Made by a program: the position numbers and the translations under genes. From NCBI RefSeq assembly GCF_000789235.1, contig NZ_KN525716.1, positions 1,527,674-1,591,673 of the forward strand: a stretch of DNA of 64,000 bases, read 5' to 3'. Below the pieces are notes generated by a model. It did not search any database, was not told the DNA's origin, and worked only from the letters and a program-made list of their open reading frames with translations. Every line of letters starts with the position of its first letter. The stretch's first letter is position 1. Positions 1-64,000 of this stretch are shown one piece after another. The DNA comes from Wocania ichthyoenteri Th78. GTDB taxonomy: Bacteria; Bacteroidota; Bacteroidia; Flavobacteriales; Flavobacteriaceae.

Positions 1-1093
1 CATCGAAAAACGACACGACTTCAAACCAATCAGATACCTTATTACCATATTTAACAATCCATTGTTCAATGTGATAACTATGCTTTATATCTGTTAAAAA
101 AAAACCATTTCCAAAAATAGCACCTATCAAGTTATTTCGATTGTCTAAAGCATCCAACGACTTTGAAAAAGTCTTAAAAATTTCAGAAGCCTTTTTTTCA
201 CCAGATTGAATTTGCTTCTGCTTTTGTTGTAGTAATTCTGAAGAAAACGTTTCATTTTCAATCAAATCTAATAATGACGCATATTGACGAAAGGTATCTC
301 TAACTTTATCTGTGTTTAAGGCTAGCACATTTATTTTTTTTAAATATCGCCCAGTAACACCTAATCCTAAAAGCAACCAATACCCTATTAAGGCTTGATT
401 CGTTACAACCTCAAAAACTGTAAGTACTAACAACACAATAGTTGTTATACTAAACACCAAAGGTATCCAAAACATAACTTTTGGTAAAAATGTTTTATGA
501 TTTTGCAACCAAGTTATAATATGTTTTGCTGGTGTATCAACATCAACTAAACTAGAAGTCGCTGAGTAATATTGACGCCATTGAGGTTTAGAACTCAACT
601 CTTTAATAGCCTCTTGTCTAGATTCAATATGTTCTACATCATTTGCTTTTAAAGCATTTGTCAATTCTTGTGTGCCTTCATTTATAGTCGTTCTATTCAT
701 AAATTGAAAAAACGAACCACGCCCAAATAAATCAATATCCAAACTATAAAAATGACTAGGATCTTGAAACTCCGAGCCTTCATCTCTATCATAAAAATCG
801 CCTAATGCTATTTTAATTTCATCTTCATTTATAGTCACCAAAGCCTTATGAAACTCACGTTGTCGCTTTATATCCGTATATTTTGAAAGCAAATAAATAA
901 ATAAGACTATACCCAAAAACCCAATAGAAACAGCAATTTGCCATTGACTAAAAAAGAAATAAATTCCAAAGCCAGCAGCTAAAAAAACAAAGAGACGCAA
1001 CATGCTAAGCGCCGTCATTTGTTTATACAAACTTTTAGCTTCAGTTTGATATTTTTCTAAGTGTTCTTGATAATATTTTAAAGGATTTACCAT
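1..1093 (-). CDS. MutS-related membrane ATPase, 3' part cut by window edge
   Basis: The frame is open from ATG at 1093 to base 1, so about 364 N-terminal residues are visible and the C-terminal half lies outside. Two hydrophobic segments sit near residues 31-48 and 52-70, and a second pair near 205-260. Between them, near residue 130, the segment DLFGRGSFFQFMNRTT resembles the core (lever/clamp) region of MutS proteins. Bacteroidota carry a family of MutS-related proteins with N-terminal membrane helices and a C-terminal MutS ATPase; the match is from memory of that family. The ATPase itself is not visible, and a role in mismatch repair should not be assumed for this membrane-bound version. 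It lies downstream of the peptidase gene on the same strand, separated by a terminator. Confidence 0.6.
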   Translation of the reverse strand, partial: MVNPLKYYQEHLEKYQTEAKSLYKQMTALSMLRLFVFLAAGFGIYFFFSQWQIAVSIGFLGIVLFIYLLSKYTDIKRQREFHKALVTINEDEIKIALGDFYDRDEGSEFQDPSHFYSLDIDLFGRGSFFQFMNRTTINEGTQELTNALKANDVEHIESRQEAIKELSSKPQWRQYYSATSSLVDVDTPAKHIITWLQNHKTFLPKVMFWIPLVFSITTIVLLVLTVFEVVTNQALIGYWLLLGLGVTGRYLKKINVLALNTDKVRDTFRQYASLLDLIENETFSSELLQQKQKQIQSGEKKASEIFKTFSKSLDALDNRNNLIGAIFGNGFFLTDIKHSYHIEQWIVKYGNKVSDWFEVVSFFD

Positions 1094-1118
1094 GCTATTT
1101 TAATAAAACGTAAAGAAA

Positions 1119-1151
1119 CAAAAAAGCCCTGAAACTATTGTTCAGAGCTTT
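1119..1151 (-). terminator. Intrinsic terminator after the zinc metallopeptidase gene
   Basis: On the minus strand an AAAGCTCTGAA arm pairs imperfectly with TTCAGGGCTTT across a 7-base loop and is followed by a T run. It ends transcription of the peptidase gene before the MutS-related gene. Confidence 0.7.
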
Positions 1152-1176
1152 CAAACTTTGTTATGTTTTAATTTGA

Positions 1177-1875
1177 TTAATCTCTAGAACCTCCAAATAC
1201 TTGAAGTCCCCAATACACTAAAGACGCTAAAGCACCAATGGCTGCAACTAAATACGTTCTAGCTGCCCATTTAAGCGCATCTTCAGAACCTACATATTCT
1301 TCTTGCGATACCATATTTTTATTTTTCAACCATGCCAATGCACGGTTACTGGCATCATATTCTACCGGTAAAGTTATAAAACTGAATAACGTTGCAAACC
1401 CCATCATAACCAAACCTGCAACAGCAACATAATAACCAAATCCAAGACCTGCCGCAGCACCAAGCATAAGACCACCAATAACAACCCATTGAGACATTCC
1501 TGAAGTTACACTAACAACTGGCACCAATGCAGAGCGCATTTTCAACCACTCATAGGCTTGCGCATGTTGCACCGCATGACCACATTCGTGAGCCGCAACA
1601 GCTGCCGCTGCCGCATTCCGCTGATTATAAACAGATTCACTTAAATTAACCGTTTTATTCTTCGGGTTATAATGGTCTGTTAATTGTCCAGGAGTTGAAA
1701 TCACCTCAACATCTCTAATACCATGATCTGCCAACATTTTTTCAGCAATTTCAGCACCACTCATTCCGTTGCGAAGCTGTACTTTCGAGTATTTTTTAAA
1801 CTTCTTTTTTAAAGTACTACTTACTAACCAACTTACTAAAGCAATCGCTCCTAATAATATATAATATCCTAACAT
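1177..1875 (-). CDS. YugP-type zinc metallopeptidase, membrane bound
   Basis: This 232-residue protein has an N-terminal membrane helix (about residues 3-20), an HECGH zinc motif near residue 96 (an HExxH variant) inside AAHECGHAVQH, then two long hydrophobic stretches (about 118-170) and a final helix near residues 210-225. This order matches the YugP family of membrane zinc metallopeptidases (DUF2083-like), whose substrates are poorly known. The second part of the site is probably the E of PVEYDAS near 172. The gene is alone on its strand between a SemiSWEET gene and a terminator. The family call is firm; a physiological role is not known from sequence. Confidence 0.85.
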   Translation of the reverse strand: MLGYYILLGAIALVSWLVSSTLKKKFKKYSKVQLRNGMSGAEIAEKMLADHGIRDVEVISTPGQLTDHYNPKNKTVNLSESVYNQRNAAAAAVAAHECGHAVQHAQAYEWLKMRSALVPVVSVTSGMSQWVVIGGLMLGAAAGLGFGYYVAVAGLVMMGFATLFSFITLPVEYDASNRALAWLKNKNMVSQEEYVGSEDALKWAARTYLVAAIGALASLVYWGLQVFGGSRD

Positions 1876-1970
1876 TGTGTGTTTCTTTTAAAATTTTAAT
1901 TCTGATTTAAATATAGCAAAAATAAGACCAATTTTATAGTCTGAATTTTTGTCAGTGTGTTAAAGTATTG

Positions 1971-2225
1971 CTAATTATATTTAACCTTGAAATAAATTAG
2001 CACCAACGAAGATCCAATAGTTATAGTATTCGCAACAATCATAGACGGACTGTGTATATAAAACCCATAAACTAGCCATAATGTTATGCCAGTAATAAAC
2101 ATTAAAAGCATGGGTAAAGACAAAGCAGAAACATCCTTTGTTTTCCAAGTTTTATACACTTGAGGCAAAAAAGCTGCTGTGGTTAAAAACGCCGCAGAAA
2201 AACCTATTATTTCTATATAATTCAT
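1971..2225 (-). CDS. SemiSWEET-type sugar transporter
   Basis: The 84-residue product consists of three predicted membrane helices with the motif FLPQVYKTWKTKD after the first one. That PQ-loop (MtN3/saliva) signature and this length match bacterial SemiSWEETs, which work as dimers of three-helix bundles and let sugars pass down their gradient. The start ATG at 2225 gives the usual short N-terminus. It is oriented like the flanking peptidase and leuS but is separated from leuS by about 150 bases of repeat sequence. The sugar transported cannot be read from the sequence. Confidence 0.85.
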   Translation of the reverse strand: MNYIEIIGFSAAFLTTAAFLPQVYKTWKTKDVSALSLPMLLMFITGITLWLVYGFYIHSPSMIVANTITIGSSLVLIYFKVKYN

Positions 2226-2291
2226 GTACTAATTCTTGAATAATGATAATTATTTGGGCGTTACCTCTTCTATCCTTAACTCGGAAACGTA

Positions 2292-2371
2292 CGTCTTTAT
2301 GAACTTGTTTCAAAATCACATCATCATTATAAATCTCTATTATGAGACCCTAAAACAAGTTCAGGGCGACG
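2292..2371. repeat. Two inverted copies of a palindromic repeat (family D)
   Basis: The copy at 2344-2371 has the pattern GAGAcCCTaAAACAAGTTCAGGgcGACG. A second, degraded copy at 2292-2319 reads the same way on the opposite strand (its reverse complement contains TTGAAACAAGTTCA). Each copy is itself a small hairpin, and together they form a larger imperfect inverted repeat just downstream of leuS. A cleaner copy of the family is at 46157-46186. Nothing protein-like is supported here. Confidence 0.65.
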
Positions 2372-2376
2372 TGATA

Positions 2377-5300
2377 CTACCCAACAATATTAACAATTTT
2401 ACCAGGGACTACAATTACTTTTTTAGGCGTTCTGCCTGCTAATTGTTCTTGCGTTTTTTCGTTTGCTAAAACTGCCTTTTCAATATCGTCCTTACTCATA
2501 TCCAATGGTAATTCCATAGTAAAACGCATTTTACCATTAAACGAGATGGGGTAATTCTTGCTACTTTCCACTAAATGACTCGCATCAAACTCAGGGAATG
2601 GCGCTGTTGAAATAGATTCGTTATGCCCTAATTGACTCCATAGTTCTTCAGCAATATGTGGTGCATAAGGTGAAATTAAAACCAAAAGGGGTTCTAAAAT
2701 TTCTTTACTTGTACATTTTTGAGAAGTTAACTCATTAGCAGCAATCATAAATGTTGAAACCGAAGTGTTAAACGAAAAACTTTCAATATCTTCTTGAACC
2801 TTTTTAATGGTTTTATGTAGTGTTTTTAAACTGTCTTTTGTTGGTGCAGCATCAGTAACTTTAAGTCCGTTATCATCGGCATACAACTTCCATAGTTTTT
2901 TAAGGAATGAATGTACACCAGTAATGCCAGCTGTATTCCAAGGTTTGTATTGTTCTAAAGGACCTAGGAACATTTCATAAAGGCGTAAACTGTCTGCACC
3001 GTAATCTGAAACAATGTTATCGGGATTAACAACGTTGTATTTAGATTTAGACATTTTTTCGACTTCGCGACCTACTTTATAAACATCGTTATTTTCTTCA
3101 ATGATCTCTCCTTTCTCTCCGATAAAAATGGCCTCTTTGTATTCACTTCTCCAATTTTTGAATGCTTCTATATCTAATTCATCTGAAGCGTTTACATAAG
3201 AAACATCGGTATGAATTTTAAGTTCAAGTAAACTTATATCACTTACCTCTATTTTATCAATTTCTTTGCTAAGGTTTTTATCATTTATATTTGCCTTAAT
3301 TTCTTCTTTTATAAAATCTAAATTATTTTCAAAAATAGGATTAACAATTTCTCTGATTTTTTTATCAATAAGGAGTCTTGATTTAGGATTAATATACTCA
3401 AAGGACAAGAAAATATGAGGTAGTTCTTCTTTTAAACTACTACTAGTTATTTTTAACTTTTTAACTTCATAAAAGGGTGTCAAGAAATAAACAAAAGCAC
3501 TAGTCCCCAAAATCATCCCTTGGTTTATCAGCTTTTTAGCAAACTCATCATGGTTAACATAGCCTTTATCGAACATAAACTTTTGCCAAAAACGCGAGTA
3601 TAACAAATGTCCTGTAGCATGTTCGCTTCCACCAATGTATAAATCTACTTGTTGCCAATAATCCATCGCTTCTTTTGAGAAGATTTCGTTATCATTATTG
3701 GGGTCCATATAACGATTAAAATACTGCGAACTTCCTGCCCACCCAGGCATTGTGTTTAACTCAAGAGCCCCACCTAACCTCCCCGAAGGGGAGGAATTTT
3801 CAAACGCTTCTTTCGAAACTATTTCTGCTTTATCACCGTACTGTAACCAATGCCATTTTTTTGCGTTACCCAAAGGCGGTTCACCGGTTTCTGTTGGTAA
3901 ATATTTATCTACTTCTGGTAACTCTAATGGTAAAAATTGCTCATCTATCATTTGAGGCATTCCATTTTCATCATAATAAACTGGAAATGGTTCTCCCCAA
4001 TAACGCTGACGAGAAAACACCGCATCGCGCAAACGGTAATTGGTTTTTCCTTCACCTTGACCAATCTGCTCCAATTCGTAAATAGCTCGTTTGGTTGCTT
4101 TTTTATAATTCATGCCGTTTAGGAAATCACTATTTCCAATTACGGTTTTTTCTTTATCTGAAAAGGCTTCTTCTGAAATATCAACCCCTTCAAAAATATT
4201 AGGAATTGGTATATTAAAATGTTTTGCAAAGGCATAATCGCGTTCATCGCCACAGGGCACAGACATGACTGCTCCTGTTCCATAGCCCGCTAAAACGTAA
4301 TCGCCAATCCAAACCGGAATCGGTTCTTTTGTAAACGGATGCTCTGCATAAGCGCCTGTAAATACGCCTGAAATGGTTTTTACATCTGCCATTCTATCAC
4401 GTTCACTTCGCTTTGCGGTTGCTAAAACATAAGCTTCAACTTCAGCTTTTTGTTCTGGAGTTGTTATTTGAGATACGAGTTCGTGTTCTGGGGCGAGTGT
4501 CATAAAACTAACCCCGAAAATGGTATCGGGTCTTGTTGTAAAGACATCTATTTTGTGAGACCCTTCGACTGCGCTCAGGGTGACATTCTCGTTTTCTGAA
4601 TTGGCAGATTGCTTCGCTTCGCTCGCAATGACATTGAACGATACACTTGCACCAACAGATTTTCCAATCCAGTTACGCTGACTTTCTTTTAAAGAATCCG
4701 TCCAATCAATTTTTTCTAAACCTTGAAGCAAACGTTCTGCATAAGCAGAAATTCGCATACTCCATTGCGTCATTTTCTTTCTAATTACTGGATGGCCACC
4801 ACGTTCTGAAACCCCATTTACAATTTCATCATTTGCTAAAACGGTTCCTAATGCTGGACACCAGTTTACTTCGGTTTCAGCTAAATAAGTTAATCTATAT
4901 TGTAATAATATTTGTTGTTGTTTTGTAGAATCAAAGGCGTTCCAATCTTCAGCAGAAAATGGTTCAATGTTATCATCGCAAACGGCATTGACGTTTCCAT
5001 TTCCATCTGAAGCAAACAGTTTTTCTAATTCTGAAATGTCTTCAGCTTTATCCGCATCATTATTATACCAAGAATTGAACAATTGGATAAAAATCCATTG
5101 CGTCCATTTGTAATAATTGGGATCGGATGTTCTAACCTCACGCGACCAATCAAAAGAAAACCCAATTTGATCTAATTGACGACGATAGGTTTTTATATTT
5201 TCGGCAGTCGTAATTGCTGGATGCTGCCCTGTTTGAATGGCATATTGTTCTGCAGGTAACCCAAAGCTATCATAACCTTGAGGATGCAATACATTAAACC

Positions 5301-5505
5301 CTTGATGACGCTTGTAACGCGCATAAATATCTGAAGCAATATAACCCAACGGATGCCCAACGTGTAAGCCCGCACCACTTGGATAAGGGAACATATCCAA
5401 AACATAATATTTTGGTTTATCACTACCATTTACGGCTTTGAACGTTTGATTATCTGCCCAATACTTTTGCCATTTGGCTTCAATTTCATTGAAATTGTAT
5501 TTCAT
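2377..5505 (-). CDS. leuS: Leucyl-tRNA synthetase with extra internal segments
   Basis: A class I aminoacyl-tRNA synthetase charging tRNA-Leu in the cytoplasm. The HIGH-type motif HVGH is at residues 48-51, the CP1 editing-domain motif TTRPDTIFG near 323, and KMSKS at 817-821. At 1042 residues it is about 100 longer than I expect for a flavobacterial LeuS. Three places account for this: residues 291-316 just before the editing motif, encoded by two dispersed repeats (4561-4632); residues about 566-580, encoded by a third repeat (3765-3801); and a lysine-rich stretch at about 674-755 replacing a short loop before KMSKS. All are in frame and the catalytic motifs remain, so the enzyme is probably functional. 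An alternative reading, a damaged gene, is unlikely because leuS is essential and no second copy is seen here. Confidence 0.97.
3765..3801. repeat. GC-rich palindromic repeat inside leuS (family E)
   Basis: The core is a perfect 7-base stem, CCTCCCC-GAA-GGGGAGG (3778-3794), with a flank CCCCACCTAA. It is far more GC-rich than its surroundings and is read in frame by leuS as [12 protein letters not shown], immediately before the conserved [10 protein letters not shown] motif. Confidence 0.7.
4561..4632. repeat. Composite palindromic repeat inside leuS (families B and A)
   Basis: Bases 4561-4585 carry family B (CTTCGACTGCGCTCAGGGTG) and 4607-4632 carry family A, whose ends GATTGC and GCAATGAC form an inverted repeat. 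A spacer of about 21 bases separates them. On the minus strand leuS reads them as IASEAKQS and LSAVEG. Family A recurs at 19359-19394 and 40600-40630; family B recurs in truB at 9241-9262 and at 40416-40437. Confidence 0.8.
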
Positions 5506-5652
5506 TATCGTCTCTTTTAAGAAGTTGCAAATTTACGCTTTATAAACAAACTGAAAAATCTTTGGTTTTAATAAATATTCCTGTTTATTTCTATTTAAAT
5601 GAAATTATAGAATAATAGATTTACTTTTGAATTTATTTTGAAAATTTAACCC

Positions 5653-6567
5653 TTGAATAAAAACATACTTAAAGCACATTTAGCACTACTTGGAGCCAAT
5701 TTAATCTATGGTGTTAACTACATTATAGCCAAAGGCATTATGCCACAAAAAATTGGTCCTTCGGCATTTGTTTTTATTAGATTAGTTTGTGCTACTGCAC
5801 TATTTTGGATTTTAAAAGCTCTTGTATTCAAAGAGAAAATATCTAAAAAAGATTTTCCTCGATTAATACTATGCGGACTATTAGGAGCTGCAGCAAACCA
5901 ACTCTTGTTTTTTCATGGTATTAATTTAACTTCACCTGTTGATGCGTCAATAATAATGACAACCACACCTGTTATTGTTCTCGTTTTTAGCTTCTTTCTT
6001 CTTAAAGAAAAAATTACTCCAAGAAAGCTATTAGGTATAAGTATTGGAAGTATTGGCGCAATAATATTGATTTTATATGGAAATAATTCAGGTGGTACCA
6101 GTTCTTTTCTTGGTAACCTATTAGTTATTTTAAATGCTAGTTGTTATGGTCTTTATTTAGTTGTTGCAAAACCATTAATGAAAAAATATCATCCTATAAC
6201 CGTAATAAGTTGGGTGTTTTTATTTGGTTTTATATTTATGCTTCCTTTTGGATTGAGTGATATCATTTCAACAGATTTTTCATCATTTAATTTAAACACC
6301 TATTTAGTTATTGGTTTTGTTGTTATATTCACCACGTTTTTCGCTTACTTATTTAACATTTATGCACTTAGCCATGTCTCGCCATCTGTAAATAGTAGTT
6401 ATATATATTTACAACCTGCCATTAGTTTTATTATGGTTAGCATTTATGCCTATGTTTTAATGCAAAACCAATATGCTGATGATATTAATATAATAAAAAT
6501 AGGGTGCTGCTTAATGGTTATTGTTGGTGTATATTTATTAAGCAAATCGCCAAAAAAATTAGCTTAA
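5653..6567 (+). CDS. EamA-family (DMT superfamily) membrane transporter
   Basis: The 304-residue protein shows ten hydrophobic segments in two homologous halves, the pattern of two EamA domains in the drug/metabolite transporter superfamily. Such inner-membrane carriers usually export amino acids or other small metabolites, but the substrate cannot be deduced. The start is TTG at 5653; the next in-frame ATG would remove the first helix, so TTG is preferred. It is monocistronic, divergent from leuS. A second EamA gene lies at 29417-30295. Confidence 0.85.
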   Translation: MNKNILKAHLALLGANLIYGVNYIIAKGIMPQKIGPSAFVFIRLVCATALFWILKALVFKEKISKKDFPRLILCGLLGAAANQLLFFHGINLTSPVDASIIMTTTPVIVLVFSFFLLKEKITPRKLLGISIGSIGAIILILYGNNSGGTSSFLGNLLVILNASCYGLYLVVAKPLMKKYHPITVISWVFLFGFIFMLPFGLSDIISTDFSSFNLNTYLVIGFVVIFTTFFAYLFNIYALSHVSPSVNSSYIYLQPAISFIMVSIYAYVLMQNQYADDINIIKIGCCLMVIVGVYLLSKSPKKLA

Positions 6568-6618
6568 TTACAACAAATTGGATCTATTTTAGTTTATATA
6601 ACTATATTTTGAATGATG

Positions 6619-6641
6619 TTCCGAATGTCTCGGGAATGACA
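6619..6641. repeat. Short palindromic repeat remnant (family F)
   Basis: TTCCGAATGTCTCGGGAATG followed by ACA is a degraded hairpin related to GATTCCCG..CGGGAATGACA copies at 40351-40373, 40404-40452 and 40696-40720. It lies in the gap before ftsX. Confidence 0.5.
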
Positions 6642-6728
6642 ATTTTTAAATGAAACCAAAAGACTTTTAGCCTTTTGAAGTTTTATTGGAATACTTTATT
6701 ATTTTTACACAATTAATCCAATTTCCTT

Positions 6729-7607
6729 ATGAGTTCATCTTTTGAAAAACACCAAAAACGCAGACTTATCTCTTCATATTTCTCGGTGGTGTTAAGTATT
6801 GCTCTAGTTTTGTTTTTATTGGGTTTATTAGGTATGCTTATTCTTAATGCTAAAAAAGTTTCCGATCATTTTAAAGAACAAGTTGTTGTTACCATTTATT
6901 TAAAAGATAATGCTAAAAATGTAGAAGTAAAACAACTTGAGAAAAGTTTAGCCATGGCAGATTATGTAAAATCTACCGAATATGTTTCGAAAGAACAAGC
7001 TGCCGAATTTATGAAAGCGGAAAATGGCGAGGATTTTATGGATTTTGTAGGTTACAATCCGTTACAAAACTCTATCGATATTCATTTAAAAGCCGATTTT
7101 GTAACCTCAGAGCATCTTGAAAAAATTTCTGCAGAAGCAATAAATAAAAACTTTGTTGATGAAGTAACTTATGATAACGATTTGGTTAATTTAATGAACG
7201 ATAACGTTAAAAAAATAAGCTTTTGGGTGTTAGTAATTAGTGCCATTTTCACATTAATAGCTGTATTATTAATTAACAGCTCTATAAGGTTAGCCGTTTA
7301 TTCTAAACGTTTTACAATAAAAACCATGCAAATGGTTGGTGCTACAAAACAATTTATAAGGCGCCCATTTGTTTGGAAGAGTGTACGTTTAGGCATGATT
7401 GGCGCCTTTCTAGCACTAATAGGAATGGCGATTGTTTTGTTCTATCTTAACAAAACATTTACGGAGTTAGAATTATTAAGTAATCCTGTTTTAGTAAGCG
7501 TCTTGTTTATTTTTATATTTGCTTTAGGCATCATTATAACATGGGTAAGCACACATTTTGCAACACAACGCTTTTTAAACTTAAAAACCGACCAGTTGTA
7601 TTATTAG
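6729..7607 (+). CDS. ftsX: Cell division ABC-transporter-like protein FtsX
   Basis: The 292-residue protein has an N-terminal membrane helix (about 18-40), an extracytoplasmic domain (about 45-160) and three C-terminal helices, the layout of FtsX. With the ATPase FtsE, FtsX passes signals across the inner membrane to activate peptidoglycan hydrolases at the division site. FtsE is not in this window, as is common in Bacteroidota. The following genes DUF3098, uppP and truB form the usual flavobacterial neighbourhood, and uppP also serves cell-wall synthesis. Confidence 0.92.
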   Translation: MSSSFEKHQKRRLISSYFSVVLSIALVLFLLGLLGMLILNAKKVSDHFKEQVVVTIYLKDNAKNVEVKQLEKSLAMADYVKSTEYVSKEQAAEFMKAENGEDFMDFVGYNPLQNSIDIHLKADFVTSEHLEKISAEAINKNFVDEVTYDNDLVNLMNDNVKKISFWVLVISAIFTLIAVLLINSSIRLAVYSKRFTIKTMQMVGATKQFIRRPFVWKSVRLGMIGAFLALIGMAIVLFYLNKTFTELELLSNPVLVSVLFIFIFALGIIITWVSTHFATQRFLNLKTDQLYY

Positions 7608-7679
7608 ATAATTTACAAAGGTGTTAACATTACTTTTTAAATAAATCCGTTAATTTGCATATCTACTTTACAAAGAATT

Positions 7680-7934
7680 ATGGGAGAGAAAAAACGAAAA
7701 GAAAACACAAAACCAGTATTTGTTTTTGGTAAGAAAAACTATAAATTTATGTTTATTGGTTTAGCTTGTATTGCTTTAGGTTTTATACTAATGTCTGGTG
7801 GTGGTAGCGACGACCCTAATGTTTTTAATCCTGAAATTTTTAGCTGGAGACGTATTAGGTTAGCCCCCACTTTAATTTTGATTGGTTTTGGCATTCAGGT
7901 TTATGCTATTCTATTGAATCCAGATAAAAAGTAA
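7680..7934 (+). CDS. DUF3098 two-helix membrane protein
   Basis: An 84-residue protein with a charged N-terminus (MGEKKRKEN), two predicted membrane helices (about 26-42 and 60-77) and a conserved-looking segment FNPEIFSWRRIRLAP between them. The segment and its place between ftsX and uppP match DUF3098, a Bacteroidota family without known function. Its stop codon overlaps the uppP start by one base (TAATG), which implies translational coupling. Confidence 0.85.
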   Translation: MGEKKRKENTKPVFVFGKKNYKFMFIGLACIALGFILMSGGGSDDPNVFNPEIFSWRRIRLAPTLILIGFGIQVYAILLNPDKK

Positions 7935-8731
7935 TGAATATAATCGACTCTATTATCCTTGGTATTATTCAAGGGCTTACTGAATTTTTACCCGTCTCAT
8001 CTAGCGGTCATTTAGAACTAGGGAAAGCCATTCTTGGCGATGATTCTGTGCCTGAAGAAAGCTTACTTTTTACCGTGGTATTGCATTTTGCAACCGCTTT
8101 AAGCACCATGGTTGTTTTTAGAAAAGATATTTTAGACATTTTAAAAGGTATTTTAAAATTTAAGTGGGACGAAGATTTGCAATTTGTTAGTAAAATTGCC
8201 ATTTCTATGATTCCTGCTGCAATAATTGGTTATAGCTACGAATCTCAATTTGCTGAGTTATTTGGCAGTAACATAAAACTTGTTGGCTTTATGCTTATAA
8301 TTACGGCACTTCTGCTTTATTTGGCTGACAAAGCTAAAGACACCAACAAAAAAGTAACTTTTCAAAATGCTTTTATTATAGGTGTTGCCCAAGCTATTGC
8401 AATGCTTCCTGGGATTTCACGTTCTGGAGCCACCATATCAACATCAGTTTTATTAGGGAATGACAAAACCAAAGCAGCTCGTTTTTCGTTTTTAATGGTT
8501 GTACCATTAATTTTCGGTAAAATTGCTAAAGATGTTTTTAGTGGGGATATTTCAATGGAAAGTCATAATATTACATCGCTTACTGTAGGGTTTCTTGCTG
8601 CTTTTGTGGCGGGTTTATTTGCCTGCACATGGATGATTGCTTTAGTTAAAAAAAGCAAACTTACTTACTTTGCTATTTATTGTGCCATTGTTGGTATTAT
8701 AACTATTGTGTTTTCTTTACTAAATTCATAA
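7934..8731 (+). CDS. uppP: Undecaprenyl-diphosphatase
   Basis: The 265-residue integral membrane enzyme removes a phosphate from undecaprenyl pyrophosphate so that the lipid carrier can be reused in peptidoglycan and polysaccharide synthesis. Visible family motifs are GLTEFLPVSSSGHLEL near residues 14-28 and PGISRSGATIS near 158-168, which hold the catalytic Glu and Arg. About eight hydrophobic segments are present. It overlaps the DUF3098 gene by one base and is followed after one base by truB, so the three are one operon. Confidence 0.95.
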   Translation: MNIIDSIILGIIQGLTEFLPVSSSGHLELGKAILGDDSVPEESLLFTVVLHFATALSTMVVFRKDILDILKGILKFKWDEDLQFVSKIAISMIPAAIIGYSYESQFAELFGSNIKLVGFMLIITALLLYLADKAKDTNKKVTFQNAFIIGVAQAIAMLPGISRSGATISTSVLLGNDKTKAARFSFLMVVPLIFGKIAKDVFSGDISMESHNITSLTVGFLAAFVAGLFACTWMIALVKKSKLTYFAIYCAIVGIITIVFSLLNS

Positions 8732-8732
8732 C

Positions 8733-9449
8733 ATGATTTTGAAAGAAGAATATCTTTCCGGGCAAGTTTTACTGATGGACAAACCGCTAAATTGGACATC
8801 TTTTCAAGTCGTTAATAAATTACGTTGGGAAATCCGTCAAGCTTTTAATATTAAGAAAATAAAAGTAGGTCACGCTGGTACTTTAGATCCTTTAGCTACT
8901 GGTTTATTAGTGATTTGTACTGGGAAAATGACTAAGCAAATTGACACCTTTCAGGGTCAAATAAAAGAATACACAGGCACTTTTACTTTAGGAAGCACAA
9001 CGCCTTCTTTTGATTTAGAAACCGAAGTAAATGAGACTTTTCCAACTGAACATATTACACCAGATTTAATACACGAAGCTACTAAACAGTTTATTGGTGA
9101 GATTCAACAACATCCTCCTATATTTTCAGCATTAAAAAAAGACGGAAAACGTTTATACGAATTTGCAAGAGCAGGAGAATCTGTAGAAATTAAACCGAGA
9201 ACAGTAAACATTCAAGAATTTGAAATTACTAAAATTGATACTTCGACTGCGCTCAGTACAGGCTCAATAAATATTAACTTTAGAGTGGTTTGTAGCAAAG
9301 GCACTTACATTCGTTCTTTAGCTAACGATTTTGGAAACGCCCTCAAGTCTGGCGCACATTTATCTGCTTTAAGACGCACCAAGATTGGAGATTTTAATGT
9401 AGCCAATGCTATTTCAATTGAAACCTTCATTGCATCGCTAAAAGGCTAA
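8733..9449 (+). CDS. truB: tRNA pseudouridine-55 synthase with a repeat-encoded insert
   Basis: The 238-residue enzyme isomerises uridine 55 in the T loop of tRNAs. The catalytic motif HAGTLDPLATGLL holds the nucleophilic Asp near residue 52, and the later GTYIRSLANDFG motif is present. The start codon lies one base after the uppP stop. Residues about 169-179 (DTSTALSTGS) are encoded by a family B repeat (9241-9262) and split a region that is normally a loop between KI and the strand INFRVVCSKGTYIR. The reading frame is intact. This is a second conserved gene in the window that has absorbed one of these repeats. Confidence 0.95.
   Translation: MILKEEYLSGQVLLMDKPLNWTSFQVVNKLRWEIRQAFNIKKIKVGHAGTLDPLATGLLVICTGKMTKQIDTFQGQIKEYTGTFTLGSTTPSFDLETEVNETFPTEHITPDLIHEATKQFIGEIQQHPPIFSALKKDGKRLYEFARAGESVEIKPRTVNIQEFEITKIDTSTALSTGSININFRVVCSKGTYIRSLANDFGNALKSGAHLSALRRTKIGDFNVANAISIETFIASLKG
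9241..9262. repeat. Family B repeat inside truB
   Basis: CTTCGACTGCGCTCAGTACA matches the family B core seen in leuS at 4561-4585 for the first 16 bases. Relative to gene direction it is inserted in the opposite orientation and is read as TSTALST, so both strands of the element can be translated without a stop. Confidence 0.75.
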
Positions 9450-9502
9450 TTTGTTTATTTTTACGTATATTTCATATACAATTGCTATAAATTGACTCAG
9501 AT

Positions 9503-10219
9503 TTGAACCTAACAAATCAACATAAAGCCCTACTTATAACGTTTCTCTTAACGGGAACTGTGGTACTTTCTATTTTTAATTTAGGATTAAAAAAGCAAAG
9601 TGAATTCATTTCTGAAAGTTACTATGAAATGGAACCTGAAGAAGAACTTACCGAAGAAGAGATCAAAATACTTGAAGCCTTAGAACAATTAAATGCTAGT
9701 AAAGCTGAAACCAACAACGCTTTTAACGAAACTAGTAATAATAGACATTTTGCTGAGGCTTACAAGCCTATAGCTCCACCAGAAGATTATGTGCCGAAGA
9801 GTAACGATGCATCAGAACAAAATGAAGCCTTTAAAAAAGAATATGAAGAACCTAATGATTCTAAACTAAACACCGAGGAACTTTCGTCGTTTAGTAAGGT
9901 AAATGATTTATTAAAAAAGCAACAAGACGAAGGTGCAAACACAAAAAGTACGATTAGCTTTTCGTTAGTCGATAGGAAAAAAGTTTACATTCCAATTCCT
10001 GTTTATTTATGCGAAATTGGCGGGAAAATAGTTGTAAATATTACAGTAAATGCTAAAGGACATGTTACTGATGCCTATATTAACTCGTCATCATCTACAT
10101 CAAACGAATGTTTGACCGAGCATGCTTTAGAATATGCAAAAAAATCTCAGTTTAGCACAGATACTACTAAAAAAAGCCAAATTGGGTCTATTACGTTTTA
10201 CTTTATAGGCAAACGGTAG
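9503..10219 (+). CDS. TonB-like energy transducer protein
   Basis: The 238-residue protein has a short cytoplasmic N-terminus, one membrane helix (about 9-27), an acidic and low-complexity periplasmic spacer (about 38-150) and a C-terminal domain with GKIVVNITVNAKGHVTDAYI, typical of TonB C-terminal domains that contact outer-membrane receptors. The start is TTG at 9503 and keeps the helix at the N-terminus. ExbB and ExbD are not nearby. The C-terminal coding end overlaps the convergent thioredoxin-like gene by 17 bases. Flavobacteria have many such paralogues, so its partner receptor cannot be named. Confidence 0.7.
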   Translation: MNLTNQHKALLITFLLTGTVVLSIFNLGLKKQSEFISESYYEMEPEEELTEEEIKILEALEQLNASKAETNNAFNETSNNRHFAEAYKPIAPPEDYVPKSNDASEQNEAFKKEYEEPNDSKLNTEELSSFSKVNDLLKKQQDEGANTKSTISFSLVDRKKVYIPIPVYLCEIGGKIVVNITVNAKGHVTDAYINSSSSTSNECLTEHALEYAKKSQFSTDTTKKSQIGSITFYFIGKR

Positions 10220-10820
10220 GTTGTAATTCGCATAATATTTCTGTAAGGTTTTTTATTACATTTTGCCCTTTATCGTTATTATACCAATGCTGTAAATCTT
10301 CTTTAAATTCTGGAGTTAGTGTTCCATATTTTGCTTTAAATTGATTCACGTAATTTGTAGCCTCAGTTGGTCTTGGCCCATAAGTATTTAATACATTTCT
10401 AGAGGCGTTATCAATCATTATTAATTTAGGAATAGCTCTACCACCATTTGTTAAAAAAGCATCCATTAACCCTAAGTTTTCATCACGAAGTACAATTCTT
10501 AAGTTAATCTTATCGTTTAACTCTGCTACTTTATTTATTGCTGGTACAATATGTGCAGCGTCTCCACACCAACTCTCGGTAATTAGCAACCAAGTAATAT
10601 CTTCTTCAAAAGCTTCAATTTTATATTTAGCGTCGTCAGAAACTTTTATAGTTTTATCCCAACGCTTCATACGTCTATCGTTAAGCTTTGTATAGTTTAT
10701 CAATGCTTCTGTTTTTTCTAATCCTGTAGTCGAGTTTTCTTCAACCAACCGTTTTACTAAACTTCTATACGCATTGTAAGATATACTATGCTCTAAACTA
10801 TTTTTTATAATAGAATCCAT
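10203..10820 (-). CDS. Thioredoxin-fold protein with a single active-site cysteine
   Basis: A 205-residue protein with a helical N-terminal part and a thioredoxin-like domain. The active-site region reads WCGDAAH with Cys near residue 85, and the later cis-proline region reads AIPKLIMID. The usual second cysteine of CxxC is replaced by Ala, so a disulfide reductase role is doubtful. This pattern fits the Thioredoxin_9-type family found in Bacteroidota and Firmicutes. A TAAATTTG -7 element lies at 10855-10862, upstream of the start. No signal peptide is visible, so it is probably cytoplasmic. Confidence 0.75.
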   Translation of the reverse strand: MDSIIKNSLEHSISYNAYRSLVKRLVEENSTTGLEKTEALINYTKLNDRRMKRWDKTIKVSDDAKYKIEAFEEDITWLLITESWCGDAAHIVPAINKVAELNDKINLRIVLRDENLGLMDAFLTNGGRAIPKLIMIDNASRNVLNTYGPRPTEATNYVNQFKAKYGTLTPEFKEDLQHWYNNDKGQNVIKNLTEILCELQPTVCL

Positions 10821-10965
10821 GATTTATTTTTTATTGGAACAAAACTTGACGATACAAATTTAGTATCTTGGTATTTTATTTAAGATGATATTTGTCATGT
10901 TTTAAATTTAAACCTTACAGCCTATAATGGGTACTTAATTATTAATCTTCATTTTTTAATAGCTT

Positions 10966-11532
10966 ATGGTGGAAAAACATAGATGTGGTTGGTGTGTTGG
11001 TGATGATTTATATGAAGCTTATCACGATAAAGAATGGGGCGTTCCTGTTTATGATGATGCGACTCTTTTTGAGTTTTTAATTTTAGAAACTTTTCAAGCT
11101 GGTTTAAGTTGGATTACTATTTTGCGTAAACGCAAAAATTTCAGGAAAGCCTTTGATAATTTTGATTATAAAAGAATAGCAAAATACAACCAAGATAAAA
11201 TTGATGCTTTATTACAAGATGCTGGTATAATTAGAAATAAATTAAAAGTAAAAGCTACCATTACCAACGCTCAAGCTTTTCTGAAAATTCAAAAGGAATT
11301 TGGTTCGTTCTCGAAATACATTTGGAATTTTGTTGATGGAAAACCGATTAAAAACAAACTTAAAAACTATAAAAATGCCCCTGCTAACACTGCCTTAAGT
11401 GATACTTTAAGTAAAGATTTAAAAAAACGCGGGTTTAAATTTGTGGGCTCTACCGTGGTTTATGCACACATGCAAGCTACTGGTATGGTTAACGACCATG
11501 AGGTTGGGTGTTTTAGGTATGAGGAGGTTTGA
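10966..11532 (+). CDS. tag: DNA-3-methyladenine glycosylase I
   Basis: The 188-residue enzyme removes 3-methyladenine from alkylated DNA. Conserved features are the N-terminal zinc Cys in RCGWC, YHDKEWGVP, the ETFQAGLSW segment with the base-recognising Glu, and the C-terminal HMQATGMVNDHEVGC that completes the zinc site with His and Cys. The length is typical. The gene stands alone, with about 145 bases of unassigned sequence after it. Confidence 0.95.
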   Translation: MVEKHRCGWCVGDDLYEAYHDKEWGVPVYDDATLFEFLILETFQAGLSWITILRKRKNFRKAFDNFDYKRIAKYNQDKIDALLQDAGIIRNKLKVKATITNAQAFLKIQKEFGSFSKYIWNFVDGKPIKNKLKNYKNAPANTALSDTLSKDLKKRGFKFVGSTVVYAHMQATGMVNDHEVGCFRYEEV

Positions 11533-11679
11533 TTGAAAAATGATTTGTATATCGGTAGCGGGGGAAGTTTAATTTAGGCAGACTCTTTTAATGCAAAGAT
11601 AAAATTCCGTTTCAATGAATTTTATCGGCTACTAAACGCAGTTATCATTTTTTCTCACAAAGTCAAACTGTGGCTAGAA

Positions 11680-12309
11680 CTATTCCTTCAAATATTCCAA
11701 AAACAAATCCCTAGAAATCTCCTCAGCACCTAAACTTTCTAAATGCTTGGTGTACACTTGGCAGTCTATAAGTTTGTAATTTGTGTTTTGCATAAACGTT
11801 ATAAAACCTGCTTTACTGGCATTACTTTCATTGGTGAACATGCTTTCTCCACAAAATACATTATTGCCTAAATCTACGCCATATAATCCTGCAACTAATG
11901 CATTGTCTCGCCAAACCTCAACAGATTTTGCATAACCTAAATTATGTAAATTCGTATATGCTTCAACCATACTATTGGTTATCCACGTACTCGCTTGTCC
12001 CTTGCGTTTTATTTTAGAACATTCAGTAATTACTTCTTTAAAAGCTTTATTTATGGTAACGATATAATTACAATTACGTAATATTTGTTTCATGCTTTTT
12101 GATACCCTAAGCTTTTCTGGAAACAATACAAATCGTGGGTTGGGAGACCACCATAAAATAGGCTCTTCTGCTTCAAACCAAGGGAAAATTCCGTTTTTAT
12201 AAGCATGCAATAAACGCTCAACTGATAAGTCGCCACCAATAGCTAGTAAACCATCTTGGGTAGCTTTATTTATATTGGGGAATTTTATGTCTTCAGTTAG
12301 GAGTTGCAT
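11680..12309 (-). CDS. aat: Leucyl/phenylalanyl-tRNA-protein transferase
   Basis: The 209-residue enzyme adds Leu or Phe from tRNA to N-terminal Lys or Arg of proteins, marking them for ClpS/ClpAP degradation. The family signature is clear: GLLAIGGDLSVERLLHAY, GIFPWFEAEEPILWWSPNPR, and later GLYGVDLGNNVFCGESMF. Length is close to the usual 200-235. It follows DUF3127 on the same strand, but a terminator lies between them. Confidence 0.95.
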   Translation of the reverse strand: MQLLTEDIKFPNINKATQDGLLAIGGDLSVERLLHAYKNGIFPWFEAEEPILWWSPNPRFVLFPEKLRVSKSMKQILRNCNYIVTINKAFKEVITECSKIKRKGQASTWITNSMVEAYTNLHNLGYAKSVEVWRDNALVAGLYGVDLGNNVFCGESMFTNESNASKAGFITFMQNTNYKLIDCQVYTKHLESLGAEEISRDLFLEYLKE

Positions 12310-12324
12310 TTAAACTATTTGTAT

Positions 12325-12364
12325 AAAAATAAAAAACCTCAACGTTTTAATGAACATTGAGGTT
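12325..12364 (-). terminator. Intrinsic terminator after the DUF3127 gene
   Basis: On the minus strand AACCTCAA and TTGAGGTT pair around a 14-base loop and are followed by a T-rich tract (12325-12334). Confidence 0.75.
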
Positions 12365-12436
12365 GGTAAATTATAAACCTTTCCGTCTTTTGATTCTTTA
12401 TGGAATCAAAATCCACCTTTCCTTAATAAAAACGGA

Positions 12437-12814
12437 CTAGAAAGGCAAATCGTCATGATCTTCTTCTTTTAAATCTCCTGCAGGCTCAAAAGCATCCATT
12501 GGTGGTACTGGTGGTACGTTTTCTCCAGAAGCATCAGCTTGTAAAGCTTCAATTCTCCAACCTTGAATTGAGTTAAAATATTTAGTTTCTCCTTGTGGAT
12601 TAACCCATTCTCTACCTCGTAAATTAATACTTATTTTAACTTGTTGCCCTACTTGGTAACTGTTTAATAAATCTGTTTTATCTTGAACAAACTCCACCAT
12701 AATATGTTGCGGATATTGCTCTTCAGTAGTAACAACTATTTCTCTTTTTCTAAACCCATTGCTTCCAAAAGTTTGAGTTTCTCCTACCATTTTAATTCTT
12801 CCTTGAACTTCCAT
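12437..12814 (-). CDS. DUF3127 protein with an SSB-like acidic tail
   Basis: A 125-residue protein of a Bacteroidota family. The N-terminal part starts MEVQGRIKMVGETQTFG and contains alternating strands ending in GREWVNPQGETKYFNSIQGWRIE, compatible with an OB-like fold (an inference). The C-terminus is an acidic linker ending EEDHDDLPF. The last five residues are the same as those of the SSB in this window (GEGNDDLPF), the tip by which SSB recruits repair proteins. A DNA-maintenance role is therefore a reasonable hypothesis but unproven. It follows the flavin reductase gene by 54 bases. Confidence 0.85.
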   Translation of the reverse strand: MEVQGRIKMVGETQTFGSNGFRKREIVVTTEEQYPQHIMVEFVQDKTDLLNSYQVGQQVKISINLRGREWVNPQGETKYFNSIQGWRIEALQADASGENVPPVPPMDAFEPAGDLKEEDHDDLPF

Positions 12815-12868
12815 TTAATCTATTATTTATTCTTAATTATTATTCTTGTATTTCAATTACATTTCATT

Positions 12869-13738
12869 CTAAGACAACAATATTTTCCATGCACTTTCAA
12901 CATCTCCAAAGCTTAAATAATTTCGTGCTAATTTATGTTTTTGTCTATGTGTTGCCGTTTTTATGTTTGGGTAACGCGCTCCTAAATCTTTTACAAATGC
13001 TTTAACGCTGTCTTCGGTTGGCAACCTTTCAATATTTGCTAACATGCCTAAATCATTTCCTGTTAGAACCATACTGTTTTTTACAAAATCAGGAAAATTA
13101 TCTACACCAATACCTAGTGTTGATAATGGTTTTGGTATTTCAAAAAACCCTTTTTTAGCACGTGTATAATAACTCCCACCTGCTCTGGCTACTAAATCTA
13201 ACTTTTGTTGATTTATTACGCCTTCTTCATTTAAAACATCATCATCAATATGCAATTTTACGACTTCGCATATAATTAAATTTCCTGCACCCCCTTCTGT
13301 TCCTAACTTAACAATTTCGTTGACTTTACATTCAAATTGCACTGGTGATTCAGCAACACGAAACGGTTTTACAATGTCAGATTTTAACATCGTTAAACCT
13401 GCTTTTTCAAACTCATTTACGCCATCGGCATACTCTGTACTGCTTAATGACATTTGATGAACCATATCGAAATTCACCACATTTATAACTACCTCTTTAA
13501 TAGCCTCGGCATTTTGTAAAGTATGTTTTGTAGTGTTATCTCGAACACGACGCGCCGGCGAAAAAATCATAATTGGCGGATTTGCACTAAACACATTAAA
13601 AAAACTAAATGGCGATAAGTTTGGGTTACCGTCTGCATCTAAAGTACTCGCAAAAGCAATAGGTCTTGGTGCCACAGCACTTAACAAATAGCCATGCAAT
13701 TTACCTGTTGAAATGTCTTTAGGTTCAAACGACGTCAT
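12869..13738 (-). CDS. Flavin reductase-like protein, FMN-binding split barrel
   Basis: The 289-residue protein begins with the conserved segment LHGYLLSAVAPRPIAFASTLDADGNPNLSPFS (residues about 14-45), broken here into recognisable pieces PRPIAFAST and NLSPFSFFNV, typical of the flavin reductase-like split barrel that binds FMN. Family members reduce flavins or act on unknown substrates with NAD(P)H. About 100 C-terminal residues extend past the barrel. A possible -7 element TAGTTTTG lies at 13758-13765. Confidence 0.85.
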   Translation of the reverse strand: MTSFEPKDISTGKLHGYLLSAVAPRPIAFASTLDADGNPNLSPFSFFNVFSANPPIMIFSPARRVRDNTTKHTLQNAEAIKEVVINVVNFDMVHQMSLSSTEYADGVNEFEKAGLTMLKSDIVKPFRVAESPVQFECKVNEIVKLGTEGGAGNLIICEVVKLHIDDDVLNEEGVINQQKLDLVARAGGSYYTRAKKGFFEIPKPLSTLGIGVDNFPDFVKNSMVLTGNDLGMLANIERLPTEDSVKAFVKDLGARYPNIKTATHRQKHKLARNYLSFGDVESAWKILLS

Positions 13739-13949
13739 TAAGCTTTTTTAATTTCAACAAAACTAATCAAAAAAAACATGATAATTTAAACTAGTTTTCA
13801 ACATAAGTTTACCTCTATCAACAATTTATCAATATTTGCTATCAGAGGAAGTGTAACTATTTTAGCATTCAACTAAAAACCAATTTACTAACAACTTGCG
13901 CAATAATATTAACAGATTTGCATTATATTACTGATTAATTAAAATTTGA

Positions 13950-15104
13950 ATGATTTTTACCGAGTACAGAAATACGTTTCGTTGGATTATGATAGCCGCA
14001 TCATTTATAATGGTGTCTGTTATTTTATGGAAAACCTATGAATTTTTTCAGCATTTTAAAGATGAAGAACGCGTAAAAATGGAAAATTGGTCGTTTGCTC
14101 AAAAGGAATTAAGTAAAACAGGAGATTTAGATGTAAATATTGGCGAATTACCTATTGAAATTTTACAGAGCAATAGAACAACACCAATGATTAAAGTAAA
14201 TCAAGATGGGAGTTTTGATTCTAATAATATTGATGAGGAAAAAGCTAAAGATTCACTATATATTCAAAAATTAATAGCGAAATTCAAGAATGAAAATGCA
14301 CCCATTGAAATACGCTATAAAAATGAGGTTTTATCTACTATCTATTATGGCAATTCACCTTTAATAAACAAACTAAAATATTATCCGCTTGCGTTAATTT
14401 TAATTATAGTTTTGTTTATTGCAGTTATATTTTTCTTTTATAGTAGTAATAAAAATGCTACTCAAAATAAGTTATGGTCAGGTATGGCAAAAGAAACGGC
14501 ACATCAAATTGGCACACCATTATCCTCTTTAATTGGCTGGACAGAAATTTTAAAAAGTGAACATGTTAATCCTGAATATATTTTTGAAATTGAAAAAGAT
14601 GTAGATCGATTACAAACCATTACCGAACGTTTTAGCAAAATAGGATCTATTCCTACCTTAGAAGTTGCTGATATTATTGAAGAAACCATTAACTCTTACG
14701 ATTATTTAAAATCGAGATCATCAAAACTTATTGATTTTGAAATTACAACTCCAACTGGCGATATCCCTGTAAAACTTAACAAACAACTGTATAGTTGGGT
14801 TATTGAAAACTTGGTTAAAAATGCCATTGATGCTATGAAAGGCAGAGGCAAACTTACTGTTGAAATCTCTCAGCTTGAAAATAATATAAAAGTAAGTGTA
14901 ACAGATACCGGAAAAGGCATTCCTAAAAATCAATTTAAAAAAATATTTGAGCCAGGTTTCACCACAAAAAAACGGGGTTGGGGATTAGGCTTATCGCTTA
15001 CTAAACGTATTGTTGAAGATTTTCATGACGGCAAAATTAAAGTGTTACAATCTGAAATAAATAAAGGTACAACCATACAAATTGCTTTAACACGAGCGGT
15101 TTAA
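13950..15104 (+). CDS. Membrane sensor histidine kinase
   Basis: The 384-residue protein has two membrane helices (about 10-32 and 145-167) framing a small periplasmic sensor region of about 110 residues. The kinase core follows: H-box AKETAHQIGTPLSSLIGW with the phospho-acceptor His at 185, N-box ENLVKNAIDAM, G1 DTGKGIP, and G2 GWGLGLSLTKRI. There is no response regulator beside it, so it is an orphan kinase by position. The signal sensed is unknown. The next gene, 15 bases downstream on the same strand, may be cotranscribed. Confidence 0.93.
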   Translation: MIFTEYRNTFRWIMIAASFIMVSVILWKTYEFFQHFKDEERVKMENWSFAQKELSKTGDLDVNIGELPIEILQSNRTTPMIKVNQDGSFDSNNIDEEKAKDSLYIQKLIAKFKNENAPIEIRYKNEVLSTIYYGNSPLINKLKYYPLALILIIVLFIAVIFFFYSSNKNATQNKLWSGMAKETAHQIGTPLSSLIGWTEILKSEHVNPEYIFEIEKDVDRLQTITERFSKIGSIPTLEVADIIEETINSYDYLKSRSSKLIDFEITTPTGDIPVKLNKQLYSWVIENLVKNAIDAMKGRGKLTVEISQLENNIKVSVTDTGKGIPKNQFKKIFEPGFTTKKRGWGLGLSLTKRIVEDFHDGKIKVLQSEINKGTTIQIALTRAV

Positions 15105-15118
15105 TAATTTCTTAAATC

Positions 15119-15469
15119 ATGTCTGAAAAATTCATTACTATAAAAGAAGTGGCACTAAATAACAACTGTCCTGAATGTTATAGTAAAGATGGTTTGCGTT
15201 TAACATTTAAGCAAAAGCTTTTAGAAACTAAATTTTACAAATCAATTACTAAGGAAATTAGCCACAGTATTACTTGTGAAACTTGTAATACTACTATTTA
15301 TCCTGTGCGATGGACAGATGATATTGAGCGTGTCTTTGAGTATCAGAAAAAAGCTTTTGTACCTAAAAAAGCATCGACCTATTTAAAAAAGTTGTCTTGG
15401 ATTGTTATTATATTCATAGCAATAGTAATTACAGCAACAGTGTTTACAGTGCTATATACTAAATTATAA
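15119..15469 (+). CDS. Zinc-ribbon-like protein with C-terminal membrane helix
   Basis: A 116-residue protein of no named family. Two cysteine pairs, CPEC near residues 18-21 and CETC near 57-60, sit about 35 residues apart and probably bind zinc. A hydrophobic helix at about 92-112 anchors the C-terminus, leaving the zinc domain in the cytoplasm. It starts 15 bases after the histidine kinase and may function with it, although that is only positional evidence. The 3' end overlaps the convergent HIT gene by six bases. Confidence 0.7.
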   Translation: MSEKFITIKEVALNNNCPECYSKDGLRLTFKQKLLETKFYKSITKEISHSITCETCNTTIYPVRWTDDIERVFEYQKKAFVPKKASTYLKKLSWIVIIFIAIVITATVFTVLYTKL

Positions 15470-15853
15470 TTGTGCCTTTATAGCTTCGGCTGTATTTTGA
15501 AATTCTTCAGCAAGTAGCTTTACTTTTTGAATAAAACGAGTATCTTCCATAGTATGCAACGGAATTAAATGCACATGTACATGTGGTACTTCTAACCCAA
15601 TTACCGTCATTCCTACTCGTTTACACGGAATCGCTTTTTCAATAGCCACAGCCACTCGTCTTGAAAAGATCATTAAACCGGAATAAGTAGCTTCATCTAA
15701 GTCAAAAATTTTATCAACTTCTTTTTTAGGAATACATAGCGTGTGACCTTTGCTATTAGGATTTACATCTAGAAATGCTAAAAAGTCATCCGTTTCAGCT
15801 ACCTTATAACAAGGTATTTCGCCATTTACTATTTTAGTGAAAATTGAAGCCAT
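15464..15853 (-). CDS. HIT family nucleotide hydrolase
   Basis: The 129-residue protein carries the histidine triad HVHVHLIPL near residues 92-100 and an N-terminal segment IFTKIVNGEIPCYKVAETD typical of the HINT/Hit branch. These homodimeric enzymes hydrolyse nucleoside phosphoramidates or dinucleotides by a nucleotidyl-His intermediate. It lies downstream of greA on the same strand, as in other flavobacteria, with a terminator between them. Confidence 0.92.
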   Translation of the reverse strand: MASIFTKIVNGEIPCYKVAETDDFLAFLDVNPNSKGHTLCIPKKEVDKIFDLDEATYSGLMIFSRRVAVAIEKAIPCKRVGMTVIGLEVPHVHVHLIPLHTMEDTRFIQKVKLLAEEFQNTAEAIKAQL

Positions 15854-15887
15854 AAATCTTGAGAGTTTTGAGAGTATATGTAAATAT

Positions 15888-15922
15888 AAAAGATTCCTAC
15901 TTAACTTAAACAGGAATCTTTT
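15888..15922 (-). terminator. Intrinsic terminator after greA
   Basis: AGATTCCT (15891-15898) and AGGAATCT (15912-15919) form a stem with a 13-base loop. A/T runs flank it on both sides, so it could work in both directions; greA on the minus strand is the natural user. Confidence 0.7.
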
Positions 15923-15943
15923 TAAAAATTATTTTGCTTTTAA

Positions 15944-16417
15944 TTATCTGGAAATCTCGATAATATCAAATTTCATTACACCGTTTGGCACTTGTATTTC
16001 GGCTACATCTCCAACTGATTTACCTAAAAGCCCTTTCCCTATTGGTGAATTCACAGATATTTTACCTGAGGCTAAATCTGCTTCACCATCGGCAACCAAG
16101 GTATAATTCATTTCCATACCATTGGTTTGATTTTTTATTTTAACTTTTGATAATACTAACACTTTAGAATTATCTAACTGAGATTCATCAATTATGCGTG
16201 CTCCAGCCAAAGCATCTTCTAATTTAGAAATTCGCATTTCTAACATCCCTTGTGCTTCTTTTGCAGCATCATATTCGGCATTTTCACTTAAATCGCCTTT
16301 ATCTCTAGCTTCAGCAATAGCTCTTGACGCTTTTACACGCTCCACATCTTTTAATTGCTTTAACTCTGCTCTTAATTTTTTTAACCCTTCTGGTGTATAG
16401 TATGATACTTTACTCAT
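15944..16417 (-). CDS. greA: Transcript cleavage factor GreA
   Basis: The 157-residue factor enters the RNA polymerase secondary channel and stimulates cleavage of backtracked RNA. The N-terminal coiled coil (about 1-75) holds the tip motif DLSENAEYDAAKE with the acidic residues that act at the polymerase active site, and the C-terminal globular domain includes the segment ISVNSPIGKGLLG. Length is exactly in the family range. It is followed by the HIT gene. Confidence 0.96.
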   Translation of the reverse strand: MSKVSYYTPEGLKKLRAELKQLKDVERVKASRAIAEARDKGDLSENAEYDAAKEAQGMLEMRISKLEDALAGARIIDESQLDNSKVLVLSKVKIKNQTNGMEMNYTLVADGEADLASGKISVNSPIGKGLLGKSVGDVAEIQVPNGVMKFDIIEISR

Positions 16418-16613
16418 AACTTCATCGTTTATTTAATAAAAAGATGCTGAAATTAGAGATTCATAAAATATCCATTTTAAATTAGCTATTTTATGAATAA
16501 ACAAGTTCAGCAAATAAAAAAATCTCGCATACACGAGATTGTATAACAAATATACAAAATATTTATCTCAATCTGCTTTTTGTTAGTAAATTGCAATTTA
16601 ATTTTTAAGCATA

Positions 16614-17039
16614 ATGAAGCCTTATTTATATCTTTTAATCGTTCTTATTTTTACTGCATGTAGTAAAAATTCTGTCGATAAAAATTGTAATTTTTTACTC
16701 GATGTTGGTGTTAATATAAGCATAAATATGAGTTTACCTCAGTATAGTCAATTAGCCTTTGTAAGTAACCCCGTTTACATACCAAATGCAGGTAACGGTG
16801 GCATTTATGTTACTAACACAGGCACAGGTTTTGTTGCTTTTGATGCCGCTGACCCAAACCATATACCAAGTTCTTGTTCTAAATTAACATTATCTGGGAT
16901 TAATGGTATTTGTGGTTGTGATGATGAAAATGAATATAGCTTATTTAACGGTTTACCAGTAAACAACTCCAGTTTAAGATGCCCGCTAAAAGCGTATCGT
17001 GTTGAAGAAAACGGAACTACCCTTTTAATTTTTAACTAA
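16614..17039 (+). CDS. Putative lipoprotein with a Rieske-like pattern
   Basis: The 141-residue product starts with a lipoprotein signal, LLIVLIFTACSKN, with the lipid-bearing Cys at residue 16. The mature part has six further cysteines and an arrangement like a Rieske fold: a first loop around CGCDDENEYSLFNG and a second around LRCPLKAYRVEENG. The His ligands of a [2Fe-2S] Rieske centre are not present, so cluster binding is doubtful and disulfides may replace it. I recall similar flavobacterial lipoproteins annotated only as hypothetical. Confidence 0.65.
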   Translation: MKPYLYLLIVLIFTACSKNSVDKNCNFLLDVGVNISINMSLPQYSQLAFVSNPVYIPNAGNGGIYVTNTGTGFVAFDAADPNHIPSSCSKLTLSGINGICGCDDENEYSLFNGLPVNNSSLRCPLKAYRVEENGTTLLIFN

Positions 17040-17067
17040 AAAAGCCTCAATATAAATATCGAGGCTT
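17035..17067 (-). terminator. Intrinsic terminator after the TonB-dependent receptor gene
   Basis: AAGCCTC and GAGGCTT (17042-17067) form the stem; on the minus strand it is followed by TTTTTAG. It lies between the convergent lipoprotein and receptor genes and suits the receptor best. Confidence 0.7.
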
Positions 17068-17089
17068 AAAAAATACTGCTTGTTTTATT

Positions 17090-19279
17090 TTAAAACTTTA
17101 AAGTTGCACCAATTAAAAAATTAGTAGTTGCTTGCGGATAAAATCCAGCACCTTCAATAGTTGTTGTTATTCCTGGAGATGACCATGTATCATCATAAGT
17201 ATAATAATAGCCGTTTGAAATATACTTTTCGTTAAAAATATTATTCACTAAACCAGATAATACTATAGATTGAAATATTGATTTCAGTTTAATCTCATAA
17301 GTCACATTAAAATCATTTATAAAATAACTTTCTAATTTTGAGGCTTCAGAATCATTATTACCCATAAATTGTTCGCCAACATATTTACTTAAAAACGACA
17401 TTTGAAAATTATCTGTCGGTTTAAAAACTAAAGCATTTGCTGCAATCAGCTCTGGGGAAAACGAAATATTAGTCTTTCCTAAATTTTCTAAAACACCATC
17501 TTTCTGAAAAAATGTTTCCTTATTTTTATTAGAGCTTAAAGTAATATTTGGCTGTATTGCGAATTGCTCTGAGATTTGTATTGCGGCATCAACCTCTAAA
17601 CCTAACCTGTAACTATCTCCACTATTCGTTCTTATTGGTGTACCTGTATTATCTATCGCTCCTGTTAAAACTAATTGCTCGTTATATAACATATAATAAG
17701 CATTTGTGCTAATTCTGAATTTTTCATTGTTATGTCTCCAACCTAATTCAAAATCGTTTAGCTGTTCTGATTTTATATTTGGATTACTTTCAAAATCGCT
17801 ACGACTTGGTTCGCGGTTAGCCCTTCCATAAGAAAAATAAAGATTGTTTTTGGCGTCAAATTCATAGGTAATTCCTGCTTTTGGATTGAAAAAATTATAT
17901 TGCTCATCTACTAATAAATTTATCCTATCTGATGTTAAACCCGTGGTTTTATAATTCACAAAACGCATTTGCAAATCGCCATATAAACTCACTTTATTGT
18001 TAAGTCTGTAAGTAGCTTTTGTAAATAAACTAAAATCTTTTTTCTTGCCTTGTCCGTTATAATAATTATCCCCTATTTCAGAATCACTTGCAAAACGTGC
18101 CCAAATAATTTCTCCAAAATGATCGCCAATATAACTGCTATATGACAATCCGAAATTCATATCTAAAACATTTTTCTTATAATTTGCTCCTGCATTTACT
18201 ACATAAAAATTATTATCTAACCAACGGCGACGAATTAAATCGGTTTCATCAATCGTTTCGCCACCAATAGTAATTGGGGTTAAATCGTATTCATCAAAAG
18301 GTTCATCTTCTTTATACTGCTCAAAATAACCACGCCCTTTAGTATAATTTAACCCTAAATTAGTAGACCAATTGTTGTTGTAACGTTCGTTCCAATGCAA
18401 TTGATAATGGTCTTGTTTATAATTATCTACTTCATCTTCATGAAATCGTGTTACTCCATTTTCATCGGTATACATACCTGCAGTGTTAAAAGTTCTATTA
18501 TTTGCCAAAATATCTAAATCTTCTAAACCATTCCATGATTGATAAGTAATTTCGTGTCCACTAAATGTAATGGCTTTAATTAAAGTATTCTCGTCTACGT
18601 AAGATCCTTGAAGGAAATAGGATTTTAAATCTGAAGATGCTCTATCTATATAACCATCTGAATTAATTTTAGATAAACGGCCAGCAATTTCAAAGTGATT
18701 ATTGATTTTTCCAGTGCTAAATTTTACAGTATGTTTTCTGGTGCTATAACTCCCGAAGGCATTAGAAATCTCGCCATTTGCTTTTTCTGAAACGGCATCG
18801 GTAAGCACGTTAATACTAGCACCAAAAGCACCCGAACCATTAGTTGATGTACCAACACCACGTTGTAATTGCAAACTCTCTACAGATGAAGCTAAATCAC
18901 TTAAATTCACCCAGAATGTCCCTAAAGATTCCGCATCATTATACGGAATTCCGTTAATTGTAATATTGGTAGATTGTGCATTAATACCACGAATACGAAT
19001 CCCCGTATAACCAACTCCCGCACCAGCATCGGTTGTTGTAACCACAGATGGTAAATAGTTTAGTAAAATAGGAATATCTTGTCCTAAATTACGTTTAGCT
19101 AATTGCTTTTTAGTTATATTAGAATGTGTAATTGGCGATGTTGCATTTACCCGAACCGCTTTAACTAAAACTTCGTCTAGTTTTTCTGTTTTAGTAGAAT
19201 CTTGTTGAGTTTGGTTTTGTTGTGCGTTTGTACTGACTGATAACACTAATAGTGTTAAAAAAAGAAATAAGTTTTTCAT
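17090..19279 (-). CDS. TonB-dependent outer-membrane receptor, probably for thiamine
   Basis: The 729-residue protein has a signal peptide (residues 1-19, ending NAQ), then DEVLVKAVRV and a plug domain (about 45-170, with IRIRGINAQSTNITINGIP), followed by a barrel that ends with aromatic or hydrophobic residues (LIGATLKF). Its leader contains a TPP riboswitch (19405-19485), so its expression should fall when thiamine pyrophosphate is plentiful. That regulation, and the nearby PnuC/PnuT and thiamine-binding genes, point to thiamine or a phosphorylated form as the substrate; the barrel sequence alone does not show it. An intrinsic terminator follows. Confidence 0.9.
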   Translation of the reverse strand: MKNLFLFLTLLVLSVSTNAQQNQTQQDSTKTEKLDEVLVKAVRVNATSPITHSNITKKQLAKRNLGQDIPILLNYLPSVVTTTDAGAGVGYTGIRIRGINAQSTNITINGIPYNDAESLGTFWVNLSDLASSVESLQLQRGVGTSTNGSGAFGASINVLTDAVSEKANGEISNAFGSYSTRKHTVKFSTGKINNHFEIAGRLSKINSDGYIDRASSDLKSYFLQGSYVDENTLIKAITFSGHEITYQSWNGLEDLDILANNRTFNTAGMYTDENGVTRFHEDEVDNYKQDHYQLHWNERYNNNWSTNLGLNYTKGRGYFEQYKEDEPFDEYDLTPITIGGETIDETDLIRRRWLDNNFYVVNAGANYKKNVLDMNFGLSYSSYIGDHFGEIIWARFASDSEIGDNYYNGQGKKKDFSLFTKATYRLNNKVSLYGDLQMRFVNYKTTGLTSDRINLLVDEQYNFFNPKAGITYEFDAKNNLYFSYGRANREPSRSDFESNPNIKSEQLNDFELGWRHNNEKFRISTNAYYMLYNEQLVLTGAIDNTGTPIRTNSGDSYRLGLEVDAAIQISEQFAIQPNITLSSNKNKETFFQKDGVLENLGKTNISFSPELIAANALVFKPTDNFQMSFLSKYVGEQFMGNNDSEASKLESYFINDFNVTYEIKLKSIFQSIVLSGLVNNIFNEKYISNGYYYTYDDTWSSPGITTTIEGAGFYPQATTNFLIGATLKF

Positions 19280-19358
19280 TACGATTACATTTAAAATCGA
19301 ATAAAAAGAGGTAATTATTCTTTATTATTAATAATTATTTTTAGAATTAATATCGAAA

Positions 19359-19394
19359 GATTGCTACGTCGTTAAAAAACTCCTCGCAATGACG
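19359..19394. repeat. Family A palindromic repeat between riboswitch and start codon
   Basis: The element runs from GATTGCTACG to CTCGCAATGACG, so its ends form ATTGC/GCAAT. It lies in the 5' leader of the receptor gene, 80 bases before its start codon, and is related to copies in leuS (4607-4632) and at 40600-40630. Confidence 0.7.
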
Positions 19395-19404
19395 GTAAAA
19401 ATTC

Positions 19405-19485
19405 AATTTCCTAAACAGCATTACCTGTTCTAGGTTCAATGGGTATGATCTCAGCCAATAATAGGCACCCCTTTTTTGAGAACGC
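19405..19485 (-). promoter_or_regulatory. TPP riboswitch (THI element)
   Basis: Read on the minus strand the segment has, in order, GGGGTGCC, GGCTGAGATCATACCC, TTGAACCTAGAACAGGTAATGC and TAGGAAA. These are the conserved blocks of the thiamine pyrophosphate aptamer: the P2/P3 pieces with CUGAGA, and the P4/P5 pieces with ACCU...GGxUAAUGC and the AGGxA block. Pairing of GGGT with ACCC closes P2. The outer P1 helix is AT-rich and weak. It precedes the TonB-dependent receptor; an obvious terminator or anti-terminator is not clear, and the repeat after it lies where an expression platform would be. Confidence 0.93.
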
Positions 19486-19571
19486 TGCAAAGGTAAAATG
19501 AATTATGGAATTATAAAGACTTCTCGATACAATTTTCAAAAAAAGAAAATTACTCGAAGTGACACTTTTTT

Positions 19572-19979
19572 TTAATCGATATTAGGTTTTTTACGATTTG
19601 CCTTTTTTTCTGAACGATTACGCTTATTTTTTAAACGCTTTTTAATAACAGATTTTGGAATTTTAGTAGGAATTCTTTTTTTAGGAATAATTAAAGACGA
19701 AGTTATTATCACTAAAAATCGTTTAATGACTAAGTCCTTGTTTTTATGCTGACTTCTGCTTTCATCACATTTCAAAACAAGCATACCATCTTTGGTTAAT
19801 CGGTGATGGAGTTTATTTTGTAAGCGCTCTTTTTGCTCTTCATTAAAGACTATAGAATTTGATAAATCGAATTGCAATTCCACCTTTGAAGCCACTTTAT
19901 TTACATGCTGGCCACCAGCGCCAGAACTCCTAACAGATTTAAATGTTAACTCTTGTAATAGTACTTCTTTATTAAACAT
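19572..19979 (-). CDS. arfB: Ribosome rescue hydrolase ArfB
   Basis: The 135-residue protein has the release-factor motif GGQ at residues 22-24 inside SSGAGGQHVNKVASKVEL and a strongly basic C-terminal tail (about 105-135, with KKRLKNKRNRSEKKANRKK), the two marks of ArfB/YaeJ. It enters the empty A site of stalled ribosomes and hydrolyses peptidyl-tRNA. Its ATG shares one base with the stop codon of the preceding fusion gene, so it is the last gene of the thiamine-associated operon, although its function is unrelated. Confidence 0.93.
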   Translation of the reverse strand: MFNKEVLLQELTFKSVRSSGAGGQHVNKVASKVELQFDLSNSIVFNEEQKERLQNKLHHRLTKDGMLVLKCDESRSQHKNKDLVIKRFLVIITSSLIIPKKRIPTKIPKSVIKKRLKNKRNRSEKKANRKKPNID

Positions 19980-22099
19980 TATTTTGTTTGATGCTCTGGC
20001 TTTAATAAATCGTTTACGGTTTTTACAGGATTAAATGTTTTTACAGGAATTTCAACAAAAATGCTATTCCAATGCGCCATACTTCCATTCCAAAGCCCAG
20101 GTAATTCAAGGGCTTTTATATCTACTCCATTTTGTGTTTTCATGGTTATAAAAGCTGCATCAGAGTCAACAAAATTTAAAAGATTAAACTTTTCACCTTT
20201 ATAGTTTTTAATTCCGCAAACTAAATCTGTTGGATTAAAATGAGTTGCGTTTTTAACTATTTCTGCTTGTTCAACATTATCAATATCTATTTGAGCAAAC
20301 TCTACTATTTGCAACGATATTTCACCATGTTTATCTTTAACCCAAAATGGGCCACCACCAGGTTCTCCTTCATTTTTAACCATGCCACAAACACGTATTG
20401 GTCGATTTAATTTTTCTTTTAAATACTGTTTCTTTTTTTTCGAAGTTAAATCATCAAAGTCATCGCCAATCGAAACATTCATTTTTTTGGATAGAAACAT
20501 AGCAATGGTTAGCATATCTGCTTCTGAAACAGTTTCTCTGTCCAATTTATGTAAAAACGAAAAGGCTTGTTCTTGAACCTGAATAAGTACACCAGCAATT
20601 AGTTTCTTATAGTTAGATAGTTTTTTGTTCTTATTAAAAACCACAATATTATCGATGTTTTTAATAAAAATAAGGTCGCCGTTTAAATCGTTTAAATTTT
20701 CTAATAAAGCACCATGACCCGCAGGCCTGAATAAAATAGAACCATCTTTATTTCGGTAAATATCATTCTGGTTGGTTAATGCTACGGTTTCAGTTTCCTC
20801 TTTTTGATAAGAAAAAGACACATTAAAAGATGTGTTTGTTTTTTGTTCTAATTGGTTTTTAATTCTGTTTAATTCTGAACTAAAATACCGATGGTGCTTT
20901 TCTGAAACTGTAAAATGAAGATTAGCCTTGTTATTTGATGAAGCGTATAAAGTAGATTCTAATAAATGCTCATAAAAAGCTGTAACTGCTCCTCCTTCGT
21001 ATTTATGAAATGGCAGCAATCCTTTTGGTAGAAAACTATAGTTTAAAGCCTCTTTACTTAACATGGTTTTTACAAACTCTAAATATGCCTCATCTTCACT
21101 TAAATTTTCGAAATTAGGATGTATCGTTTTTGCTTCTAATAAAACCGCATTGTAAAACGGAAACCTCTCTAAACCAGAAATAAATGGCTTTATAAGCGTA
21201 TCGTTTTGCCTTTTAGCATAATTGTCAATAGTTTCTTTTTTAGGATTGAAATGGTTTAAAAACTGAAATAAAAATTTAAACATACGTGTTGCTGCGCCAG
21301 AAGCTGGCACAAACTTTACAATATCAAAATTATTTTGTTTGGTTTCATATAAATTAACGAAATCTTGAATTTCAGTTTCATTATAACGTTCAATACCATT
21401 TTCAATATTTGCAGCAGCAATTAAGTTAGAATAAGACATCCCTTTTTTTATACGCTCAGCTTGCGCTATAACTTGAGTAGTAGTTATGCCCTTATTTTCT
21501 ATATACTGGATATCTTTATCTGAAAACATTAATCTTTGGGGTTTAATAATTTGATCAATATGCTTAATTGCTGTTTCTAATCGTTCTTTTTTACTTCCTT
21601 TTAGTAAAACGTATGGTCTGTTATTATCTATTAATGCGTTTTCAAAAGCTTGAAACATCTCTTTTCTGTGTTCTGGCTTATCACGCAAATCATCAGCTTC
21701 CCAAGGCGTATCAATATACGTTAAAAAGTATAAATCGTAAGTGTTTTCTAAAGCATATTTTTCAAGGATTGGATTGCATGTTCCTAAATAATACGCTTCA
21801 GAATATACTTTGGTTTCCAGCAAATCGGTATCACAAATTAAAACAGAGTCTGTTTTTTTAGCCAACTTGTTTTCTAGTTTTATTTGTCCTTCTGCAATGG
21901 GTAATAAATCTTTTGGCTCACAAGTTTTTCGTTCGTTATTCCATTTATCTTGCAAATATTCGCGTGCATATTCTGGTACCCAAACCGAATTATAATAACG
22001 TGCTAATTGTCTGGATAGTGTTGTTTTTCCAGTAGATTCTGGACCAAACAAAACTACTTTTATGCAGTTTGAAGGCTCTTGTTTATACTTTTTTTCCAT
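19979..22099 (-). CDS. Fusion: NadR-like ATPase/kinase domain plus DUF4301
   Basis: This 706-residue protein has two parts. Residues 1-185 are a P-loop domain with Walker A GPESTGKTTLSR (19-30) and a body (VWVPEYAREYL, CDTDLLETKVYSE) like the C-terminal kinase domain of NadR, which phosphorylates nicotinamide riboside. Residues 191-706 match DUF4301, a Bacteroidota family of unknown function with FVPASGAATRMFK and a later RPAGHGALLENLNDLNGDLIFIKN-type core. The two are usually separate proteins as far as I recall. The junction has ATG at 21529 preceded by TA, so a TAATG overlap exists in a shifted frame, which suggests the fusion arose by a one-base indel. The gene overlaps pnuT upstream by 40 bases. 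The kinase may act on thiamine (inference). Confidence 0.8.
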   Translation of the reverse strand: MEKKYKQEPSNCIKVVLFGPESTGKTTLSRQLARYYNSVWVPEYAREYLQDKWNNERKTCEPKDLLPIAEGQIKLENKLAKKTDSVLICDTDLLETKVYSEAYYLGTCNPILEKYALENTYDLYFLTYIDTPWEADDLRDKPEHRKEMFQAFENALIDNNRPYVLLKGSKKERLETAIKHIDQIIKPQRLMFSDKDIQYIENKGITTTQVIAQAERIKKGMSYSNLIAAANIENGIERYNETEIQDFVNLYETKQNNFDIVKFVPASGAATRMFKFLFQFLNHFNPKKETIDNYAKRQNDTLIKPFISGLERFPFYNAVLLEAKTIHPNFENLSEDEAYLEFVKTMLSKEALNYSFLPKGLLPFHKYEGGAVTAFYEHLLESTLYASSNNKANLHFTVSEKHHRYFSSELNRIKNQLEQKTNTSFNVSFSYQKEETETVALTNQNDIYRNKDGSILFRPAGHGALLENLNDLNGDLIFIKNIDNIVVFNKNKKLSNYKKLIAGVLIQVQEQAFSFLHKLDRETVSEADMLTIAMFLSKKMNVSIGDDFDDLTSKKKKQYLKEKLNRPIRVCGMVKNEGEPGGGPFWVKDKHGEISLQIVEFAQIDIDNVEQAEIVKNATHFNPTDLVCGIKNYKGEKFNLLNFVDSDAAFITMKTQNGVDIKALELPGLWNGSMAHWNSIFVEIPVKTFNPVKTVNDLLKPEHQTK

Positions 22100-22692
22100 G
22101 CTAAATAACCAAATATGGCAATAAATGTAAATCCTAAATATTGAAAACTAGTAAATGTAAATCCTTTATAAAAATACAATGGTATGGAAATAAGATCTCC
22201 AATAATCCAAAATATCCAATTTTCAAGTTTTCTTCTTGCCATCAACCACATACCAACAAAAAATATAGCTGTAGTAATGGTATCAACATAAGCCACCCAA
22301 TTAGTCCATTTATCAAAAGTTTTATAAACCAAGTAAACAAATAATAGTGTTGCTATAAATATAGCTGCGCTTATCTTTTTCTCGTTGAGAGTCATTATAG
22401 AAATTGGAGTTACGTGTGTTTCATCAACTTTTCTAGTCCAAACATACCAACCGTAAACACTCATTATGAAATAATAACCATTTATCATCATATCACCTAA
22501 CAACCCCCATTTAAACAGTAAATACACAAAAATAACGGTACTAATCATGCCCGTTGGAAACACTAAAATATTATTTTGTTTTGAAAACCAAACGGAAAGA
22601 AATCCGAAAATGATAGCGATAATTTCTAATGCAATATCTACCGTTCCGTAATCTGAATATTGTCCAAAGAAAAAATCAAAAATGAGGCTCAT
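22060..22692 (-). CDS. PnuC-family vitamin transporter, probably thiamine (PnuT-like)
   Basis: The 210-residue protein has seven hydrophobic segments and the family segments VWFSKQNNILVFPTGMIST and MSVYGWYVWTRK. PnuC proteins move non-phosphorylated vitamin precursors across the inner membrane by facilitated diffusion, with a kinase trapping the substrate. Paralogues named PnuT carry thiamine and are found in Bacteroidota beside TonB receptors under TPP riboswitches (established from comparative genomics of thiamine). Overlaps of 17 bases with the upstream thiamine-binding gene and 40 bases with the downstream kinase-like gene support coupled function. Nicotinamide riboside remains a possible alternative because the partner kinase is NadR-like. 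Confidence 0.85.
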   Translation of the reverse strand: MSLIFDFFFGQYSDYGTVDIALEIIAIIFGFLSVWFSKQNNILVFPTGMISTVIFVYLLFKWGLLGDMMINGYYFIMSVYGWYVWTRKVDETHVTPISIMTLNEKKISAAIFIATLLFVYLVYKTFDKWTNWVAYVDTITTAIFFVGMWLMARRKLENWIFWIIGDLISIPLYFYKGFTFTSFQYLGFTFIAIFGYLAWKKSINKSLQTA

Positions 22693-22936
22693 AATCTTGT
22701 CTATCGGATTTCACAATTTTCATATATAATAAACCTTTTTCAATTAATTCAAAAGCCTCCTTTATTTCGGTAGTAAGTAAATGCATCACTTCATCATAAT
22801 CGCCATAAACCTGAGTGCTTAATGGGTTTTCTGAAATTTTAAGATGTGATGCTCTTAACTTTTTTATAAAATGAATGATTGCTGGTTCAAAATCATTCTG
22901 TAAGGGTGTTAATGTTAATTCTACTGATATTCGCAT
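22676..22936 (-). CDS. Thiamine-binding protein of the MTH1187/YkoF type
   Basis: An 86-residue protein starting MRISVELTLTPLQNDFEPAI and containing ENPLSTQVYGDYDEVMHLL, the pattern of the small ferredoxin-like MTH1187/YkoF family. YkoF binds thiamine in Bacillus, and the family is often linked to thiamine genes. It lies 10 bases after the GGGP-synthase gene and overlaps pnuT. There is no signal peptide, so it would bind its ligand in the cytoplasm. Confidence 0.75.
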   Translation of the reverse strand: MRISVELTLTPLQNDFEPAIIHFIKKLRASHLKISENPLSTQVYGDYDEVMHLLTTEIKEAFELIEKGLLYMKIVKSDRQDYEPHF

Positions 22937-22946
22937 AGTTCTTTTT

Positions 22947-23723
22947 TTATTTTAAATGAGACTTTTCAGCTACTTTCGAAGCGACATTCGGTTTTTCTTT
23001 TAATTCTTCAAAAAACGATTCATCTTCTTCAAAAGCAGTACCAATAACAACTAAATCTGCTCCAGACAAATATGCGTTTTCTAATTGTTGCTTATTTTTT
23101 ATTCCGCCACCAACTATCAATGGAATGTTTATGTTTTTCTTTACTAGACTAATTATTTCAGAAGTCACAGGACGCGACGCTCCACTTCCTGCTTCTAAAT
23201 ACATAAGCTTCATACCTAATAATTCTCCTGCTGTGGCGGTATCAACTATTTTTTGAATGGCATATCTATCTATAGGCTTTGTTTTTGTTACACGCTCAAC
23301 CGCTGTTTTTTTACCACTTTCAATTAAAACATATCCTGTAGATATTATTTCTAACTGTGTGTTTTTTAATTTCGAAATAGACTCAACATGCTTGCCTATT
23401 AAATAGTCTGGGTTTCTGCCAGATATTAATGATAAAAACAAAAGTCCATCGGCTTTATTTGTTATTTGAGAAACTGCTCCAGGAAATAAAATAACTGGTA
23501 ATTTAGTGTGCTTTTTAATTTCAAAAACTAATGTTTCAGTCGCTTCAACTTCAACAGTACTACCTCCAACAAAAATATGAGTAGCTATAGATTGATTTAC
23601 TTTTCCAAAGAAATGAGTAACATCCTTAATATGAAATTTATCAGGGTCGATTAAAACGGCTAATAATTTTTCTTTAGCAGAAATTGATTTTATTATGCTT
23701 TGATATATCTTTCTATTTGCCAC
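22947..23723 (-). CDS. Geranylgeranyl/heptaprenylglyceryl phosphate synthase
   Basis: The 258-residue TIM-barrel enzyme of the PcrB/GGGPS family joins glycerol-1-phosphate to a polyprenyl diphosphate. Motifs visible are LLAVLIDPDKF (residues about 20-30), GGSTVE (about 53-58), LEAGSGASRPV, and IPLIVGGGIKN with VVIGTAFEEDESF near the C-terminus. Group II enzymes of this family occur in many Bacteroidota, where chain length and product are only partly understood. It sits between the phosphopantetheinyl transferase (57 bases) and the thiamine-binding gene (10 bases) in one operon. Confidence 0.92.
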   Translation of the reverse strand: MANRKIYQSIIKSISAKEKLLAVLIDPDKFHIKDVTHFFGKVNQSIATHIFVGGSTVEVEATETLVFEIKKHTKLPVILFPGAVSQITNKADGLLFLSLISGRNPDYLIGKHVESISKLKNTQLEIISTGYVLIESGKKTAVERVTKTKPIDRYAIQKIVDTATAGELLGMKLMYLEAGSGASRPVTSEIISLVKKNINIPLIVGGGIKNKQQLENAYLSGADLVVIGTAFEEDESFFEELKEKPNVASKVAEKSHLK

Positions 23724-23780
23724 AAATACACGAATGATTTTCTCTACTCTATTCTCTATTTTCTTTATTCTCTTTTCTTA

Positions 23781-24407
23781 TTAAGCCATAGCATACGCAC
23801 AAGTAAAACCTTCAAACTCCAAGAAGTGAATATTATATCTGTGTTTTGTAGTTTTATAATCAATCCAAGCAACCGTTTCATCATCCTTAATATTAAACGG
23901 AATTACCAAACAGTGTTTTTTAAAACTCAATCCTGGCTTTGCATAAAGTTTATATAACGATTCCTTTACACACCAAATAGTGGTTAGTTTTTTTATGTAA
24001 TTTTTATCGTTTTTATTCAAATAATCGAACTCGTAATCAATAAATTTATGTGCGATAATATTAATTTTATCACGTTGTTTTTCAATATCTATTCCAATAA
24101 TTAAATCACTTATTATAACTGCTGAAAAATTAAATGAATGTGTTATAGAAATTTGTTTGCCATCTTTTAAGTGAGGTTTTCCATTCTCATCATAAAATAA
24201 ATCGGCATCGGTGTATCCAAACTCTTCTAATAATTTCCGGACACTTAAAAACCCACGCTGATGCATCTCACTTTTCATACCCAAAACACGCTCTAAACTA
24301 TTAGATTTTAAAGTAACAGACTGGAATAAATCGGCATAAGACTCAGAAATCTTCCAGATTTTAACAGTAGTTTGTGAGTTTGGAGTAATGGTTTTATACA
24401 GCGGCAT
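23781..24407 (-). CDS. 4'-phosphopantetheinyl transferase
   Basis: The 208-residue enzyme transfers the phosphopantetheine arm of CoA to carrier proteins. The Mg-binding segment GIDIE is at 105-109, and the catalytic segment WCVKESLYK starts at 145. The length and layout suit the Sfp/AcpT branch rather than AcpS. No polyketide or peptide synthetase genes lie in this window, so fatty-acid or pigment carrier proteins elsewhere are likely targets (inference). It is the first gene of the minus-strand operon and is divergent from ahcY. Confidence 0.9.
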   Translation of the reverse strand: MPLYKTITPNSQTTVKIWKISESYADLFQSVTLKSNSLERVLGMKSEMHQRGFLSVRKLLEEFGYTDADLFYDENGKPHLKDGKQISITHSFNFSAVIISDLIIGIDIEKQRDKINIIAHKFIDYEFDYLNKNDKNYIKKLTTIWCVKESLYKLYAKPGLSFKKHCLVIPFNIKDDETVAWIDYKTTKHRYNIHFLEFEGFTCAYAMA

Positions 24408-24430
24408 TTATTATTCTGAAAGTTATTGAT

Positions 24431-24438
24431 TATCTTTG
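24431..24438 (+). promoter_or_regulatory. -7 promoter element of ahcY
   Basis: TATCTTTG fits the Bacteroidota TAnnTTTG element, about 100 bases upstream of ahcY. A clear -33 TTTG was not found. Confidence 0.5.
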
Positions 24439-24537
24439 CACAGTCTAAGACATGTAGCAATTTTTGATAAGCGAATTTAACTATTTTTAAGTGCTAAAAC
24501 AAAGTTGTTATGCTTTTAAAACAATAAGAAAAATACT

Positions 24538-25854
<1,317 letters not shown>

Positions 25855-25886
25855 ATTCCTTTGAAAAAAGGAATCTTATAAAACAC

Positions 25887-25917
25887 AAATCCCAAGCAGC
25901 AATGTTTGGGATTTTTT
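25887..25917 (+). terminator. Intrinsic terminator after ahcY
   Basis: AAATCCCAA and TTTGGGATTT flank a 9-base loop and lead into a T-rich tract. A second small hairpin (ATTCCTTT/AAAGGAAT) lies just before it. Confidence 0.75.
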
Positions 25918-25920
25918 CTT

Positions 25921-26004
25921 GGGCGTTACCACAAGGGTCGGGCTTTCACTACTCGCTCCCTCCTGTGTCGGGGAGCTCAAACAGACCGTTCAATCCCTAG
26001 CACG
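25921..26004 (+). repeat. Family C dispersed repeat, copy 1
   Basis: An 84-base GC-rich element beginning GGGCGTTACCACAAGGGTCG and ending near ATCCCTAGCACG. It is very similar along its length to the copy at 37111-37196 and in part to 40639-40673. The ends GGCGTTA and the TTACGC of copy 2 suggest imperfect inverted termini. No protein is supported. Confidence 0.8.
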
Positions 26005-26070
26005 TAAAAACCTACCTATGAATAAAATTTTTCTTAAATTTATAATCTCAAACCTTGTAAAAAAACTACA

Positions 26071-26934
26071 ATGAAATATTTTATTATAACATTAGTCATA
26101 GGTGCTATTTTAACATTGTTGGCATTCTTTTTTGATTTTACAAACAATAAAAATGATAAATATTTTTTAATCTTTATTTCTATTATTTTAGTTCTAAGCG
26201 GACTATTTTATTCAATAAAATATGAAGTTTCAAAAGACAAAGACGAAACAGATAAAGTTGCTAAGATTGATACAACACTCGTTAACACTGAAAAATTAAA
26301 AACAAAAGCAGATTCTATAATTACTAATTTAAATGAAAGTTTAAAAAAATCTGAATCTATAATTAATAATATAAATGAGCAAAACAGAACATTAAATAGA
26401 ACTCTGACTCAAACTAAAGAATTTGATAAAAAAGTAAAAGAGCAGCTAAAAATTGATAAAAAAAGATTTGAATCCGAAAAACCCACTGTTGATGTATCTG
26501 TAAAATTTGCAGTATATGGAGATTCAGATTTTTATAGAATAAATTATAATTTTAGTAATAGTGGAAAACGAGAAGCTATTGATTTAAAATTATCTGGTGT
26601 CATTATTTTAGGGAAAGGTAAAATTATTAATAATCATTTGATTTTAGAGCAGACATCCAACGGTCAATTAAATGTCTCTACCAACTCCTCAAGAAGACTA
26701 CAAATTTATAGTTCTGAAAAATTCACTAGTACTGATATTAATGAAAAATATGAAGCCGCAATCTTAAAAATAAAATATAACTATTATGATAACTTTACAA
26801 AAGGTATTATTCAGGACACCGCGACGTTTGCTTGGTTTGGGAAAAAAGAAAGTGGTCTAGTTTTTCATTACGCCAATGAAGAATGGGCTGAAACTATAAA
26901 TAAATTCATTGAAGGAAACAATATCGAATTCTAG
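26071..26934 (+). CDS. Hypothetical membrane protein with coiled coil
   Basis: I do not recognise this 287-residue protein. Two hydrophobic segments lie at about 2-20 and 30-48, followed by a charged coiled-coil stretch rich in Lys, Glu and Asn (about 65-145) and a C-terminal domain of about 140 residues rich in predicted beta strands. The likely topology puts the coiled coil and C-terminal domain on one side of the inner membrane. Base use is more AT-rich than the flanking genes. It lies alone after a family C repeat. Confidence 0.6.
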   Translation: MKYFIITLVIGAILTLLAFFFDFTNNKNDKYFLIFISIILVLSGLFYSIKYEVSKDKDETDKVAKIDTTLVNTEKLKTKADSIITNLNESLKKSESIINNINEQNRTLNRTLTQTKEFDKKVKEQLKIDKKRFESEKPTVDVSVKFAVYGDSDFYRINYNFSNSGKREAIDLKLSGVIILGKGKIINNHLILEQTSNGQLNVSTNSSRRLQIYSSEKFTSTDINEKYEAAILKIKYNYYDNFTKGIIQDTATFAWFGKKESGLVFHYANEEWAETINKFIEGNNIEF

Positions 26935-27204
26935 TCAATCCACCATATCCTCTTCAAAATACCACCATAAACTAGAATCGATTGACTGCTTCATTTTATT
27001 AATATCTACATCTTCTTTCAAGAAAACCGTAATATTTTCGGGAACTCGATTTTGCCCAATACTTTCGCTTATTTCAATCATTTCAATCTCATTAAAATGC
27101 TCTAAATGCTTTTTAATCTTAGCACCTAGAGATTCATCACTCAAAAAAATCTTAATAGTTTGTTGACTTGGAGAATTTCTAATTTCTGATCTAAACGGTA
27201 GCAT
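26935..27204 (-). CDS. Small hypothetical protein
   Basis: An 89-residue frame from ATG at 27204; an upstream TTG at 27228 would add eight residues but is less likely. It is acidic, has no membrane segment or signal, and ends SSLWWYFEEDMVD. The sequence has normal amino acid composition for a soluble protein, and it fills the gap between two plus-strand genes. I do not recognise a family. Coding status is probable, not certain. Confidence 0.45.
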   Translation of the reverse strand: MLPFRSEIRNSPSQQTIKIFLSDESLGAKIKKHLEHFNEIEMIEISESIGQNRVPENITVFLKEDVDINKMKQSIDSSLWWYFEEDMVD

Positions 27205-27285
27205 AATCAATAATTTTAAGTAAAACAATATCCAATAGCCTAAGTTAAGAATTTAATCAATATCTTTTTAAATTAAATTTCAACT

Positions 27286-27759
27286 ATGACAAATAAAAAG
27301 ATTAAGATTTTAAATGAATTATTATCTGAAATAGAAAAAAACATTCTTTTTAAAGATAAAAAAAGTGATTTGATTTCTACATCCAATATTGGCTGGCAAC
27401 TGGATCATAGCTTAAAAGTTTTTAATGCTGTTTGCGAATGGACTATAAAATCTAATCCAAAAGAATATGAGCGAAAATTTAATTTTTGGCGTGCAGTTTT
27501 ACTTCCGATAGGTTATATCCCAAGAGGAAAAGTTAAAGCTCCAAAAATGGTACAGCCACCAAATATTATTTTAGATGAAGATTTACACGCTCAAATACAA
27601 ACTGCAAAAAACCATATTGACGCTTTAGAAGTTTTACCTAAAACGGCTTATTTCAAGCATTTTATTTTTGGAAAATTATCTAAAAAGCAAACGTTACGAT
27701 TTTTAGAGATGCATACTAAGCATCATTTAAAAATAGTAAGCGATATATTAAAGGCATAA
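27286..27759 (+). CDS. DUF1569 (DinB-like fold) protein
   Basis: The 157-residue protein has GWQLDHSLKVFNAVCEW near residues 36-52 and FGKLSKKQTLRFLEMHTKHHLKIV near 128-151. These His-containing helices match DUF1569, which has the four-helix DinB/YfiT fold and may bind a metal through the His residues. The substrate is unknown. The gene is followed by a hairpin shared with the convergent rpmA. Confidence 0.75.
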   Translation: MTNKKIKILNELLSEIEKNILFKDKKSDLISTSNIGWQLDHSLKVFNAVCEWTIKSNPKEYERKFNFWRAVLLPIGYIPRGKVKAPKMVQPPNIILDEDLHAQIQTAKNHIDALEVLPKTAYFKHFIFGKLSKKQTLRFLEMHTKHHLKIVSDILKA

Positions 27760-27760
27760 A

Positions 27761-27792
27761 AAAACCTTCCTGTTGTTATCCAGAAAGGTTTT
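27761..27792 (-). terminator. Intrinsic terminator after rplU-rpmA
   Basis: AAACCTT and AAAGGTTT form the stem. On the minus strand it is followed by a run of T, so it ends the ribosomal protein operon; it may also serve the convergent DUF1569 gene. Confidence 0.7.
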
Positions 27793-27815
27793 AAATATCT
27801 AAAAGAAATCATTTC

Positions 27816-28076
27816 TTAAGCTTCAAAAGGCTCAATAGAAACGTAAGATTTGTTATCTTTTTTCTTTGTAAATTTAACAAGACCATCAACTTGTGCATGC
27901 AAAGTATGATCTTTTCCTTGGTAAACGTTTTCACCTGGGTGATGTGTATTACCACGTTGTCTTATGATAATGTTTCCTGCAATGGCAGCTTGTCCACCAA
28001 AAATCTTAACACCTAAACGTTTCGATTCTGATTCTCTACCATTCTTAGAACTACCTACTCCTTTTTTATGAGCCAT
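27816..28076 (-). CDS. rpmA: 50S ribosomal protein L27
   Basis: The 86-residue protein begins [20 protein letters not shown] and contains [11 protein letters not shown] and [13 protein letters not shown], the standard bL27 pattern. Its N-terminal tail reaches the peptidyl transferase centre. No cleavable N-terminal extension of the Firmicutes type is present. It follows rplU by 27 bases in the usual L21-L27 operon. Confidence 0.98.
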
Positions 28077-28103
28077 TGTCTTAAGTTTTTATATTGTTAA
28101 TAA

Positions 28104-28640
28104 TTAGCTTAATGCAGCAATTAAATCAGCCTTTTTCATTGAAGAAATACCTTCAACTCCTTTTGCTTTTGCCATCTCTTTTAATTCAGCAACTGTTAAT
28201 TTGCTTAAATCTTGAGTTGCTTCAGCTTTTGGCGCTGCAGTTTCAACTTTTGCTTTTGGTTCTGCTTTTTTAACTTCTTTACTTGGAGCTGCTTTCTCAG
28301 CTTTAGCTGGGGCTGCCTTTTTTGCTCCTGAAGCAGCAATGCTTTCAATTACAATTTCTGTTAAAGATTGACGGTGACCATTTTTAACACGGTAACCTTT
28401 ACGTCTTTTCTTTTTGAAAACGATTACTTTATCACCTTTAAGGTGCTTTAAGACTTTAGCACTTACTTGTGCTCCGTCTATAGCTGGGGCGCCTACAGTT
28501 ATTTTGTCACCATCACCAACCAAAAGAACATTATCGAAAGAAACTTTCTTACCTTCTTCAGTTTGTAAACGGTTAACATAAACTCTTTGGTCTTTTTCAA
28601 CTTTAAATTGATGCCCTGCTATCTCTACAATTGCGTACAT
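28104..28640 (-). CDS. rplU: 50S ribosomal protein L21 with a C-terminal extension
   Basis: Residues 1-103 are bL21 (MYAIVEIAGHQFKVEKDQ at the start, KKKRRKGYRVKNGHRQ near 77-91). The protein continues to 178, against about 103 for the standard form: an Ala/Lys/Pro-rich linker (104-145), then LSKLTVAELKEMAKAKGVEG (146-165) and a final helix, which resemble the small Rho N-terminal/SAP-like helical domain that binds nucleic acid. Extended L21 proteins occur in Bacteroidota; the role of the tail is unknown. It has a clear promoter at 28681-28711. Confidence 0.97.
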   Translation of the reverse strand: MYAIVEIAGHQFKVEKDQRVYVNRLQTEEGKKVSFDNVLLVGDGDKITVGAPAIDGAQVSAKVLKHLKGDKVIVFKKKRRKGYRVKNGHRQSLTEIVIESIAASGAKKAAPAKAEKAAPSKEVKKAEPKAKVETAAPKAEATQDLSKLTVAELKEMAKAKGVEGISSMKKADLIAALS

Positions 28641-28680
28641 AGCGAATTTTTATTAATTAATTTTGTTCAAAAAATGAGTG

Positions 28681-28711
28681 CAAATATACATCTAATTAAT
28701 TAAACCACAAA
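28681..28711 (-). promoter_or_regulatory. Promoter of rplU-rpmA
   Basis: On the minus strand TTTG (28711-28708), a 19-base spacer and TATATTTG (28688-28681) match the Bacteroidota -33/-7 consensus. It abuts the 3' end of the DUF4199 gene. Confidence 0.75.
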
Positions 28712-28715
28712 CCAT

Positions 28716-29168
28716 TTATCTGTTTTGAAGAATATTTTTGCTATTTTTAAAAAGTTGCATAACTGTAAGCGTAGAAACTACAGATGTAGCAAACCCCATT
28801 ACTGCAACGACAAAAGTAATCATACCTATATCCAAATTAAATTGTCCATTAAGTTTTTCAAGTAAATTTGGCAAAAAACCAGGATTAATTTCAGTTGCAT
28901 AAAACAAGAAAAATAGAGTAAAGAATAAGGTAGCTACAAAGCCTGTTACAATACCCGTTTTAAAGCCTTCACCATAAGAAAAAAGTTCAGCATCTCTAAG
29001 CTTTTTTAACCGAACGGCTTCATATATACCAAAAACTGTAATAACAGCATTAAAAAAACTAAAAACCGGATTAGTATGTTTATTAAATAATGCTAAAATT
29101 AAAAAGTATGCAATAAGTACTGCGCTAGTAACAAGGCCAAACCGAATAGGAAGTGTTATTGTTTTCAT
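28716..29168 (-). CDS. DUF4199 membrane protein
   Basis: A 150-residue protein with four hydrophobic helices. The first part MKTITLPIRFGLVTSAVLIAYF and the segment FSYGEGFKTGIVTGF after helix two fit DUF4199, a Bacteroidota membrane family of unknown role. It precedes rplU on the same strand, but rplU has its own promoter, so the two need not be cotranscribed. Confidence 0.8.
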   Translation of the reverse strand: MKTITLPIRFGLVTSAVLIAYFLILALFNKHTNPVFSFFNAVITVFGIYEAVRLKKLRDAELFSYGEGFKTGIVTGFVATLFFTLFFLFYATEINPGFLPNLLEKLNGQFNLDIGMITFVVAVMGFATSVVSTLTVMQLFKNSKNILQNR

Positions 29169-29416
29169 CTGCTTAAATCTTTTAATTATTAAACATTAAT
29201 TAAAAAATTGAGAGCTTCTGTAAAACTTTATGCCCTCATATTAAAAATTTTATCATGTACTATATATAATTTAGGAAGTTTAAAATAGATTTATGCTAAG
29301 TTTCAACATGAAACTCACTTGTAAGGCTCTTAAATTTCGTAAAAAAAATTGATTTAAAATAATTTCTGTCAAAGTATTTTTAAATAAATCACTCATTTTA
29401 AACGCCTTAAACAAGA

Positions 29417-30295
29417 TTAACTCTTTCGCCTATGTGATAAATAAACTCCAAACAAAATAACCAAACTAGCTATTATTTGCAATAAACTTAAACTTTCACC
29501 ATCTAAAACACCCCAAAAAATGGCAACTATTGGCATTAAATAGGTTACAGAAGATGCGAAAACCGGAGTTGCTACATGCACCAACTTATTAAACAAAACT
29601 TTTGCAACAGCTGTTCCAAAAAGCGATAAAATAACCAAATAAAACAAGGCCGGCTTAAGATTTGGAGATGCCAAAACTTCAGCCTTAAAAAAACCAGAAC
29701 TAATAAGTATAACAATAGCTGGTATGATTATAACTACAAAGTTTCCAACTGCTATGGTAAGCGCATGCATATTTTGCAAGTATCTTTTTAAAACATTAAC
29801 ACTGGTAGCGTACGAAACAGTTGCCAGAATTATATAAATAGTATATAAATAATTTTGATTTGAATTAATTGAAGCACCATTTGCTATTAGCAATACAGCG
29901 CCTAATAAACCTATGAAAACACCCAATATTTGTCTTTTGGTTGATGTTATTTTAAAAACAATAAACCCAATAATAACCGTATTTAAAGGTACTAATGAAT
30001 TTAAAATAGACGCTATTGAGCTATCAATTTCGGTTTGTGCATAAGCAAAAAAGAAAACAGGAAAGAAAGTACCTAAAACACCTGTAACACTTACCCATTT
30101 CCAATCTTTAGGCTTAATGGTTTTTAACTTATTAAACCCAACTATAAAAAGAAAAAAACCTGTAAATAATATTCTTAAAGAACCTAACTGTACTGGTGTT
30201 AATCCTATTAACACTTTTTTCATGAGTATAAAAGAGCTGCCCCAAATTATTGAAAGCGCAAAAAGATACACCCATTTTAAATTGACATTGTTCAT
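29417..30295 (-). CDS. EamA-family (DMT superfamily) membrane transporter
   Basis: The 292-residue protein has ten hydrophobic segments in two repeats; IIWGSSFILMKK in the first helix and the FSLF-type glycines of the second half fit the EamA family. It is a paralogue in family only of the protein at 5653-6567, not a close copy. The substrate is unknown. The 248 bases after its upstream neighbour hold nothing I could identify. Confidence 0.85.
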   Translation of the reverse strand: MNNVNLKWVYLFALSIIWGSSFILMKKVLIGLTPVQLGSLRILFTGFFLFIVGFNKLKTIKPKDWKWVSVTGVLGTFFPVFFFAYAQTEIDSSIASILNSLVPLNTVIIGFIVFKITSTKRQILGVFIGLLGAVLLIANGASINSNQNYLYTIYIILATVSYATSVNVLKRYLQNMHALTIAVGNFVVIIIPAIVILISSGFFKAEVLASPNLKPALFYLVILSLFGTAVAKVLFNKLVHVATPVFASSVTYLMPIVAIFWGVLDGESLSLLQIIASLVILFGVYLSHRRKS

Positions 30296-30354
30296 TTAAT
30301 ATTTATAAGAATAACAAATTCCACTTTTTAACGCAAAGAAACATCAATATTTAG

Positions 30355-30362
30355 TAGTTTTG
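30355..30362 (+). promoter_or_regulatory. -7 promoter element of the HMA lipoprotein gene
   Basis: TAGTTTTG fits TAnnTTTG, about 85 bases before the start codon. No convincing -33 element. Confidence 0.4.
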
Positions 30363-30447
30363 TAACCCATAATGAGCATTTAATTATTTTAGGTTTGAAA
30401 TATTTTAAATCTCATAGATTAAATTTATTAATTTAAAACATATCTAA

Positions 30448-30948
30448 ATGAAAACATTTAAAAATATTATAGCTATTGCATTAATTACATTTATTGCTTT
30501 TAGTTGTAAAAATGAAACAAAACCTGAGGTTAAAACTATTGAAGTTGCTTCAGAAACCTCTAAAAAATTAGACCCGAATGCAACATATGCAAAAGCGGAA
30601 TTCACTATTGATGGTATGACTTGTCAAATTGGTTGCGCTGCAACTATTCAAAAGAAAATTGCTAAAATGGATGGTGTAAAATCTGCTACAGTAGATTTTG
30701 ATAGAAAACTAGCTATGGTTGAATATAACGAAGCTAAAGTTACTCCAACATCACTTGAAGAAACCGTAACTAAAGTTGCCGACATTTATAAAGTTAGCGA
30801 TATGAAAACGGTTGAAGGTTTTTCAACAAAAAAAGCATGCACTGCAGATTGCACAAAACCATGTTGCGCTAATAAAACTGATGCTGAGAAAAAAGCATGT
30901 GCTGCCGATTGTAAAAAGGCGTGTTGTGCAGAAAAAGCTGAGGCTTAA
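30448..30948 (+). CDS. Lipoprotein with heavy-metal-associated domain and Cys-rich tail
   Basis: The 166-residue protein has a lipoprotein signal with the lipid Cys at residue 20 (IAFSCKN), then a heavy-metal-associated domain (about 48-115) with the metal loop GMTCQIGC at 56-63. The cysteines are spaced C-x3-C, not the canonical C-x2-C of copper chaperones. The tail (about 128-166) holds two repeats of K-A-C-x-A-D-C followed by CC, giving eight cysteines in about 35 residues, like a metallothionein. A periplasmic copper or other soft-metal sink is a reasonable inference. No metal ATPase or regulator is adjacent. Confidence 0.88.
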   Translation: MKTFKNIIAIALITFIAFSCKNETKPEVKTIEVASETSKKLDPNATYAKAEFTIDGMTCQIGCAATIQKKIAKMDGVKSATVDFDRKLAMVEYNEAKVTPTSLEETVTKVADIYKVSDMKTVEGFSTKKACTADCTKPCCANKTDAEKKACAADCKKACCAEKAEA

Positions 30949-30971
30949 TTTTTAGAATCATATACTTATCA

Positions 30972-31005
30972 AAAAAGCTTCTCAAAATTGAGAGGCTTTT
31001 TTATT
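30972..31005 (+). terminator. Intrinsic terminator after the HMA lipoprotein gene
   Basis: AAGCTTCTCAA and TTGAGAGGCTT pair across a tiny loop and run into TTTTTTATTT. The T tract overlaps the convergent gldD stop codon. Confidence 0.8.
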
Positions 31006-31582
31006 TCCACTCCACAGTTTCCATAATATGCTTAATGTCTTTTTGCAAATAGTTTGCTGCAGGAAGAATGGAATCGTAATTGGGTTTCGCATAGAAATAT
31101 AACGATCCTGTTAAAAAATGATTAATGCTATCTGTTAAATAAAATTGAGATTGCGAAGCCGCATTACCTTCCACTTCATAAAACATACCGTAGGTTTTTT
31201 TTTCTGAGTTTTCGTAAACCGTTTCTAAAATACCATCGGCTTTTATATTGTGTTTTTGCGTAAAATTTTGTGCGTCACGCAAAAAATCTATTAAGTTTTT
31301 TTTGTTTCCTTCTACGGCTTTGTAAGTTAAAAAAATAGTACCTTTTAATGATGGGTACTCAATGTTAATTCCATAACTCTCGGTAGTTGCATTAACATCA
31401 TTCATTTTTAGTTTTGTAGCTAGTAAATTAGTTTCAAATGCAAAAGGAACACTAATATTTGATTTCACATAATTAGCTTTCGGGTAATCTAATCTTAAAT
31501 AGGCCTTTGGTTTTGGCACATAATCTTCTCTACAAGAAATAGAGAAAACAACTATAAGAAATAAACACAAAAAGTTCTTCAT
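31001..31582 (-). CDS. gldD: Gliding motility lipoprotein GldD
   Basis: The 193-residue protein has a lipoprotein signal (LIVVFSISCRED, Cys at residue 17) followed by YVPKPKAYLRLDYPKANY, the conserved start of GldD. In Flavobacterium johnsoniae GldD is needed for gliding, and the gliding machinery overlaps with type IX secretion. Its start codon shares a base with the gldE stop, as in other gliding flavobacteria. Exact biochemical role unknown. Confidence 0.93.
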   Translation of the reverse strand: MKNFLCLFLIVVFSISCREDYVPKPKAYLRLDYPKANYVKSNISVPFAFETNLLATKLKMNDVNATTESYGINIEYPSLKGTIFLTYKAVEGNKKNLIDFLRDAQNFTQKHNIKADGILETVYENSEKKTYGMFYEVEGNAASQSQFYLTDSINHFLTGSLYFYAKPNYDSILPAANYLQKDIKHIMETVEWK

Positions 31583-32886
31583 TAAGTAATTGTAAGTTTT
31601 ACAAGTTTTATCCTTTTCTTATCTAAAGCTTCTATAGTGAAAACGTAATTTTTAAAATTTATTTTACTATTTAACTTTGGGAAGCTTTTAGATATTTCTA
31701 AAACAAAACCAGCAACGGTTTCTGCTTCACCTTTATATTCTTCAAAAACAGTATCATCTTCAATTTTAATAACTTTATAAAAATCTTTTAAAGCTGTTTT
31801 ACCTTCAAATACATAATTATTTTCGTCTAGTTTTGAATACATTAAATCTTCATCATCAAACTCATCACTTATATCACCAACAATTTCTTCAATAATATCT
31901 TCTAAAGAGATTAACCCTGAAGTACCTCCATATTCATCAACAACAACTGCCAAGTGCACTTTTTTCTCTTGAAATTCTGCCATTAAATCATCTAACTTTT
32001 TATTCTCTGGCACAAAAAAGGGTTCGCGTAATAAGGTTGACCAATCAAATTGTTTTCTATCAATATATGGCAATAAATCCTTTACGTATAGAACACCTTC
32101 AATAGTATCAATATTATCCTTATAAACAGGTATTCTAGAATAGCCATTTGCAATTATTTCGGGCATAATTTCAGCATATTTTTGCTCTATATTTAGCGCG
32201 AAAATATCAATTCTTGGTCGCATAACTTGTTTAGTGTCGGTATTTCCAAAAGACACTATACCTTGCAATATTTTTTGCTCCTCTTTGGTCGTATCGTCTT
32301 CACTTGTAAGCTCTAAAGCTTGTGATAATTGGTCGACACTCAAATTCGATTTTTGCTTGCCTAATTTTTTATGAATAGCCAATGTAACACCACGCATGGG
32401 CATACTTATAGGCGTTAATAAGACATCTAAAACCCGCAGTGGGTATGCCATAAACGACACAAATTTTAGCTTATTTCTACTAGCATAGATTTTGGGTAAT
32501 ATTTCGCCAAACAATAAAATAAGAAAGGTTACTATAATAACTTCTAATGTGAATTTTAATACGGGAGATGTAATAGCATCAAACATATTACTGCCCAAAT
32601 AAGCGAATAAAATAACAATAGCTATGTTTATAAAATTATTTGACACTAATATGGTGGCCAATAATTTTTTAGGACGCTCTAAAAGTTTAGCTATAATTTG
32701 TATGCGCTTAGAATTATTCTCTAAACCCTCTTCAATATCGGTTCTTGTAAGAGAAAACAACGCCACTTCGGCACCAGAAATAAGTCCAGAGCAAATTAAC
32801 AGTAAAAACAACAATGTAAACCCACTAACAACTGAAAAATCAATTGCAATAAGTAATACTATAAAACTCGCGGGATCAGGATCCAA
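31582..32886 (-). CDS. gldE: Gliding motility-associated protein GldE, CorC/HlyC family
   Basis: The 434-residue protein has an N-terminal CNNM/DUF21 membrane domain (about 15-190, three to four helices), a CBS pair (about 205-330, with MRPRIDIFALN and VVDEYGGTSGLISLEDIIEEIVGDI) and a C-terminal CorC/HlyC transporter-associated domain (about 345-430). This is the domain order of CorC-like ion transporters and of GldE. Overlap by one base with gldD and 27 bases after ssb make a three-gene unit ssb-gldE-gldD. GldE is thought to assist or stabilise GldD, from Flavobacterium genetics. Confidence 0.93.
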   Translation of the reverse strand: MDPDPASFIVLLIAIDFSVVSGFTLLFLLLICSGLISGAEVALFSLTRTDIEEGLENNSKRIQIIAKLLERPKKLLATILVSNNFINIAIVILFAYLGSNMFDAITSPVLKFTLEVIIVTFLILLFGEILPKIYASRNKLKFVSFMAYPLRVLDVLLTPISMPMRGVTLAIHKKLGKQKSNLSVDQLSQALELTSEDDTTKEEQKILQGIVSFGNTDTKQVMRPRIDIFALNIEQKYAEIMPEIIANGYSRIPVYKDNIDTIEGVLYVKDLLPYIDRKQFDWSTLLREPFFVPENKKLDDLMAEFQEKKVHLAVVVDEYGGTSGLISLEDIIEEIVGDISDEFDDEDLMYSKLDENNYVFEGKTALKDFYKVIKIEDDTVFEEYKGEAETVAGFVLEISKSFPKLNSKINFKNYVFTIEALDKKRIKLVKLTIT

Positions 32887-32913
32887 TTACCATGGTATTA
32901 GTTAAACAATAAA

Positions 32914-33360
32914 TTAAAACGGTAGGTCATCATTTCCTTCACCATTAGACTCATTTTTTTCAGATGGTTTTGTTACAGGGTTTTGAGTAACTGGCTTATT
33001 TGCTACGTTATTTTCACTTTCTTTTTTAGTGGATAAAAAAGTGAAATCCGAACAATGAATTTCAGTCGAATATCTATCAGCACCTTTATCGTCTTGCCAT
33101 TTTCTGGTTTTCAATCTGCCTTCTATATAAACCTTATCGCCTTTGCTTAAATACTTTTCGCAAATTTCAGCCCCTTTATTTCGCACAACAATATTATGCC
33201 ATTCAGTATTTGTAATGCGCTCATTAGTTTGTTTGCTAGTATAGGTTTCGTTTGTAGCCAATGGAAAACGACCTATACAACCTCCACCTTCAAAATAATG
33301 CATTTTTACCTCATCTCCTAAATGCCCAATAAGCATTACTTTATTTAGTGTTCCAGACAT
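32914..33360 (-). CDS. ssb: Single-stranded DNA-binding protein
   Basis: The 148-residue protein has an OB-fold (1-110; MSGTLNKVMLIGHLGDEVKM, TEWHNIVVRNKGAEICEKYL, GRLKTRKWQ), a short polar linker, and the protein-binding tip GEGNDDLPF. A -7 element TAATTTTG is at 33387-33394. It is the first gene of ssb-gldE-gldD, a conserved order in this family. Confidence 0.95.
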   Translation of the reverse strand: MSGTLNKVMLIGHLGDEVKMHYFEGGGCIGRFPLATNETYTSKQTNERITNTEWHNIVVRNKGAEICEKYLSKGDKVYIEGRLKTRKWQDDKGADRYSTEIHCSDFTFLSTKKESENNVANKPVTQNPVTKPSEKNESNGEGNDDLPF

Positions 33361-33572
33361 AACCTTATCTTTTTAATTTAATGCTACAAAATTACTCTTT
33401 TGCAATTGATAAACTTAAAATTAATAAAAAAATATGATTGTTTATAATCATACCACAAAAGAATGTTTGTTTGTGTAAGTAAAAAGCTAAAAACGAACAT
33501 GCTCTTATTTTAAATTACTGTTGACTAGGTCGTGGCAATTTCAATAGAAACTCAAACACTAGTGAGACTAAT

Positions 33573-34613
33573 TTAAAAATTAAAGGCCTCTATAAAATTA
33601 CCTATAATAATAGGTACAGGAAAATCATGAACTCTTTCAATTGAAACACCTTCAGCCAAAAGACTATCTACATTTACAATCCAGAATTTAGTATATAAAT
33701 GCTGATGCGATAATTTATGAATAATAGCATCCTTATTATATAGTACTAATTCAAATGGCATACCTGTTAATAAATCATGTGATTTTATAAGTTCTTTAAA
33801 CACTTCATAGCTTTGCTCTTTGTTAGTTTCTACTAAAGGAAACTGATATAAATTTTGCCAAATGCCTTTGCCTTCTCGTTTTTCTAATAGGGTTTTTTGG
33901 TTTTTTGAAATAAATACCAAAAAATTAAAATGCTTTGTTTTTGCTTTCGCGGATTTAATTTTAACTGGTAATTCTGCTATTCTACTTTTATTAAATGCAA
34001 TGCATCCTTTGTTTAAAGGACAAGCATTACAATCTGGACTTTTAGGTTTGCATTGCACTGCGCCAAATTCCATAATGGCTTGGTTAAATTCTGCAGGATT
34101 TTTTTCATCTATTAATTCTTGAGCTAATGCTTTAAACTGCTTAGCTCCTTTTGATGAATTAATAGGCGTATCCATTCCAAAATATCGTGCCAAAACACGA
34201 TACACATTACCATCAACCACAGCAGAAACTTCATTAAAACAAATAGATGCCATAGCACTAGCCGTATAATCACCAACGCCTTTTAATTTTAATAAATCTT
34301 TATAACTGTTCGGGAAAACACCGTTTAATTCACTAGCAATATATTTCGCAGTAGCGTGTAAGTTTCTGGCACGAGAATAATACCCAAGTCCTTGCCATAA
34401 CTTTAACACATCACTTTCATTGGCATTAGCTAAATCAAAAACTGTTGGATATTTAGTAACAAACGCTTCATAATAAGGTAGCCCTTGTTTAACTTGTGTT
34501 TGTTGTAAAATAATTTCTGATAACCATATATAATAAGGAACTTTCGTTTGCCTCCAAGGCAAATCTCTCTTATTATTTGAATACCAACGTATTACTGCTT
34601 TTGTAAATCTCAT
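33573..34613 (-). CDS. mutY: A/G-specific adenine DNA glycosylase
   Basis: The 346-residue enzyme removes adenine mispaired with 8-oxoguanine. Visible features are the catalytic Glu in LSEIILQQTQV, the helix-hairpin-helix LKGVGDYTASAMASI, the catalytic Asp region AVVDGNVYRVLARYFG, and four iron-sulfur cysteines in C-x6-C-x2-C-x5-C (CKPKSPDCNACPLNKGC). The NUDIX-like C-terminal domain that reads 8-oxoG follows. It is divergent from hup. Confidence 0.96.
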   Translation of the reverse strand: MRFTKAVIRWYSNNKRDLPWRQTKVPYYIWLSEIILQQTQVKQGLPYYEAFVTKYPTVFDLANANESDVLKLWQGLGYYSRARNLHATAKYIASELNGVFPNSYKDLLKLKGVGDYTASAMASICFNEVSAVVDGNVYRVLARYFGMDTPINSSKGAKQFKALAQELIDEKNPAEFNQAIMEFGAVQCKPKSPDCNACPLNKGCIAFNKSRIAELPVKIKSAKAKTKHFNFLVFISKNQKTLLEKREGKGIWQNLYQFPLVETNKEQSYEVFKELIKSHDLLTGMPFELVLYNKDAIIHKLSHQHLYTKFWIVNVDSLLAEGVSIERVHDFPVPIIIGNFIEAFNF

Positions 34614-34675
34614 TATTTAGTTAAATAAAGCAAACAAAAATAAACGTTTATATTCTTAAATTTTAATGAATTAGG

Positions 34676-34708
34676 TTTGAAATATTGAATATTTAATTCC
34701 TATATTTG
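34676..34708 (+). promoter_or_regulatory. Promoter of the HU gene
   Basis: TTTG (34676-34679), a 21-base spacer, then TATATTTG (34701-34708) match the Bacteroidota consensus; start codon is 47 bases downstream. Confidence 0.75.
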
Positions 34709-34755
34709 CATCCCTTTTATAATCTATAATAGTAACTAAAAATAATATATTAAAA

Positions 34756-35046
34756 ATGACGAAGGCTGATTTAGTAGCAAAAATTTCTGAGAAATTAGGA
34801 ATTGAAAAAGGTGATGTTCAAGCAACTGTTGAAACATTTATGGAAGAAGTAAAAACGTCGCTAGAAAGTGGTGATAATGTTTATTTAAGAGGTTTTGGAA
34901 GCTTTATTATTAAAACTAGAGCAGAAAAAACTGGCAGAAATATTTCTAAGAATACAACTATTAAAATACCTGCTCATAATATTCCTGCATTTAAGCCTGC
35001 AAAAGTTTTTGTAGAAGGCGTTAAAACAAATGTAGACGTAAAGTAA
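34756..35046 (+). CDS. HU-family DNA-binding protein
   Basis: The 96-residue nucleoid protein starts MTKADLVAKISEKLGIEKGDV and has the beta-arm DNA-binding region GFGSFIIKTRAEKTGRN and IPAHNIPAFKPAKVF. It bends DNA non-specifically as a dimer. It is followed by a tiny basic gene and rng, the order often seen in flavobacteria. Confidence 0.95.
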   Translation: MTKADLVAKISEKLGIEKGDVQATVETFMEEVKTSLESGDNVYLRGFGSFIIKTRAEKTGRNISKNTTIKIPAHNIPAFKPAKVFVEGVKTNVDVK

Positions 35047-35089
35047 TAAAGAGCATCAAACGAATTATTAATTTAAAAAGACACTATTT

Positions 35090-35182
35090 ATGCCAAGTGG
35101 TAAAAAACGTAAAAGACATAAGGTAGCGACGCACAAACGTAAAAAACGTAGACGCGCTAACCGTCACAAAAAGAAAAAATAA
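35090..35182 (+). CDS. Tiny highly basic ribosomal-type protein
   Basis: A 30-residue product beginning MPSGKKRKRHKVATHKRK and ending RHKKKK; 20 of its 30 residues are Lys, Arg or His and there are no acidic residues. This looks like the very short ribosomal proteins of the AURKAIP1/COX24 (bS22-like) type, which flavobacterial genomes encode beside HU. The start ATG lies 43 bases after the HU stop and a terminator follows at once, so HU and this gene share a transcript. That it sits on the ribosome is an inference. Confidence 0.75.
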   Translation: MPSGKKRKRHKVATHKRKKRRRANRHKKKK

Positions 35183-35185
35183 ACC

Positions 35186-35218
35186 CAAAAAAGTAGTTAG
35201 ATTAGCTACTTTTTTCGG
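35186..35218 (+). terminator. Intrinsic terminator after the HU/basic-protein unit
   Basis: AAAAAAGTAG and CTACTTTTTT pair around TTAGATTAG and end in T residues, directly after the stop codon. The 270 bases from here to rng otherwise hold only low-complexity TTTTTAGTTATTAGTTTTTGG-type sequence (35350-35375). Confidence 0.8.
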
Positions 35219-35452
35219 TTTTAAAAACAACAAGTTCATTGAAATGAGTTCATTAATTTTTTAGCGTCAAATTTGATGTATTTTGAACTCCACGGATTAA
35301 AAATCCTGTGATAAAAAATAATGTATAATCCATCTGTATAATTTGGTTACTGGTTTTTAGTTATTAGTTTTTGGTTGTTATTCTAAAAGAATTCAACTAT
35401 TAACTTTTAATAATTAACGACTAACTAGAGTGTATGGATAAAAATTAACTAA

Positions 35453-37000
35453 ATGGATAAAGAATTAATCATTCGATCTAGTTCCGACGATGTTGATTTT
35501 GCCTTATTAAAAGATGGAAAACTTATTGAATTACAGAAAGATGAAGATAGTAACGACTTCTCGGTAGGTGATGTGTTTATAGCCAAAATCCGAAAAGCTG
35601 TTCCTGGACTAAATGCTGCATTTGTTAATGTAGGTTACGAGAAAGATGCTTTTTTGCATTATCACGATTTAGGTCCTAAGCTACCTTCGCTTTTAAAATT
35701 CACAAAACGTGTAAGCACAGGTAAACTAAACGATTTTTCTTTAAAAAATTTCCCATTTGAAAAAGATATTGATAAAGATGGCAAAATTGCCGATGTCTTA
35801 AAATCAAATCAATCGCTATTAGTACAAATAGTAAAAGAACCTATATCAACTAAAGGTCCTAGAATTAGTTCTGAGCTTTCCATAGCTGGTAGATATATTG
35901 TTTTAGTTCCTTTTTCTAACCGCATCTCTATTTCACAAAAAATAGAAGACAAAGAAGAAAAAGACAGATTAAAACGATTGGTTAAAAGTATCACACCGCA
36001 AGGTTTTGGTATTATTGTTCGTACGGTAGCACAAGGCAAAAAAGTAGCTGAACTAGATAAAGATTTACAAAACTTGCTTAGTCGTTGGACGGCAATGTGT
36101 AAAAAGCTACACAAAGCACATCATCCCAGTAAAGTATTAGGAGAAATGAATAAAGCTTCGTCAATTTTACGAGACATATTTAACGACACCTTTACAGGAA
36201 TTACTGTTGATGATGAAGAGCTTTACTATCAAATTAAAGATTACGTGCAAGAAATTGCACCAAAAAAAGAATCAATAGTTAAATTGTATCAGTCTAACGT
36301 TCCAATTTTTGAAAAATTCGGAATTGAAAGACAAATTAAAACCTCCTTTGGCAAAACCGTTTCTATGGCAAAAGGCGCATATTTGGTAATAGAACATACC
36401 GAAGCACTGCATGTTATAGATGTAAACAGCGGAAATAGATCTAACAAAGCAAATAACCAAGAGGATACAGCACTTGAAGTTAATTTAATCGCAGCTACCG
36501 AAATGGCACGCCAATTACGATTACGTGATATGGGTGGTATTATAGTAGTCGATTTTATTGATTTAACCAGTGCAGAAAATAGGCAAAAGTTGTTTAATCA
36601 CCTTCGTGATGAAATGAAGGACGATAGAGCAAAACACAAAATATTGCCTCCAAGTAAATTTGGATTGATACAAATAACAAGACAACGTGTTCGACCAGAA
36701 ATGAACATTAAAACTCGTGAGGAAAATCCTGATGAGATTATTAATGGCTCTGAGGTAGAAGCTCCAATAGGATTGGTGCAAAAAATAAATCACGATCTTG
36801 AAAAGCTATTAAAAAAAGACTATAAAAAGCTGACTTTAAACACACATCCTTTTATAGCAGCCTTCTTAACAAAAGGTTTTCCATCAGTGCGTTCAAAATG
36901 GTTTTTGGAGCACAAAAAATGGGTTAAAGTTTTACCAAGAGATGCTTACACATACTTAGAATATCATTTTTTCGATAAAGATGGTAAACAAATTAAATAA
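35453..37000 (+). CDS. rng: Ribonuclease E/G family endoribonuclease
   Basis: The 515-residue protein has an N-terminal S1-like domain and the RNase E/G catalytic core with VIDVNSGNRSN and GGIIVVDFIDL, which carry the two Mg-binding Asp residues. It processes and degrades RNA. The zinc-link CPxC motif that joins subunits in RNase E/G of proteobacteria is missing; the corresponding region reads REENPDEIINGSEVEAPIG and the whole protein has a single Cys. The C-terminal end LEYHFFDKDGKQIK is typical of Bacteroidota Rng. A strong terminator follows. Confidence 0.93.
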   Translation: MDKELIIRSSSDDVDFALLKDGKLIELQKDEDSNDFSVGDVFIAKIRKAVPGLNAAFVNVGYEKDAFLHYHDLGPKLPSLLKFTKRVSTGKLNDFSLKNFPFEKDIDKDGKIADVLKSNQSLLVQIVKEPISTKGPRISSELSIAGRYIVLVPFSNRISISQKIEDKEEKDRLKRLVKSITPQGFGIIVRTVAQGKKVAELDKDLQNLLSRWTAMCKKLHKAHHPSKVLGEMNKASSILRDIFNDTFTGITVDDEELYYQIKDYVQEIAPKKESIVKLYQSNVPIFEKFGIERQIKTSFGKTVSMAKGAYLVIEHTEALHVIDVNSGNRSNKANNQEDTALEVNLIAATEMARQLRLRDMGGIIVVDFIDLTSAENRQKLFNHLRDEMKDDRAKHKILPPSKFGLIQITRQRVRPEMNIKTREENPDEIINGSEVEAPIGLVQKINHDLEKLLKKDYKKLTLNTHPFIAAFLTKGFPSVRSKWFLEHKKWVKVLPRDAYTYLEYHFFDKDGKQIK

Positions 37001-37002
37001 TT

Positions 37003-37039
37003 AAAAAACGCCTTACTATTTATTTAGTAAGGCGTTTTT
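37003..37039 (+). terminator. Intrinsic terminator after rng
   Basis: AAAAACGCCTTACTA and TAGTAAGGCGTTTTT form a long stem with a short AT loop and a T tail. Confidence 0.85.
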
Positions 37040-37110
37040 GCTTTATATGCCATTACGAAAGCTTTAGGTTGTGACAATCTCATTCTAATAACAAGGTTTA
37101 ATTATTATTT

Positions 37111-37196
37111 AGGCGTTACCTAAATAGGTCGGGCTTTCACTACTCGCTTCCTCCTATCGTCGGCGAGCTCAAACATGCCGTTCTATCCCTTACGCG
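37111..37196 (+). repeat. Family C dispersed repeat, copy 2
   Basis: It starts AGGCGTTACCTAAATAGGTC and ends near ATCCCTTACGCG. It is collinear with copy 1 (25921-26004) including TCGGGCTTTCACTACTCGCT and GAGCTCAAACA. It lies between rng and the restriction-modification genes; the rest of this 316-base gap holds the rng terminator and the methyltransferase promoter. Confidence 0.8.
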
Positions 37197-37272
37197 ACTA
37201 GCCAGTGAGTCTGGTTTTTCATATCACAATTATTAGTCTTTTTAAAATAAATTTACGATTTAGTTAATTTAT

Positions 37273-37303
37273 TTTGACAGTCCTATTTTTTAAATTAAAT
37301 TTG
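37273..37303 (+). promoter_or_regulatory. Promoter of the DNA methyltransferase gene
   Basis: TTTG (37273-37276), a 19-base spacer and TAAATTTG (37296-37303) match the consensus. The start codon at 37317 is only 13 bases after the -7 element, so the mRNA leader would be under about 10 bases. Confidence 0.75.
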
Positions 37304-37316
37304 TAACCAATGTTTA

Positions 37317-38603
37317 ATGTTTAGTAATGTGGTTATAAAAGAATATTTATCCTTAGCTGAAACAGCAGAACTTGTTGGAAAATGCAAAGAAACTCTCAGA
37401 AGATGGGATAACGAAGGCATATTAAAAGCTGTAAGAGAACCCGTTTCTAATTATAGAGTTTATCATAAAGAAGATGTTCAACTTCTACTAGGTAATTTAT
37501 TAAATACAGTTGACAAAGATGAAGTTTCAAATTTCATAAAGCCTCACAATGATTATTCAGTTTTAGAACTTTTTGCCGGGGCTGGCGGGCTAGCTGTGGG
37601 AATGGAACAAGCTGGATTGAAATGCGTCGCTCTGAATGAAATTGATAAATGGGCTTGCCAAACTTTAAAAAAAAATCGACCAAATTGGAATGTATTAGAA
37701 GGCGATATTAAAGATTTTTCTTTTAAAGAATATAATGGAAAGGTAGATGTAGTAACTGGTGGTTTTCCTTGTCAAGCATTTAGCTATGCGGGAAAAAAAC
37801 TCGGACTTAATGATGCCAGAGGCACTTTGTTTTATGAATTTGCAAGAGTAGTACGAGAAGTAAATCCTCCTATTTGTATTGGAGAAAATGTTCGAGGATT
37901 ATTAAGTCATGAAAAAGGAAAAACCTTAGAAGGAATGATTTCAATACTCGATGAAATTGGATATAATGTTGTTCCTGTAAAAGTTTTAAAAGCAATTAAT
38001 TATAGAGTTCCACAAAAAAGAGAAAGACTAATTTTGGTTGGTGTTAGAAAAGATATTGATGTTAAATATGAATATCCAAAACCTCATAAAAAGATATACA
38101 ATTTAGTTGACGCACTTAAAAAAGGAGATTTATATAATTGTAAAGCTCCCAAATCAGAAGGGTCAAAATACCCTGAACATAAAAAAGAAATTCTTGATTT
38201 AATTCCTCCTAAAGGGTATTGGAGGGATTTGCCAATAGATATTCAGAAAGAATATATGGGAAAAAGCTTTTATTTAGGTGGAGGAAAAACTGGAATGGCA
38301 AGAAGAATTGGTTGGGATGAACCTAGTTTAACTTTAACTTGTAGTCCAGCACAAAAACAAACAGAACGATGTCATCCAGATGAAACGAGACCATTTACTG
38401 TTAGAGAATACGCCAGAATTCAAACTTTTCCAGATGAATGGAAATTTATTGGATCTGTTTCTCAGCAATATAAGCAAATAGGAAATGCTGTTCCTTGTAA
38501 TTTGGGACAAGAAATCGGTTATTCAATTATTAAATTTTTGAATAAACTTTACTTGAAATCAAATAAATCTGAATTTTCGATTTCAATAGCCAACTCAATA
38601 TAA
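37317..38603 (+). CDS. DNA (cytosine-5) methyltransferase with N-terminal MerR-like HTH
   Basis: The 428-residue protein modifies cytosine in a type II site. Residues 10-60 form a MerR/excisionase-type helix-turn-helix (YLSLAETAELVGKCKETLRRWDNEG). The m5C methyltransferase motifs follow: I FAGAGG (86-91), IV PCQ with catalytic Cys at 152, VI ENV (190-192), VIII with QKRERLILVGVR, and a C-terminal motif X region GNAVPCNLGQEIG. An HTH fused to a methyltransferase is known to autoregulate expression in M.EcoRII and M.SsoII, so self-control is likely here. The 3' end overlaps the convergent endonuclease gene by 55 bases. The recognition site is not readable from sequence. Confidence 0.93.
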   Translation: MFSNVVIKEYLSLAETAELVGKCKETLRRWDNEGILKAVREPVSNYRVYHKEDVQLLLGNLLNTVDKDEVSNFIKPHNDYSVLELFAGAGGLAVGMEQAGLKCVALNEIDKWACQTLKKNRPNWNVLEGDIKDFSFKEYNGKVDVVTGGFPCQAFSYAGKKLGLNDARGTLFYEFARVVREVNPPICIGENVRGLLSHEKGKTLEGMISILDEIGYNVVPVKVLKAINYRVPQKRERLILVGVRKDIDVKYEYPKPHKKIYNLVDALKKGDLYNCKAPKSEGSKYPEHKKEILDLIPPKGYWRDLPIDIQKEYMGKSFYLGGGKTGMARRIGWDEPSLTLTCSPAQKQTERCHPDETRPFTVREYARIQTFPDEWKFIGSVSQQYKQIGNAVPCNLGQEIGYSIIKFLNKLYLKSNKSEFSISIANSI

Positions 38604-39259
38604 CCTCTTTCAAAAAAATTCTCAGTATCTATATTTAAAATCATAGAATCTAAACTTGCTACTAGTTTTTCATAAAAATCAGAGAACCCTGTTAATCTAT
38701 GCCAAAATTCAGCACCAATTATTACTGGGTAAGTCTCATCAATTTTCCTGTAATGCTGACTTAATTGTTCTTCACTACCATATAAAACACCCAAAATTAA
38801 GTCTGTGTTATTTAGATTCATAGCGTTAGTTCTACCCAAGTTTGCAACCTTTGAGAACTTACGCAATAATGGATTTACATCACCAGAGTTAATAGTATTT
38901 GGTCCAGATTTCAATTGACACCACTTTCTCCTATTATCTATTTTATCAATAAATTCAATATCCATTTCTGGTATTAAAGAACCATCTGCTAACCCCAATT
39001 CAACAAACATTCTCTGAATTCTTGTTCCAAATGAAGTAGTAATCGACGTCCCTAAAACTCTTGGATAATATAAAGCTTTAGCAATTCCAATTGGAGTGTA
39101 GTTATTCTCCAATACTTTAGATAAATATTTAACAATAATTGGATTTATTTTATACGATTTCAATTTAGAATGTTCTTTAAGAACATTCTTTTTATGATTC
39201 TCTAGAATATTTTCTCTAAAGTATTTCGTAATAATTTGAAGTAACTCATTTTCATTCAT
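38549..39259 (-). CDS. Type II restriction endonuclease, PmeII/EcoO109I-like
   Basis: The 236-residue protein is convergent with the methyltransferase and overlaps it by 55 bases. A PD-(D/E)xK-like core is visible as EMDIEFID (98-105) followed by QLKSGPNTI (115-123), with Gln in place of the usual Asp/Glu. The later GVLYG and YPVIIGAEFWHRLTG segments resemble EcoO109I and the PmeII family. It should cut the site that the neighbouring methyltransferase protects. The -7 element lies only four bases upstream of the ATG, which suggests a leaderless mRNA. Confidence 0.8.
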   Translation of the reverse strand: MNENELLQIITKYFRENILENHKKNVLKEHSKLKSYKINPIIVKYLSKVLENNYTPIGIAKALYYPRVLGTSITTSFGTRIQRMFVELGLADGSLIPEMDIEFIDKIDNRRKWCQLKSGPNTINSGDVNPLLRKFSKVANLGRTNAMNLNNTDLILGVLYGSEEQLSQHYRKIDETYPVIIGAEFWHRLTGFSDFYEKLVASLDSMILNIDTENFFERGYIELAIEIENSDLFDFK

Positions 39260-39263
39260 ATAA

Positions 39264-39271
39264 CAAATATA
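39264..39271 (-). promoter_or_regulatory. -7 promoter element of the restriction endonuclease gene
   Basis: TATATTTG on the minus strand, four bases before the start codon at 39259. A weak TTTCG stands in the place of the -33 element. Confidence 0.55.
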
Positions 39272-39299
39272 TGTAGATTATTTTCACCTTACGAAATCT

Positions 39300-40337
39300 T
39301 TAAGGCGCAGGATTAGGAATAGTATCATGCACTTCATTAATCTGTGCTAGTACTTCATCATTCAAAACCACATCAACACTATCAATATTTTCTTTAAGCT
39401 GCTCTAAATTAGTAGCACCAATAATATTACTGGTTACAAAAGGCTGTTGAGTTACAAATGCTAAACTCATTTGTGCTAAAGTCATGTTATTATCTTCAGC
39501 AATCTTTAAATACTTTTTTGTTGCTTCAGTAGCTTGTGGATTGGTATAACGACCAAATCTTGGGAATAGTTTTAAACGTGCGTTATCTGCTGCTGTCCCT
39601 TTTATATACTTTCCAGATAGTACACCAAACGCCATTGGCGAATATGCTAACAAGCCTATATTTTCGCGAATAGATACTTCGGCTAAATCACCTTCAAAGG
39701 TTCTGCATAATAACGAATATGGGTTTTGAATGGTTGCCATTCTTGGTAAATTATTTAATTTAGATTCCTCTAAATAACGCATAGTTCCCCAAGCCTTTTC
39801 GTTTGAAATACCAACATTTCTAATTTTACCTGCTTTAATTATGCCATCAAGTGTATGTAAAACTTCATTAAAATTATCTTCCCACGCATCATTTGGGTTA
39901 TGTTTATAATCTCTAACTCCAAAATAATTTGTTTCGCGTTCTGGCCAGTGTAATTGGTATAAATCAATATAATCGGTTTGCAAACGTTTTAAACTATCGT
40001 TTACTGCTTCTTTAAGAGCCTCTGGAGCAAAACCATTAGTACGAATATGCGCTGTATAATCACCATTGCCGGCAATTTTTGAGGCTAAAATTACTTTATC
40101 TCGATTACCAGTTTTAGCAAACCAATTACCAATAATAGTTTCTGTACTACCATAAGTTTCTGGACTAGCTGGAACCGCATACATTTCGGCAGTATCAAAA
40201 AAGTTTACGCCTTGATTTAATGCATAATCCATTTGAGCAAAACCATCGTCTTGAGTATTTTGATTTCCCCATGTCATCGTACCTAAACATATTTTACTAA
40301 CTTTTATATTGGTATTTGGTAATGTTGTGTATTTCAT
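39300..40337 (-). CDS. NADP(H)-dependent aldo/keto reductase (Tas-like)
   Basis: From ATG at 40337 this is a 345-residue aldo/keto reductase. The TIM-barrel motifs NFFDTAEMYAVP (with catalytic Asp and Tyr), VILASKIAG (Lys) and the QLHWPERETNYFG region (His) are present, and the end GATNLEQLKENIDSVDVVL fits NADP binding. It resembles E. coli Tas. An ATG at 40355 would add six residues, but it lies inside a family F repeat and the sequence MKYTTLPNTNIKVSKICLG is the usual family start. Confidence 0.93.
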   Translation of the reverse strand: MKYTTLPNTNIKVSKICLGTMTWGNQNTQDDGFAQMDYALNQGVNFFDTAEMYAVPASPETYGSTETIIGNWFAKTGNRDKVILASKIAGNGDYTAHIRTNGFAPEALKEAVNDSLKRLQTDYIDLYQLHWPERETNYFGVRDYKHNPNDAWEDNFNEVLHTLDGIIKAGKIRNVGISNEKAWGTMRYLEESKLNNLPRMATIQNPYSLLCRTFEGDLAEVSIRENIGLLAYSPMAFGVLSGKYIKGTAADNARLKLFPRFGRYTNPQATEATKKYLKIAEDNNMTLAQMSLAFVTQQPFVTSNIIGATNLEQLKENIDSVDVVLNDEVLAQINEVHDTIPNPAP

Positions 40338-40350
40338 AAATGCTGTATTT

Positions 40351-40373
40351 GTCATTCCCGAAAAGTTGGGAAT
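40351..40373. repeat. Family F palindromic repeat
   Basis: GTCATTCCCGAAAAGTTGGG followed by AAT is an imperfect hairpin. It overlaps the possible upstream start codon of the aldo/keto reductase. Confidence 0.6.
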
Positions 40374-40403
40374 ATTTTTAATTGAATTTCAAGGTTTGCT
40401 GTG

Positions 40404-40452
40404 GATTCCTGCCTGTACTTCGACTTCACTCAGTATAAACTCTGGAATGACA
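40404..40452. repeat. Family F repeat interrupted by a family B repeat
   Basis: GATTCCTGCC (40404-40413) and TGGAATGACA (40443-40452) are the two ends of a family F hairpin. Between them lies ACTTCGACTTCACTCAGTAT, a family B element like those in leuS and truB. Confidence 0.65.
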
Positions 40453-40485
40453 ACTTAGTTATATTTATAACTATTGGATAAAGAT

Positions 40486-40526
40486 AAAAAACCTTTAAAA
40501 GCTATTAAGGGTTTTAAAGGTTTTTT
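40486..40526. terminator. Bidirectional hairpin downstream of the OmpA lipoprotein gene
   Basis: AAAAACCTTTAAAA pairs with TTTTAAAGGTTTTT across a 10-base loop. It has A/T runs at both sides and could end the OmpA transcript from the right, 240 bases after its stop codon. Confidence 0.55.
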
Positions 40527-40599
40527 ATACGTTAGAGATTGCAGCGGCATCCTTTTTTAAAATAAGGAAAATACTTTATTTAAACCTAAACATTTAACA

Positions 40600-40630
40600 G
40601 ATAGCCACGTCCTTCGTCCTCGCTATGACG
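40600..40630. repeat. Family A palindromic repeat
   Basis: It runs from GATAGCCACGTCCTTCGTC to CTCGCTATGACG, with ends ATAGC/GCTAT. It is related to the copies at 4607-4632 and 19359-19394. Confidence 0.6.
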
Positions 40631-40638
40631 TAAAAAAG

Positions 40639-40673
40639 ATACAGCGGAAAGCGCGACCCTTGTGGTAACGCCC
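40639..40673 (-). repeat. Family C dispersed repeat, truncated inverted copy
   Basis: On the minus strand GGGCGTTACCACAAGGGTCG is followed by CGCTTTCCGCT; the rest of the 85-base element is missing. It is inverted relative to copy 2 (37111-37196), so the two face each other across the restriction-modification and aldo/keto reductase genes. Confidence 0.65.
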
Positions 40674-40695
40674 TAACAAAGAAAATCTTTGTTTA

Positions 40696-40720
40696 GATTC
40701 CCGCCTTCGCGAGAATGACA
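40696..40720. repeat. Family F palindromic repeat
   Basis: GATTCCCGCCTTCGCGAGAATGACA, with ends GATTC and GAATG and a CGC/GCG core. It completes the repeat-filled 430-base gap between the aldo/keto reductase and OmpA genes, where no gene is seen. Confidence 0.6.
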
Positions 40721-40768
40721 ATTTATCTGAAACTTTTAGGAAAACCCAAAAGAGTGTTTTTGCGAATA

Positions 40769-41728
40769 TTAATTCTCGTTTAACAACTTAGAAAGCTCGT
40801 CTAACTTAGGCGTTAAAATAACTTCAATACGTCTGTTTTTAGCTTTCCCTTCTGCGGTATCGTTTGTTGCAATTGGCGCAAACTCACCACGTCCAGCGGC
40901 TGTTAAATTCTCGGCATTTATAGATGGGTTTTCTCTAAGAATATTTACAATGGCTGTGGCACGTTTAGTTGACAAATCCCAGTTACCACTTAAGTTTCCG
41001 CTCCCCTGGTATGGTGCATTATCGGTATGTCCTTCAATTAAAACAGCAATGTCTGGATTAACGCCTAACACACTACCCAATTGCTGAACTGCTCTACGAC
41101 CTTCTGCTCCTACTGCCCAACTTCCTGAACTAAACAACAACTTATTTTCCATTGAAACATATACTTTTCCGTCTCGCTGTTCAACAGTTAAACCCTTACC
41201 TTCAAAATCGGTTAAGGCTTTTGAAATGGCGTTTTTAAGCGCTGTCATTGCAGCATCTTTTGATGCGATAACACTTTCTAATTCTGCTACGCGATCCGAG
41301 CGGTCTTGTAGCTCTCTTTTAAGTTTTGCTAATCGTGCATTCTCTGCGGCTAAAGCTTGTTCTTTGGCTTCTAATTGTGCTAATAATTCTCTATTTTTCT
41401 TAGAATTTTCGGCAATTGAAGCAGAACTATTTTTCTCTAAAGCATCATAAGAAGCTTTTAAATTATCTAAATTAGATTTTGTAGCATTGTAATCGGCTTG
41501 TAATTTATCGCGTTCTGTAACAGCTTCATTATAGGCTGCTGTTAGTTGCTTTAATTCATTTTCAGCTATGTTTTTCGCGTTTAAAAGTGCTTCATTTTCA
41601 TCTGAAAGGGTTCTGTTTTCTTGTTTTAAATTAGCATATTTTCCTTCTAATTCTTTATATACTTTTGGCGACACACAGCTTACTAAAAGCACTAAAGTAA
41701 ATACAGTTAATGTGATTTTTTTTATCAT
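40769..41728 (-). CDS. OmpA-family lipoprotein with long coiled coil
   Basis: The 319-residue protein has a lipoprotein signal (LVLLVSCVSPK, Cys at 18), a long Leu/Ala/Lys/Glu coiled coil (about 22-165) and a C-terminal OmpA domain (about 185-319) that includes IEGHTDNAPYQG and LSTKRATAIVNIL, the residues that hold diaminopimelate of peptidoglycan. It probably tethers the outer membrane to the cell wall. There is no barrel, so it is not a classical OmpA porin. It precedes nothing on its strand for 430 bases except repeats and a hairpin. Confidence 0.92.
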   Translation of the reverse strand: MIKKITLTVFTLVLLVSCVSPKVYKELEGKYANLKQENRTLSDENEALLNAKNIAENELKQLTAAYNEAVTERDKLQADYNATKSNLDNLKASYDALEKNSSASIAENSKKNRELLAQLEAKEQALAAENARLAKLKRELQDRSDRVAELESVIASKDAAMTALKNAISKALTDFEGKGLTVEQRDGKVYVSMENKLLFSSGSWAVGAEGRRAVQQLGSVLGVNPDIAVLIEGHTDNAPYQGSGNLSGNWDLSTKRATAIVNILRENPSINAENLTAAGRGEFAPIATNDTAEGKAKNRRIEVILTPKLDELSKLLNEN

Positions 41729-41759
41729 GATTTCAGGTTAAATTTATTTTTGTTAAATA

Positions 41760-42521
41760 TTAATTTTCTATTTCTACTAAAATTGGACAATGATCGCTAT
41801 GCACTGCATCAGAGAGTATAACGGCTCTTTTAATGTTTTCTTGTAATGGTTGCGAAACCATGGCGTAATCTAATCGCCAACCTTTATTATTAGCTCGCGC
41901 ATTAGCACGATAACTCCACCAACTATATTGCTGAGATTCTTTATTCAAATATCTAAAAGAATCAATAAATCCATTATTAATAAAGCTTCCTATCCACTCA
42001 CGTTCCACGGGTAAAAACCCTGAAACACCTTTCATTTTAGGGTTGTGAATATCTATTTCTTCATGGCAAATATTATAATCGCCACAAACAACTATATTAG
42101 GAATATCTTTTTTTAGCGTATTTATATAATCTTGAAACATATCCATATACTCCAACTTATGGTTTAGCCGTGCATCGTTTGTACCCGATGGTAAGTATAA
42201 ACTCATCACAGAAACCCCTCCAAAATCTACTCTTAGGTTTCTGCCTTCAAAATCCATAGACTCAATTCCTGTGCCGTATTCTACATGATTTGGCTCTGTT
42301 TTACTTAAAATAGCGACACCGCTATATCCTTTTTTCTGGGCACTAAACCAATAGTTGTATCTATAACCAGCTTTTTCAAACAAACTTAAATCCAACTGTT
42401 CTTTCATCGCTTTAATTTCTTGCAGACAAATCACATCTGGATTGGCACTTTTTAACCAATCGATAAAGCCTTTATTAATGGCTGCACGAATACCGTTTAC
42501 GTTATAGGATATAATTTTCAT
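41760..42521 (-). CDS. xth: Exodeoxyribonuclease III
   Basis: The 253-residue enzyme cuts DNA at abasic sites and digests 3' ends. Motifs of the ExoIII/APE1 family are present: SYNVNGIRAA at the start, CLQEIKA with the metal-binding Glu near 36, GDYNICH, and the final SDHCPILVEI. The start agrees with the family (MKIISYNVNG). It ends 31 bases before the OmpA start codon and could be cotranscribed with it. Confidence 0.96.
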   Translation of the reverse strand: MKIISYNVNGIRAAINKGFIDWLKSANPDVICLQEIKAMKEQLDLSLFEKAGYRYNYWFSAQKKGYSGVAILSKTEPNHVEYGTGIESMDFEGRNLRVDFGGVSVMSLYLPSGTNDARLNHKLEYMDMFQDYINTLKKDIPNIVVCGDYNICHEEIDIHNPKMKGVSGFLPVEREWIGSFINNGFIDSFRYLNKESQQYSWWSYRANARANNKGWRLDYAMVSQPLQENIKRAVILSDAVHSDHCPILVEIEN

Positions 42522-42547
42522 TAATTTTTTTAATTAAAGTTTTAAAA

Positions 42548-42569
42548 GATCCCGACCTCTGTCGGGACA
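42548..42569. repeat. Short GC-rich hairpin
   Basis: GATCCCGACCTCTGTCGGGA followed by CA holds a perfect TCCCGAC/GTCGGGA stem with a four-base loop. It lies in the gap between divergent xth and the large surface protein gene and resembles the other small palindromes of the window. Confidence 0.55.
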
Positions 42570-42704
42570 ATACCCTTTTTTTAAAAAGCGTATTGATTTC
42601 AGCTAAAATAAATAATGCGTTACATTTACACTATTATTTATATAAGGAGTTTTAACGAAGCTATTAACAAAATATTTTAAGCGTATTGCAGTTTAAGTAT
42701 CTAA

Positions 42705-45700
42705 ATGAAGTGTTTACTACCCTTTCTTCTCTTTTTTATTAGTTTTTGCTCATTAGCACAAAACAAAAACTCTAATTACAAGACTAAAAAAGTTGCCGTA
42801 AAAGATACCATTAGAATTGACAGTGTTAGTATTAATCCCAATTCGTTTTCGATTAAAGTGAAAGACAACTCGATAATAGATTCCACATATTATATTGTAG
42901 ATTTTCCAAAAGCCATTTTAACTTTTAAAAAGCCTATTCAAGCAGATTCTATCATTATAAATTATTTAAAATTTCCCGATTTTTTAACCAAAACCTATAA
43001 GCAATTAGACGAAAACATTATTGTTAAAAACAACAGTAATGCCCAAATATTATATAAGTTATCGCAACCTAACGAGTCCAAAAATTTTATTCCTTTTGAT
43101 GGTTTAACCACTTCTGGTAGTATTTCTCGTGGAGTTACTATTGGCAACAACCAAAATTCGGTTTTAAAAAGTGAATTAGATTTACAAATTACAGGAAAAT
43201 TAAACGATAAAGTATCCTTACGAGCCTCTATACAAGATGCTAACATTCCTTTACAAGAAAGTGGTTATAGCCAACGTTTAGATGAATTCGACCAAGTGTT
43301 TATTGAACTGTTTAGCGATAATTGGAACATTCGGGCTGGCGATATTGATTTACTAAATACCGATTCTTACTTTGCTAGTTTTTCAAAACGTGTGCAAGGA
43401 TTATTGATTAATGCGAAATTAGGAAACGACGATGCACAAACCAACCTATTTGCTGCAGGTGCTTTTGTCCGTGGGCAATTTACCAGAAGCGAATTTAATG
43501 CGCAAGAAGGCAACCAAGGCCCATATAAATTACAAGGACAAAATGGCGAATTATTTGTGCTTATTGTTTCGGGTAGCGAAACCGTTTATGTAAATGGTGT
43601 TGCTGCAAAACGTGGCGAAAACCATGATTATATTATAGATTATAATGCTGGCGAAATCATTTTCAACTCCACATTTCCTATCACTTCCGAAATGCGAATT
43701 ACGGTCGATTATCAAGTAAGCGAACGCAATTATTCCCGCTTATTAGCTTATGGAGGAGGGCGTTTTGAAAGTGAGAAACTAAAACTTGGCATTTCGGTAT
43801 ATTCTGAAAATGATGCCAAAAACCAACCTTTGCAACAAAACTTATCGACTGAACAAGTTCAAATATTAGCAAATGCTGGAGATGATAGAGCGCAAATGGT
43901 TGCACCATCTGAAGTTTTAGAAGCTTTAAACGAGAATAGAATTCTTTATAAAAAAGAACTCATTAGCGGTGTTGAAGCCTTTATCTTTTCAAATAATCCA
44001 GATGATGAATTATATCGTGTTACGTTTACGCGAGTTGGTGAAAATCAAGGTGATTATATTTTAAGTAGTATTAATGCCATCAATAACATTTATGAATATG
44101 TTGGTGTTAATCAAGGAAATTACGCCCCTATTGTGCAACTTATTGCACCAACAAAACTTCAAATAGCGGTTATTAATGGAAGCTACAATCCCACCGAAAA
44201 AACAGCTATTCATTTTGAAGCGGCTGGCAGTAAAAACGATTTAAACTTGTTTTCTGGTTTAAATGATGATAATAATAATGGATTTGCAGGAAAGCTTAAA
44301 ATCAATCAAAACATTATTAAAAAAGATAGTCTTTGGAATTTAAATGCTTTTATTGATGGTGACTTTATTCAAAATAATTTTAAAACCATTGAGCGTTTAT
44401 ATAATGCTGAATTTTCTCGTGATTGGAATATTGAAAACCCTTTGGGCAATCAACAATTTACAAAAACAGGATTGCAATTGATTTATCTAAAAAAAGGACT
44501 TGTAAATTATCAGTTTGAACATTTAGAATTCTCTGAAAACTTTAATGGAAATAGACATGTTACCTATATGAATTTACTTCTTAATAAATTCAATATTAAT
44601 TCTAATTCAAGTTTTTTAAAAGCGACATCTAACGTAAACATTTCAACATTTTTAAGGTCTTACAATACCATTACTTACGGGATGCAAAACAGTTGGATAG
44701 GTACTAAGTTAGCCATTGAAAATAACGAGCAAAAAGATATCTCTACCCAAATTTTAACCCCTTTAAGTCAAAAATTCAAATCGTATGAATTGTTTTTTGG
44801 CGTTGGTGATAGTACCAAAGTTTTTGCTGAAATTGGATATAAAAATAGAGTAAACGACAGCGTCAGAAATAACGAATTGCAAAAAGTAAATACATCTAAT
44901 ACATTTTATTTAGATTCAAAACTTATTCAAAACACCAATACAAATCTGTCGCTTTACGCAAATTACAGAACATTGAGAAGTGAAGACGATACGATTGACG
45001 ACGAGCAGTCTATAAACTCTAGATTACAATTCAATCAAAAGCTCTTCAAACAAATATTATTATGGAATACCGTTTTTGAAACCAATTCTGGAACCTTACC
45101 GCAACAAGATTTTACTTATGTGGAAGTTGAAACTGGACAAGGCAATTATACTTGGATTGATTATAACACCAATGGTATTCAAGAGTTAGAGGAATTTGAA
45201 ATTGCTCAATTTCAAGATCAAGGTAAATACATTCGTGTGTTGCTGCCAAATCGTATTTATATAAAAACGCACCAAAATAGGTTGAGTCAAACGGTGACTA
45301 TTAATCCATCCCAATGGTCGGTTAGCGACAATAAATCACGGAAATTTTGGTCGCATTTTTATAATCAAACCAGTTATTTAATAGATAGAAAAATTAAGCG
45401 CGAAGGCAATAGTTTCAATCTCAATCCTTTTGAAAATGATGCAGATAATCAATTGGGCTTACAATTAAACTTTAGAAATGTATTATTTTTTAATCGCGGA
45501 AAACAGCGTTACACAACATCGTATACCTATTTATCAAACCAATCTCGGAATGTTTTATCTGTTGGTTTTATTGCCAATAGCTTAAAAAGTCATCAGTTTA
45601 ATTTTAACCATAAAATTGAAGAAAGCTGGCTACTATCATTTCAATCTGCTTTTGATAAAAATGAAAGCATCAGTGAGAATTTTACAAGCAAAAATTACAA

Positions 45701-46103
45701 TTTTGATGAAACGCTTTTCAATCCTAAAATCTCTTATTTATTTAATGATAATTCGCGTTTCGATATCTTTTATCAACACACAAAAAAAGAGAATACTGTT
45801 GGTGGTTTAGAATCTTTAAAACAGCATAAATATGGTGTCTCGTTTGCCTTTTCAAATAAAGATAAAAATGCTATAAATGGGGAGTTTAATTATTTTTCTA
45901 ATGCTTTTAACGGAAATGCAAATACACCTGTTTCTTATCAAATGCTAGAGGGTTTACAACCGGGAAAAAACTTTACATGGAGTTTGTTAGCACAAAAAAA
46001 ACTGACTGCTTTTTTAGATTTGAATTTAAACTACTTCGGCAGAAAAACAGAAACTAGTAAAACGATTCATACGGGAACCATTCAATTAAGAGCTTATTTT
46101 TAA
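42705..46103 (+). CDS. Large putative outer-membrane or surface protein
   Basis: A 1132-residue protein with a signal peptide (residues 1-18, ending SLAQ). I do not recognise a named family. The N-terminal 130 residues look like a small beta domain; residues about 130-350 contain GSISRGVTIGNNQNSVLKS, ASIQDANIPLQESGYSQRLDEFD and DYIIDYNAGEIIFNS, which I associate with large Bacteroidota surface proteins; the rest is rich in alternating aromatic and polar strands and ends RAYF, as an outer-membrane beta-barrel would (IQLRAYF). An outer-membrane barrel is likely, but substrate and role are unknown. It stands alone and has a terminator. Confidence 0.75.
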   Translation: MKCLLPFLLFFISFCSLAQNKNSNYKTKKVAVKDTIRIDSVSINPNSFSIKVKDNSIIDSTYYIVDFPKAILTFKKPIQADSIIINYLKFPDFLTKTYKQLDENIIVKNNSNAQILYKLSQPNESKNFIPFDGLTTSGSISRGVTIGNNQNSVLKSELDLQITGKLNDKVSLRASIQDANIPLQESGYSQRLDEFDQVFIELFSDNWNIRAGDIDLLNTDSYFASFSKRVQGLLINAKLGNDDAQTNLFAAGAFVRGQFTRSEFNAQEGNQGPYKLQGQNGELFVLIVSGSETVYVNGVAAKRGENHDYIIDYNAGEIIFNSTFPITSEMRITVDYQVSERNYSRLLAYGGGRFESEKLKLGISVYSENDAKNQPLQQNLSTEQVQILANAGDDRAQMVAPSEVLEALNENRILYKKELISGVEAFIFSNNPDDELYRVTFTRVGENQGDYILSSINAINNIYEYVGVNQGNYAPIVQLIAPTKLQIAVINGSYNPTEKTAIHFEAAGSKNDLNLFSGLNDDNNNGFAGKLKINQNIIKKDSLWNLNAFIDGDFIQNNFKTIERLYNAEFSRDWNIENPLGNQQFTKTGLQLIYLKKGLVNYQFEHLEFSENFNGNRHVTYMNLLLNKFNINSNSSFLKATSNVNISTFLRSYNTITYGMQNSWIGTKLAIENNEQKDISTQILTPLSQKFKSYELFFGVGDSTKVFAEIGYKNRVNDSVRNNELQKVNTSNTFYLDSKLIQNTNTNLSLYANYRTLRSEDDTIDDEQSINSRLQFNQKLFKQILLWNTVFETNSGTLPQQDFTYVEVETGQGNYTWIDYNTNGIQELEEFEIAQFQDQGKYIRVLLPNRIYIKTHQNRLSQTVTINPSQWSVSDNKSRKFWSHFYNQTSYLIDRKIKREGNSFNLNPFENDADNQLGLQLNFRNVLFFNRGKQRYTTSYTYLSNQSRNVLSVGFIANSLKSHQFNFNHKIEESWLLSFQSAFDKNESISENFTSKNYNFDETLFNPKISYLFNDNSRFDIFYQHTKKENTVGGLESLKQHKYGVSFAFSNKDKNAINGEFNYFSNAFNGNANTPVSYQMLEGLQPGKNFTWSLLAQKKLTAFLDLNLNYFGRKTETSKTIHTGTIQLRAYF

Positions 46104-46110
46104 ACCATAA

Positions 46111-46149
46111 AAAAACTCCTAAAAATGAATTATTTAGGAGTTTTTATTT
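46111..46149 (+). terminator. Intrinsic terminator after the large surface protein gene
   Basis: ACTCCTAAA and TTTAGGAGT form the stem, with an AT loop, followed by TTTTATTTC. Confidence 0.8.
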
Positions 46150-46156
46150 CTATAAT

Positions 46157-46186
46157 GAGATGCTGAATCAAGTTCAGCATGACAAA
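46157..46186. repeat. Family D palindromic repeat
   Basis: TGCTGAA and TTCAGCA (46161-46179) pair around TCAAG, with flanks GAGA and TGACAAA. It is the best preserved relative of the pair at 2292-2371 and lies just after the sdhB stop. Confidence 0.7.
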
Positions 46187-46189
46187 GTA

Positions 46190-46930
46190 TTATATATTAG
46201 CCTTCATCAATTCTCTATTCATTCGAGCGATGTTATCTAACGAAATCCCTTTAGGGCATTCAATCTCACATGCTCCTGTATTAGTACAGTTTCCAAAACC
46301 TTCTAAATCCATTTGAGCCACCATGTTTTTAACACGATCGGCAGCTTCAATTTGTCCTTGTGGCAATAATGCATATTGAGATACTTTTGCACCAACAAAT
46401 AACATAGCTGATGAATTTTTACAAGTAGCTACACATGCCCCACAACCAATACAAGTTGCAGCATCCATAGCTTCATCGGCTGAGTGCTTAGAAATTGGAA
46501 TAGAATTCGCATCTTGTGTGTTTCCTGATGTATTTACAGAAATATAACCCCCAGCCTGTTGAATCCTTTCAAACGCCATTCTATCTACAACTAAATCTTT
46601 AATTACAGGAAACGCTGCTGCTCTAAATGGCTCGATAGTAATCGTATCCCCATCTTTAAACATACGCATATGTAATTGACACGTAGTAATGCCTCTATCT
46701 GGTCCGTGAGCTTCGCCGTTTATATACATGGAGCACATTCCACAAATACCTTCACGACAATCGTGATCGAATGCTACGGGTTCTTCGCCTGCGTTTACTA
46801 ATTGTTCATTCAAAACATCCATCATTTCTAAGAAAGACATATGCTCTGAAATATCAGTAACTTTATAATCGACCATTTGACCCTTTGCATTTGAGTCTTT
46901 TTGTCTCCAAATTTTAAGTGTTAGATTCAT
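46190..46930 (-). CDS. sdhB: Succinate dehydrogenase/fumarate reductase iron-sulfur subunit
   Basis: The 246-residue subunit carries electrons from the flavin to the quinone site. Cysteines for all three clusters are visible: CREGICGMC with a later Cys for [2Fe-2S], [11 protein letters not shown] for [4Fe-4S], and [11 protein letters not shown] for [3Fe-4S], with ECPKGI completing. It is the last gene of sdhCAB but is separated from sdhA by a 426-base interval filled by an inserted cassette. Confidence 0.97.
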
Positions 46931-46951
46931 TGTTTTAGTTTATTAGCCAAA

Positions 46952-47353
46952 AGTCATTAGGCAAAAGCTATTTGTCTATTGATTTAATGAAGGCATTTAA
47001 CATTTTACTCTCTTCGGTTATTAAACCTTAAATTTTATTAAAACTTTCTGTTGAAATAAAATCTAATTCCTTTGCTATTATTATTTGAGTTTCTAGTTCT
47101 AGTAAAGAGCCTCTTGAATATTTTAAAAATTGAATATAATTTTTAGTATAATTTCGACCCCAACCTTCAGCTATATTTGATGATATAGAAACAGACGAAC
47201 GTTTAATTTGATTCTGTAATCCATACAATTCCTCATTTGGAATTTCTTTACATACTAAATAAGTTTCTTTAACAATTTCAATACCTTTTTGCCAAATCAA
47301 CAAATCTTTATATGATTTTACTTTAGTCATCTTATTGCTTTTGCCTAATGGCT
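46952..47353. mobile_element. IVS-like cassette between sdhA and sdhB
   Basis: AGTCATTAGGCAAAAGC (46952-46968) and GCTTTTGCCTAATGGCT (47337-47353) are a 17-base inverted repeat with one mismatch, enclosing a four-helix-bundle gene. The arms end 4 bases from the sdhA stop and 22 bases from the sdhB start. Intervening sequences in bacterial 23S rRNA genes have this same design, a stem enclosing a four-helix-bundle protein gene. In the sdh transcript the arms would fold into a long stem. Confidence 0.65.
47028..47330 (-). CDS. Four-helix-bundle protein (23S rRNA IVP family), C-terminally shortened
   Basis: The 100-residue product matches the four-helix-bundle family first known from intervening sequences in 23S rRNA genes: YKDLLIWQKGIEIVKETY at the start, QIKRSSVSISSNIAEGWGR (about 41-59) and FLKYSRGSLLELETQIIIA. 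Its stop TAA (47028-47030) is followed in the same frame by 19 sense codons (GLITEESKMLNAFIKSIDK) and then TAG at 46968. That stretch has the look of the normal last helix, so the TAA is probably a nonsense mutation and the ancestral gene had about 120 residues. Whether the shortened protein folds is uncertain. It sits inside the sdh operon. Confidence 0.8.
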   Translation of the reverse strand: MTKVKSYKDLLIWQKGIEIVKETYLVCKEIPNEELYGLQNQIKRSSVSISSNIAEGWGRNYTKNYIQFLKYSRGSLLELETQIIIAKELDFISTESFNKI

Positions 47354-47356
47354 ATA

Positions 47357-49369
47357 CTACTTATAACTCCTCTGCTTCAACTCAATATCTTTAAATTCTA
47401 ATTCTTCTTTATGTAAAACCGCTTCAGCAGGCTCTCCTTTATATTCCCATGCTGCTACAAAAGCAAAGTCTTTATCATTACGTTTTGCTTCTCCTTTTTG
47501 TGGTCCAGATTCTTCTGCAGACTCTTCTCTAAAATGGCCGCCACAAGACTCTTCGCGCATTAAAGCATCTTTGGCAAATAATTCTCCAAGCTCTAAGAAA
47601 TCGGCAACACGACCTGCTTTTTCAAGTTCTGGATTCATTTCATTTGCCGTTCCTGGAACTGAAACTTCTTTCCAGAATTCTTCTCGAATCGCTTTAATTT
47701 CAGCCATAGCCTCTTTTAAACCTGTTGCATTTCTAGACATTCCTGCCTTATCCCACATTACTTTTCCTAACTTCTTATGGAAATAATCTACAGATTTTGT
47801 TCCTTTATTATTTACAAAGAAATTAATTCTATCGCTTACTTCTTTTTCTGCTTCATCAAATTCCTTAGTATCCGTTGGAATTTTTCCTGTTCGAATATCA
47901 TCGGATAAATAATCTCCAATAGTATACGGTAATACAAAATAACCATCGGCTAAACCTTGCATTAAAGCAGATGCACCTAAGCGGTTAGCTCCATGATCTG
48001 AGAAATTTGCTTCCCCAATACAGTAACAACCAGGAATAGTTGTCATTAAATTATAATCAACCCAAACACCTCCCATAGTATAATGTACCGCTGGATAAAT
48101 CATCATTGGTGTTTTGTATGGATTTTGATCTACAATCTTCTCATACATTTGGAATAGGTTACCATACTTAGCTTCTACTATAGCTTGACCTAATTCGTAT
48201 ATTTTTTCGGCAGATGCATTCTCTATATTATGAATTTTAGCTTGTTCTTTTCCATAACGTTCAAAAGCTGCAGCAAAATCTAAATACACCGCTTCCCCAG
48301 TAGCATTAACACCATAACCCGCATCGCAGCGTTCTTTTGCTGCACGAGATGCTACATCACGAGGCACTAAATTTCCAAAAGCTGGATAACGGCGTTCTAA
48401 GTAATAATCACGTTCGTCTTCAGATAAATCGGTTGGCTTTTTGCGACCTTCACGGATTGCCATAACATCTTCCATATTTTTAGGCACCCAAATACGTCCA
48501 TCGTTACGAAGTGATTCAGACATCAATGTTAATTTAGACTGATAATCTCCACTTCGAGGAATACATGTTGGGTGAATCTGTGTATAACAAGGGTTTGCGA
48601 AATACGCTCCTTTTTTATGAATTTTCCAAGCTGCAGTAGCGTTAGAACCCATTGCGTTTGTCGATAAGAAATAAACATTTCCGTACCCGCCAGAACCCAC
48701 AACTACGGCGTGAGCCGAATGTCTTTCTATTTCGCCAGTAATTAAATTACGTGCAATAATTCCACGTGCTTTTCCATCAACAATAACAACATCAAGCATT
48801 TCGTGACGGTTAAACATTTCTATTTTACCACGAGCAATCTGACGGTTCATAGCTGAATATGCACCTAATAATAATTGTTGTCCTGTTTGACCTTTGGCGT
48901 AAAATGTTCTTGAAACTAATACACCACCAAACGAACGGTTATCTAATAATCCGCCATAATCACGTGCAAAAGGAACACCTTGAGCTACGCATTGATCTAT
49001 AATATTAGCTGAAACTTCGGCTAAACGATACACATTAGCTTCACGCGAACGGTAATCGCCACCTTTTACAGTATCGTAAAATAATCTATGAGTTGAATCG
49101 CCGTCACCTTGATAATTTTTTGCTGCATTTATTCCGCCTTGAGCGGCAATAGAGTGTGCACGACGCGGAGAATCTTGATAAGCAAATGCCTTTACGTTAT
49201 ACCCTAACTCAGCTAACGTTGCAGCTGCTGAACCACCAGCTAAACCTGTACCAACAACAATAACATCGATATGACGTTTATTGGCAGGATTTACAAGGTC
49301 AATTTTATTTTTATAATCTGTCCATTTATCTTTAATTGGACCTTTTGGTACTTTTGAATCTAAAGCCAT
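47357..49369 (-). CDS. sdhA: Succinate dehydrogenase/fumarate reductase flavoprotein subunit
   Basis: The 670-residue subunit oxidises succinate in the TCA cycle at the inner membrane. The FAD site [19 protein letters not shown] is near 37-55, the covalent-FAD His is in [12 protein letters not shown], and the substrate loop [15 protein letters not shown] and the later [20 protein letters not shown] follow. The long C-terminal part with CGGHFREE fits the B-type (Bacteroidota) enzymes. It begins 14 bases after sdhC. Confidence 0.98.
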
Positions 49370-49383
49370 AATATTTTTTTAGA

Positions 49384-50043
49384 TTAATGGTTAAGATGAT
49401 GGAAAAGTGCAATAATTATAAATCCTAAAGGAATAATAATCGAATATGCCTTACCTATATTTTGAAGCGTTTTTTTACGCCCAACCGTTGAACCCATAGA
49501 TTGAAAAGCTGAGGTAAACCCATGTGCCAAATGCAAGCCTAACAACACAAAAGAAACCACATAAGCAGCAACTCTCCAGGCAGGAACAAACTTTTCTTGT
49601 AACTCGTGAAAATATCGTGTTGGCTCTTCTGGTTGAACATTAACGTATTTTACATTGATTTCATGAACCCAAAAATCAGCAAAATGTAAAACAAGAAAAG
49701 CTAAAATAACCAATCCGCTATAAATCATATTCCTACTCATCCAAGTAGAATTTGCAGCACCGTTATTTCTAGCATAACTTACACCGTTTGCTTTTTTGTT
49801 TTTTAATTCTAATATGAATCCCATAACAAAATGAAATACCACACCAAAAATTAAAACGGGTTGTAAAGCAAATTGAATTAATGGGTTTGTGCCCATGAAA
49901 TGGGATAATTCATTAAACAAATCTTCACTAAAAAGTGATGTAATATTTACTGCTAAATGAATAATTAAGAAAAACATAAGGAAGAACGCAGAAAGCGCCA
50001 TGGCTACTTTTCTTCCAATCGAAGATTTAAAAAATCCGCTCAT
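49384..50043 (-). CDS. sdhC: Succinate dehydrogenase cytochrome b subunit
   Basis: The 219-residue membrane anchor has five hydrophobic helices and His residues that can hold two haems (FLIIHLAVN, VLHFADFWVH, GLHLAHG). A single five-helix subunit with no SdhD marks the B-type enzyme that works with menaquinone. It is the first gene of the operon and has its own promoter. Confidence 0.95.
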   Translation of the reverse strand: MSGFFKSSIGRKVAMALSAFFLMFFLIIHLAVNITSLFSEDLFNELSHFMGTNPLIQFALQPVLIFGVVFHFVMGFILELKNKKANGVSYARNNGAANSTWMSRNMIYSGLVILAFLVLHFADFWVHEINVKYVNVQPEEPTRYFHELQEKFVPAWRVAAYVVSFVLLGLHLAHGFTSAFQSMGSTVGRKKTLQNIGKAYSIIIPLGFIIIALFHHLNH

Positions 50044-50068
50044 TATTATGAAGTTATTTATATAGTTA

Positions 50069-50100
50069 CAAAGGTACTTTACAATAAAGTTATAGACAAA
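50069..50100 (-). promoter_or_regulatory. Promoter of the sdhCAB operon
   Basis: On the minus strand TTTG (50100-50097), a 20-base spacer and TACCTTTG (50076-50069) match the Bacteroidota consensus. Confidence 0.75.
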
Positions 50101-50149
50101 AAGTTACGCCTTTAAAATTTGTATTTAGAACCATTTTAATTTAGAAACT

Positions 50150-52993
50150 TTATTTTATTTGAATAATTGATTTTTCTGAACCAATTCTAACACCATATTC
50201 GCCTTTTGGCAAGTAATATTTACCATTTTCGGCTTTATTAATTTTAACACTTGTATTCTCTTTCATTAATGATTTTTGTGCTTTTTCAGAAATGGTTAAA
50301 TCGTATTCAATAGTATTGAATCCTTTCTCTGCATTTACTTTTATTACATTTAGTTCTGAGTTATTTTCAGATAAGATTTTAATGGTTTGCTCTCCAGTTT
50401 TATTTGCATAAAAACTAATATCAATTGAAGGCTCAAAAACCTTAGACCAGGCACTAAAACTACTTCCCCAACGTAAAGAATGCTTAACATCTTCAACGTC
50501 AAAAAGCACAATAGATTGATTCATTTTTGATGCATTCATTTTTTGTAAATGTTTAATATTGGTTTTGTAAATGCTTCTCCCGTGTGTTCCTAAAAGTAAA
50601 TCGTTAGCTTTAGGCTGAATAACCAAATCGTGAACCGCAACACTTGGTAATCCTTTGCTAAAAACGTCCCATTTTTCACCTTTATTAAAAGATACGTATG
50701 CGCCATTATCTGTTCCTACATATAAAATATTCTCGTTTTTAGGATCTTCTTTAATCACGTTTACTGGTGATAATGGAATATTTGAACTAATATTTTTCCA
50801 CGTATTCCCGTAATCATCACTCATATAAACATACACCGAAAAATTATCCCAACGATATCCGTTTAAAGTCACATAAACACGTTCTTTTTTATGCTGCGAT
50901 GCGATAACGCGTGTTACCCACAAATCCTTTGGCAATTCGTTTGAAATATTCTCCCAACTACCACCAGCGTTTTTAGTGACATAAATTAATCCATCATCGC
51001 TTCCTGTATAAATTAACCCAAATTGAAAAGGCGATTCGCTAATGGTTGTTAATGTGCCATAAGCAACATTTCCTGCTTTCCCTCCATTGGTTAAATCGTT
51101 ACTAATGGCAGTCCAATCATCTCCCTGATTCATAGAACGCATCAATTTATTTCCACCTAAATATAAAATATCTTGATTATGAGGCGACAATAAAATAGGG
51201 GTTTGCCAATTAAATCGATACGGATTTTCTCCTAATTCATGTTTTGGTTGAATATATTTTTGTGCTTTAGTTTCTCGATTGATTCTAAAATAATTTCCGA
51301 ATTGATACCCTGTATAAACAATATTTGAGTTTCTGCTATCAATTTGAATATGCATCCCATCGCCTCCCATAATACTCTCCCAAGGGTTCTGACCACTTTG
51401 TTGCCAACGTTTATTAACACCAGCATTATGAGCACCAACCCAAACGCCATTATCTTGTAAACCGCCATAAACATTATATGGTGTTTCGTTATCTACATTT
51501 ATGGCATAAAATTGACCTACAGAGGTTACATTTAATTTTTCCCAACTCTCGCCATCGTCATAGCTCATATTTAAACCCCCATCATTTCCGTTAATTAAAT
51601 GTCCTGATTTTTCTGGATTTACCCAAAGCGCTTGATGATCTGCATGTACGTTTTCTTTACTGATGGATGCAAATGTTTTTCCGCCATCTTTAGATTTTAA
51701 AATAGGCACCCCCATAATGTAAATACCATCTTTATTTTGAAGGTCAACTCGTATTTCTCCAAAATAATAGCCATAACTATAATACAAATCGTCAATATAG
51801 TTTTCGTGTGTTTTTTGCCATGTTTTACCACCATCAATACTTTTATAAACCTCAGCTCCAATTACAGGTGTGTCGAAAAGCATAGTGTTGGCATCTTCTA
51901 AGTATTTAGCCAAATCGATTGGTTTTACGTTGCCGCTTCTTACCATTTGTTTTACATTTTCGGCACGATATTTTTCTTGAAATCCGTTAGTTTTTAAAAA
52001 CCCATTGAGCTTTTTATCTTCAAGGTTTAAAAAAGATTCAACGGTCATGGTTTTAAAATCTTCTTTAGTTAAGCCTTTTTTATCTTCTTCTTTATTTTCT
52101 GAAGCCCTTCTAAATTGACTGTCGTGTAAAGCATAAATTATGTTTTCGTTAAAAACAGCTAAACCAATTCTACCAACACCATCGCCAGTAGGAAATCCAC
52201 TTTTTGGAGTAGATACTTTAGTCCAAGTATTACCAGCATCTGTACTTTTATAAATTGCTGAATTATTTCCACTTCCATTAAAATTCCATGCTTTTCTGTC
52301 TTTTGTCCACGATGAAGCAAACATCACATTGTAATTATTTGGCGCATATTGCACATCAATAATACCACTTACGTCATCAACAAAAAGGTTTTGTTTCCAG
52401 GTCTTTCCTCCATCAGTAGTTTTATAAATACCACGCTCTTTATTTGGCGAATATAAATGACCTGTTACACCAATTACAACTTCATCAGGGTTATAGGGAT
52501 TAATAAGAATTCGACCAATGTGATGAGAATCTGGTAACCCAACATTTACCCAAGTTTTTCCATTATCAGAAGATTTCAAAATCCCAATTCCAGCATAACT
52601 AGAACGCGATGAATTGTTTTCTCCAGTACCAACCCAAATGGTTCTCGTTTTCCAGTCTACGGCAATATCTCCAACGTTTTGAGTGTTTGAAGTGTCTAAA
52701 ATTGGCTCAAATGTAGAACCATTATTGGTTGTATGCCAAACACCACCAGAAGCATAACCAACATAAAATTCTGTTGGATTATTAGGGTTTACATCTAAAT
52801 CTACAACCCTGCCGCTCATTATTGTTGGCCCTATATTATCAAAGGATACGTTTTTAACTAATGAGTTTTGAGCGAGTTCTTGTTTTTGTTGAATCGCTTT
52901 TTTCAAAACTTTTACAGATGTTGATGCTTGTTGGCTAAAGCCAAAACAAGAACAGAAAAGGAAGCAAATAATAAGGTGTTTTTGAAGTCTCAT
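50150..52993 (-). CDS. Secreted sortilin/VPS10-like BNR-repeat protein
   Basis: The 947-residue protein has a signal peptide (about 1-21, ending FSQQ) and many BNR/Asp-box units of the form S-x-D-x-G-x-T-W, for example STDAGNTWTK, SIDGGKTWQK, SDDYGNTWKN and TTDGGKTWKQ, spread from residue 80 to 750. Together these form beta propellers of the VPS10/sortilin-like or exo-alpha-sialidase-like type. Flavobacteria have many such proteins, most without known substrate. The C-terminal 150 residues form a separate beta domain. No type IX sorting motif is obvious, so it may stay in the periplasm or envelope. It is probably not an active sialidase, as catalytic residues were not recognised. Confidence 0.85.
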   Translation of the reverse strand: MRLQKHLIICFLFCSCFGFSQQASTSVKVLKKAIQQKQELAQNSLVKNVSFDNIGPTIMSGRVVDLDVNPNNPTEFYVGYASGGVWHTTNNGSTFEPILDTSNTQNVGDIAVDWKTRTIWVGTGENNSSRSSYAGIGILKSSDNGKTWVNVGLPDSHHIGRILINPYNPDEVVIGVTGHLYSPNKERGIYKTTDGGKTWKQNLFVDDVSGIIDVQYAPNNYNVMFASSWTKDRKAWNFNGSGNNSAIYKSTDAGNTWTKVSTPKSGFPTGDGVGRIGLAVFNENIIYALHDSQFRRASENKEEDKKGLTKEDFKTMTVESFLNLEDKKLNGFLKTNGFQEKYRAENVKQMVRSGNVKPIDLAKYLEDANTMLFDTPVIGAEVYKSIDGGKTWQKTHENYIDDLYYSYGYYFGEIRVDLQNKDGIYIMGVPILKSKDGGKTFASISKENVHADHQALWVNPEKSGHLINGNDGGLNMSYDDGESWEKLNVTSVGQFYAINVDNETPYNVYGGLQDNGVWVGAHNAGVNKRWQQSGQNPWESIMGGDGMHIQIDSRNSNIVYTGYQFGNYFRINRETKAQKYIQPKHELGENPYRFNWQTPILLSPHNQDILYLGGNKLMRSMNQGDDWTAISNDLTNGGKAGNVAYGTLTTISESPFQFGLIYTGSDDGLIYVTKNAGGSWENISNELPKDLWVTRVIASQHKKERVYVTLNGYRWDNFSVYVYMSDDYGNTWKNISSNIPLSPVNVIKEDPKNENILYVGTDNGAYVSFNKGEKWDVFSKGLPSVAVHDLVIQPKANDLLLGTHGRSIYKTNIKHLQKMNASKMNQSIVLFDVEDVKHSLRWGSSFSAWSKVFEPSIDISFYANKTGEQTIKILSENNSELNVIKVNAEKGFNTIEYDLTISEKAQKSLMKENTSVKINKAENGKYYLPKGEYGVRIGSEKSIIQIK

Positions 52994-53084
52994 ATTGATT
53001 GATTTTATTGTGATGAAAATTAACTATTCTTAATGTTCTAGCAAAATTTAACTATTCATTTTATTTAAACCTTATAATTTAGTC

Positions 53085-53120
53085 ATAAAAAAAGCCTGTA
53101 AAACTGACTCCACAGGCTTT
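53085..53120 (-). terminator. Intrinsic terminator after the metalloprotease gene
   Basis: AAAGCCTGT and ACAGGCTTT form a stem; on the minus strand a run of T follows. Confidence 0.8.
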
Positions 53121-53140
53121 CATATTATTTATCGATTTAC

Positions 53141-55009
53141 TTAATCTAATACTATCTTTTTCGTAATCACTGCAGAATCGGAATGAATATTTACAAAATA
53201 AATGCCTTTTGATGCACTTGGTATTTTAATGGTTTTTGTTTTTGAAGTGTTTGAAATATCATGTTCAGAAATCAACCTACCACTAACATCATAAATAACC
53301 GCTTTTTGCAAATTAATATATGACGCATTGTTGATATAAAATTGGTCTTTTGCTGGGTTGGGGTATAAGTTAATAGCCGCATTAAGTTCATCTTCTTCAA
53401 CGCTTAAATTACAAATAGAAGAATCTGTCATTAATGTCTGACTGCAGGCAACTAAAGAAGTGCTTCTGCTATGAACATCATTTGCGCCTGCTATATTATT
53501 TGCTGTAAATACACGTTGTTGCTCACCATTAGAAATTGCATAGTGCATTACATCGTCCATATTATCACCGTCAATAACAAGATCATTAGTATGTCCCAAC
53601 TGATGCCCATGTCCTAGTTCATGCAATGCTACACTTTCAAAATCATACTCTGTGAATGCTGGCAAACCCGCACCAAAGTGCCAGTTAGTTTCATCATCAA
53701 AAACAATATCCAATTCTACTACATGCCAATTCCAACTAGATGCATTGCCAAAAGCACCACATCCAGAATACCAACTAGAACACCTTCCTAAAACCCCATC
53801 AGGTAAATCATCTGCAGGCACTGCATTGTTATCAAATTTAACCACATTAATCCCATCTGAAGCTACAACATCTGCTCCTGTAGCAGAACCACTTACAGTC
53901 CAGTTCACTTTAGTTTCGCAACGCCATTTGTCTAGTGCACTTTCAAAATCTACTTTGGCTCCAGGAAATTCTGAATCGTTAAAGAAGTCTGTTTGCATTG
54001 ACCATGTATAGCCTCCAACCACATTATCATTTATATGCCTAGTTTGGTATGCATAATCTCCTAGTGGACCATTAGGTCCTGCAGGATTTTGCCCTGTTTC
54101 ATCATCTGGATCAAAAGTTACATTGAGTTGTGCATAAGTAATTGTTAAAGATGATGCAGATACGCCTGTAGTAGTATCATCATGTGTAATTAAAATTGAA
54201 CCTGTTCCTGCTCCAGATGGAACTTCAACTGTAATTTGAGTGTCTCCCCAAGATTGCACTTGACTATCTAAAGCATTAACGAAGGTAGCTCCACCATCAT
54301 CTGCATTACTAAACCCAACTTTCCCTTGTGTACCACCAAAACCAGACCCATTGATTGTTAACAAAAACCCTGTCCCAGCCGTAGCCGTAGTAGGAGTAAA
54401 AGTTATAGAAGCTGGGGGTAAGAAAACGTTAGATTTATTCGATTTAGAGAAATTATTTGTTTTAAACTCCAATACTTCTATGTAATCAGATTTTGTGTAA
54501 TTCATTATTTCATTATAAAACGAATTTGAAATTCCTTTCTTTTTACTAAAAGGATTTACAGCGACATCTTCATATAAATTATACTTATAAAATCCTTGTA
54601 ACGAACTATATGTTCTATATTTTTTATTTGATGATTTAGCTTCTAATTCTGAGGGAATATTATTATCGTATAAAGTAAATATTCCAATGTCTCCTCTTCT
54701 TAACTCTAAACTAGGAGAAACTATTAATGCCTTATCTCCAATTGTGCCACCAATAGTAATAACCTCAACAGTTTCGGATTGTTCTCCTTTAAAAACTTTA
54801 TATATCTCAACTGTATTTCTCGTATATATGTTGTGATGGTTATCATCCCAAAATGATTTTTTTGCTATAACTTTCCCCTCGACAACCAAACTCGAGTTGT
54901 CAATTTGTTGCTCTAAAGGTATTTCTTTAAGCATCTTTTGAGCAAGTAAACTTTCAGTTAAAATCAAACTGAATAATAATGCCATTATTAACGTAATTTT
55001 CTTCATCAT
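53141..55009 (-). CDS. Secreted matrixin-like zinc metalloprotease with TIG domain and T9SS sorting tail
   Basis: The 622-residue protein has a signal peptide (about 1-24), an N-terminal domain of unknown type, an IPT/TIG domain (about 200-285, with FLLTINGSGFG), a metzincin-type protease domain with HELGHGHQLGHTND near 460 (HExxHxxGxxH) and a later Met-turn MHYAISN, and a C-terminal type A sorting domain (about 545-622; NLYPNPAKDQFYI, KGIYFVNI and KKIVLD). It should be exported by the type IX system and act outside the cell on proteins or be anchored on the surface. This supports a secretion system active in the organism, in line with the gld genes. Confidence 0.9.
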   Translation of the reverse strand: MMKKITLIMALLFSLILTESLLAQKMLKEIPLEQQIDNSSLVVEGKVIAKKSFWDDNHHNIYTRNTVEIYKVFKGEQSETVEVITIGGTIGDKALIVSPSLELRRGDIGIFTLYDNNIPSELEAKSSNKKYRTYSSLQGFYKYNLYEDVAVNPFSKKKGISNSFYNEIMNYTKSDYIEVLEFKTNNFSKSNKSNVFLPPASITFTPTTATAGTGFLLTINGSGFGGTQGKVGFSNADDGGATFVNALDSQVQSWGDTQITVEVPSGAGTGSILITHDDTTTGVSASSLTITYAQLNVTFDPDDETGQNPAGPNGPLGDYAYQTRHINDNVVGGYTWSMQTDFFNDSEFPGAKVDFESALDKWRCETKVNWTVSGSATGADVVASDGINVVKFDNNAVPADDLPDGVLGRCSSWYSGCGAFGNASSWNWHVVELDIVFDDETNWHFGAGLPAFTEYDFESVALHELGHGHQLGHTNDLVIDGDNMDDVMHYAISNGEQQRVFTANNIAGANDVHSRSTSLVACSQTLMTDSSICNLSVEEDELNAAINLYPNPAKDQFYINNASYINLQKAVIYDVSGRLISEHDISNTSKTKTIKIPSASKGIYFVNIHSDSAVITKKIVLD

Positions 55010-55187
55010 TTTATGTATTAGTGTTAATGTAAAAAATTGAAAGACTAAATATTTAACTCTTACAACTAAGGCTATGTACTCTTTGATAGTTTTTCAAAAA
55101 AAATCTGAGGGATTACCAAATATAATAAATTATACCTAATGATTTGCTTAGAATTATTACATTTATCCCATAAATTCTATATCAATT

Positions 55188-56480
55188 ATGAAATATCATC
55201 CTATTAATTCTAAGCTCTTTATAAGAAACAGAAAAAATTTTGCTTCGAACATGAAGCCTAATAGTTTAGCTGTTTTTAATTCAAACGACATCTATCCAAT
55301 AAGCGCAGATAGCACCATGCCTTTCGAGCAACATCGCGATATTTTTTATTTAAGTGGTGTAGATCAAGAAGAAAGCATCTTAGTTTTATTTCCAGATTGC
55401 CCAAAAGAAAGTCATCGTGAAATTCTATTTTTAAAAGAAACTAACGAACATATTGCTGTTTGGGAAGGCGAAAAGCTAACCAAAGAAAAAGCGTTTGAAA
55501 CCTCAGGAATTAAAACTGTTTACTGGTTACAAGACCTAGAAAAAATTATGTTTGAACTTATGACGCAATGCGATACCGTTTATATAAATACTAACGAGCA
55601 TTATAGAGCAAATGTTGAAACCGAAACTCGCGAAGATCGTTTTACAAAATGGTTAAAAGATAAATATCCTGCACATGCGGTAGCCAAAAGCAACCCTATT
55701 TTACAACGCTTACGCTCAGTTAAAGATCAAATAGAAATTGATTTATTGCAACAAGCTTGTAATATTACCGAAAAAGGATTCCGTCGTATTTTAAACTTTG
55801 TAAAACCTGGAGTTTGGGAGTATAATATTGAAGCAGAATTTATGCATGAGTTTTTAAATAATCGCTCAAAAGGATTTGCTTATACACCAATTGTCGCTTC
55901 TGGAAACAATGCTAATGTATTACATTATGTTGAAAATAACCAACAATGTAAAACAGGCGATTTAATTTTATTAGATGTTGGAGCTGAATATGCTAACTAT
56001 TCTAGTGATATGACTCGAACTATTCCCGTTTCTGGTAAGTTTTCTGTAAGACAAAAAGCTGTTTATAATGCTGTTAATCACGTAAAAAATGAAGCAACTA
56101 AAATGCTTGTTCCTGGAACTATTTGGGCAGATTACCATGTTGAAGTTGGTAAATTAATGACCTCTGAATTATTAAGTTTAGGTTTACTTGATAAAGCCGA
56201 TGTACAAAACGAAGACCCAAACTGGCCTGCTTACAAAAAATATTTTATGCACGGTACCAGCCACCACATGGGATTAGACACACATGATTATGGTATTTTA
56301 ACAGAACCTATGCAAGCTAATATGGTATTTACTGTGGAACCAGGTATTTATATTCCAAAAGAAGGTTTTGGCATTCGATTAGAAGATGATGTTGTTATTC
56401 AAAACAATGGAGAGCCTTTTAATTTAATGCGAAATATTCCTATTGAAGCAGATGAGATTGAAGACTTAATGAACTCATAA
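55188..56480 (+). CDS. Xaa-Pro aminopeptidase, M24B family
   Basis: The 430-residue cytoplasmic enzyme removes N-terminal residues before proline. An N-terminal AMP_N domain (1-150) is followed by the pita-bread domain with the metal ligands in LLDVGAEYANYSSDMTRT (two Asp), GTSHHMGLDTHD (His) and VEPGIYIPKEGFGIRLEDD (two Glu). All metal-binding residues are present. A perfect 24-base palindrome after its stop (56490-56513) ends the gene. Confidence 0.95.
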   Translation: MKYHPINSKLFIRNRKNFASNMKPNSLAVFNSNDIYPISADSTMPFEQHRDIFYLSGVDQEESILVLFPDCPKESHREILFLKETNEHIAVWEGEKLTKEKAFETSGIKTVYWLQDLEKIMFELMTQCDTVYINTNEHYRANVETETREDRFTKWLKDKYPAHAVAKSNPILQRLRSVKDQIEIDLLQQACNITEKGFRRILNFVKPGVWEYNIEAEFMHEFLNNRSKGFAYTPIVASGNNANVLHYVENNQQCKTGDLILLDVGAEYANYSSDMTRTIPVSGKFSVRQKAVYNAVNHVKNEATKMLVPGTIWADYHVEVGKLMTSELLSLGLLDKADVQNEDPNWPAYKKYFMHGTSHHMGLDTHDYGILTEPMQANMVFTVEPGIYIPKEGFGIRLEDDVVIQNNGEPFNLMRNIPIEADEIEDLMNS

Positions 56481-56489
56481 AAACAAATG

Positions 56490-56513
56490 AGGGTCGTTAA
56501 TAAACGACCCTCA
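56490..56513 (-). terminator. Bidirectional terminator hairpin between pepP-like gene and lysC
   Basis: GAGGGTCGTT-AATA-AACGACCCTC is a perfect 10-base stem with a four-base loop. On the minus strand it is followed by ATTTGTTTTT, so it suits lysC; it may also stop the aminopeptidase transcript. Confidence 0.8.
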
Positions 56514-56546
56514 AAATACAACACTAAAACTGCAATTTACATATAT

Positions 56547-57869
56547 TTATACTGTGACTAACTCAAATAAATAATTGTTTAGTTTTCTTAGTGTTTTAAC
56601 TTTATCGTCAGCATTTATTAATAGAGAGATATTATTTTTACTTCCACCGTAAGAAATCATTCTTATTTTTACATCTTTTAAAATTTTAAATAACTTGTAA
56701 GTATACTCATGATTTACAACTGAATGCCCTACTAAACAAACAATGCTTTGGTTTTTATCAACCTCAATCAATGCAAATTTTTCGAGTTCAGCAACTATTT
56801 TATCTAAATTTCTATCATCATCAATGGTAAGTGAAACGGCAACTTCAGATGTTGTAATCATATCAATAGACGTTTCATAAACCTCAAAAACTTCAAAGAC
56901 TTTCTTTAAAAACCCATGTGCTTGAAGCATGCGCCCAGATTTAATTTTAATAGCCGTAATATTATCTTTAGCAGCAATGGCTTTAATACCATTTTCTGAT
57001 GTAATACTAGAAATTAATGTACCATGAGCCTCAGGGTTCATCGTATTTTTTAAGCTTACTGGTATGTTGTATTCTCTAACTGGTGTAACGGTTTGCGGAT
57101 GTAATATTTTTGCTCCAAAATAGGCTAATTCTGCAGCTTCATCATAAGACAAATTTGAAATTGGTTTGGTGTTTTCAACGTGCCTAGGGTCGTTGTTATG
57201 CATCCCATCAATATCTGTCCAAATTTGTACTTCTTCAGCTTTTATCACAGCACCTATTATTGTTGCTGTATAATCGCTACCTCCACGTTGTAAGTTCGAT
57301 ATTTTATCATCAACATCTAAACAAATAAAACCTTGTGTTATATAAACATCTGAAGTTTCGGCAGTATTAAAAACAGTTTCAAAATGTTTTTTTATATAAG
57401 GCAAATCAGGTTCTTTAGCAGTATCAATTCGCATAAAATTTAAGGCTGGCAATATTGCAGAACGAATGCCTTCTTGTTTTAAATAGCAGTTGAATATATA
57501 GGTTGAAAGCAATTCCCCTTGAGCTAAAATTGTATTTTCTAATATGTTTGAAAACGGTTTGTAAGTTGAGTTTATTAACAAACTAAAAATATCTGAAACA
57601 TAATTTTTTGTTTCATTATTTAAAGTTTTATCTATTAAAAGCTCATCAATTGTTAGACTGTAAATTTCATGAAGCTTGTGTATTTTATTAATGGCCTCAT
57701 TTGAGTTTTCATCTTTAATATGGTTTGCAATAGCAACCAGCTCATTTGTGGTTCCTGACATAGCCGATAAAACAACAATTTTCTTATTGCCATCATTAAT
57801 GATATTCTTAACGTTTGTAATGTTTTTTACAGACCCAACCGATGTACCACCAAACTTTAATACTTTCAT
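56547..57869 (-). CDS. lysC: Monofunctional aspartate kinase
   Basis: From ATG at 57869 it has 440 residues and starts MKVLKFGGTSVGS, the conserved kinase N-terminus; a possible upstream start at 57905 would add 12 unrelated residues. It makes aspartyl phosphate for lysine, threonine, methionine and diaminopimelate synthesis. Later motifs are VLSAMSGTTNELV, RGGSDYTATIIGAV and QIWTDIDGMHNNDPR, and two ACT-like regulatory domains (about 300-440). It is divergent from a gene whose product ends in an ACT-like domain. Confidence 0.95.
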   Translation of the reverse strand: MKVLKFGGTSVGSVKNITNVKNIINDGNKKIVVLSAMSGTTNELVAIANHIKDENSNEAINKIHKLHEIYSLTIDELLIDKTLNNETKNYVSDIFSLLINSTYKPFSNILENTILAQGELLSTYIFNCYLKQEGIRSAILPALNFMRIDTAKEPDLPYIKKHFETVFNTAETSDVYITQGFICLDVDDKISNLQRGGSDYTATIIGAVIKAEEVQIWTDIDGMHNNDPRHVENTKPISNLSYDEAAELAYFGAKILHPQTVTPVREYNIPVSLKNTMNPEAHGTLISSITSENGIKAIAAKDNITAIKIKSGRMLQAHGFLKKVFEVFEVYETSIDMITTSEVAVSLTIDDDRNLDKIVAELEKFALIEVDKNQSIVCLVGHSVVNHEYTYKLFKILKDVKIRMISYGGSKNNISLLINADDKVKTLRKLNNYLFELVTV

Positions 57870-57939
57870 TCTTATTGATTTAATCAATGTAAAATTATAA
57901 CTCATTTCTTCAATAAAGATATTTTTACAAAAAAACGTT

Positions 57940-57947
57940 TACATTTG
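57940..57947 (+). promoter_or_regulatory. -7 promoter element of the ACT-domain gene
   Basis: TACATTTG fits TAnnTTTG, 22 bases before the start codon at 57970. Confidence 0.5.
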
Positions 57948-57969
57948 CACAAATTGTTATATAATTAAC

Positions 57970-58626
57970 ATGAAAACTGTATCAAACTGTGTAGAAGACA
58001 TACTAATTTCGCAGCCTTATTTAGAAGAAGCTTTATCTAGAAACATCATAAATTTTAGTGCTTTGGCTATAGAGCTTACAAAACCAATTAGCGAAATGCT
58101 TAAAAAAGAAGTTAAACCAGGTGCGGTTATGATGGCATTAAGACGTTATAATCCCCCAGTAACATTATCTAATTCTGCAAAAATGAAACGTGTGCTTCAG
58201 AATTTAGGTGATATAACGGTCCGTTCAAACTTAACAGACTTTACTGTAAAAAATTCGAATACTTTAATACACAATCATGCCAAAGTATTAGAGAAGATAG
58301 ATGATGAATCTAAATTATTTTACACCTTTACCAGAGGTATTCACGAGAGTAATATGATTATTTCTAGTAGTTTAAAAGGTTATATTACTACACATTTAAA
58401 ACACGAAACATTTCTTGCTGTACAAGATAATTTATCGGCAATAACCATAAATTTACCACAAGACAACTCGAAAATTGCAGGATTATATTATCATTTTTTT
58501 AAGCGATTAGCATGGGAAGGTGTTGTGCTTTACGAAGTAATTTCTACCACAAACGAGTTTACCATTTTGGTTGAAGATGAATATGTTGACAAAGCTTTTA
58601 CAGCAATTAAAAGGGTGAAAAATTAG
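57970..58626 (+). CDS. ACT-domain protein divergent from aspartate kinase
   Basis: A 218-residue protein of no named family. The first 65 residues (ISQPYLEEALSRNIINFSALAI, KEVKPGAVMMALRRY) look like a helical domain, and residues about 155-218 (ITINLPQDNSKIAGLYYHFF, LVEDEYVDKAFTAIKRV) have the beta-alpha pattern of an ACT domain. ACT domains bind amino acids. Its place back to back with lysC, with 100 bases between start codons, suggests a role in controlling that pathway, but no direct evidence exists. A terminator follows at once. Confidence 0.65.
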   Translation: MKTVSNCVEDILISQPYLEEALSRNIINFSALAIELTKPISEMLKKEVKPGAVMMALRRYNPPVTLSNSAKMKRVLQNLGDITVRSNLTDFTVKNSNTLIHNHAKVLEKIDDESKLFYTFTRGIHESNMIISSSLKGYITTHLKHETFLAVQDNLSAITINLPQDNSKIAGLYYHFFKRLAWEGVVLYEVISTTNEFTILVEDEYVDKAFTAIKRVKN

Positions 58627-58656
58627 AAAAGGCACTCAAAAAAATGAGCGCCTTTT
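58627..58656 (+). terminator. Intrinsic terminator after the ACT-domain gene
   Basis: AAAAGGCACTCA and TGAGCGCCTTTT pair with one mismatch around a short A-rich loop, right after the stop codon. Confidence 0.75.
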
Positions 58657-58685
58657 CAACTACTAATCAATCACCATCAAACCAC

Positions 58686-59069
58686 TTATTTTACAACCAA
58701 AGTATATTCTGGAGTTTTATTAAACGGACAGAAATACTTGTACGTTCCTTTTTTAAGTCTTACCTCTTTTGAAGATTCTGTTTTACCATGCTTCACCATT
58801 TGAGAAACATAAGCATCAGCAATATGGTTTTCGGGTTTAGATCCATCTTTACCATCTTCAATTAATACCAACCCCACTTCTGGTGCTGCATTGTTATTTG
58901 TTACATTAAACACATATGTCCCTTCGGTAAGTGTTAATGCTTTTTGTGTAAACTCACCTTTTGTTTGTTCAAAAGATACCATTTTAACAACTGCCTTATT
59001 CATTTTGTCTTGTGCAGTAGCTGTTAATGTAAAGGCTACTAAAAATAATCCTACTATTAAATTTTTCAT
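58686..59069 (-). CDS. Small secreted cupredoxin-like protein
   Basis: The 127-residue product has a signal peptide (1-19, ending ATAQ). The mature part reads like a cupredoxin fold: the strand EGTYVFNVTNNNAAPEVGL and the end KKGTYKYFCPFNKTPEYTLVV. One Cys sits where a copper ligand is found, but the usual His and Met partners are not in the expected places, so copper binding is uncertain. It is the last gene of a small group with an AhpD-like gene and a tiny zinc-ribbon gene. Confidence 0.6.
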   Translation of the reverse strand: MKNLIVGLFLVAFTLTATAQDKMNKAVVKMVSFEQTKGEFTQKALTLTEGTYVFNVTNNNAAPEVGLVLIEDGKDGSKPENHIADAYVSQMVKHGKTESSKEVRLKKGTYKYFCPFNKTPEYTLVVK

Positions 59070-59100
59070 TTTGATTCTGTTTTGGTTTTTATTTAAATAT

Positions 59101-59661
59101 TTAGTTTGATGTTACTGTAAATTTTCCAGCTTCAACACTTGGGAAATCCACTTCTGTTTCAGCTATATGATTTACATAATTTGTTAATGTATTTGATACT
59201 ACATTTAAAATAATTTCTAAAATGTCGCCATCATTATAACCAGCTTCTTTTACTGCTTGAATAGCTTCCGAAGAAACTTGACCTCTATTTTTTGTTACTG
59301 TTTGAGCAAATTGTAAGCCTGCTTGGGTTTTAGCATCTGTTGCAATTCCTTGCCTGTTTTGCTCTGTTTCCTCAATAGTTAAACCATTCATTTTTCCAAT
59401 GGTTGTATGAGCAGATAAGCAATAATTACATGCGTTTTCTTCTGCAATTGCTAATGCTAATTGCTCTCTAAATTTGTTGTTAAAGTTTCCGCTTTCAGTT
59501 AACTCACCCAAACTCAAATAGGTTTGTAATGTTGCAGGTGAGTTTCCAAATACTTTAATTAAGTTTGGGATAAAACCTAATTTATTTTGAACTGCGTTAA
59601 ATAATTCTTTTGATTTTCCTGTAGTTGTTTCTGGATTTAATGTTTCAATTCTTGTACTCAT
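59101..59661 (-). CDS. AhpD-like carboxymuconolactone decarboxylase family protein
   Basis: The 186-residue helical protein has CNYCLSAHT near residues 81-89, the CxxC and His of peroxidase-related AhpD-like proteins. These act as redox-active peroxidase helpers or in related roles rather than as true decarboxylases. Neighbours (cupredoxin-like, tiny zinc-ribbon protein, AraC regulator) make a small redox or stress cluster plausible. The start gives the expected N-terminus with KSKELFNAVQNKLGFIPNL. Confidence 0.88.
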   Translation of the reverse strand: MSTRIETLNPETTTGKSKELFNAVQNKLGFIPNLIKVFGNSPATLQTYLSLGELTESGNFNNKFREQLALAIAEENACNYCLSAHTTIGKMNGLTIEETEQNRQGIATDAKTQAGLQFAQTVTKNRGQVSSEAIQAVKEAGYNDGDILEIILNVVSNTLTNYVNHIAETEVDFPSVEAGKFTVTSN

Positions 59662-59688
59662 AATTTCTACTCTTTAATTATTATTAAC

Positions 59689-59796
59689 TTATTTATTTGT
59701 GTTTTTGCATTCGCATAATTGTCTTTCTGGGTAATTGTCATCATATTCTTGATAACCCCAACAATTAGGACATTGCATATTTTCTGTTAGATTCAT
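59689..59796 (-). CDS. Tiny zinc-ribbon-like protein, 35 residues
   Basis: ATG at 59796 to TAA at 59689 encodes MNLTENMQCPNCWGYQEYDD and 15 more residues ending CECKNTNK. It holds CPNC and a later CEC, a likely small zinc site, and I recall the CPNCWG..EYD pattern at the start of small flavobacterial proteins. A TATTTG-type element (CATATTTG on the minus strand, 59819-59826) lies upstream. It is followed by the AhpD-like gene 27 bases later, so it would be the first gene of that unit. Confidence 0.65.
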   Translation of the reverse strand: MNLTENMQCPNCWGYQEYDDNYPERQLCECKNTNK

Positions 59797-59880
59797 AATT
59801 GTTTCTTTATAATTACAATGCAAATATGCAACAGGGAGTAAGGCGAAAAAATGGACAAAAGTTCCTAATGCTTGGACAGA

Positions 59881-60729
59881 CTAGTTTTTTTGGTCTTTTT
59901 TAAACTGAAGTGGTGATTTTGAGGTCGCTTTTTTGAAAAATCTGGTAAAATAAGCCGAATCGTTAAAGCCTAAACCGTAAGCAATTTGCTTTACAGAATT
60001 GTTAGAATAAATTAGTTGGCGCTGCGCTTCTAATACAATTCTGTTTTTTATAAAATAGCTTGGTGTTTGTGAGCCTATTTTTTGAAAGTGTTTAGTAAGA
60101 GATTTTGGGGAAAGACCTAAACGATTTGCATAATCTGTAACAGAATGCAGCGTTTTAAAATTCTGCTCTACTAATAGACTGAAATCTTTAAAGAGTTTTG
60201 TTTCGTCATTATTTTTTATAATATGATGCTCCTTTTTTATGCGAACAGAATGAATTATAAATTGTTTTAAATATGCTTGAAGCATATCGTATTGTGCAGT
60301 TACATCCTCTTTTTTAAATTCGTCAATCAAGCTTTCTAAAATAAAATTAAGTTTACTTGTATCGCTTTCACAAGGTTTTATAAAAGGTGTTTCGTATACG
60401 TTATTAAAAAGTATACCATTACAAGCCACTTCTTTATCATGCGCTTGAATACAATAGAAATCGCGAACAAAAGTTAGTTTATATGCTTCTTTTATTTTTT
60501 CAGATTCAACTGAAAACACTTGCCCTGGAGATAAAAAGAAAAGTACATTATCATCAAAAGCATAACTTTCAAAATCTATATTATAAACACCTTTTCCATC
60601 TTTAATCCAATAGATATTATAGGCATCTATTTGTTCAGGATTATTAAATACACAAGCTTTTTCAAATTGAATAACGCTTAGAGAAAATATATCTTTATAA
60701 GAATAGATTGAAATATCTTGAACTGCCAT
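59881..60729 (-). CDS. AraC-family transcriptional regulator
   Basis: The 282-residue protein has an N-terminal cupin-like sensor region and a C-terminal double helix-turn-helix (about 180-282) with SVKQIAYGLGFNDSAYFTRFFKKATSKSPLQFKK, here cited in parts: IAYGLGFNDSAYFTRFFKK. It likely controls nearby genes, either brnQ upstream (8 bases away, same strand) or the redox group downstream. The ligand is unknown. Confidence 0.92.
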   Translation of the reverse strand: MAVQDISIYSYKDIFSLSVIQFEKACVFNNPEQIDAYNIYWIKDGKGVYNIDFESYAFDDNVLFFLSPGQVFSVESEKIKEAYKLTFVRDFYCIQAHDKEVACNGILFNNVYETPFIKPCESDTSKLNFILESLIDEFKKEDVTAQYDMLQAYLKQFIIHSVRIKKEHHIIKNNDETKLFKDFSLLVEQNFKTLHSVTDYANRLGLSPKSLTKHFQKIGSQTPSYFIKNRIVLEAQRQLIYSNNSVKQIAYGLGFNDSAYFTRFFKKATSKSPLQFKKDQKN

Positions 60730-60737
60730 ACATCAAA

Positions 60738-62024
60738 TTAATTAGATGTAGCTTTAGTCGTAAAAGTTTTAATATTTAACACTAAAAATGTAATTAATGC
60801 TGGAAGTATCCAACCCAAATTTTGGCTAGCTAAAGGAATTACACTTTTAACATATTCTAGATGAGTTGAATTAATAATGAATCCTAAAAAATCTGGAATG
60901 CTAAAAATAAAAGTGGTTAAAACAACACCTCTAAAAACTAGTTTTGATGCCAATTTTTCTGGAATAACATTCAATAAAATAAGTACAATACACAATGGAT
61001 AAATAAACATTAAAGCAGGTAGCGCTACATCTATAATATACTTAACTTGCATTTGCCCAACTAATATCCCAACTAAACAACATATAATAGTTGTAATTAA
61101 ATAAGCCTTTTGAGATTCCTTAAAATAGGTCTTAAAAAAATCTGCAATACTTACAATAATAGCAACAGCTGTAGTAAAACAAGCCAAAGCAACTAACACA
61201 CTTAAAAATGTAGACCCAACATTTCCTAAAGTTTTTGTAGCCAAACCAGAAAGGAGATTGGTTCTAGAAATACCGCTATCAAATTGCCCATTATAAAACG
61301 CTCCAATGGTAATTAAACCTGCATAAATAACAAATAGCCCTGTCATTGCTATAAGTCCAGATTTTGCAACCATCTTTCTTTTTTCAATAAAAGATAACTT
61401 GTTTTTAGAGTTGTTTATTGAAACCAATACAACACCCCCCATAATCATACCCGCCATAGCATCATATGTTTGGTAGCCTTCCAACAATCCACTTATTATA
61501 GGGAGTTCAAAACTTGAAGGACTCATAGTTGTTTCAGCAGAAAAAACACCAACAACAATAATCGCCAATACTATTAAAACAATTATGGGCGTTAAATATT
61601 TACCAAGAATGCTTAATGCTTTGTTCCGATTCATCACAAAAATAAATGCTAATACAAAATAAACAATGCTAGTAAGTAATGCGCTTGTATCAAAAAAAGG
61701 TGCAATCGCCATTTCATGAGTCACAGCCGCTGTTCTAGGGCAAGGTAGCGCAATGGTAATGGCATACATGCAAAAGCAAAAAATTAAACTAAAAAGCGGA
61801 GATACTTTTTTACCAAAATCAAACATGGTGCCTTGTAATCTGGCATGTGCAAAAATTGCCAATAACGGAATTATAGTTGCCGATGTAATAAAACCCAAAG
61901 CAACCAACCACCAATCTGCACCTGAATTAAACCCTAATAACGGTGGCAAAATTAAATTTCCTGCGCCAAAAAATCCAGCAAATAATGCAAAGCCAAATAC
62001 AAAGGTTTCTTTAGTTTTATTCAT
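60738..62024 (-). CDS. brnQ: Branched-chain amino acid transporter BrnQ
   Basis: The 428-residue protein has twelve hydrophobic segments and starts with FVFGFALFAGFFGAGNLILPP, the signature of the LIVCS family, which takes up Leu, Ile and Val with sodium or protons. It ends eight bases before the AraC gene, so the regulator may be made from the same transcript. It is divergent from the hydrolase gene. Confidence 0.95.
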   Translation of the reverse strand: MNKTKETFVFGFALFAGFFGAGNLILPPLLGFNSGADWWLVALGFITSATIIPLLAIFAHARLQGTMFDFGKKVSPLFSLIFCFCMYAITIALPCPRTAAVTHEMAIAPFFDTSALLTSIVYFVLAFIFVMNRNKALSILGKYLTPIIVLIVLAIIVVGVFSAETTMSPSSFELPIISGLLEGYQTYDAMAGMIMGGVVLVSINNSKNKLSFIEKRKMVAKSGLIAMTGLFVIYAGLITIGAFYNGQFDSGISRTNLLSGLATKTLGNVGSTFLSVLVALACFTTAVAIIVSIADFFKTYFKESQKAYLITTIICCLVGILVGQMQVKYIIDVALPALMFIYPLCIVLILLNVIPEKLASKLVFRGVVLTTFIFSIPDFLGFIINSTHLEYVKSVIPLASQNLGWILPALITFLVLNIKTFTTKATSN

Positions 62025-62033
62025 GGCATGGTT

Positions 62034-62041
62034 TATATTTG
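62034..62041 (+). promoter_or_regulatory. -7 promoter element of the alpha/beta hydrolase gene
   Basis: TATATTTG, 17 bases before the ATG at 62059; it overlaps the 5' region of divergent brnQ. Confidence 0.5.
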
Positions 62042-62058
62042 TCTAATATAGTTTAAAA

Positions 62059-62835
62059 ATGATTTTAGAGTACAAAGGCATCAATATTTTTTATACCGAT
62101 GAAGGCAAAGGGCAAGCCATTGTTTTGCTTCACGGTTTTTTAGAAAACTCAAATATGTGGCATGATTTTCTGCCAGAATTAACTAAAAAAAACAGAGTTA
62201 TTTGTATTGATTTATTGGGGCATGGGCAAACAGGTTGCATAGGCTATATACATTCCATGGAACTTATGTCTGAAGCCGTTGAGACCGTTTTAAATCATTT
62301 AAAAATTAAACAATCTACTTTTATTGGGCATTCTATGGGTGGTTATGTAGCACTCTCTTTCGCGGAAAAAAATCCAGATGCCATCATAGGTTTATACTTG
62401 ATGAATTCTACTGCCGAAGAAGATTCAAAAGAAAAAAAAGAAAATAGAGATAGAGCCATTATAACAGTAAAACAAAACCATAAAACATTTATTAGAATAG
62501 CAATTAATAATTTATTTAGACCAAAAAACAGAGCTATATTTATTAATGAAATAAAGCAAATAGTTGCTGAAGCTTTACAAACACCTTTACAGGGCATTAT
62601 TGCTGCTTTAGAAGGCATGAAAATTAGACCGAATAGAGAAGCTGTTTTAAGCTCAAACAAATTTAAGGTAATGATGATAATCAGTAAAAAAGATCCTGTT
62701 TTAAATTACAATTCATTGGTATTACAAGCAAAAAAAGCGCGTATAAAAGTAGTAGAATTTCCTGATGGACATATGTGCCATATTGAGAATAAAGACGAAT
62801 TCTTACATAATATTATGCGTTTCATCGAAAATTAA
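62059..62835 (+). CDS. Alpha/beta-fold hydrolase
   Basis: The 258-residue protein has the oxyanion segment LLHGFLENSNMW, the nucleophile elbow GHSMGGYVAL with Ser near 95, an Asp in ISKKDPVLNY and the catalytic His in GHMCHIENKDEF. That is a full catalytic triad of the MhpC/BioH-type hydrolase group. The natural substrate is unknown. It is monocistronic. Confidence 0.92.
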   Translation: MILEYKGINIFYTDEGKGQAIVLLHGFLENSNMWHDFLPELTKKNRVICIDLLGHGQTGCIGYIHSMELMSEAVETVLNHLKIKQSTFIGHSMGGYVALSFAEKNPDAIIGLYLMNSTAEEDSKEKKENRDRAIITVKQNHKTFIRIAINNLFRPKNRAIFINEIKQIVAEALQTPLQGIIAALEGMKIRPNREAVLSSNKFKVMMIISKKDPVLNYNSLVLQAKKARIKVVEFPDGHMCHIENKDEFLHNIMRFIEN

Positions 62836-62987
62836 TATCGTTTTGTCGTTTTTATTGATTATTTTCCCTATGTTTATTGTCCCTAAATTTTTAACGCATG
62901 AAATGAGCCATAATAATATCTTGATTTCATCCAAGATGTTTAAAGGCGAATTACATCTGACGGAAAAAACCAATAAAATTTAAACAG

Positions 62988-63254
62988 ATGAAAAAAACTA
63001 CAAGCAAACCTACTTTTATCCCAAAAATGTATTGCAATCTTTTTGGACATGATTATCAAGTCTCTAAAAAAGTAACCTACCATGTTAAAGAATATACTTG
63101 CAGACATTGCAAAAAAGAGTTAACAACAAATAGCAACGGCAACTTAACTGAACTTACTCCTAAGTTTAAAGAAATAAATGACATTTTAAGTCGTATACAT
63201 GCTTCAAGAATGCAACGTTTAAAGAAGAAATCATTCGCTTCGTCGATTTATTAA
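62988..63254 (+). CDS. Small zinc-finger-like protein, paralogue 1
   Basis: An 88-residue basic protein with CNLFGHDYQV (Cys and His) and YTCRHCKKELTT (CxxC), which could form one zinc site, followed by NGNLTELTPKFKEINDILSRIH. It is not recognised as a named family, but I recall such proteins as common in flavobacteria. A close paralogue starts 82 bases downstream, so the pair arose by tandem duplication. DNA or RNA binding is possible given the charge. Confidence 0.75.
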   Translation: MKKTTSKPTFIPKMYCNLFGHDYQVSKKVTYHVKEYTCRHCKKELTTNSNGNLTELTPKFKEINDILSRIHASRMQRLKKKSFASSIY

Positions 63255-63336
63255 CATCTTGTTGATAACTTTAATGACTTTTTAATACATTTAGTGTCTC
63301 TCCTAAAGAAGTAGTAATTATTAATAGTTAAAGTTT

Positions 63337-63585
63337 ATGAAAAACATTCATTGCAAAATGTTTGGGCATGATTTAGAAGTAGCACGAGAGGTTACATATC
63401 ATGTTAAAGAATATACCTGTAAAAATTGTAGAAAAGAATTTACAACTAGTAGTAATGGTAATTTAACAGAACTCACTTCCAAGTATAAAGAGATAAATAA
63501 AGTTTTAGAATATATTCACAAGAAACGTATTTCTAAAATTAATCGCCAAAAGATTAATCCTAATTTACTCGTCTTTAAGCATTAA
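63337..63585 (+). CDS. Small zinc-finger-like protein, paralogue 2
   Basis: An 82-residue protein nearly collinear with the preceding one: CKMFGHDLEVAREVTYHVKE, then TCKNCRKEFTT and GNLTELTSKYKEINKVLEYIH. The Cys and His residues of the presumed zinc site are all kept, which suggests both copies are under selection. The 3' end overlaps the convergent thiL gene by 11 bases. Confidence 0.75.
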   Translation: MKNIHCKMFGHDLEVAREVTYHVKEYTCKNCRKEFTTSSNGNLTELTSKYKEINKVLEYIHKKRISKINRQKINPNLLVFKH

Positions 63586-64000
63586 AATTTTTCCACCCTT
63601 GCGCCTTTATTGGTATTTTTGTTTCGGCTCTAGTAATTAAATGTATACCTGCGCTTTCTTCTTTTATATGACCAATTATTGAAAAATTTGGATTCGCTTT
63701 AATCTTCGGATAATCCTCCTGAGATATCGTAAATAACAACTCATAATCTTCACCTCCATTTAAAGCAACTGTAGTACTATCAATATTAAATTCTTCGCAA
63801 GTAGAAATGACCTGAGGATCTAATGGGATTTTTTCTTCATACAAATCGCAACCCACTTTACTCTGCTTACAAATATGAATAATTTCAGATGACAAACCAT
63901 CGCTAATATCAATCATTGATGAAGGTTTCAAATTCATATCGCTTAATAGTTTAACAATATCTTTTCTAGCTTCAGGTTTTAATTGACGCTCAATAATATA
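63575..64000 (-). CDS. thiL: Thiamine-monophosphate kinase, 5' part cut by window edge
   Basis: The C-terminal 141 residues are visible and the frame is open to the window edge, so the start lies beyond it. The segments MIDISDGLSSEIIHI, DSTTVALNGGEDYELLFTI and IGHIKE match ThiL, which phosphorylates thiamine monophosphate to thiamine pyrophosphate. It is the second thiamine-related locus in the window after the riboswitch region at 17-23 kb. Confidence 0.93.
   Translation of the reverse strand, partial: YIIERQLKPEARKDIVKLLSDMNLKPSSMIDISDGLSSEIIHICKQSKVGCDLYEEKIPLDPQVISTCEEFNIDSTTVALNGGEDYELLFTISQEDYPKIKANPNFSIIGHIKEESAGIHLITRAETKIPIKAQGWKNFNA

Follow-up and report, generated by a model that had tools for sequence, protein, structure and literature searches.

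Short dispersed palindromes with a CGTC or TGTC end, the CGTC-tagged REPs, have been described with Bacteroidetes among their carriers (Di Nocera et al. 2013, PMC3733652); the accessible part of that paper reports copies in frame in tRNA synthetases and in truB of other species, gives the type as having no known transposase, and names the Rickettsia palindromic elements. Regarding nucleases, the EDxHD homing endonuclease family (I-Bth0305I) is described in PMC3943268, one DUF559 gene is placed in this family by PMC9403480, and the Caulobacter protein VsrA is a DUF559 protein (PMC12907096), as far as the accessible portions of these three sources go. A literature search at the level of titles and abstract openings, covering few subscription journals, returned no description of in-frame DUF559 elements with bracketing palindromes.

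The window analysed in this work, a stretch of 64,000 nucleotides from the genome of Wocania ichthyoenteri Th78, carries the essential gene leuS, in which two repeats, A and B, lie on the coding strand and are translated in frame (Table 1), as the original prediction had stated. It had counted two repeats in this gene and overlooked a third translated palindrome, C. The A-derived peptide corresponds to LeuS residues 293-300 (window 4629-4606) and the peptide LSAVEG to residues 310-315 (4578-4561), both ahead of the TTRPDTIFG motif at residue 323, again as predicted. The segment had been placed before the editing domain, whereas it sits inside it, since the Pfam editing-domain match (PF13603) spans residues 277-476. 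Between the motifs FNV and IDVF, the protein has 26 residues versus 6 in its congeners (e.g., NNHDAV), a gain of 20, and the whole segment measures 54 residues here versus 34 in each of the three congeners that lack the insert (G001-G003). The suggestion that the insert forms a loop on the CP1 editing domain agrees with its position between residues 240 and 241 of Thermus thermophilus LeuRS (1h3n) in the structure-homologue alignment and with an AlphaFold2 model of LeuS (21 sequences, mean pLDDT 74), in which strands 282-293 and 318-323 flank a stretch of pLDDT below 50 (residues 296-315), that is, the tip of a hairpin. The translated peptide is probably disordered, and the best reading of the segment is a tolerated editing-domain hairpin loop entered in frame by mobile DNA, with the insert presumably translated and retained in the finished LeuS protein. 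An Rfam scan over the window leuS gave neither a group I intron nor any other Rfam RNA. Elsewhere in the same protein, a stretch of about 100 residues before KMSKS (residues ~674-770) is highly divergent in two congeners and mostly missing in the third.

Table 1. Coordinates, within the window, of leuS, its insert-receiving loop, and the repeats A, B, and C with their further copies.
Feature	Position	Strand	Evidence or remarks
leuS (LeuS, 1042 aa), host gene	2377..5505	-	ORF; Pfam tRNA-synt_1, tRNA-synt_1_2, Anticodon_1; solved LeuRS homologues
Repeat C, hairpin AGCCCCACCTAACCTCCCCGAAGGGGAGGAA; its opposite strand encodes LeuS residues 571-580	3766..3796	+	fold z -2.24
CP1 editing-domain hairpin loop receiving inserts; site common to DUF559 elements of relatives	4540..4655	-	
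Repeat B, TGTCACCCTGAGCGCAGTCGAAGGGTCTCA, read as (V)TLSAVEGS	4556..4585	-	114 near-matches vs 10 control; identical 31 bp in purL
Repeat A, TGTCATTGCGAGCGAAGCGAAGCAATCT, read as (V)IASEAKQS	4606..4633	-	2 exact-type genome sites; same position in L029, L030, L032, L040
B core inside truB (8733-9449), in frame	9242..9256	+	other exact B core of the window
A-family variant with longer middle (CGTCATTGCGAGGAG...GCAATC)	19370..19410	-	no ORF of at least 60 codons across it
B-like core, 1 mismatch	40419..40433	+	no long ORF; a 64-codon frame alone covers the site

When compared to the described palindromes, A and B resemble the CGTC REPs in beginning with TGTC on the minus strand, but the published stems measure 8-9 bp and start with A-T, whereas those predicted for A and B are of ~5 bp and their RNA folds no better than shuffles, for which reason we call them CGTC-like and do not file them as members. 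The CGTC REPs form mostly head-to-head dimers, whereas A and B run in the same direction in leuS, with both TGTC ends toward the upstream side of the gene (head to tail). High copy number is a further mark of these REPs; B has 114 near-matches, and the exact type of A has two sites. According to the accessible part of PMC3733652, CGTC REPs take different insertion sites in most genes, while A-type units occupy one codon in five LeuS proteins. The parallel with the Rickettsia palindromic elements, drawn in the original prediction, is sound as a concept, namely that palindromes are translated in frame inside real genes, and in-frame REPs had already been published for other bacteria in the text of PMC3733652 that was accessible; the Rickettsia elements differ in their bacteria and repeat sequences, and the loop studied here also takes a nuclease-coding element.

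Across the 3.95-Mb genome, the B core occurs at 114 sites with at most two mismatches versus 10 for the reversed control pattern, and 33 of the listed sites have no mismatch, so B is a dispersed family with other copies, as had been proposed; the exact A type occurs twice, which makes A as written rare, and longer-looped variants exist. The original prediction had the repeats recurring in non-coding DNA of the window, and this is borne out by the A variant and by the B-like core, but the other exact B core lies in the frame of truB. Coding context was read for the 30 mismatch-free sites with retrieved DNA and for L001-L008, out of the 114: five of the 30 are in frame in ORFs of at least 240 codons and away from the ORF ends, in leuS, purL (L151), truB (L139), and two genes which we take from their motifs to be prmC-like (L127) and glycosyltransferase-like (L135). 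B is translated in three frames (TLSAVEG, CHTERSRS, STALS). The prmC-like protein is 8 to 10 residues longer at the insert than its counterparts in three congeners, and solved FGAM synthases align on both sides of the insert in purL. The truB copy is unsupported as a clear insertion, with only a 4-residue gap versus solved TruB, and the DAELVSASHK stretch of the prmC-like protein was rejected as an insertion, the segment being equally long or longer in congeners. The window also holds another dispersed repeat, GGCGTTACC...GGTCGGGCTTTCACTACTCGC (25905-25966 and 37095-37157, with a part at 2245-2265), two copies of which are 97% alike over 29 nt, and a Flavo-1 RNA at 40523-40662 (43.5 bits versus a gathering score of 42). 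That all of this reflects chance resemblance or assembly artefact has next to no chance of being right: one DUF559 copy (L120) is frame-broken in a genome that is 64% complete, and single cases can therefore be poor data, but 114 B sites versus 10 in the control, and uninterrupted long frames in many isolates that bear names, contradict it.

Among 52 aligned LeuS sequences of the same family, with six further LeuS matches left out of the alignment, 33 have the short, 34-residue form of the segment, one is shorter, and 18 are longer, so that it is not common to all relatives, which would have spoken against a recent insertion. A-type units stand at the identical codon in five of the 52 (the window, L029, L030, L032, and L040), each beginning with GTC directly after TTYAAY, and their presence requires five changes on the LeuS tree for five rows. 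The same loop holds other repeats in L046 and L052 (EMLKLVQHD and RHSELNSES-like) and a whole DUF559 domain in two of the 52 (L054 and L055), and a second LeuS loop contains repeats in L026, L032, and L040. The first loop of L011, L031, and L038 is made of short tandem-like repeats (CAGAGTTCAGAGTTC, CAGAATTCAGAATTC, CAAATTCCAAATTC), and a palindromic repeat of the type translated in LeuS of L046 and L052 also lies in non-coding DNA of the window (GAGATGCTGAATCAAGTTCAGCATGAC, 46157-46183). The LeuS hairpin loop is a recurrent insertion site for small repeats or for a complete DUF559 nuclease, depending on the genus. One explanation would be that the DNA is scattered by another mechanism and that only in-frame insertions into disordered loops survive, in which case loops recur through tolerance and DUF559 is cargo or an otherwise fused domain. 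The presence of other and simple repeats in this loop (L046, L052, L031, L038) is in keeping with such passive lodging, but the entry of A-type repeats at an identical codon in five lineages is not, and together with the evidence on the nuclease given below it leads us to consider this explanation unlikely.

DUF559 (PF04480) was matched in 59 of 120 genomes of the family, a count that includes 17 genomes with weak matches (e.g., ORFs of 1379, 1798, and 1931 aa), and was not found in the window's own genome. In the regions examined, in-frame DUF559 domains occur in the first LeuS loop of eight of the 120 genomes (one copy being frame-broken), in RecG of two, one of them in the window's genus, and in MetH of two; terminal joins are found at the C-end of HisD (one), the N-end of HemD (three), and the N-end of a threonine-dehydratase-like protein (one). 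An alignment of ten in-gene copies, used as the query in a scan of named genomes, yielded at least 558 confirmed relatives. In the best 80 of these loci, 71 domains continue the reading frame of a host gene (62 nested, nine at an end) and nine are unjoined, a proportion that is biased upwards by a query built from in-gene copies and by the choice of the best 80; 28 of the same 80 are in the first LeuS loop. Domain models confirm as representative hosts LeuS, ValS, IleS, RecG, MetH (at three sites), a RecB-like helicase, and RecJ, as well as IspF, an RlmB-like protein, LegC/DegT aminotransferases, an AMP-binding protein, MazG, and HisD. For most of the 71 copies, the host was named by hand from clustering or from the neighbouring peptide, representatives having been scanned, and the N-end joins (IspF, RlmB, HemD, dehydratase-like) are stop-to-stop frames whose joint translation is predicted. 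Two metagenome-assembled genomes labelled outside Bacteroidota (L183, Candidatus Paceibacterota; L223, Limnohabitans) also show in-gene DUF559 in LeuS and RecG, either through transfer or through mis-binned contigs.

The DUF559 elements measure ~0.4-0.5 kb and keep the reading frame. No Rfam intron covers the inserts of L112, L156, L108, and L106, no intein model appears among the Pfam or NCBIfam matches of 18 scanned fusion proteins, and no extra DNA-binding domain was seen in the elements. They resemble the EDxHD homing endonucleases in a Vsr-like fold match, conserved host genes, and patchy occurrence. In the accessible parts of the published accounts, those enzymes lie in introns or inteins or stand free, whereas the DUF559 domains here come without a splicing element, with palindromes at both element ends and without the additional DNA-binding domain.

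These palindromes are hairpins of the type of repeat C. With a pyrimidine arm of at least 6, perfectly complementary and within 220 bp, they occur in 106 of the 142 flanks of the 71 in-gene copies versus 2 of 134 control segments (mostly coding, taken from each locus at a distance of 600 bp): upstream of 50 copies, downstream of 56, on both sides of 45, and, by this rule, on neither side of 10, which counts against homing. The nine free copies have them in 16 of 18 flanks versus none of 17 controls, which are mostly coding where intergenic segments would be fairer. For 35 domains of an earlier, overlapping set, the figures were 42 of 70 flanks versus 3 of 68 controls, and the same search in tiled synthetase loci gave 4 of 1203. 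Most of the 19 loci displayed have a unit at both element ends; the two units face each other and are laid out much as C is in the window. Such bracketing points to one transferable unit, which weighs against the passive lodging of a cargo domain.

Repeat C itself occupies the second LeuS loop, 7 residues of which are missing from most relatives, and folds better than shuffles, unlike A and B. With its CCCC..CTAACC..CCC lead, it has one site in the genome, in leuS, and the looser pattern CCYYCCCN{2,6}GGGRRGG has three. Its layout resembles the end repeats of the DUF559 elements; for example, the reversed right end of the recG element of G001, AGCCCCACCAATCTCCCCAGAGGGGAGG, is close to the window C, AGCCCCACCTAACCTCCCCGAAGGGGAGG. 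The C pattern is present in 24 of 42 genomes with strong DUF559 matches (picked by hand at an E of 1.8e-12 or better) versus 13 of 78 others, with kinship ignored, whereas the reversed pattern is not enriched (6 of 42 versus 8 of 78). The copy in the window leuS may be a solo unit or the remnant of a DUF559 element. A and B were rejected as scars of such elements, whose ends are C-type. Because the own genome lacks DUF559 and A and B are not the bracketing repeats, the window is linked to these elements through the shared loop and C only.

The arrangement recalls RAYT, where an enzyme gene is flanked by palindromes that are also found alone, but DUF559, which lies inside host ORFs, is a Vsr-like nuclease and not a Y1 transposase. 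The window's genome has two PF01797 matches, flanked, as read by eye, by other inverted repeats. These Y1 transposase genes (L074 and L075, contig C1 near 287417 and 3824102) have flanking inverted repeats of their own, and one of them carries two internal stops. That a RAYT moves A, B, or C here was rejected, since none of the three was seen at either Y1 locus.

The AlphaFold2 model of DUF559 (pLDDT 83) matched 3hrl in Foldseek (E 1.6e-6), matched the catalytic domain of I-Bth0305I (3r3p) with an E of 2.7e-4 and a TM of 0.73 by target, and had Vsr at rank 13 (E 0.09). The modelled fold is thus homing-endonuclease-like, and such an enzyme might cut the empty allele. Four columns, D, E, D, and H, which we take to correspond to the letters EDxHD, are invariant in 10 of 10 in-gene copies (intact ones, chosen by hand) and also in 65 of 65, that is, the 65 of the 80 nuclease segments used in this second check, where the scan patterns partly impose them. 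In two LeuS copies (L055 and L114), the second D and the H are changed and palindromes are missing, as expected of old copies.

Catalytic residues kept in those ten copies, and a domain retained in L055 and L114 after the loss of active-site residues and palindromes, could also be read as domestication, with the DUF559 domains and short inserts serving as functional parts of the host under selection, e.g., in regulation or DNA contact. The hosts are functionally unrelated, and the occurrence is patchy: DUF559 presence requires 15 changes on the LeuS tree, at least 12 of them forced by well-supported branches (85 rows, of which 35 carry DUF559 and were included for that reason). We therefore regard domestication as quite improbable.

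Evidence on movement comes from recG, where codons 423 and 569 of the filled gene are contiguous in G000, G002, and G003 and a 145-codon insert lies between them in G001, so that one of four congeneric genomes is filled and three have the empty site. Since the blocks are contiguous without the insert, the insertion costs the host at most a few codons whose alignment is uncertain. In a nuclease tree of 96 rows, the host labels need 25 changes versus a mean of 59 when shuffled; nuclease lineages thus mostly keep to one host gene and site, which again disfavours passive lodging, yet some switch: one LeuS copy falls next to the RecB set, copies from MetH sites 1 and 2 intermingle, and IspF groups with RlmB. 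The nuclease of L166 is 70.5% identical to that of L159 (hosts 66.8%) and 52.9% to that of L221 (hosts 79.4%). The AU tests at leuS did not reject inheritance of the nuclease with its host (p 0.32 and 0.12), a result that passive lodging would accommodate; with these values, a nuclease alignment of 107 columns, and many forks without resolution, transfer between species at leuS is unproven.

Taken together, the reading that we prefer, with a probability of roughly 0.6, is that tolerated loops are shared by small repeats and by translated elements of the homing type that do not splice. Such loops would take up mobile DNA of two kinds, the small palindromes A, B, and C on the one hand and the DUF559 elements on the other, the latter encoding a putative Vsr-like, EDxHD-type nuclease and ending in C-type palindromes that face each other. 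The nuclease would cleave another host-gene copy whose site is empty, and the element would be copied into it during repair, with a permissive loop and an open frame taking the place of the intron or intein in which homing endonucleases are normally concealed. The wider proposal, which we advance tentatively and at a little under even odds, is that Bacteroidota harbour homing elements without splicing, in which a Vsr-like nuclease, set between two palindromes that face each other, invades permissive loops in essential enzymes (LeuS, ValS, IleS, RecG, MetH, RecJ, and others), becomes a translated domain of the host protein, cuts empty alleles, sometimes jumps to another gene, and then decays; end repeats that stand alone, as C does in the window leuS, would be its non-autonomous form.

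On the usual view, homing endonucleases persist in essential genes because they are taken out of the product along with an intron or intein, whereas the DUF559 nuclease seems to survive as a harmless loop of the finished protein. If true, these elements would offer a testable origin for nested domains and would account for the DUF559 parts of annotated synthetases and helicases. They would also supply a candidate enzyme for one class of palindromic repeats, though not for A and B; for these, the leuS loop, in which five lineages have an A-type unit at one and the same codon, is a promising place to look for the insertion mechanism.
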